Source of the DNA: a bacterium
GTDB lineage: Bacteria; B130-G9
Direction of reading: 5' to 3'
DNA length: 5,324 nucleotides
NCBI GenBank assembly: GCA_021160245.1
Contig: JAGHCW010000054.1
Coordinates: 1-5,324 of the forward strand
The position numbers were made by a program, and so were the translations under genes. This document shows positions 1 through 5,324 of this stretch, piece after piece. Position 1 is the first letter of the stretch. Every line of letters starts with the position of its first letter. Below the pieces are notes generated by a model. That model did no database searches. It was not told the origin of the DNA and saw only the letters and a program-made list of their open reading frames with translations.

Positions 1-72
1 GTACAATACTCCACGAGCGGTAACCGGCGGGGCGTCCGTATCATAAATCTCTGTTCCGGCGACCATCGTCAT
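1..72 (-). CDS. Start of an unidentified downstream gene (partial)
   Basis: Only 24 codons are visible: MTMVAGTEIYDT then DAPPVTARGVLY, running off the left edge. The ATG at 72-70 overlaps the previous stop (ATGA) and has GGAGG 7 nt upstream (84-80), the same arrangement as its neighbours, so the start is well supported. An in-frame ATG at 66-64 is a weaker alternative. I do not recognise the N-terminus. hsdR would be a reasonable expectation for this locus, but the sequence does not resemble HsdR openings I know. Confidence 0.65.
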   Translation of the reverse strand, partial: MTMVAGTEIYDTDAPPVTARGVLY

Positions 73-1034
73 GCCACGTCCTCCACCAGATTCTCGGATA
101 GGTGCTTTGCGACCTTCCGTATTACCTGCAAAACCGCTCGGACGTCCGAATCGTCTACTCTAATCTTTCGTCCTACCACAGCGTTCGGATCGCCGGTCTT
201 GGCAAGGTATTCTTCATCCACAACTCCCATCTTGTGGGCAAACAAGTGGCGCTTCTGAAAGCCACGAACTGCGGCAGCCCACTCGTCGGAGGTCACGCAG
301 GCGGATAGATCGATTCCAAACGTTGAAAGGACGTTCGCTTTCGCTCCGTCAAGATTCTGGAAGCTGACCTTCTCTGCTTTGGCGGGGTCCGCCGCCTTCT
401 GGGCATGGACGCGGCAAAGCTCCCGGCCAAATCCGTCGAAGGCAGAGACGCAGTCTTCCAAAGCGTTCTCAATGAGCTTTCCGGCCAGTTCTTCAGCAGT
501 GCTTGTCGCCAGGACCAGCATCTTCTCGATTACTTCAAGATTCTTGTCGAGGATATGAAGGGAATTATGCTGGCCGCAGTCGGGGCAGAACGCGAAAACC
601 CCATAGACCGAGTACTGGAGCGTGCAATTACCGCATTCGACATTTGTCTCCAGTTCCCGTTCAGCGTAGTGGTGCAAACGGACGGGAGAGGACTTTACGT
701 CCATGCTGAGAGAGAGCAGGCTACCGCGTGTCTGCCGGTTGAAATCCCTCGCCATGTCCTTCATATCGCGAACCACAGCGTTCTGTACCTTGCGCTCGAC
801 AACCGAGGTGACATAATTGATTTGGCTCTGCGTATGGAAGTGGTCCATCGGCCCCTTGTGTCCGCAATAGGGGCAGTGAACCGGCAGGTTTTCTCCCTCC
901 AGCCCGGTGCCAGGCTTAATCTTGAAATACCGCTCGCAGTCAGTGCTCGGACATTCTCTGCCAAGATAGCCCTCCCCATCGAGAGGAAGGGAAATCTGGA
1001 ACTGAATGCCCAAGTTGCGGAGGTGGCGAGTCAT
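69..1034 (-). CDS. Zinc-ribbon protein with HEPN-like C-terminus
   Basis: The product has 321 residues. Two zinc ribbons are visible: Cys28/Cys33 with Cys54/Cys57 (CPSTDC, CPYC), and Cys134/Cys137 with Cys150/Cys153 (CGNC, CPDC). A helical region follows (~163-215). The C-terminal ~100 residues contain FQKRHLFAHKMGVVDEEYL (259-277), where Arg262 and His267 form the R-x4-H signature of HEPN ribonucleases, and end in DVRAVLQVIRKVAKHL. By family knowledge HEPN proteins with this motif are RNases or toxins and are common in defence loci; activity here is inferred. GGGAG lies 7 nt before the ATG, which overlaps the upstream stop (ATGA). The stop at 69-71 overlaps the next start the same way. The last operon genes being PIN-like and HEPN-like suggests two RNA-targeting effectors. 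Alternatively the HEPN fold could be a non-catalytic partner or DUF4145-like module. Confidence 0.85.
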   Translation of the reverse strand: MTRHLRNLGIQFQISLPLDGEGYLGRECPSTDCERYFKIKPGTGLEGENLPVHCPYCGHKGPMDHFHTQSQINYVTSVVERKVQNAVVRDMKDMARDFNRQTRGSLLSLSMDVKSSPVRLHHYAERELETNVECGNCTLQYSVYGVFAFCPDCGQHNSLHILDKNLEVIEKMLVLATSTAEELAGKLIENALEDCVSAFDGFGRELCRVHAQKAADPAKAEKVSFQNLDGAKANVLSTFGIDLSACVTSDEWAAAVRGFQKRHLFAHKMGVVDEEYLAKTGDPNAVVGRKIRVDDSDVRAVLQVIRKVAKHLSENLVEDVA

Positions 1035-2950
1035 TGGAAATCTCCCAGGTCAAGGCCAGTGGCCGCCGCTGCCCGCTTGATGAACCATGTAAGGCAGCGA
1101 TCCTGCACCCGCTGACGCAGACCCTTTACTGTGGTTCCGATCACAAGGTTCTCTAAGGTCATTAGGATGACGACTCCAGAGCCAATGGTGAAGGTCCATC
1201 CCAGGATTGGATTGCTCGGTCGCAAACCCAGACCAGCGGTGAGGCCAGCCACAAGCAGGAGCCCAAGGAATCCGGATGCGAACCAAGCACAATTCTTGGC
1301 TCTTCGACGACACCGCCAGTATAGATGCTCTTGGATTCGCTTTTTCTCGGCTCGCTGAGAAGCAAGCTCTTCTTGGGTCTTGCGATGCGCCTTTTTCTCA
1401 TCCGTGAGCTTCTCGCTCTCCTCCTTCTTGATCTCGTCCGTTACGCGCTTAAGCGTTTCAGTAACAGTTTGTTCGGTTAAAGCCTCTTCATCGCCCAGAG
1501 TCAAACGCATAAGTTCATCTTGTGCAAGCGTGCTGCTTCTGAGCAATTGATGGTCACGCTCGGTGATTTTGCCATTTTCCTCGAGCTTATCGATCTCGGC
1601 CAGATACTTGCCAAGTAGCTCCTTTGAAGGTTGAAGCGCTGCATACGAGAACGCAAGTATCTCAGTGGTCGGGAGAGATGGCGCACCCATCGGAGCCTTG
1701 AGCCACGCCATATTCGCTAAGCTAAAGTCTGTGATCACGCTAGAAACCTCGCATGGCTCCTCGTGTCGTTTTCCATACTCGAACGCCGCTCGAGCAAATC
1801 CGGAATTACTGCTCACGAGAACGGCTCGGCATTTTTCGACCGTGAGCGGTGCAGTTCCTCTTCTAAGCACGTAGATGCTGCGAATTGAGTTGATATCGTA
1901 CTCTTTGGCATGTGGATTGAAGTACGACACTTCATCTTCAAGCACTTTTTCAAATGCGGTTTCATCAATCTGGAAATCCGCAATGTATTGCGGGGTGTCC
2001 TTTACCTCAATCCCAGCCTCGGTGAGTTTCTCATCCACCTGCCCAGCTAATAGCAAAAGGTCTGATCTTGTCGTGCCGCTGCGGCGTGCCTCCATAACGA
2101 TAGCCCCGCGACCATTAACCGCGTCCACGTGTTTCGCAGTTCCCTTAATCACGCGTTCCAGTTCATCCCGAGTGTGAGAAAAGGCAGCGACTGTTGCGCC
2201 AAGTTTCTTTAGAAGCTGGATCAAATCCTCTATTGCTGTCTTCTTGGGTTTGCCTTCGAGGCCCAACCGTTGAACCAGCAGGGGTGTGTCCAGATACAAC
2301 GTTACGCCCTTGTATGTCTTGGGCGCAGACTGGAGGTCTGGGCACAGCAAGGCATTGGCGAGCATGTGGCCTTGCACCATAATTATGAAGCTCTCGAATC
2401 GTTCCGGATCGGTTCGTTGCAGGTGCAGGACGTATTGGCAAACCAACACGATATGACTGTCATGTTTGCCCTTAATTGTCGGAATCACAGTCCCCCGCAA
2501 ATATGCTCGAAGACAGGGGATGTTGAACTGGGATAGGAACGCGCAGATCGCCGTTACCGCGTCATCATCCGTCGTGATAGGTTGCGCTGTGCTCTTGGAG
2601 AAATCTATTAGGCCGACAACCACCGCCTTGATGTGGCGATCAGCACTAGCCTTATCAGCTGCAATACCTGGGTCAGGCAATTGCCCCGTAATACGATAGA
2701 CACCTTTTTGCTTCTTAAGAGGATGCTTGCGAGACAGTCGTTTTAAGACGACCTGCACAGCGCGATCTGGGATCTCCAGTCCGAACTGCATTCGGAGATG
2801 ATCTCGCACCACTGTATCAGTCACAGGGTCGGGCTTCTGGTCAACGAGGACCTGCAAGATAAAAGGACGCAGGTAGTCCAGGTAGTCTTTCCCCTGATCG
2901 ATACTTACCTTGAGCATCGCCAAGCTGGTCAGTGTTGTAGTCGACGTCAT
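1031..2950 (-). CDS. Predicted membrane-anchored PIN-like nuclease with N-terminal winged-helix region
   Basis: The product has 639 residues. Residues ~22-88 look like a winged helix (ILQVLVDQK, VVRDHLRMQFG, AVQVVLKRLSRK, GVYRIT). A PIN-like core follows at ~216-390: YLDT with Asp221, the HTRDELERV helix with Glu263, YDINSI with Asp352 and VLVSSNSGFARAA (377-389) in place of the usual Thr-Asn/Asp strand. The segment to ~500 (MAWLKAP, LPTTEILAFSYAALQPS, KYLAEIDKLEENGKI) is the characteristic extension of these large PIN proteins. Residues ~497-545 are Lys/Glu-rich and probably coiled coil. Two hydrophobic segments (~555-576 and ~583-606) would anchor the C-terminus in the inner membrane. PIN domains are usually metal-dependent RNases. 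Here the acidic residues are plausible but not all certain. AGGAGG precedes the ATG by 7 nt. The location behind hsdS suggests a defence effector, which is inference. Confidence 0.85.
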   Translation of the reverse strand: MTSTTTLTSLAMLKVSIDQGKDYLDYLRPFILQVLVDQKPDPVTDTVVRDHLRMQFGLEIPDRAVQVVLKRLSRKHPLKKQKGVYRITGQLPDPGIAADKASADRHIKAVVVGLIDFSKSTAQPITTDDDAVTAICAFLSQFNIPCLRAYLRGTVIPTIKGKHDSHIVLVCQYVLHLQRTDPERFESFIIMVQGHMLANALLCPDLQSAPKTYKGVTLYLDTPLLVQRLGLEGKPKKTAIEDLIQLLKKLGATVAAFSHTRDELERVIKGTAKHVDAVNGRGAIVMEARRSGTTRSDLLLLAGQVDEKLTEAGIEVKDTPQYIADFQIDETAFEKVLEDEVSYFNPHAKEYDINSIRSIYVLRRGTAPLTVEKCRAVLVSSNSGFARAAFEYGKRHEEPCEVSSVITDFSLANMAWLKAPMGAPSLPTTEILAFSYAALQPSKELLGKYLAEIDKLEENGKITERDHQLLRSSTLAQDELMRLTLGDEEALTEQTVTETLKRVTDEIKKEESEKLTDEKKAHRKTQEELASQRAEKKRIQEHLYWRCRRRAKNCAWFASGFLGLLLVAGLTAGLGLRPSNPILGWTFTIGSGVVILMTLENLVIGTTVKGLRQRVQDRCLTWFIKRAAAATGLDLGDFQ

Positions 2951-3444
2951 TCCGCCACCTCCTCATCGGCTTTCGGGAAGATGGAGGCAAGCTCTGGTTC
3001 GACATCCACGCCGTAAGCGGAGCACAGACGCGCCAGATGCAAGCCGAAGATACCCCGCATCTCACCAAGGGAGTGCCACATGGCGGCTTCGTGTGGATAG
3101 AGCATTCGGCGGGGGCTGCCCGGATGTCCCGTCTGGTCGAGGAATTTACGGCAGGCAGCACGCATGGCACGTATTGGGCCAACGAGTTCTTCGTCCTCCG
3201 AACAAGCTTTGAGAATACTGGTCAGCTCAGCCCGCATTTCGAGGACAGAATTTTCAACCCATGGCCCGTACTCCATATGGAAGTCGGCATAGAGTGCGCG
3301 GCGGTCCTCCAGGAATGCAACAAGGCGGCGGACGATCTCCCGCTTGTCTTCCGCCGGGTTCCAACTCACACCGAAGACGGGGGTCGAGATACCTGTGATC
3401 CGTCTGGCTATGTCGGCAAATGGGATACGACGCTTCTTTCTCAT
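2947..3444 (-). CDS. Conserved small protein between hsdS and the PIN-like gene (function unknown)
   Basis: This 165-residue, soluble-looking, mostly helical protein starts with a basic MRKKRR segment followed by IPFADIARRITGIS (7-20), then FGVSWNP (24-30), a charged helix EIVRRLVAFLEDRRALY (36-52), MEYGPWV (57-63) and IRAMRAACRKFLD (91-103). It has no signal peptide, membrane segment or recognisable catalytic motif. The opening and the FGVSWNP stretch resemble a small family I recall as DUF6650, whose role I do not know; this naming is tentative. GGAGG lies 7 nt before the ATG. The start overlaps the hsdS stop and the stop overlaps the next start, both as ATGA, so its synthesis is probably coupled to HsdS and to the PIN-like protein. 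It could be a regulator, immunity protein or accessory subunit, but the sequence does not say which. Confidence 0.85.
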   Translation of the reverse strand: MRKKRRIPFADIARRITGISTPVFGVSWNPAEDKREIVRRLVAFLEDRRALYADFHMEYGPWVENSVLEMRAELTSILKACSEDEELVGPIRAMRAACRKFLDQTGHPGSPRRMLYPHEAAMWHSLGEMRGIFGLHLARLCSAYGVDVEPELASIFPKADEEVAE

Positions 3445-5057
3445 ACTGCGTCCTCCAAGACCTTTACAGCATCCGGCACCTCCAGCTCGCCGCTCAATAG
3501 CTTAGGAAGCAACGTGTCGCGCAGACGGGCGAGGCGACGGTTCTGTCGAACACTGACCGCGATGCGCTGATGCAGCGCCGCCACATGATTCTGGAATGCA
3601 CTGGCGAGTTCGACTGGAGGCAAAGCTAACGGATACTGGCTCATGTCTTTCCAGTTGGTCCGAGGCATTTTCGTTCCGGCCGAGTGCGAATCTGTGTAGT
3701 CAACAAAGGCCTTGCTGGATACAAGCGAAAGCACATAGCTGTGCCAGTATTCGGTTTTAGGAATCACGACCAAGATATCCGTTGAGCAAACGCCATCGAC
3801 AGGCGCGATGCCAACCTTGTGGAAATATGGACGAAGTTTGCCGAACAGTATTTCGCCTTCCTTGAACCGAGACTTCTGGCTACCCACCTCGTCGGTGCGA
3901 CCCCAGGTATCAAGGGCAATACATCGGCGGGGCATGTGCTGAAGTCCGATGTAAGGAGTCGTAGCCGGGACCTCATCAGGCTTGACGCTCCGGCGAGCGT
4001 TATCCGCTATATCGCCAAGTGCACCGGGTTTCCACCCCTTCGGAATTAGCCCGATCTCGGAATCTTCGAATGAATCCGGGAACAGGTCGGCGATTTCTTT
4101 GGGTAGGTTGGCTTGACTGGCAGATAGAAGATCGCGCTTTTCAATCTCCGCTTTCAGCCATTCACGGCCTGCGCCAGTCTTGAGCTTTTTCTCCCGGCTA
4201 ATGGCTGCTTTTTGTGAGGGCAGTTCTTCCCAATAAGCGATTCGCTTGGAAGAATGAGTCTTTGTCCATTGAGCCCCCTTCCCGGAGCAATGCTTATCAA
4301 ACCGTCGTGAAATATCCTCTGTGTGTCCAATGTAGATACTGCCATCCTCACATTCCAACGCGTAAACAAACCAAACTCCCGGACGTGGTGCTGGAGAGGC
4401 CTTCCTGCCTGCCGGCAGGCAGGCGGCCTTGGCGCGGACAGGGTCGAAGTCGATGAACCAGCACTTGAAAATCGCCGCCGCCATCGCCTCCAACGTCTCG
4501 TTCATCCGCCGGTTCAATTCGATCTTGTCGTCCAGCGCTCCCAGGATGTAGGCGATGGCCTGTTGTTGTTTGAGGGGGGGGAGAGGCACTTCAATACGAT
4601 TGATGTCTCTTATCGGCAACTGAGGTTGAGCGCTTCCGGTCCGTAGAGCAAGTACCCGAGTCGCAAAAGTGGAAGATCGAAGAAAGAAATATAGATACCT
4701 TGGATTAACCCTTGAAGTATCGGATCGAAAGATGACCATGCCAGAGTTTATGCGTACATGTTCGTAAGGGACAGCCGCATCATAGTAGGCCACATTACCA
4801 ACAGTGCCACGAGTGGTCATTACGACATCTTGGCGTTTAAGTTTTCCCTTGCGAAGGATTACGTCCTTCTCTTGGGTTATGAATTTGCAGTTGGAGAAAT
4901 CAAAGCCATCCTTCGTTACATTACCCGTATTCAGAAACAAGCAATATCCCGATTCCGAGAATTCATGCATCTTGGGATAATTCTTGCCTCTGTCTCCGTC
5001 TATGATTTCAATGGGAGCTTCGTCAAACGGCAGCGTTGTCCACTCGTCACCCGCCAT
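3441..5057 (-). CDS. hsdS: Type I RM specificity subunit HsdS with an internal GIY-YIG domain
   Basis: This 538-residue protein chooses the DNA target of a type I restriction-modification complex through two target recognition domains (TRDs). TRD1 is about 1-160, ending in the classic PLPPLKQQQ boundary (158-166). The first conserved helix and linker are ~166-212 ([30 protein letters not shown]). The second half resumes at [19 protein letters not shown] (318-336), with TRD2 ~340-475 ([31 protein letters not shown]), then [10 protein letters not shown] and a helix ending in [10 protein letters not shown] (516-525). HsdS is usually about 400-450 residues. The excess of ~105 residues is a GIY-YIG domain (~229-302) in the inter-half linker, preceded by a palindrome-encoded ACLPAGR. 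The ATG at 5057 has AGGAGG 9 nt upstream, and the stop overlaps the next start (ATGA). The frame is intact, so the protein may be functional with the domain looped out. The recognised sequence cannot be deduced. Confidence 0.93.
4152..4373 (-). other. Complete GIY-YIG endonuclease domain inside HsdS
   Basis: Residues ~229-302 of HsdS read [11 protein letters not shown], then [17 protein letters not shown], a KGAQWTKTH loop, AYWEELPS and [17 protein letters not shown]. These correspond to the GIY strand (VYAL, Tyr232), the YIG strand (Tyr242-Ile-Gly244), the catalytic-helix Arg (251/252) and His256, and a Glu in YWEE (277/278) as the likely metal ligand. By family knowledge these are the residues used for single-strand nicking by the UvrC/YhbQ-type fold. 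All appear present, so the domain may be catalytically competent. It carries no additional DNA-binding domain of its own, so the HsdS TRDs would be its only obvious DNA-targeting module. Activity is inference. Confidence 0.88.
4404..4423. repeat. Perfect 20-bp palindrome at the 5' edge of the hsdS GIY-YIG insertion
   Basis: CCTGCCTGCCGGCAGGCAGG is a perfect inverted repeat without a loop. It is open in all six frames and reads CLPAGR in the hsdS frame. GGCCTT occurs directly on both sides (4398-4403 and 4425-4430), 27 bp apart. If this is a target-site duplication, the event added 27 bp (9 codons) and kept the frame. From memory, the CLPAGRQ-type peptide turns up in translated genes of various uncultured bacteria, usually as repeat-derived sequence. 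Confidence 0.85.
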
Positions 5058-5324
5058 AGCCGATGTCCTCCTGTCTGCGTGCGTCCACGCACAGGCAGGC
5101 CAGATTGGCCCAGATGATCTGGTCGAGCTTGGCTGACTGCTCCGTCTGCTCGCGCAAGGCGGTGGTCAGACGGGCCATCTTCTCCTCGAACGGCTCACCG
5201 CCTGCCTGCCGCGCCCGTCCTTCTGCGATGGCTTTTTTCAACCAACGTCGTCCATTGGTGGTTTTCAATTCTTTTTCACGCTCAACGGCTTCCTCACGAC
5301 TCGTGAATTCCTCGTAATGGGCAA
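5047..5324 (-). CDS. hsdM: Type I RM methyltransferase subunit HsdM, C-terminal end with GIY-YIG insertion (partial)
   Basis: The open frame enters from the right edge (first whole codon 5322-5320) and gives 91 visible residues before TGA at 5049-5047. Residues 1-32 of the visible part (AHYEEF...REKELK...GRRWLKKAI) are the last third of a GIY-YIG nuclease domain. They are followed by a repeat-derived GRARQAGG, then [17 protein letters not shown] and a C-terminal GYGG. That tail is what I know from a group of HsdM (N6-adenine methyltransferase, NPPY class) proteins, and the gene directly precedes hsdS, which supports the call. The catalytic methylase domain would lie beyond the window and is not seen. 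The tail contains a 10-codon palindromic insertion (residues ~76-85, CLCVDARRQ) that interrupts the expected NLxxIGYGG ending. The stop overlaps the hsdS start by 11 bp. Whether the GIY-YIG part is fused to the methylase, or is a separate ORF that captured the HsdM tail, cannot be decided here. Confidence 0.72.
5067..5072 (-). promoter_or_regulatory. Shine-Dalgarno of hsdS, half made by the palindromic repeat
   Basis: AGGAGG on the minus strand lies 9 nt before the hsdS ATG (5057-5055), within the last codons of hsdM. Its first three bases are the terminal AGG of the inserted 30-bp repeat (5072-5070) and its last three are hsdM sequence. Before insertion the site would have read CTGGAGGAC, also a good ribosome binding site, so the insertion split it and rebuilt it. 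The hairpin immediately upstream might affect access to the site. Confidence 0.7.
5070..5099. repeat. Imperfect 30-bp palindromic repeat inserted in the 3' end of hsdM
   Basis: The outer arms are CCTGTCT (5070-5076) and AGGCAGG (5093-5099), pairing with one G-T. The inner stem is GTGCGT (5079-5084) and ACGCAC (5087-5092) with a CC loop, and GC (5077-5078) bulges on one side. All six frames through the repeat lack stops, and the hsdM frame reads CLCVDARRQ. Removing exactly these 30 bp joins CTGG to AGGAC and gives NLEDIGYGG, a normal-looking HsdM end, so the insertion appears precise. The outer arms resemble those of the palindrome at 4404-4423, suggesting one repeat family. Confidence 0.7.
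5201..5211. repeat. Half-palindrome at the downstream edge of the hsdM GIY-YIG insertion
   Basis: The + strand CCTGCCTGCCG here is identical over 11 bp to one side of the perfect palindrome at 4404-4414. In the hsdM frame it encodes the RQAGG part of [10 protein letters not shown], exactly between the end of the GIY-YIG domain and the resumption of HsdM-like sequence (EPFEEKM). It therefore looks like a boundary remnant of the inserted element. The short length means chance similarity is possible, but position and identity together argue for common origin. Confidence 0.55.
5227..5324 (-). other. C-terminal part of a GIY-YIG nuclease domain within the hsdM reading frame
   Basis: The visible residues [20 protein letters not shown], followed by GRRWLKKAI, match the end of the small GIY-YIG (UvrC N-terminal/YhbQ-like) fold: a Tyr-Glu-Glu strand, the R-E-x-A-x-x-R-E-K helix and a closing G-R-x-W-L-K. 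They align closely with residues 275-305 of the hsdS product ([29 protein letters not shown]). At DNA level the two copies are clearly diverged, so this is not a recent duplication. The GIY, YIG and catalytic Arg portion lies beyond the window edge. HsdM proteins do not normally carry this domain, so I read it as inserted. Confidence 0.75.

What the first reader, a model, noticed from the sequence alone, without database searches (positions are those of the whole stretch)
4107..4430. GIY-YIG nuclease domain inserted in frame in the linker of HsdS
HsdS normally consists only of two TRDs and connecting helices. Here a GIY-YIG domain that appears to keep its catalytic residues (Tyr232, Tyr242, Arg251/252, His256, Glu277/278) sits between the two half-subunits with the frame intact. 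Either a selfish nuclease has found a tolerated loop in a DNA-targeting protein, or a site-directed nickase/methyltransferase hybrid has arisen. The domain call rests on motifs seen in the sequence; the functional idea is inference.
Basis: partly seen in the sequence, partly recalled or inferred. Interest (0 to 1): 0.8.

Follow-up and report, generated by a model that had tools for sequence, protein, structure and literature searches.

The report
In-frame mobile nuclease inside restriction genes
The DNA-recognition gene of this bacterial restriction system carries, read straight through in frame, a copy of a previously unrecognised mobile nuclease element that has entered restriction-modification genes of unrelated bacteria again and again, and the neighbouring methylase gene in the same window carries a second copy.

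Summary
Confirmed and extended. HsdS (5057-3441, minus strand) has a complete GIY-YIG nuclease domain (Pfam 1e-14) inserted in frame between its two specificity halves (4424-4107). Insert-free relatives are the norm. The insert belongs to a GIY-YIG clade found here 33 times in frame inside other genes, across many bacterial phyla and in two isolates; 31 hosts are restriction/defence genes (HsdS, HsdM, HsdR, HmaA, HmaB, type IIG). Complete copies (267-297 bp, always a multiple of 3) have terminal inverted repeats CCTGCCTGC(G)CCGCG...GCGCGGCAGGCAGG, sit at GAC|G, have no conserved start codon, stop codon or target duplication, and keep all catalytic residues. Their ends are conserved as DNA while internal synonymous sites are near random. 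On the HsdM tree five carriers each nest among non-carriers, so the same codon site was gained or lost repeatedly. Best reading: a selfish, homing-like element translated as a domain of its host. Cleavage and movement are untested. One GIY-YIG insertion in HsdR was published in 2006 as unique.

The parts
3441..5057 (-). hsdS, 538 aa, type I specificity subunit with the GIY-YIG insert
   Evidence: Pfam Methylase_S x2 plus GIY-YIG; PADLOC Specificity_I profile covers residues 5-536; model matches solved HsdS structures over the whole length
4107..4424 (-). Insert in hsdS (residues 212-317): palindrome plus GIY-YIG nuclease, in frame on both sides; boundaries uncertain by up to about 10 codons
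   Evidence: Comparison with insert-free G107/L089 and insert-bearing L079; positions
4176..4373 (-). GIY-YIG catalytic core (Tyr232, Tyr242, Arg252, His256, Glu289)
   Evidence: PF01541 match, 58.9 bits; invariant residues
4404..4423 (.). Perfect palindrome CCTGCCTGCCGGCAGGCAGG at the 5' side of the hsdS insert; the only occurrence of its core in the genome
5047..5322 (-). 3' end of hsdM, running off the contig end inside a second GIY-YIG insert
   Evidence: 50% identity to the hsdS insert over 34 aa; 90% DNA identity to L077, another HsdM with the insert
5200..5322 (-). Second GIY-YIG element (C-terminal 41 codons visible), ending in the right terminal repeat GCGCGGCAGGCAGGC
   Evidence: the insert-free relative reads EDD|GVPFEEKM at this place
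5200..5214 (-). Right terminal inverted repeat of the hsdM copy; inverted partner of 4413-4426
5071..5100 (.). Bare 30-nt in-frame palindrome in hsdM ('[10 protein letters not shown]'), exactly absent from the insert-free relative (GCCAATCTG|GAGGACATC)

Best explanation
The insert is a copy of a small mobile element. A complete copy is 267-297 bp: a 14-bp imperfect terminal inverted repeat, a GIY-YIG nuclease reading frame with no conserved start codon and no stop, and the other repeat. It lands in phase at GAC|G sites, so ribosomes read straight through and the nuclease is made only as an internal domain looped out of the host protein. It persists as a homing-like parasite: the nuclease cuts DNA lacking the element and repair copies the element in. 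Shown here: the anatomy, intact catalytic residues, purifying selection, DNA-level conservation of the ends, repeated gain or loss at one codon site, spread across phyla, and near-restriction to restriction/defence genes. Inferred: that the nuclease cuts DNA, that cutting drives copying, and that mobile restriction genes are favoured hosts because filled and empty alleles often meet in one cell. The window's hsdS copy is an atypical member with a 5' palindrome and no right-hand repeat; its hsdM copy has the standard right end.
For: 1) Clade found by nuclease alone, not by host: in 386 diverse genomes the 5 strong matches (88-217 bits) all lie in long frames and the other 24 are below 58 bits, nearly all short stand-alone genes; 28 loci from roughly 18 phyla including the isolates Tangfeifania DSM 27063 and Cyclobacterium lianum; more in Bacteroidota and Gammaproteobacteria. 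2) Ends conserved as DNA: third-position pair identity 0.62-1.00 in seven terminal codons against a mean of 0.37 inside (0.21-0.31 at most four-fold codons), P=6e-5. 3) 19 of 19 complete copies are multiples of 3 at GAC|G, with no target duplication. 4) HsdM tree: five carriers, five changes forced by well-supported branches; L068 HsdM is 88% identical to insert-free G107 but 79/69% to carriers L066/L070, whose inserts are 87/83% identical to its own. 5) Empty site uninterrupted in 95 (HsdM) and 62 (HsdS) plasmid records. 6) Catalytic Tyr, Arg, His, Glu invariant or nearly so; dN/dS about 0.04-0.14 where dS can be estimated. 7) Nuclease-less mini copies with the same ends, in frame, in the same genes. 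8) One copy splits a Doc/Fic motif, HPFIN|GNKR.
Against: No activity, target cleavage or movement was measured. Parsimony on the HsdM tree cannot tell repeated gain from repeated loss. At a shared site insert and host are often about equally diverged, so some copies were inherited with the host for a long time. The target preference (GAC|G) is far too short to explain the restriction-gene bias. The three related HsdR copies (L071, L074, L078) and L080/L081 lack recognisable repeats, and the window's hsdS copy lacks the right one.
Confidence: 0.72

Rival explanations
1. Functional accessory domain: the GIY-YIG domain was recruited to give restriction-modification complexes an extra nuclease or nickase, and is kept because it helps defence.
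For: 31 of 33 in-frame hosts are restriction/defence proteins; strong purifying selection on the nuclease; HsdR copies at one site appear inherited with the gene.
Against: Inserted at different places in unrelated subunits (HsdS middle, HsdS C-terminal loop, two HsdM families, several places in HsdR); patchy among close relatives; DNA-level conservation of the ends is not needed for a protein function; mini copies without nuclease sit in the same genes; one copy splits the Doc motif.
Confidence: 0.15
2. Palindrome-driven transposition rather than homing: the Slx1/UPF0213-like nuclease recognises hairpins or cruciforms formed by the terminal repeats and mobilises both itself and the mini copies, as RAYT proteins are thought to do for REP sequences.
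For: Closest solved structures are UPF0213 proteins and the branch-cutting nuclease Slx1; conserved repeats; mini copies with the same ends, near-identical between a Syntrophaceae and a WOR-3 HsdR at different sites; a related nuclease lies as a free-standing gene next to such a palindrome at an hsdM 3' end.
Against: Complete copies cluster by host site on the insert tree (12 changes, 23.4 expected from shuffles), as expected of homing; to my knowledge GIY-YIG enzymes are not known as transposases; fold Z-scores are below 8.
Confidence: 0.3
3. Assembly artefact or chimera at the end of a short metagenome contig.
For: The window is a whole 5.3-kb contig of a MAG, ends inside an insert, and its palindrome occurs nowhere else in the genome.
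Against: The same architecture occurs in independent assemblies, including two isolates and a 1.5-Mb contig, and in L079 at the same hsdS place (83% identical insert).
Confidence: 0.02

Closest known systems
GIY-YIG insertion in HsdR MCA0838 of Methylococcus capsulatus (Dunin-Horkawicz et al. 2006, PMC1564403)
   Same: [quoted passage not shown] the authors called it recent and possibly not functionally relevant.
   Different: Described as one unique case; no terminal repeats, no recurrence, no other subunits, no mini copies, no element recognised. Whether it belongs to this clade was not tested.
ShiLan domain in an actinobacteriophage DNA methylase (PMC11855218)
   Same: A non-splicing homing-like insertion in a methylase gene, frame kept open, apparently tolerated.
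   Different: HNH nuclease hidden in another reading frame with its own start codon; no terminal inverted repeats mentioned in the parts read; phage hosts.
UPF0213/YhbQ-type stand-alone GIY-YIG proteins
   Same: Same nuclease fold and sequence family; nearest solved structures BH0048 and EF2693.
   Different: Short free-standing genes with their own start; separate branch on the tree.
In-frame palindromic elements such as the Rickettsia palindromic element; REP/RAYT systems
   Same: Short palindromes inserted in frame in coding genes, or palindromes paired with a nuclease (background knowledge; library search gave nothing specific).
   Different: Rickettsia elements carry no nuclease; RAYT is a tyrosine transposase encoded as its own gene (background knowledge).

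Membership tests
GIY-YIG nuclease superfamily | Profile match above the curated cut-off and catalytic Tyr, Tyr, Arg, His, Glu | tested here: met
   PF01541 above cut-off; residues invariant or nearly so in 28 copies
GIY-YIG nuclease superfamily | GIY-YIG fold | tested here: met
   Model pLDDT 88.6; top Foldseek hits UPF0213 and Slx1; Z 6.8 to Slx1, 5.9 to I-TevI, GIY-YIG entries ahead of unrelated rows
GIY-YIG nuclease superfamily | DNA cleavage | not testable with these tools
   Needs biochemistry
Type I HsdS | Two target-recognition domains joined by long helices | tested here: met
   Two Methylase_S stretches; model aligns with 1yf2 and 7vs4 across the whole protein
Intein | Splicing blocks, Cys/Ser/Thr at the start and Asn followed by Cys/Ser/Thr at the end | tested here: not met
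   Copies start Leu-Pro-Ala-Pro and end Arg-Gln-Ala-Gly; nothing but the nuclease lies between
Group I or II intron | Ribozyme RNA around the nuclease gene | tested here: not met
   No room in 267-297 bp; Rfam finds no intron in the window and nine loci
Free-standing homing endonuclease gene | Own start and stop codons | tested here: not met
   Open through both junctions, no conserved start codon; exception L184, a relative with its own ATG and stop
Homing endonuclease element (mode of spread) | Patchy presence at one site with insert history differing from host history | tested here: met
   gain and loss not told apart
Homing endonuclease element (mode of spread) | Cleavage of the empty allele and copying by repair | not testable with these tools
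   Needs an experiment
Insertion sequence / transposon | Terminal inverted repeats | tested here: met
Insertion sequence / transposon | Transposase and target duplication | tested here: not met
   Only a GIY-YIG domain is encoded; flanks show no duplication
ShiLan-type insertion | Nuclease in a different frame from the host | tested here: not met
   The nuclease is in the host frame in the intact copies

The most novel reading that the evidence does not exclude
A new class of mobile element: a roughly 285-bp, inverted-repeat-bounded nuclease with no start codon of its own that exists only as an internal domain of restriction and defence proteins, mobilises nuclease-less palindromic satellites, and uses the restriction proteins as vehicles between genomes; an analogous DUF559-based element shares the same genes.
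Probability: 0.4. Interest if true: 0.93.

Novelty: new variant of a known kind. Interest (0 to 1): 0.85.

Why it matters
It would turn a published 'unique' domain insertion into a widespread element, add a way for a homing nuclease to live in a coding gene without splicing or its own start codon, and suggest where in-frame palindromes in bacterial proteins come from. It opens testable questions: why restriction genes, whether a host enzyme directs the passenger nuclease, and whether such passengers supplied nuclease modules to defence systems.

Tried and rejected
Assembly artefact: rejected by independent loci. Inherited HsdS-family domain: rejected, insert-free relatives dominate. Intein and intron: no splicing blocks, no ribozyme. 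Translational bypassing: not needed, all complete copies are multiples of 3 without stops. Viral source: two scans of viral contigs found none; phage and plasmid collections gave only distant stand-alone relatives. Idea that the mini palindromes are exclusive to restriction genes: rejected; in 386 genomes they also lie in other genes and between genes, 27 sites in 12 genomes with 0 control matches. Literature searches found only the 2006 HsdR case and the ShiLan analogue.

Full report
WHAT IS IN THE WINDOW. The window is the whole of contig C244 of a 3.43-Mb metagenome-assembled genome. On the minus strand it holds the 3' end of hsdM (5322-5047, running off the contig), hsdS (5057-3441), a DUF6650 protein, and two proteins without a confident family assignment. 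hsdS is one open frame of 538 codons with two Methylase_S stretches and, between them, a GIY-YIG domain (E 1.1e-14). The insert is residues 212-317, window 4424-4107, starting with the palindrome CCTGCCTGCCGGCAGGCAGG. The catalytic glutamate is Glu289 rather than Glu277/278.

A SECOND COPY NEXT DOOR. The hsdM end encodes [49 protein letters not shown]: the C-terminal half of another GIY-YIG domain, ending at the place where insert-free HsdM reads [12 protein letters not shown] relative in genome G107 (locus L089; DNA 92% identical over 5100-5200, 85% over 4424-4567) reads PVEDDGVPFEEKM in HsdM and [28 protein letters not shown] in HsdS, and also lacks a clean 30-nt palindrome insertion (5071-5100, [10 protein letters not shown]) near the hsdM end. 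Three in-frame insertions therefore lie within about 1.2 kb.

A FAMILY OF INSERTS. The insert of a second genome (L015) was searched against 386 diverse bacterial genomes. Matches fell in two groups: five at 88-217 bits, all inside frames of 548-1179 aa, and 24 below 58 bits, nearly all short stand-alone genes. The single scan of 84,980 species genomes returned 28 loci from roughly 18 phyla, including the isolates Tangfeifania diversioriginum DSM 27063 and Cyclobacterium lianum. All lie in frame inside another gene or, in L069, L076 and L077, inside a broken remnant of one. Samples of Bacteroidota and Gammaproteobacteria added L180, L181 and L183. With the two window copies there are 33 copies inside other genes: HsdS 10, HsdM 11, HsdR 6, HmaA 2, HmaB 1, type IIG 1, Doc-like toxin 1, and one IS-like/PD-(D/E)XK protein. 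The searches used the nuclease, not the host, so the bias is not built in (the very first search, used the whole HsdS). Copies are not independent, so the binomial value of 2e-38 even if 5% of genes were eligible is only illustrative.

ANATOMY. Nineteen copies have both ends. They are 267-297 bp, all multiples of 3, with left end CCTGCCTGCGCCGCG and right end GCGCGGCAGGCAGG, flanked by GAC (18/19, 17/19, 17/19) on the left and G (16/19) on the right, in the same codon phase and without target duplication. No start codon is conserved ahead of the nuclease. Seven terminal codons have a mean third-position pair identity of 0.86 against 0.37 inside (P=6e-5), while synonymous sites within the nuclease are near saturation. 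The ends are thus kept as DNA and the middle as protein, the signature expected of a mobile element whose ends are recognised.

MOBILITY. On the tree of inserts all copies separate from stand-alone relatives (86/78) and tend to group by insertion site (12 changes against 23.4 in shuffles), but HmaA inserts nest within HsdM inserts (97/91) and HsdR and second-type HsdM inserts are mixed. On the HsdM tree, five carriers lie in five places among 30 non-carriers, and well-supported branches force five changes. L068 shows it plainly: its HsdM is 88% and 87% identical to insert-free G107 and G027, only 79% and 69% to carriers L066 and L070, while its insert is 87% and 83% identical to theirs. The empty junction is uninterrupted in 95 (HsdM) and 62 (HsdS) plasmid records. 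Elsewhere, as in HsdR L071/L074/L078, host and insert are equally diverged and both under purifying selection, so some copies were inherited for long periods in hosts that seem to have stayed functional.

MINI COPIES. Palindromes with the same asymmetric ends but no nuclease sit in frame in HsdR, HsdM, HmaB and type IIG genes of carrier genomes; of the sites of this family examined there, all lengths are 1 mod 3 by the pattern, which makes the whole insertion a multiple of 3. In 386 genomes a strict pattern found 27 sites in 12 genomes and none for the reversed control, in restriction and other genes alike, some intergenic. Genomes with complete copies have them more often (2 of 5 against 10 of 381, P=0.008), although in these two they share the gene with the complete copy. 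A related nuclease (L184) occurs as a free-standing gene with its own ATG directly after such a palindrome at an hsdM 3' end. The window and L079 hsdS inserts have this palindrome-then-nuclease layout.

STRUCTURE. The insert family models well (pLDDT 88.6) and matches UPF0213 proteins and Slx1, a branch-cutting nuclease (Z under 7, so support is moderate, but GIY-YIG entries rank first). In the HsdS model the domain is confident and joined by low-confidence linkers, and the long conserved helices and second recognition domain are kept.

HOW IT MOST LIKELY WORKS. Shown: a recurrent in-frame element with conserved DNA ends, intact nuclease, strong selection, and repeated appearance or loss at one site. 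Inferred: the nuclease, produced as part of the host protein, nicks or cuts DNA lacking the element, and repair copies it in; restriction genes suit it because they move between genomes and meet empty alleles. Palindrome-driven transposition and recruitment as a defence domain remain live rivals.

WHAT IS KNOWN. The 2006 GIY-YIG survey reported one insertion in HsdR of Methylococcus capsulatus, absent from a close Deinococcus homologue, and called it unique. The ShiLan domain is a non-splicing homing-like insertion in a phage methylase, but its HNH gene is in another frame. No paper found describes this family, its repeats or its concentration in restriction genes; the library holds only open-licence papers, so this is not proof of absence.

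Noticed in passing
L070 HsdM 4072-6375 (residues 486-592) and L180 HsdR: A DUF559 nuclease domain (PF04480, E 7e-38 in L070; sequence resemblance in L180) is also inserted in frame, bounded by a different palindrome family (CCCTCACCC...GGGTGAGGG type); L070 HsdM carries both this and the GIY-YIG element.
   Followed up: partly
L184 (genome G848), reverse strand about 1470-1780: Free-standing relative of the nuclease with its own ATG directly after a palindrome inserted at the 3' end of an hsdM, followed by what looks like a DUF1016 gene.
   Followed up: partly
L087 5764-6456: The element splits the Doc/Fic catalytic motif (HPFIN|GNKR) of a death-on-curing-like toxin, probably inactivating it.
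   Followed up: no
L155, L159, L167, L170, L172 and others: Mini palindromes in frame in non-restriction genes that look like RmuC, uroporphyrinogen decarboxylase, an aconitase-family protein and a primase (identified by eye), and a 32-bp intergenic form in six copies in genome G072.
   Followed up: partly
window 1-5324: The palindrome and the element occur nowhere else in genome G000, so the contig may be a recently acquired island or a binning contaminant.
   Followed up: no
window 2947-3444, 1031-2950, 69-1034: Genes after hsdS: DUF6650, a 639-aa protein without any family match, and a 321-aa protein matching candidate defence family PDC-M14A.
   Followed up: no
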